DNA from: Microcaldota archaeon
GTDB lineage: Archaea; Micrarchaeota; Micrarchaeia; Micrarchaeales; CABMGC01
Assembly (NCBI GenBank): GCA_030043435.1
Contig: JASHXR010000083.1
Location: 1-10,928, forward strand
Direction: 5' to 3'
Length of the DNA: 10,928 bases
In this document: piece after piece, positions 1 to 10,928 of the stretch
How positions within the stretch are numbered: the stretch's first letter is position 1
Layout: each line of letters begins with the position of its first letter
Position numbers and translations under genes: made by a program
The notes under the pieces: generated by a model
What the model saw: the letters and a program-made list of their open reading frames with translations, nothing else
Told to the model about the DNA's origin: nothing
The model's database searches: none

Positions 1-453
1 GAACTTGCCTTGGTTATTTCAATCATTTCAGTTTCCATGATAGTAAGATAGTCTTACAGATATAAGAACCTTGCGGTCTGATACTAATTGAATAAGATAA
101 AGCTAGAAAACTAGTGGCTTTGAATGGCAGAAGACAGAGGAAGGCGAGAACGCAGTTATAACAATGAAAAGAGAAGCAAGGGGGCCCAATTTGGATATAG
201 AATTAAAGGACCTCAAAGTCGTTCATGTTGTACAAAGGCTGGCAAAGGCTAGAGGGTATGTCGATTTCTACCTTACTGCAAATAAATGGAAGGGAGATGT
301 AAAGAATGCTGAACCAGATAAGTGTGATGGCTTAAGCCTGTTTGAGACTAACGAATTGCCGAAGAATATTATAGACAGTGCACATCAGGCAATCAAACAC
401 ATTGAGAAAGGCGAAATTTACAGTACTTATTCAGAATTTAAAGGATGGGTGGC

Positions 454-511
454 CTGGAGGGTAAAAGAAATCTGCCCGGCCTTCAGGCCGGAGATGAATT
501 TTACCCTCCAG
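454..511 (+). repeat. left-end hairpin of the TnpB element
   Basis: CTGGAGGGTAAAA (454-466) and TTTTACCCTCCAG (499-511) are a perfect 13-bp inverted repeat. Inside them, ATCT (470-473) can pair with AGAT (492-495), and CCGGCC (476-481) pairs with GGCCGG (486-491) around a TTCA loop. Subterminal hairpins of this kind are recognised by TnpA in the IS200/IS605 family. Its position between the end of Nudix homology and the tnpB promoter fits a left end. It could also block transcription entering from the Nudix side. Confidence 0.7.
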
Positions 512-533
512 TACCCTAGCGTGGAGTTCATGG

Positions 534-540
534 TTATATA
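534..540 (+). promoter_or_regulatory. TATA box for tnpB
   Basis: TTATATA lies about 30-36 nt upstream of the tnpB ATG codons at 570 and 576, giving a predicted start near 563 and a very short leader. A second AT-rich stretch (552-560) is too close to serve these starts. Confidence 0.5.
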
Positions 541-569
541 CCTTTGCATCTAAATATATATGCAGGGTA

Positions 570-1859
570 ATGAACATGGAGCAGATTATCTCATACAGGT
601 ACAGGATATACCCTGACACGAAGCGCAAGGCGGCAATCGATGAACTGATAGACTTGGCGCGCCAGTTCTACAACAGGCTCCTCGAGATGTCTATCGATGC
701 ATACAAGAAGGACAGCAGGTCCAGTGTCTCCATGGCGCTGCTCAACGGGTTCTCGAGGCGCATAATCGAAGGCGACAAGAGGTACCTTGAACTCTACTCC
801 CAGACGAGGTGCGAGATAGAGTACAGGCTGCTGAGGGCGTTCCAGGGTTTCTTCCGGAGATGCAGGGAGAGGAAGCAGGGGAAGGGGGTCAAGGCAGGGT
901 TCCCCAGGTTCAAGTCAGCGGAGAGGTACAAGTCGATAACGTATCCCCAGGACAACGGCTCTTTCTCCATGGCGAGGATAAAGCGCTTCGACCGGCTGCG
1001 CGTCTCGCGCATAGGGAGCATGAAGATAGAGCTGCACAGGAAGACGGAGGGGAGGATAAGGACCATGACGATAAAGAGGAATGGCGACAAGTACTACGCG
1101 ATCTTCACAGCGGCAAGGGAGATGACAGCGCAAAGGGCAGAGGACACCAACCCTGTCGGAATAGACATGGGCCTCACCAACTTCATCGCCCTCTCCGACG
1201 GCACAAAGAGAGAGAAGCCGCAGTTCATGAGGAAGAGCCATGAGAGGATCTCACACTGGCAGAGAGTGGTCGCAAGGAGGAAGAAGGGGTCGAGGAACAG
1301 GGGGAAGGCGAAGGCAAGGCTCGAGAACGCGTACGCCAAGGCGCTGATGCAGAACTCCGACTTCCTGCACAGGCTGACGAGAGAGCTTACCCGCGACAAT
1401 GGATACACCTCGTTCACAGTAGAGTCGCTCTCGATAGCGCATATGATGCTGAACCACAGGCTCGCGAGGTCAATCGCCAACGCGACGTGGTACAGGTTCC
1501 AGAATACCCTCGAGTACAAGGCTGAGAGTGCCGGTCTCGGGTTCTTCCGGCTGACTGAAGGGGAGACAAGGAACACGACGCAGGAGTGCAGCAGGTGCGG
1601 CAGCGTGAAGACGGGAGAGAGCCGCCTCGCCCTCGGAGAGGGCGTCTACGCCTGCGCAGTCTGCGGCCTCGTCATAGACAGGGACGTGAATGCGGCAAAG
1701 GTCATACTCACCAGAAGGTGGGTTAGGGAGGGGCACTCCCGAAGTAACGCCTGCAGAGACCGTGTTCCTACGCTCCAGGAAACTGGCGCGCAAACACGAT
1801 CAGTGAACCAGGAACATACTCCTGCGGCATCATCCGCAGAAGGAAGCCACGGGCTTTAG
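570..1859 (+). CDS. tnpB: TnpB, RNA-guided RuvC-like endonuclease of IS200/IS605 family
   Basis: TnpB is the RNA-guided DNA nuclease related to Cas12; it uses an omega/reRNA made from the element's right end to cut target DNA beside a short TAM, which helps the element persist. The 429 aa cover the whole family layout. The N-terminus has SYRYRIYP and the helical part typical of OrfB. RuvC-I is GIDMGLTNFIALSDG with Asp199. RuvC-II is FTVESLS with Glu285. The zinc finger uses Cys340/Cys343 and Cys362/Cys365. RuvC-III is DRDVNAA with Asp372. All three acidic catalytic residues and all four zinc cysteines are present, so the enzyme is probably active. The tail (about 384-429) is variable and its codons overlap the predicted guide RNA. 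ATG at 576 is an equally good start. Its base composition resembles the core genome more than the AT-rich DNA around it. Confidence 0.95.
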   Translation: MNMEQIISYRYRIYPDTKRKAAIDELIDLARQFYNRLLEMSIDAYKKDSRSSVSMALLNGFSRRIIEGDKRYLELYSQTRCEIEYRLLRAFQGFFRRCRERKQGKGVKAGFPRFKSAERYKSITYPQDNGSFSMARIKRFDRLRVSRIGSMKIELHRKTEGRIRTMTIKRNGDKYYAIFTAAREMTAQRAEDTNPVGIDMGLTNFIALSDGTKREKPQFMRKSHERISHWQRVVARRKKGSRNRGKAKARLENAYAKALMQNSDFLHRLTRELTRDNGYTSFTVESLSIAHMMLNHRLARSIANATWYRFQNTLEYKAESAGLGFFRLTEGETRNTTQECSRCGSVKTGESRLALGEGVYACAVCGLVIDRDVNAAKVILTRRWVREGHSRSNACRDRVPTLQETGAQTRSVNQEHTPAASSAEGSHGL

Positions 1860-1876
1860 CCCGGGGAGGATGTCAC
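1720..1876 (+). ncRNA. putative omega RNA (reRNA) scaffold at the right end of the TnpB element
   Basis: In characterised TnpB elements the guide RNA scaffold comes from the 3' end of tnpB and the right end, and the guide is the flanking DNA beyond the boundary. Here the 3' part of tnpB contains successive hairpins: GGGAG/CTCCC (1726-1730/1736-1740), CTGCGG/CCGCAG with a CATCAT loop (1822-1827/1834-1839), and CGGGC-TTTA-GCCCG (1850-1863) extended by CC/GG (1847-1848/1865-1866). The last hairpin contains the tnpB stop codon. The 5' limit is a guess. The guide would be roughly the 15-20 nt after about 1876. Confidence 0.5.
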
Positions 1877-1882
1877 ATGATT

Positions 1883-1893
1883 CGCCCGAAGCA
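1883..1893 (+). repeat. 11-bp copy of the tRNA-Asn 3' end (att-like direct repeat)
   Basis: CGCCCGAAGCA here is identical, in the same orientation, to 2462-2472, which covers the discriminator base, the acceptor strand and the first T-stem bases of tRNA-Asn. The two copies bracket the membrane protein gene. This is what a tRNA-targeting integration event can leave behind, although 11 bp is short and the match stops abruptly on both sides. Confidence 0.45.
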
Positions 1894-1929
1894 CAAGGAA
1901 TGCGTGTGGCACATCTCCGACAATGAGAA

Positions 1930-1937
1930 TTTAAATA
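1930..1937 (+). promoter_or_regulatory. TATA box, leaderless promoter of the membrane protein gene
   Basis: TTTAAATA is centred about 26-27 nt before the ATG at 1960, the spacing expected when transcription starts at the start codon. No Shine-Dalgarno sequence precedes that ATG, which agrees with a leaderless mRNA. Confidence 0.65.
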
Positions 1938-1959
1938 CTTTAAATAATTTGATTTAAGT

Positions 1960-2454
1960 ATGGGAAAGATAAAGGAAGGGGCAAAGGCAGGAGTGGTTGC
2001 GGGAATAATTTATGGCATAATAGCCACGATCGTCACAGTTTCATTGGAATATGTGTTTAAGAGTGGAATCCTAAGCGCGATAAGCGGGGCTGTGCCGCCT
2101 GGAACTGCAACCAATCTTGATGTACTATATTATTCGACGATAGTAGGCAGTATCATTGTAGGTATGGTATTTTCGATTATCCTTGGTCTCTTGCTTGGCA
2201 TTATCCTGGGTGCATTTTCAGAGAGAATCCCGGGAAAGACTCTAGTTGTGAAGGGCATGGTACTTGGTTTCTTGTCATGGATATTTGTCCATTTGTGTGC
2301 TGATGTATTGAACCTGAGGTACGGCTTGGCTTTTTATATTGCTGCCGTCAGCATAGGACTAGCAACATTGCTGTTTTACGGTGCTTTGTTAGGAACGTTT
2401 TTTGGGCAGGCGATGAAAACGAAAACTCGACGTCGTTCTGCAAGTCGTACTTGA
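1960..2454 (+). CDS. four-helix integral membrane protein of unknown function
   Basis: I do not recognise this 164-aa protein. It has four hydrophobic helices: about 8-30 (glycine-rich, AGVVAGIIYGIIATIV), 58-85 (VGSIIVGMVFSIILGLLLGIILG), 93-115 (MVLGFLSWIFVHLCADVL) and 120-150 (FYIAAVSIGLATLLFYGALLGTFFG). It ends in a basic tail, KTKTRRRSASRT, that probably faces the cytoplasm. The small-residue patterns in the helices suggest tight helix packing. A leaderless promoter precedes it, and it ends 7 nt before the tRNA-Asn 3' end in convergent orientation. Its DNA is AT-richer than the genes to the right, and it lies between two copies of the tRNA-Asn end, so it may be acquired cargo. No catalytic or transport motif is visible. 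Confidence 0.8.
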   Translation: MGKIKEGAKAGVVAGIIYGIIATIVTVSLEYVFKSGILSAISGAVPPGTATNLDVLYYSTIVGSIIVGMVFSIILGLLLGIILGAFSERIPGKTLVVKGMVLGFLSWIFVHLCADVLNLRYGLAFYIAAVSIGLATLLFYGALLGTFFGQAMKTKTRRRSASRT

Positions 2455-2461
2455 GTGCGAA

Positions 2462-2533
2462 CGCCCGAAGCAGGGGTCGAACCTGCGACATCCTGGTTAA
2501 CAGCCAGGCGCTCTACCACTGAGCTATTCGGGC
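2462..2533 (-). tRNA. tRNA-Asn (GTT)
   Basis: Read on the minus strand, the cloverleaf is complete: acceptor GCCCGAA/TTCGGGC (7 bp), D arm GCTC-AGTGGTA-GAGC, anticodon arm CCTGG-CTGTTAA-CCAGG with anticodon GTT, variable loop ATGTC, T arm GCAGG-TTCGACC-CCTGC and discriminator G. CCA is not encoded and there is no intron. The 5' ten nucleotides overlap the end of the upstream 236-codon gene, whose TAG stop is tRNA positions 8-10. The 3' end faces the AT-rich accessory block, the usual geometry for an island integrated at a tRNA gene. Confidence 0.97.
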
Positions 2534-3234
2534 ATTTTAAAGAACGGGAACGGCTCGGCGAGGCCTATTATCTTGATGTAGATGTAGGAGTGCTCCCCGA
2601 CAGTCTCGGTGAAGTCGAAGGAGTTCCTCTCGTGGCTGTACCTCGCAAAGCCGCCTGCCACTGTACTCTTTACCGCTGCATAATAAAAGGTTTTCCTATC
2701 ATCGGCAAGCTCGTCGATCAGGTCGAAGCCGCACAGTATGGTCATATCCCTATGCCTGAAGGCATAGATGCTCGCGAAGTACTCGTCGCGCACCGACTTC
2801 CTCACAGCGGCGTGCACAAGCTCCTCAGGTCCGGCCATCCTCACCTGGAGGATGTCCTCCTTCCTCGCCGATCTCGCCTCCTTGAACGGGCCGAGATCCA
2901 CCCTTAGTATGCTTATGCACCCCTTCTCCGATGCGTCCGAGCTCTCCGTGAACGAGGCCGACTCGCGCTCCCCGGGCAGGCTTGGGAAGGAGTACCTCAC
3001 GAAGCCGTGAGGCGCGTCGATGTTTATGTAGTACGCGACCGTCAGGCCGTTGATGCGCTCTCCGATGGCGACCAGGCGCGGCACTCCGCCAGATTTGCTC
3101 AGTATAAGGCTCCCAGAAGTGAAGTCGAAGTTGTAGACGTACCTTGCAAGGTCTGTCAGCGACGCGGCCTTGACGTAGAGTATGCCGCTCTCGTGCTTAT
3201 GTTCTCTGCTCTTTGGCTTTGGCATCGGTTCCAC
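2524..3234 (-). CDS. uncharacterised protein with an internal tandem duplication
   Basis: The product is a soluble-looking protein of 236 aa from GTG at 3234, or 233 aa from ATG at 3225. The ATG start has a GGTG Shine-Dalgarno match about 6 nt upstream, so it may be the real one. I do not recognise the family. Two halves resemble each other: residues about 67-114 (AYYINIDAPHGFVRYSF ... SASFTESS ... ISILRVDLG) and 183-226 (FYYAAVKSTVAGGFARYS ... NSFDFTETV ... IYIKIIGL). Both share YY, GF-x-RYS and FTE in the same order, so a domain of about 110 residues was probably duplicated. No signal peptide or membrane helix is visible. It starts 3 nt after the stop of the secreted-protein gene, so the two are probably co-transcribed. 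Its stop codon lies inside tRNA-Asn. Confidence 0.85.
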   Translation of the reverse strand: MEPMPKPKSREHKHESGILYVKAASLTDLARYVYNFDFTSGSLILSKSGGVPRLVAIGERINGLTVAYYINIDAPHGFVRYSFPSLPGERESASFTESSDASEKGCISILRVDLGPFKEARSARKEDILQVRMAGPEELVHAAVRKSVRDEYFASIYAFRHRDMTILCGFDLIDELADDRKTFYYAAVKSTVAGGFARYSHERNSFDFTETVGEHSYIYIKIIGLAEPFPFFKMPE

Positions 3235-3237
3235 CGC

Positions 3238-4083
3238 TCAGGAGATGCCGAGGAGCTTTGCGGCCTCGGAGAGGAGGAGCATCAGGCTGTATGCGGGCTC
3301 TACGATGACAGGCGAGACCACGACTCCCTGTCCCACGGCGTAGTAGTCGTTGAGCAAGCTCGCCTTCACGTCCAGCGTTATGGGCGACGACTGCGCGACC
3401 AGCGGGCTTGTGGCCGAGGTCGCGGTGACGTTGACATGGTAGACCCCGGGCTCGCCAAAGTAAATCGGATATACGAATGTGGAGACCGACAGGGGCTGCG
3501 CTATCACCTCGTCAGAGACGTTCCAGGCCGGAAGCCCGGCCACGTTGATTATGAACGGGTCGTCGGAGATGCCAGTGTTGTTTATGGTCACACGGAGGTT
3601 GGTCGGCTGGCCCACGCCCAGGTCCACCGTGCTTGGCGCGACAGAGACGCCTAGGACGTCAGGGGTCACGTTGACATAAGCGTATATGGTGAGGTTCCCT
3701 ATCCTGGAGTAGTTCTCCAGGTTGACTGCGCGTATCACGAGCTTGTAGGTGCCGTCGGCAGCGTATGGCGACGCCGTCACCTTGAGCTTCATCGGGTTCT
3801 CATAGAGCGGAGACGCCTGCGCCGACCACCCGGTAGGGAGGGAGACCGCGGTGAGCGTGTCCCAGCCTATGTTGATGTATGCCCCTGAAGCGTTGTCAGT
3901 GGATGGGAGCGCCTGTATGTAGAAGCTCTGGCCCGGGCCTACAGTCCCGAGGTAGATGCTCCCGTTGTTGTCCAGCGTGCCGTTCACCGGGCCCTGGACC
4001 TGAAGGTATGTCGCAGCAGAGGCTGAAAGGGAGAGTATGGAGAGCGAGACTGCAAAGAGGATGGCGGAGACGCGGACGCGCAT
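3238..4083 (-). CDS. secreted protein with beta-sandwich (CARDB/NEW3-like) domain
   Basis: This 281-aa protein begins with a clear signal peptide: basic MRVRV, a hydrophobic stretch (6-20) and a probable cleavage after ASA at residue 23. The rest is rich in Ser, Thr, Asn and Val with many NxS/T sequons, typical of an archaeal surface protein. Residues about 148-240 (VAPSTVDLGVGQPTNLRVTI, NNTG, FIINVAGLPAW, HVNVTATSATSPLVAQ) have the alternating pattern of Ig-like CARDB/NEW3 beta-sandwich domains. The first half looks similarly beta-rich. A moderately hydrophobic C-terminus (from about 254) could attach it to the membrane, but it is weak for a transmembrane helix. It is first in a probable operon with the 236-aa gene. 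The surface location is well supported; any binding partner is unknown. Confidence 0.85.
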   Translation of the reverse strand: MRVRVSAILFAVSLSILSLSASAATYLQVQGPVNGTLDNNGSIYLGTVGPGQSFYIQALPSTDNASGAYINIGWDTLTAVSLPTGWSAQASPLYENPMKLKVTASPYAADGTYKLVIRAVNLENYSRIGNLTIYAYVNVTPDVLGVSVAPSTVDLGVGQPTNLRVTINNTGISDDPFIINVAGLPAWNVSDEVIAQPLSVSTFVYPIYFGEPGVYHVNVTATSATSPLVAQSSPITLDVKASLLNDYYAVGQGVVVSPVIVEPAYSLMLLLSEAAKLLGIS

Positions 4084-4111
4084 GTTATCATTAACTACTC
4101 GTGTGAGAAAG

Positions 4112-4119
4112 CTATATAA
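4112..4119 (-). promoter_or_regulatory. TATA box for the secreted-protein gene
   Basis: On the minus strand TTATATAG is centred about 33 nt upstream of the ATG at 4083, predicting a 5' leader of only about 5 nt. Confidence 0.6.
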
Positions 4120-4220
4120 CCCTAATCGTCAGCGCCTTACATCGCGATGGCGCAGCGGAGCCTGGCCTGCTACTGCGCGCCTGATGCGCCGCGCGCCTTC
4201 CAGAGGCCAAGGCCGAAAGG

Positions 4221-4227
4221 TTTATTA
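4221..4227 (+). promoter_or_regulatory. possible upstream TATA box in the 4084-4323 intergenic region
   Basis: CGAAAGG-TTTATTA resembles a BRE plus TATA box and would start transcription near 4250. The rest of this 240-bp gap holds only short hairpins: GGCGCA/TGCGCC (4149-4154/4185-4190), ATACT-GAG-AGTAT (4232-4244) and GGCG-GTT-CGCC (4264-4274). I see no coding frame and no recognisable RNA in it. Confidence 0.3.
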
Positions 4228-4286
4228 GCAGATACTGAGAGTATTACCGCGTGGCCAGGCCTCGGCGGTTCGCCAGGGCATGGCAA

Positions 4287-4294
4287 TATTAATA
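4287..4294 (+). promoter_or_regulatory. TATA box for tRNA-Ser and probably the ribosomal protein operon
   Basis: TATTAATA is centred about 34 nt upstream of the tRNA-Ser 5' end, predicting a start near 4316-4318 and a leader of about 7 nt. Only 12 nt separate the tRNA from rps13, so this is the most likely promoter for the downstream genes too. Confidence 0.55.
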
Positions 4295-4361
4295 AGGTAG
4301 AGCATACATAGACATCAGCAAATGCCAGGGTGGCAGAATCCGGTAACGCGTGCGCCTGGAA

Positions 4362-4373
4362 ACAGGACCCGCA
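4362..4373 (+). other. tRNA-Ser anticodon-loop intron (canonical 37/38)
   Basis: The intron is 12 nt, ACAGGACCCGCA. Exact edges can slide by one base on either side without changing the mature CTGGAAA loop. With the canonical 37/38 position, loop bases CTGG can pair with CCCG of the intron at three of four positions, leaving AA^A and CA^A bulges. This is a relaxed bulge-helix-bulge with no distal stem. Confidence 0.75.
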
Positions 4374-4406
4374 AGCGCATGACTCTCTGAGTCTTTTGGG
4401 TTCAAA

Positions 4407-4422
4407 AGCATCAGGCTGAATA
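4407..4422 (+). other. tRNA-Ser T-loop intron (59/60) with full bulge-helix-bulge
   Basis: This 16-nt intron, AGCATCAGGCTGAATA, interrupts the T loop. The structure is complete: T stem TTGGG/CCCAA, then a 4-bp central helix TTCA (4401-4404) with TGAA (4417-4420), 3-nt bulges AA^A (4405-4407) and TA^T (4421-4423) containing the splice sites, and a 2-bp distal helix GC/GC (4408-4409/4415-4416) closed by 5 nt. Splicing endonuclease cuts such motifs after the second bulge base, which restores TTCAAAT exactly. Confidence 0.87.
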
Positions 4423-4448
4423 TCCCAACCCTGGCGTGGTGTTTACCT

Positions 4449-5105
4449 ATGGCAGAAGACAAGCAGCAGGAGAGGAGGAAGGACGAGGAGCTCGGCATCA
4501 TCAGGATGGCGGGACGCGACGTCAAGGGCAGCTACACGGTGGTAGCAGCGCTCATGCAGATAAAGGGCATAGGCCACAACATGGCCAACGCTATCGCGCT
4601 CGCCGTGGAGAGGCAGTACGGGATAAAGGCCGAGACCAAGATAGGCACTCTGAGCGATGAGCAGACAGGCGAGATAGAGAAGCTGATGAAGGAGCCGGCA
4701 AGGGCGGGCATACCTGGCTTCATGCTAAACAGGAGGAAGGACCTCGAGACAGGTACGGACATGCACGTGATAGGCACCGACCTGTCCGTGGCTGTAAGGC
4801 AGGACATCGAGAGGGAGATACGCAACCAGACGTGGCGCGGCTTCAGGCACATGTACGGGCAGCGCGTCCGCGGCCAGAGGACGAGGTCGAGCGGCAGGAC
4901 AGGAGCAACGGTCGGAGTCACCAAGGCGAAGGTCGAGGCCGCGGCAAAGGCTGCCAGGGCCCCTGCGGGCGGCGCAGGGAAGCCGGGCGCAGCGCCTGCC
5001 GCAGCGGCGCCAGGCGCAGCTCCTGCAGCAGCTCCGGCGCAGGGAGCGCCGCAGGCCGCTGCCAAGCCTGCAGCCAAGCCTGCCGAGAAGCCGGCTCAGA
5101 AGTAG
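4449..5105 (+). CDS. rps13: small ribosomal subunit protein uS13 with long Ala/Pro-rich tail
   Basis: uS13 sits in the head of the 30S subunit and contacts the P-site tRNA and the 50S subunit. The core matches archaeal uS13: IIRMAGRDVKGSYTVVAALMQIKGIGHNMA (17-46, helix-hairpin-helix-like), GIPGFMLNRRKDLETGTDMHVIGTDL (87-112) and the RNA-binding TWRGFRHMYGQRVRGQRTRSSGRTGATVG (128-156). Beyond about 157 there is a tail of some 60 residues made almost only of Ala, Pro, Lys, Gly and Gln, absent from ordinary uS13. The start at 4449 has a GGTG Shine-Dalgarno match at 4438-4441. This is the first protein gene after tRNA-Ser, and rps4 follows 8 nt after its stop. Confidence 0.97.
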   Translation: MAEDKQQERRKDEELGIIRMAGRDVKGSYTVVAALMQIKGIGHNMANAIALAVERQYGIKAETKIGTLSDEQTGEIEKLMKEPARAGIPGFMLNRRKDLETGTDMHVIGTDLSVAVRQDIEREIRNQTWRGFRHMYGQRVRGQRTRSSGRTGATVGVTKAKVEAAAKAARAPAGGAGKPGAAPAAAAPGAAPAAAPAQGAPQAAAKPAAKPAEKPAQK

Positions 5106-5113
5106 GTGTATCG

Positions 5114-5749
5114 ATGGGCGATCCCAAGCGCATAAGGAGGAAGTACGAGAAGACGAAGATGATGTGGAACAAGGAGAGGATCGAGCGCGAGCACGGCCTG
5201 CGCGACCACTACGGCCTCTCCAACATGCACGAGCTCTGGAAGGCCACTACAGAGATAGGGAAGATAAGGAGGAACGTGCGCGAGGTCCGCGCGGGAAGGG
5301 TCGAGCCGTCTGTAGGCAGCAACATAATAGCTAGGCTGGTGAGGTACGGCGTGGTCAAGTCAGGCGCCACGCTCGACGACCTCCTGGTCGTCAGCCCTGA
5401 GGCGATACTCGACCGCAGGCTCCAGTCTATAGTGTTCAAGAAAGGCATGTCGAAGAGCATAAAGCAGGCGAGGCAGCTCATAGTCCACGGCTTCGTCGCG
5501 ATAGACGGCAGGCGGGCGGACGCGCCCGGATACCTCGTCACCAGGGACGAGGAAGGAAAGATAGACTACTACAAGAGGATAAACCTCGACCACCAGGCGA
5601 AGCAGGGCGCCACTGCAGCGCCGCAGCCATCGGCAGGGCATGCGGTCCATGCGCCGACTGCGCATGCGCCGTCTGCACCAGCATCACCACAGCAGCATGC
5701 GGCACCAGAAGCGAAGTCCCCGGCCCCGGCCGCGGGGAGTGAGGCCTGA
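5114..5749 (+). CDS. rps4: small ribosomal subunit protein uS4
   Basis: uS4 binds 16S rRNA early in 30S assembly and helps control decoding accuracy. The 211-aa product begins [13 protein letters not shown], the standard archaeal start. It continues with an N-terminal helical domain including [18 protein letters not shown] (40-57) and an S4 RNA-binding domain: [20 protein letters not shown] then [23 protein letters not shown] (99-141). From about 163 a tail rich in Ala, Pro, His and Gln replaces the usual short end. The reading frame stays open upstream to 4832 inside rps13, but the family start and the GGTG Shine-Dalgarno sequence at 5105-5108, which overlaps the rps13 stop, set the start at 5114. 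Confidence 0.97.
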
Positions 5750-5753
5750 GAGC

Positions 5754-6257
5754 ATGGCGGGTTCCAAGACCAAGAGGCCACCAGAGCAGCCGCAGCAGCA
5801 GGAGAAGTCGAAGAAGGGGGCTGTGGCATACGAGAACGTCGTAGCAGAGGTGCAGCAGAGGGTGAAGCCGAAGGGGACGAGATGGGGCGTAGCGCATGTC
5901 TACTCCTCCAAGAACAACATAATAATAACAGTGACAGACCTCTCAGGCGCCGAGACGATAGCAGTCGGGAGCGGCGGAATGGTCGTCGACACGGCGCACG
6001 AGGAGGGCTCCCCGTATGCCGGCATGCAGGCCGCGTACAAGGTCTCCGCCACAGCACTTGAGAAGGGCGTGACCCACATAAACATAAAGATAAGGGCGCC
6101 AGGCGGCCACGGCTCCAAGACGCCAGGCCACGGCGCGCAGGCAGTGGTCAGGGCGCTTGCAAGGTCTGGCTTCAGGATAGGCAGCATAGAGGACGTCACT
6201 CCCATGCCTACCGACACGACGAAGCGCCCGGGCGGAAGGAGGGGAAGGAGGGTATAG
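5754..6257 (+). CDS. rps11: small ribosomal subunit protein uS11
   Basis: uS11 lies on the 30S platform near the mRNA exit and the Shine-Dalgarno helix. In the 167-aa product, residues from about 42 match the family throughout: [93 protein letters not shown] and the basic end [10 protein letters not shown]. The first 40 residues are an extension rich in Lys, Gln, Pro and Glu ([18 protein letters not shown]). ATG at 5754, 4 nt after the rps4 stop, fits operon spacing; the frame is open from 5640 inside rps4 but that start is not credible. The usual archaeal follower rpoD (RNA polymerase subunit D) is absent here. Confidence 0.97.
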
Positions 6258-6314
6258 CCCTTCTGCCGGTCTCGGAATCGCCTCCTCAGGCACCGCGCCC
6301 TTCGGGGATATCGC

Positions 6315-6893
6315 ATGGCAGGCACCTTCGACTGCATAATCGTGCTCGGGTATCCTGACCTTACCTCAATGCAGTCGCGCATACTCAAGTCGAGGCTGGA
6401 CCTCGCGCTAGGGCTCTACAGGCGCGGCCTCTCCAAAAGGATAATGGTGACAGGCGGCGGGACGAGGGTGCGGTCCGGGCCGACCGAGGCAGACGCGATG
6501 CGCAGCTACCTGGTGGGCAGGGGCGTGAGGCCCGGCGCGATAGTCCGCGAGAGGAGGTCGAAGAACACCATAGGCAACGCCGCCTTCACGAAGCAAATGG
6601 TCAAGTCCTGCGCCTCAGTCGCCATAGTGACATCGGAGTTCCACGTGCGCAGGGCCAGGTACATCTTCAGGAAGCTCTACGGCAGCAAGCCTTCTATGCG
6701 GTTCTTCGCATCCGCGACGCCCAGCGTCATACTGCACAAGGCGGTCGTGTTCGAGCGCGCCTCGCTGCGCCACGTCGTCGCAGCGCTGCGCGGCATTGGG
6801 GAGAGGAGCACAAGCGCAGAGGTCTCGCGCATGCTTGCCGAGGTCTCCAAGAGTCCGATGACGCCGGAGATGAAGAGGCTTGCATGGTACTGA
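6315..6893 (+). CDS. YdcF/DUF218-family protein (ElyC/SanA/YdcF-like)
   Basis: The 192-aa protein carries all the marks of the DUF218 fold. CIIVLGYP (7-14) is the first strand. RLDLALGLYRRGLSKRIMVTGGG (27-49) is the helix-strand unit ending in the GGG loop. EAD (58-60) follows, then SKNTIGNAAF (82-91), the conserved S-x-NT-x-xNA motif, and VAIVTSEFHVRRARYIF (102-118), the TS-x-FH-x-x-RA motif. Related bacterial proteins (SanA, ElyC) affect the cell envelope and YdcF binds S-adenosylmethionine; the reaction is not firmly known. Unlike SanA and ElyC it has no membrane anchor, so it is probably cytoplasmic. It begins 57 nt after rps11 on the same strand with GGGG as a possible Shine-Dalgarno sequence at 6304-6307, so it may be read from the ribosomal operon. 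Confidence 0.88.
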   Translation: MAGTFDCIIVLGYPDLTSMQSRILKSRLDLALGLYRRGLSKRIMVTGGGTRVRSGPTEADAMRSYLVGRGVRPGAIVRERRSKNTIGNAAFTKQMVKSCASVAIVTSEFHVRRARYIFRKLYGSKPSMRFFASATPSVILHKAVVFERASLRHVVAALRGIGERSTSAEVSRMLAEVSKSPMTPEMKRLAWY

Positions 6894-6971
6894 TCCCTCC
6901 ATCGACCTCCTCGCCCCGCCTGCCGTAGTTACCGATTGCACGTCTTCGACCTGCTTGTACTGTAGTCAACG

Positions 6972-6979
6972 TTTATATA
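6972..6979 (+). promoter_or_regulatory. TATA box for aroD
   Basis: TTTATATA predicts a transcription start near 7001-7003, leaving a leader of about 60 nt before the aroD ATG at 7061. Most other genes here appear to be leaderless or nearly so. Confidence 0.6.
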
Positions 6980-6980
6980 C

Positions 6981-7005
6981 ATTGCGATGCAATACGGTAA
7001 CCGTA
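6981..7005 (+). promoter_or_regulatory. two adjacent palindromes at the aroD transcription start (candidate operators)
   Basis: ATTGC-GAT-GCAAT (6981-6993) and TACGGT-A-ACCGTA (6993-7005) are perfect inverted repeats sharing one base. They directly follow the TATA box and span the predicted start site, a typical place for an archaeal repressor to block RNA polymerase. No regulator gene is recognised in the window. Confidence 0.45.
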
Positions 7006-7012
7006 TCGTCAC

Positions 7013-7063
7013 GAAGCCGACGTGCACCGGTCTGGCGCGGCTTCAGGGCCATGTGATCACATG
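7013..7063 (+). promoter_or_regulatory. structured aroD leader with a palindrome over the start codon
   Basis: GAAGCCG (7013-7019) and CGGCTTC (7038-7044) form a 7-bp stem in the predicted leader. Just after it, CATGTGATCACATG (7050-7063) is a perfect 14-bp palindrome containing the aroD ATG. As RNA its halves could pair only between two molecules or as a tight hairpin; as DNA it could bind a dimeric protein. GTGATC within it also resembles the Shine-Dalgarno core but lies too close to the ATG. Confidence 0.45.
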
Positions 7064-7738
7064 AAGGGGAAGCTCTGCGCAGCAATAGTGGCCGAGGACT
7101 CGGCCAAGATGATAGAGACGGCTGAGGCCGCGCTCGCAGAGGGCGCAGACCTCGTGGAGTTCAGGCTCGACCATCTCCGCAGGGTCGAGAGCGGCATGGT
7201 GCGCCAGCTGAGGAAGTTCTCCAGCAGATGCATAATCACGGTGAGGGAGAAGAGCCAGGGCGGCGCCTTCACCGGGACAGAGGAGGAGAGGATCGGGCTG
7301 CTCAGGTCCTTCTCCTCGATAAACCCACTCTATCTGGACATAGAGCTCGACGCAGCCAGGAAGGACCCTGCCGTCGCAAAAGAGCTCCGCGGGAAGGTAA
7401 GGAACCTGATAGTCTCTCAGCACTACTTCGACTCTACGCCGGACCCCGCCACCCTGGCAGGCATATACAAGGAGGCGAGTGAGATGGGCACCATAGCCAA
7501 GATAGTGTCCATGGCGAAGTCGGCGCAGGACAACCTGAATGTCATGGCGCTATACGAAGAGGTCAAGGAGCGTGGCAGTCTGGTCGCGTTCACGATGGGC
7601 GAGCTCGGCGTATTGACGAGGATACTCTGCCTCTATTCCGGCAGCCCGTTCAGCTTCGTCTCGTTCGGCGAGAGGGCGTCGGCGCCGGGCCAAATCCCTC
7701 TGAAGATGATGAGGAAGCTGATGGCGCAGTCCAAGTAG
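7061..7738 (+). CDS. aroD: type I 3-dehydroquinate dehydratase
   Basis: The enzyme converts 3-dehydroquinate to 3-dehydroshikimate in the shikimate pathway through a Schiff base on lysine. The 225-aa length is normal for archaeal AroD. Active-site motifs are in order: EFRLD (33-37), IITVREKSQGGAF (58-70) with Arg62, VSQHYFDSTP (118-127) with catalytic His121, IAKIVSMAKSAQDN (145-158) with Schiff-base Lys147, FTMGELGVLTRI (177-188) with Arg187, and SAPGQI (207-212). It appears fully functional. A GTG at 7022 would add 13 residues with no family support, so the ATG at 7061 is preferred. No other shikimate gene lies in the window. The gene has its own promoter with unusual palindromes, and it converges with the next gene. 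Confidence 0.95.
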   Translation: MKGKLCAAIVAEDSAKMIETAEAALAEGADLVEFRLDHLRRVESGMVRQLRKFSSRCIITVREKSQGGAFTGTEEERIGLLRSFSSINPLYLDIELDAARKDPAVAKELRGKVRNLIVSQHYFDSTPDPATLAGIYKEASEMGTIAKIVSMAKSAQDNLNVMALYEEVKERGSLVAFTMGELGVLTRILCLYSGSPFSFVSFGERASAPGQIPLKMMRKLMAQSK

Positions 7739-7779
7739 CCTTCAGGACTGTTAGACTCAAGCCTGACAGCGAGGGCGAG

Positions 7780-8628
7780 TCACCTATCCTGCCGCTTCCT
7801 TCCCTGCCTCTGCCTTCGCCCTGCAGCGTCTCCCTTCCTTCCGACCGTCCGCTTTCCTGCCATTCCTCCCCTCCGCCTGCTTGCGGCCGATCCGCCCTGC
7901 GCGCCCCTCCTCTCTATCCGTGCGTACTCCCTCTTCGCGTTCCTCTCCTCTATCTCGTCGTACTCCCTCTGCACGTTCTCCTCAGTCGCCTTGACCTCAT
8001 CCGTCTTCTCCCTCCTCATGAAGAAAGAGTAGATTACGAGCCCAGCGCCGACCAGTATCAGCAGCCCTCCGAGCAGGCCGTATCCGAAGCTTCCCCCGTG
8101 CGTCAGCCCGACCGACGCTGCAGGAGTGCTGAAGAGCGAGTAGAAGACCGTGGCATTAGTGCTGCCCGGGTTGCTGAAGACCACGTAGTATGTGCCTGAG
8201 GGGAGCGTGCCGTTCCCAGGCGCGGTGTAGTTCGGCTGCGGGAAGACTCCGGCATATGCGGCTTGGTACGGGAACACCCCGCTAACGTTCCCGTCTATCA
8301 TCACTACGGTGCCTCTGCCCTCCTGCGCCACCGCGCCCTCCTGCAGCGCGTTGGTCGAGTTTAGGGACTGGCCTATGGCCGTGAACGCAGAGGCGTTGAC
8401 TATGTAGAAGTCTATCGCATTTGTGGAGGTGTAGGTCACCTCCGCTATGCTCGTCGTGTTGAGCTGGAGCGGCGCGGAGCCCGACCCGCCGAGGCCCAGC
8501 ACGACCTCGCCCCTCGCCGTGTTGTTAGCCTCAGAGATTCCGGAGAGCAAGACCTGCCCCGACTGGTACGAGGAGAGCATGCCGAAGAGGAGCATCAGCA
8601 CCCCCAGTGCCAAAAGGCGCCTGTCCAT
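7780..8628 (-). CDS. two-TM surface protein with a charged, very basic cytoplasmic tail
   Basis: I recognise no named family for this 282-aa protein. Residues 5-22 form an N-terminal hydrophobic segment (signal anchor or signal peptide). Residues 23-178 are a predicted external domain, beta-rich with several NxS/T sequons and SGTYYVVFSNPGSTNATVFYSLF (144-166), a strand pattern common in archaeal envelope proteins. Residues 180-203 are a clear transmembrane helix. The cytoplasmic tail has two parts: a charged helical stretch, about 205-241, likely to form a coiled coil (TEENVQREYDEIEERNAKREYARIERR), and a 40-residue Arg/Gly/Lys-rich end that could bind nucleic acid or phospholipid. The TATA box is centred 27 nt before the ATG, so the mRNA is leaderless. 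It is divergent from the KaiC-like gene. Confidence 0.85.
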   Translation of the reverse strand: MDRRLLALGVLMLLFGMLSSYQSGQVLLSGISEANNTARGEVVLGLGGSGSAPLQLNTTSIAEVTYTSTNAIDFYIVNASAFTAIGQSLNSTNALQEGAVAQEGRGTVVMIDGNVSGVFPYQAAYAGVFPQPNYTAPGNGTLPSGTYYVVFSNPGSTNATVFYSLFSTPAASVGLTHGGSFGYGLLGGLLILVGAGLVIYSFFMRREKTDEVKATEENVQREYDEIEERNAKREYARIERRGAQGGSAASRRRGGMAGKRTVGRKGDAAGRRQRQGRKRQDR

Positions 8629-8649
8629 GCCTCAACTCTTCCCTTGCAA

Positions 8650-8660
8650 ATATATATAAC
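8650..8660. promoter_or_regulatory. divergent TATA element between the surface-protein and KaiC-like genes
   Basis: AATATATATAA is nearly symmetrical. On the minus strand it sits exactly 27 nt before the start codon at 8628, giving a leaderless mRNA. On the plus strand the same element would start transcription near 8682, giving the KaiC-like gene a leader of about 78 nt. TAGTATAC (8671-8678) is an alternative plus-strand box. Confidence 0.55.
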
Positions 8661-8692
8661 AGTGCGTGCATAGTATACTCTCGGATGCACAG

Positions 8693-8745
8693 CCGCGGAG
8701 ACGCGCTGCCTATGCGCGCCGCGGAGCCGCCTGGCTGATGCCAGG
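8693..8745 (+). promoter_or_regulatory. two-hairpin leader of the KaiC-like gene
   Basis: Hairpin 1: CCGCGG (8693-8698) pairs with CCGCGG (8719-8724), and after an AGA bulge CGCGC (8702-8706) pairs with GCGCG (8714-8718) around a 7-nt loop. Hairpin 2: CCTGGC-TGAT-GCCAGG (8730-8745), a perfect 6-bp stem with a tetraloop. The Shine-Dalgarno-like GGGGTGG begins 4 nt later. It matches no riboswitch class I know. Confidence 0.45.
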
Positions 8746-8759
8746 GACGGGGTGGCTGG

Positions 8760-9497
8760 ATGACCGAGAAGATAAAGACCGGCGTGACCGGACTGGACAA
8801 GATGCTCTACGGCGGCATACCTGAAAAGAGCATGGTGCTCGTGACCGGGGGCCCAGGCGCAGGCAAGACCCTGCTCTCGTTCGAGTTCCTCTACAGGAAC
8901 GCCAAGCTCGGCCACGCTGGCGTCTTCTTCGCGCTGGAGGAGGAGCCGGACCGCATCGTGGAGAACGTCAAGGCTGCGTTCACCGAGATAACGGACATAG
9001 ACGATGTGCTCAAGTCGGGGAAGATGCAGATAGAGCCCGAGAACCCAGGCGACGCGATCCTCGACTCGGAATCGGAGAACAAGTCGACGTACGCGTTCGG
9101 CAAGCTCCTTGCCTCGATGGAGGCCAAGATAACGTCGACAGGCGCGGAGCGCGTGGTCGTAGACTCGGTCTCCGTGCTCGACATCCTGATAAGGAACCCG
9201 ACCCTCTATAGGAAGTACATGCTCGCTATGATAACCAACCTCAGGCGGCTCGGCGTGACCGCGCTCATGACGATAGAGATGGAGTCGCCGGAGAGGAGCC
9301 AGCTCGTCTTCAAGCCGGAGTACTTCATCTTCGACGGGATAATAGCCCTGTACCAGACGGGCGAGGAGTCGAAGAGGATGCTTGCGTCTGAGGTGCTCAA
9401 GATGAGGGGCGCGAAGCACAGCTTCGTCACCACCCCTTACGACATAACCTCGTCGGGATTCAGGGTCTTCGCAGCCGAGGACATAGCGCCGTACTAG
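8760..9497 (+). CDS. single-domain KaiC-like RecA-superfamily ATPase
   Basis: The 245-aa protein is one KaiC/RadA-type ATPase domain. It begins with KTGVTGLDKMLYGGIPEKSMVLVTGGPGAGKT, which includes the Walker A motif GGPGAGKT (30-37, Lys36). FFALEEEPDRI (56-66) holds the acidic catalytic pair, RVVVDSVSVL (131-140) is Walker B with Asp135, and VLKMRGAKHSF with the ITSSGFRV end (212-236) is the conserved KaiC C-terminal pattern. Archaea often carry several such proteins; characterised relatives include ArlH of the archaellum motor, but most have no known role. This one has only one of cyanobacterial KaiC's two domains, and I would not infer clock function. GGGGTGG just upstream is a good ribosome binding site. 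The membrane Cys-repeat gene follows after 18 nt, so the two are probably one operon. Confidence 0.93.
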   Translation: MTEKIKTGVTGLDKMLYGGIPEKSMVLVTGGPGAGKTLLSFEFLYRNAKLGHAGVFFALEEEPDRIVENVKAAFTEITDIDDVLKSGKMQIEPENPGDAILDSESENKSTYAFGKLLASMEAKITSTGAERVVVDSVSVLDILIRNPTLYRKYMLAMITNLRRLGVTALMTIEMESPERSQLVFKPEYFIFDGIIALYQTGEESKRMLASEVLKMRGAKHSFVTTPYDITSSGFRVFAAEDIAPY

Positions 9498-9515
9498 GCC
9501 AAACGACCTGATTAG

Positions 9516-10637
9516 ATGGAGACGAACGCGCCCCAGGCCACGCCTGACATAAGCAGGAGGGAGATGGACGAGCGCACGAAGCTCCTCCTCTTCGCAGGGG
9601 TGTGGGTCATCGCTGCCGCGGTCCTTGTGACTCTCCTTGCGCCCCACGGCACGCCCCTCCAGAGGTGCATGGGAGCGGCCCTGTCCTCGAGCCGCGAGCA
9701 GTGCCTCTACAGCCTCGCCGTAGGCACCGGGAACAGCAGCATCTGCGCAGACATCTCGGAGCCAGACGCCGACTCGTGCTACCTCGCCCTCGCAGAGTCG
9801 GGGAACGACCTGGCGCTCTGCAGCAGCATAGAGGACCAGAACAGCTCGGCAGCGTGCGTGCAGTATGTAGCGAACGCGACAGACACCCCTAGCGACTGCT
9901 ACTCGCTCTCAGGCAGCGCGCGCGACGCGTGCATAGGCCCTCTAGCGCTCAAGGAGATGAACGCGAGCCTCTGCTCGTCACTCTCGGCAGCGACCTCAAG
10001 GAGCGCCTGCTCGTCGTCAATCTACTTCGGCGACGCGCTCAGGCTCTCCAACGCCTCCTACTGCGCCAATGTCTACGACGGATACGACCCTAACATAACC
10101 TCGACAGTGCTCGTTGACTCAGATGCGTTCAACTACAGCAAGGTGGAGACAAACCTCTCAGGATACGTCACGCTGCTCGCCTTCATGCCAGGCACCGCGG
10201 AGTTCAGCGCCCGCGACTTCTGCTACCTCTCATACGCTGCGCAGTACGATAACCAGAGCGCATGCTCTACCATCGCCAACTCCACGCTCAGCTCTTCGTG
10301 CTCGTACATCACGTCCCCGCAGCAGCCCAACGTCACCTCATCGCAGGTCAACTACACCCAGCTCCTCTCGGTGTGCTCCTCGGAGTCAGGGCAGAACGCC
10401 ACCGCCTGCACCGCCCTGATAACCAGCTCCGAGGCGCTCTCCACCAAGAACGCCAGCCTCTGCTCCACCATGGCGCTGAACTACTCCTACGAGTGCTACG
10501 CCTCGCTCGCCGCGCAATACATGAACACCACCTACTGCGGCTACATCAAGAACTCGACAGTCTACAGCGCATGCATACAGGACATCTACTACAACGCCTC
10601 TGCGGTGGCCAACGACACTCCCTCTGGATATCCGTAG
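9516..10637 (+). CDS. membrane-anchored Cys-repeat surface protein
   Basis: The 373-aa protein has a short cytoplasmic N-terminus, one transmembrane helix (about 23-42, LLLFAGVWVIAAAVLVTLLA) and a large external region. The external part holds 20 cysteines, none in the membrane helix. From Cys51 to Cys165 the spacing alternates 12, 14, 11, 14, 12, 14, 11, 14, 12; similar spacing returns at 236-262 and 316-353. A typical unit reads C-x2-(I/L)-x8-C-x13-C, often with (N/D)-x2-LC and CY-x-LA. NxS/T sequons are frequent. The pattern suggests stacked helical hairpins held by disulfides outside the cell, with an unpatterned insert at about 184-235. It lies 18 nt downstream of the KaiC-like ATPase gene with no obvious promoter between, which suggests co-expression. 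No enzymatic motif is visible. Confidence 0.88.
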   Translation: METNAPQATPDISRREMDERTKLLLFAGVWVIAAAVLVTLLAPHGTPLQRCMGAALSSSREQCLYSLAVGTGNSSICADISEPDADSCYLALAESGNDLALCSSIEDQNSSAACVQYVANATDTPSDCYSLSGSARDACIGPLALKEMNASLCSSLSAATSRSACSSSIYFGDALRLSNASYCANVYDGYDPNITSTVLVDSDAFNYSKVETNLSGYVTLLAFMPGTAEFSARDFCYLSYAAQYDNQSACSTIANSTLSSSCSYITSPQQPNVTSSQVNYTQLLSVCSSESGQNATACTALITSSEALSTKNASLCSTMALNYSYECYASLAAQYMNTTYCGYIKNSTVYSACIQDIYYNASAVANDTPSGYP

Positions 10638-10729
10638 CGCCGCCATGCACGGCCCGGAACTGCCTGGCGCGGCCTTGGTCCCGCACTGCGCTATGCCAGT
10701 CACTGTCCTGCTCCTACGGAGACCTATGG

Positions 10730-10737
10730 TTTATAAG
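10730..10737 (+). promoter_or_regulatory. TATA box for the gene at the right edge
   Basis: TTTATAAG predicts a start near 10760, giving a leader of about 15 nt before the ATG at 10775. The rest of the 137-bp gap after the Cys-repeat gene shows nothing I can assign. Confidence 0.5.
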
Positions 10738-10774
10738 GGAGGCACGACCATGACTGTGGTGCTGTGTGGTGTAG

Positions 10775-10928
10775 ATGTTGAGAGGCACTGTCGTCACTTC
10801 AAGGAGCCGCGGCGCGTCTGGCTCAAGGTACTGCATCGTCACCGACGCCGGAGAGCTGCTCGAGGTGGAGTCTGCCATCGAGCTCAAGCCCGGCGAGACG
10901 TTCGAGTCTGAAGATGCCAGCGGAAGCA
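10775..10928 (+). CDS. unidentified protein, N-terminal 51 residues (partial)
   Basis: The frame opens with ATG directly after an in-frame TAG at 10772 and stays open to the window edge. It reads MLRGTVVTSRSRG ... CIVTDAGELLEVESAIELKPGE ... DAS. Third codon positions are mostly G or C, as in the neighbouring real genes, and a TATA box plus a GGTG ribosome site (10768-10771) precede it. The frame at 10645-10911 that overlaps it lacks these signs. The alternating hydrophobic pattern suggests a small beta domain, but 51 residues are too few to name a family. Confidence 0.6.
   Translation, partial: MLRGTVVTSRSRGASGSRYCIVTDAGELLEVESAIELKPGETFESEDASGS

Follow-up and report, generated by a model that had tools for sequence, protein, structure and literature searches.

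Noncanonical bulge-helix-bulge (BHB) introns, multiple introns within one tRNA, intron positions in the T arm and the ARMAN endonuclease are already published (PMC4033280, PMC12397907, PMC3293823, PMC8450103, PMC9602550 and PMC3218864). The archaeal introns of this type, found in Thermoproteales, Thaumarchaeota, Caldiarchaeum and ARMAN and at positions that include the T arm, likewise combine a short insert, a 4-bp central helix and two 3-nt bulges, and likewise occur in multi-intron tRNAs. ARMAN-1 and ARMAN-2 belong by label to the same phylum as the genome studied here and have the same type of enzyme, with conserved residues in the ARMAN-specific loop (ASL); both are recorded as having tRNAs with multiple introns (PMC4033280).

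The permuted tRNAs of Thermofilum pendens and Cyanidioschyzon merolae have their junction at the same place in the T loop, 59/60 (PMC3218864). In contrast, the gene halves at our locus follow the usual order, which rules out a permuted tRNA, and what is inserted is an intron. C. merolae tRNA-Ile(UAU), another multi-intron tRNA, has a BHB intron in the T loop (PMC9602550). That intron belongs to a eukaryote, however, and presumably reflects an unrelated event.

What we add is that T-loop introns are common in one Micrarchaeota order, where most of them lie in Ser, Arg and Ala tRNAs. Compared with the known archaeal BHB introns, those described here are frequent at 59/60, the T-loop position surveyed, and the one in tRNA-Ser(GGA) is apparently inherited across two families. 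In a literature search that did not extend to the primary ARMAN description, we found no recognition in print of T-loop introns as a widespread Micrarchaeota feature.

The tRNA-Ser(GGA) gene and its two inserts

The window, that is, the whole 10,928-nt stretch analysed, is contig C31 of the 746-kb, 70.6%-complete genome of a tiny uncultured archaeon of the Micrarchaeota. The features at the locus are as follows.

4288–4296, + strand: TATA-box-like ATTAATAAG, ~28 nt 5ʹ of the tRNA gene, a putative archaeal promoter (by eye)
4324–4436, + strand: gene for pre-tRNA-Ser(GGA), including two introns and the discriminator G at 4436 (sequence; 37-row alignment with covarying stems)
4358–4360, + strand: anticodon GGA (anticodon-loop position; columns invariant across the 37-row alignment)
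4362–4373, + strand: intron 1, at 37/38, ACAGGACCCGCA, 12 nt, relaxed BHB (all 37 orthologs have an insert at this site)
4381–4393, + strand: long variable arm of a class II tRNA (three of five stem pairs changed on both sides; 94.4% of cells paired)
4396–4428, + strand: T arm carrying intron 2 (sequence; orthologs; covariation)
4396–4400 and 4424–4428, + strand: T stem, TTGGG/CCCAA (sequence)
4401–4404, + strand: exon strand of the central helix, TTCA, corresponding to T54–A57 (orthologs; covariation)
4405–4407 and 4421–4423, + strand: 3-nt bulges, AA^A and TA^T (sequence)
4407–4422, + strand: intron 2, at 59/60 in the T loop, AGCATCAGGCTGAATA, 16 nt (present in 32 of 37 orthologs and missing from 5; BHB covariation)
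4408–4409 and 4415–4416, + strand: distal helix, GC/GC, closing the loop ATCAG at 4410–4414 (sequence)
4417–4420, + strand: intron strand of the central helix, TGAA (orthologs; covariation)
4449–5105, + strand: ribosomal protein S13 gene, starting 12 nt past the tRNA gene (Pfam PF00416, E 3.6e-33)

The gene has a GGA anticodon, a long variable arm and a G discriminator, and its stems comprise a 7-bp acceptor, TGCGC/GCGCA in the anticodon arm, GACTC/GAGTC in the variable arm and the T stem given above. A covariance model, R1, matches 4324–4436 with 126.6 bits, the window sequence itself being part of the R1 training set. The first-pass annotation of this DNA had proposed tRNA-Ser(GGA) from the sequence alone, and that isotype holds: anticodon, class II variable arm and orthologs agree, the assignment of GGA depending on placement of intron 1 by the BHB rule. 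The interval 4396–4428, which it had singled out, is exactly the T arm, and every part of the BHB that it described around a 16-nt insert is present, with two 3-nt bulges and four of four central pairs. Its 85-nt spliced form is also correct, provided that the 12-nt intron at 4362–4373 is removed as well from the 113-nt unspliced gene (113 − 16 − 12 = 85). We conclude that this is almost certainly a functional tRNA-Ser(GGA) gene whose precursor would carry two endonuclease-spliced introns; its transcription, cleavage and ligation, the exact cut sites and the order of events are what we infer from sequence.

Removal of the 16 nt of intron 2 leaves the T loop TTCAAAT. The letters of the window alone fit a cut at 58/59 or at 59/60, both of which give TTCAAAT (a one-base ambiguity); the 59/60 cut is favoured by the BHB rule and by an ortholog, L031, whose insert ends in a base other than A. 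When the 16-mer is shuffled, four central plus two distal pairs arise with P ~0.0017. This is weak by itself; the case for a BHB rests on the ortholog set.

Two other explanations for the locus were rejected. A group I intron has a catalytic core of roughly 100 nt, against an insert of only 16 nt here, and a pseudogene is ruled out by conservation.

The central helix of intron 1 pairs CTGG (4356–4359) with CCCG (4368–4371), leaving U33 unpaired. Orthologous inserts at 37/38 are 10–24 nt long and have three of four central pairs in 31 cases, all four in 5 and two in 1. The pairs of precursor C33, G35 and G36 (tRNA C32, G34 and G35) are each kept in 36/37 orthologs and that of precursor U34 (tRNA U33) in 7/37, which usually leaves one mismatch in the central helix. 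The placement of intron 1 matters for the identity of the gene. When the T-loop insert is removed and intron 1 is kept, ARAGORN places intron 1 otherwise and reads the window as tRNA-Ala(GGC), which would have intron 1 removed at 35/36 and an anticodon loop CTGGCAA. It makes the same call for nine more of the 28 Ser(GGA) orthologs submitted. We consider this reading extremely improbable. The gene has the long variable arm of a class II tRNA; ARAGORN itself calls Ser(GGA) for 16 of the 28, against 10 calls of Ala(GGC) and one each of Thr and Pro; the same genus has separate, short class I tRNA-Ala(GGC) genes (L124 in G001 and L185 in G005); and the conservation of the 37/38 BHB at three of its four positions argues for the Ser(GGA) placement.

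The two introns of tRNA-Ser(GGA) come and go independently. In three genomes of family f12 (G152, G102 and G061), CTGGAGA runs directly into the 3ʹ anticodon stem, so that the 37/38 intron is absent while the T-loop intron is present.

AT-rich elements resembling ATTAATAAG lie, as judged by eye, at a similar distance 5ʹ of many orthologs. A scan for sigma-70 promoters, whose model does not cover archaeal promoters, gave one promoter-like match, inside the S13 gene on the opposite strand; its two terminator-like matches are tRNA arms. S13 lies ~180 nt or less downstream in 25 of the 37 orthologous loci, and 7 of the other 12 are 401-base pieces. The arrangement suggests that S13 may be co-transcribed with the tRNA and its messenger released by tRNA 3ʹ processing. 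Elsewhere in the window, positions 570–1859 contain an IS605 OrfB/TnpB-like gene with a Cas12f1-like TNB domain.

Conservation and covariation of the T-loop insert

A DNA search of 40 genomes (our own and 39 relatives) gave matches in all 40, and 37 yielded a parsable tRNA-Ser(GGA) with a 5-bp T stem and at most one mismatch in the acceptor stem. The remaining three (G013, G018 and G028), whose rows came only from other serine tRNAs, were left out. A T-loop insert of 13–43 nt is present in 32/37 orthologs, the window included, and the other five (G011, G012, G023, G036 and G038) have an uninterrupted TTCAAAT. The comparison of tRNA-Ser(GGA) orthologs that the first-pass annotation recommended thus agrees with an intron. 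A second intact tRNA-Ser(GGA) gene, which it had named as a finding that would count against its reading, was not found: the window's own genome, 70.6% complete, has a single R1 match.

To delimit the 32 inserts, we relied solely on the stems and on acceptor pairing. In 30 of them all four central pairs form between TTCA and TGAA (or TGGA or TGAG, with U-G pairs), and in the other two (G016 and G030) three of four; the distal helix has at least two pairs in 31/32. Shuffled inserts contain a mean of 0.55 complete central helices, with a maximum of 4 in 2000 rounds, as compared with the 30 observed. Sliding the partner by −3, −2, −1, +1 or +2 leaves 0/32 complete at each offset. In the 37-row alignment, 98.7% of cells in the named structure are paired (shuffles, 92.1%) and 13 pairs are changed on both sides (shuffles, 6.0), values that none of 500 shuffles reach. 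One of five covariation measures, the number of further pair types, was unexceptional (25 versus 22.8; reached by 55/500 shuffles).

Both pairs of the distal helix are changed on both sides among the orthologs. In contrast, the central helix shows within the order either a one-sided change (U-A to U-G) or none, as expected of a helix whose exon strand belongs to the unchanging T loop. Outside the order, however, G replaces A at position 57 in six loci, and the opposite base is C in five of them (L215, L216, L239, L240 and L246; L239 and L240 are both from G209, so that the six loci represent at most five genomes). The sixth, L247, has U opposite and would form a G-U pair. A further locus outside the order, L253, has A57 opposite C, a mismatch. 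The G57 set offers our strongest evidence for the presumed use of the central helix.

Could the insert instead be kept, so that the tRNA is unusual in having an enlarged T loop, or could the gene have decayed? The folding energies, which contrary to expectation do not show the BHB, are what speaks for this. In the T arm of the window, the BHB lies 2.4 kcal/mol above the minimum-free-energy (MFE) fold, with central-pair probabilities of 0.03–0.05; the alternative fold extends the distal helix by one pair and leaves a 6x6 internal loop. The BHB is the MFE fold in 0/32 T arms and lies within 0.4 kcal/mol of it in 7/32, in all of which the first intron base is not A, and the central helix is absent from the MFE fold of the whole precursor. 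Free-RNA stability is not a defining feature of BHB substrates, and the unfavourable energies probably reflect a limit of the energy model for motifs that are protein-bound. Against a kept insert, excision restores TTCAAAT in 32/32 cases, as the first-pass annotation had predicted for the window, and this is the uninterrupted loop of the other five orthologs. Furthermore, the helices covary, the stems and anticodon are intact across the 37 orthologs, and residues T54–A58 are needed for the contact between the T loop and the D loop. Retention or decay is hence hardly credible, and we continue with the reading of the insert as a spliced intron.

Within the order, the intron in tRNA-Ser(GGA) appears to have been passed on by vertical descent and to have been lost (or regained) repeatedly.

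T-loop introns across the order and phylum, and their detection

Introns at 59/60 had been described in the first-pass annotation as known in some archaea but uncommon. The kind is indeed known, but “uncommon” does not apply to this lineage: in the order, a pattern for T-loop inserts matches 37 of 40 genomes, and we read inserts in tRNA-Ser genes from 12 further families of the class. The pattern GGTTCRAA N6-36 TGRRNRTCC has 105 matches in 37/40 genomes, as compared with 5 for a reversed control. We read 104 of these, having dropped one exact duplicate; their central pairing is no evidence for a BHB since the pattern already demands TGRR. They fall in tRNAs for Ser(GGA) (28, set by orthology), Arg(CCT) (21), Arg(TCT) (16), Ala(GGC) (13), Arg(TCG) (11) and Ser(CGA) (6), with single calls of Asn, Gly and Cys that may be misreadings, and six genes are uncalled. 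Besides the T-loop intron, three tRNA-Ser(CGA) genes (L047, L222 and L223) contain, as judged by eye, one more insertion at about 31/32, on the 5ʹ side of their anticodon loop.

In a sample of the phylum, R1 has a match in 271 of 295 genomes. Presence or absence in the order was scored from the length of the best listed R1 match per genome, part of the rows being read by sequence. On this basis, among the matches listed, 139 of 161 genomes of the order are represented, 116 with a T-loop insert and 23 without. Also among the matches listed, 46/50 genera contain at least one insert-bearing genome and five hold both states. Sixteen further loci from the order, half of them chosen for shortness, divide into 8 with an insert and 8 without. 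In 40 genomes chosen outside the order, R1 matches in 40/40. Among 24 top-scoring tRNA-Ser loci there (22 genomes, several anticodons), 17 from 12 families have a T-loop insert and 7 do not. Because the loci were picked for their high scores and mix several serine anticodons, this proportion is not a prevalence. The central helix of the 17 has four of four pairs in 11, three in 5 and two in 1.

One genome, G250, has two copies of tRNA-Ser(GGA), L224 and L225. L224 is identical to genes of G217 and G262 (L227 and L228), which belong to another genus. Hence, both copies in G250 probably reflect contamination of the assembly.

The first-pass annotation had warned that standard tRNA callers can miss the gene in the window, and this was borne out for ARAGORN and Rfam. 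ARAGORN does not find it, even with the intron option on the unspliced gene, and Rfam does not find it at the gathering threshold or at E up to 5 on 4200–4560, where there was no match of any kind, including none to a group I intron. Both programs find the tRNA-Asn at 2461–2534 in the same window. Across the genes with T-loop inserts, ARAGORN with the intron option calls a tRNA in 98/104 once the insert has been removed and in 1/104 before. For tRNAscan-SE 2.0, BHB models are described for Crenarchaeota/Euryarchaeota and Thaumarchaeota, and the main text of that paper does not contain the string DPANN.

Introns at 37/38 in other serine tRNAs of the relatives contain a different element. The motif AGAGCTGA-N-RTGATG recurs in tRNA-Ser(UGA) and tRNA-Ser(CGA), with 52 matches in 36/40 genomes (reversed control, 3), part of which were read and some of which are probably due to chance. 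A narrower pattern has 28 matches in 22/40 genomes (reversed control, 2), and 27 of the 28 lie in tRNA-Ser by reading (a script flagged 26, and L145 was added by eye). These putative elements (L136–L163 except L156; for example L143, match 1501–1518 with the intron around it) resemble what we take to be box D′ (CUGA) and box C′ (RUGAUG), and the loop between the two boxes is 3 nt long in 22/31 distinct cases. The sequence upstream of CUGA is complementary to the anticodon loop. Its base five positions ahead of CUGA, which is free in the pattern, pairs with base 34 in 30/31 and covaries with it (T34-A in 25, C34-G in 5; C34-A in 1). Under the N+5 rule, this pairing would predict 2′-O-methylation of the wobble base. 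It is therefore possible that these introns encode a guide for modification of base 34, in parallel with the pre-tRNA-Trp intron, which is a 2′-O-methylation guide (PMC4090602, PMC7994747 and PMC11408192). Inspection of these introns by eye revealed no terminal box C/D pair, and the function of the element is uncertain. The window's own genome has no match to AGAGCTGA-N-RTGATG, and for none of 11 matches outside the order do the 80 bases upstream contain a serine anticodon loop.

Proposed splicing and possible spread of T-loop introns

In the window's own genome, the tRNA-intron endonuclease family is represented by a single match, a protein of 385 aa (G000:C116) in which Pfam domains were found. 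It aligns with ARMAN-2 epsilon2 (PDB 4fz2) over residues 9–385 (E 1.1e-155) and, in the alignment as read by eye, is identical at ASL residues Y160 and K161 and at catalytic residues Y236, H251 and K282 (numbering from PMC12397907). The N-terminal and catalytic domains in one chain, the Y/K pair of the ASL and the Y/H/K catalytic set are those of an epsilon2 enzyme. The Pfam family PF01974 is found in 35/40 genomes; the five in which it is absent (G002, G003, G004, G009 and G013) are all at most 88% complete. RtcB is present in the window's genome (E 1.2e-160) and in 10/10 genomes of the genus, this one included. Archaea with such endonuclease loops tend toward diversified intron positions, and the structure of a close relative of this endonuclease in complex with RNA has been solved (PMC12397907).

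We propose that the central helix forms between exon residues T54–A57 and the TGAA close to the intron's 3ʹ end, that the epsilon2-type endonuclease of the same genome would then cut the two 3-nt bulges, AA^A and TA^T, and that RtcB would join the exons and so restore TTCAAAT. The 37/38 intron would be removed likewise, from its relaxed BHB.

Are T-loop introns related to one another within a genome? We compared 70 intron cores, stripped of their end motifs, with Ser(GGA) and uncalled genes left out. The mean score is 0.16 within genomes (53 pairs), as compared with −0.05 between genomes for the same isotype (477 pairs) and −0.06 for different isotypes (1885 pairs); the within-genome value is reached in 0/5000 label permutations. 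The 52 pairs from the same genome but of different isotypes have a mean of 0.16, versus −0.01 in shuffles that preserve composition and length (0/1000 reach it), a control that accounts only in part for shared hairpin constraints. Near-identical introns occur in different tRNAs, Ala and Arg in G031 and G032 and Arg and Ser in G010, and the flanking exon bases compared are 44–72% identical. Identical introns are also found in Arg(CCT) and Arg(TCT) of G036, a pair explained as well by gene duplication or conversion since the flanks are nearly identical too (22/25 and 16/18 bases). Thus, T-loop introns of one genome appear more alike than those of different genomes, as though they had been copied from T loop to T loop. 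Ser(GGA) introns, in contrast, are alike across genomes (mean 0.145) and score −0.04 against other introns of their own genome and −0.09 against those of other genomes.

In G034, two nearly identical 30-nt T-loop inserts (L189 and L190; C17, 10574–10614 and 11297–11337) lie 723 bases apart. After splicing, ARAGORN calls Arg(TCG) for one and makes no call for the other.

What keeps these introns in place? One idea is that the intron is real and retained for a function: it could mask the T loop until splicing, and so order modification and folding, or it could shield the T loop from integrating elements. In a red alga, Pus4 makes no pseudouridine 55 in tRNA that still contains a T-arm intron (PMC9602550), and the intron in tRNA-Ser(GGA) has been retained for long, across two families. 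However, it is absent from 5/37 Ser(GGA) orthologs and, among the matches listed, from 23/139 members of the order, with both states in five genera; where present it varies between 13 and 43 nt and its loop sequence is free. Absence from part of the genomes, together with free length and loop sequence, fits a dispensable passenger, and we regard retention for function as unlikely.

A further reading that we advance tentatively, with less than even confidence, is that the T-loop introns of Micrarchaeota are a portable family, copied from tRNA to tRNA and still spliced by a permissive epsilon2 enzyme, and that the intron in the window is an old, vertically kept member. Since the T loop, nearly the same in all tRNAs (TTCAAAT), supplies half of the splicing motif, an intron with little more than “TGAA-NA” would suffice. 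A similar transposition, with similar introns in different tRNAs, has been reported for Thermoproteales (PMC4033280).

These introns bear on how the genomes of this lineage are read. Because tRNA genes with T-loop introns are missed by ARAGORN and by the Rfam tRNA model, such genomes can appear to lack essential tRNAs. Furthermore, several genera differ in whether one and the same gene has the intron, and single genomes contain near-identical introns in different tRNAs, which makes the spread of tRNA introns directly testable.
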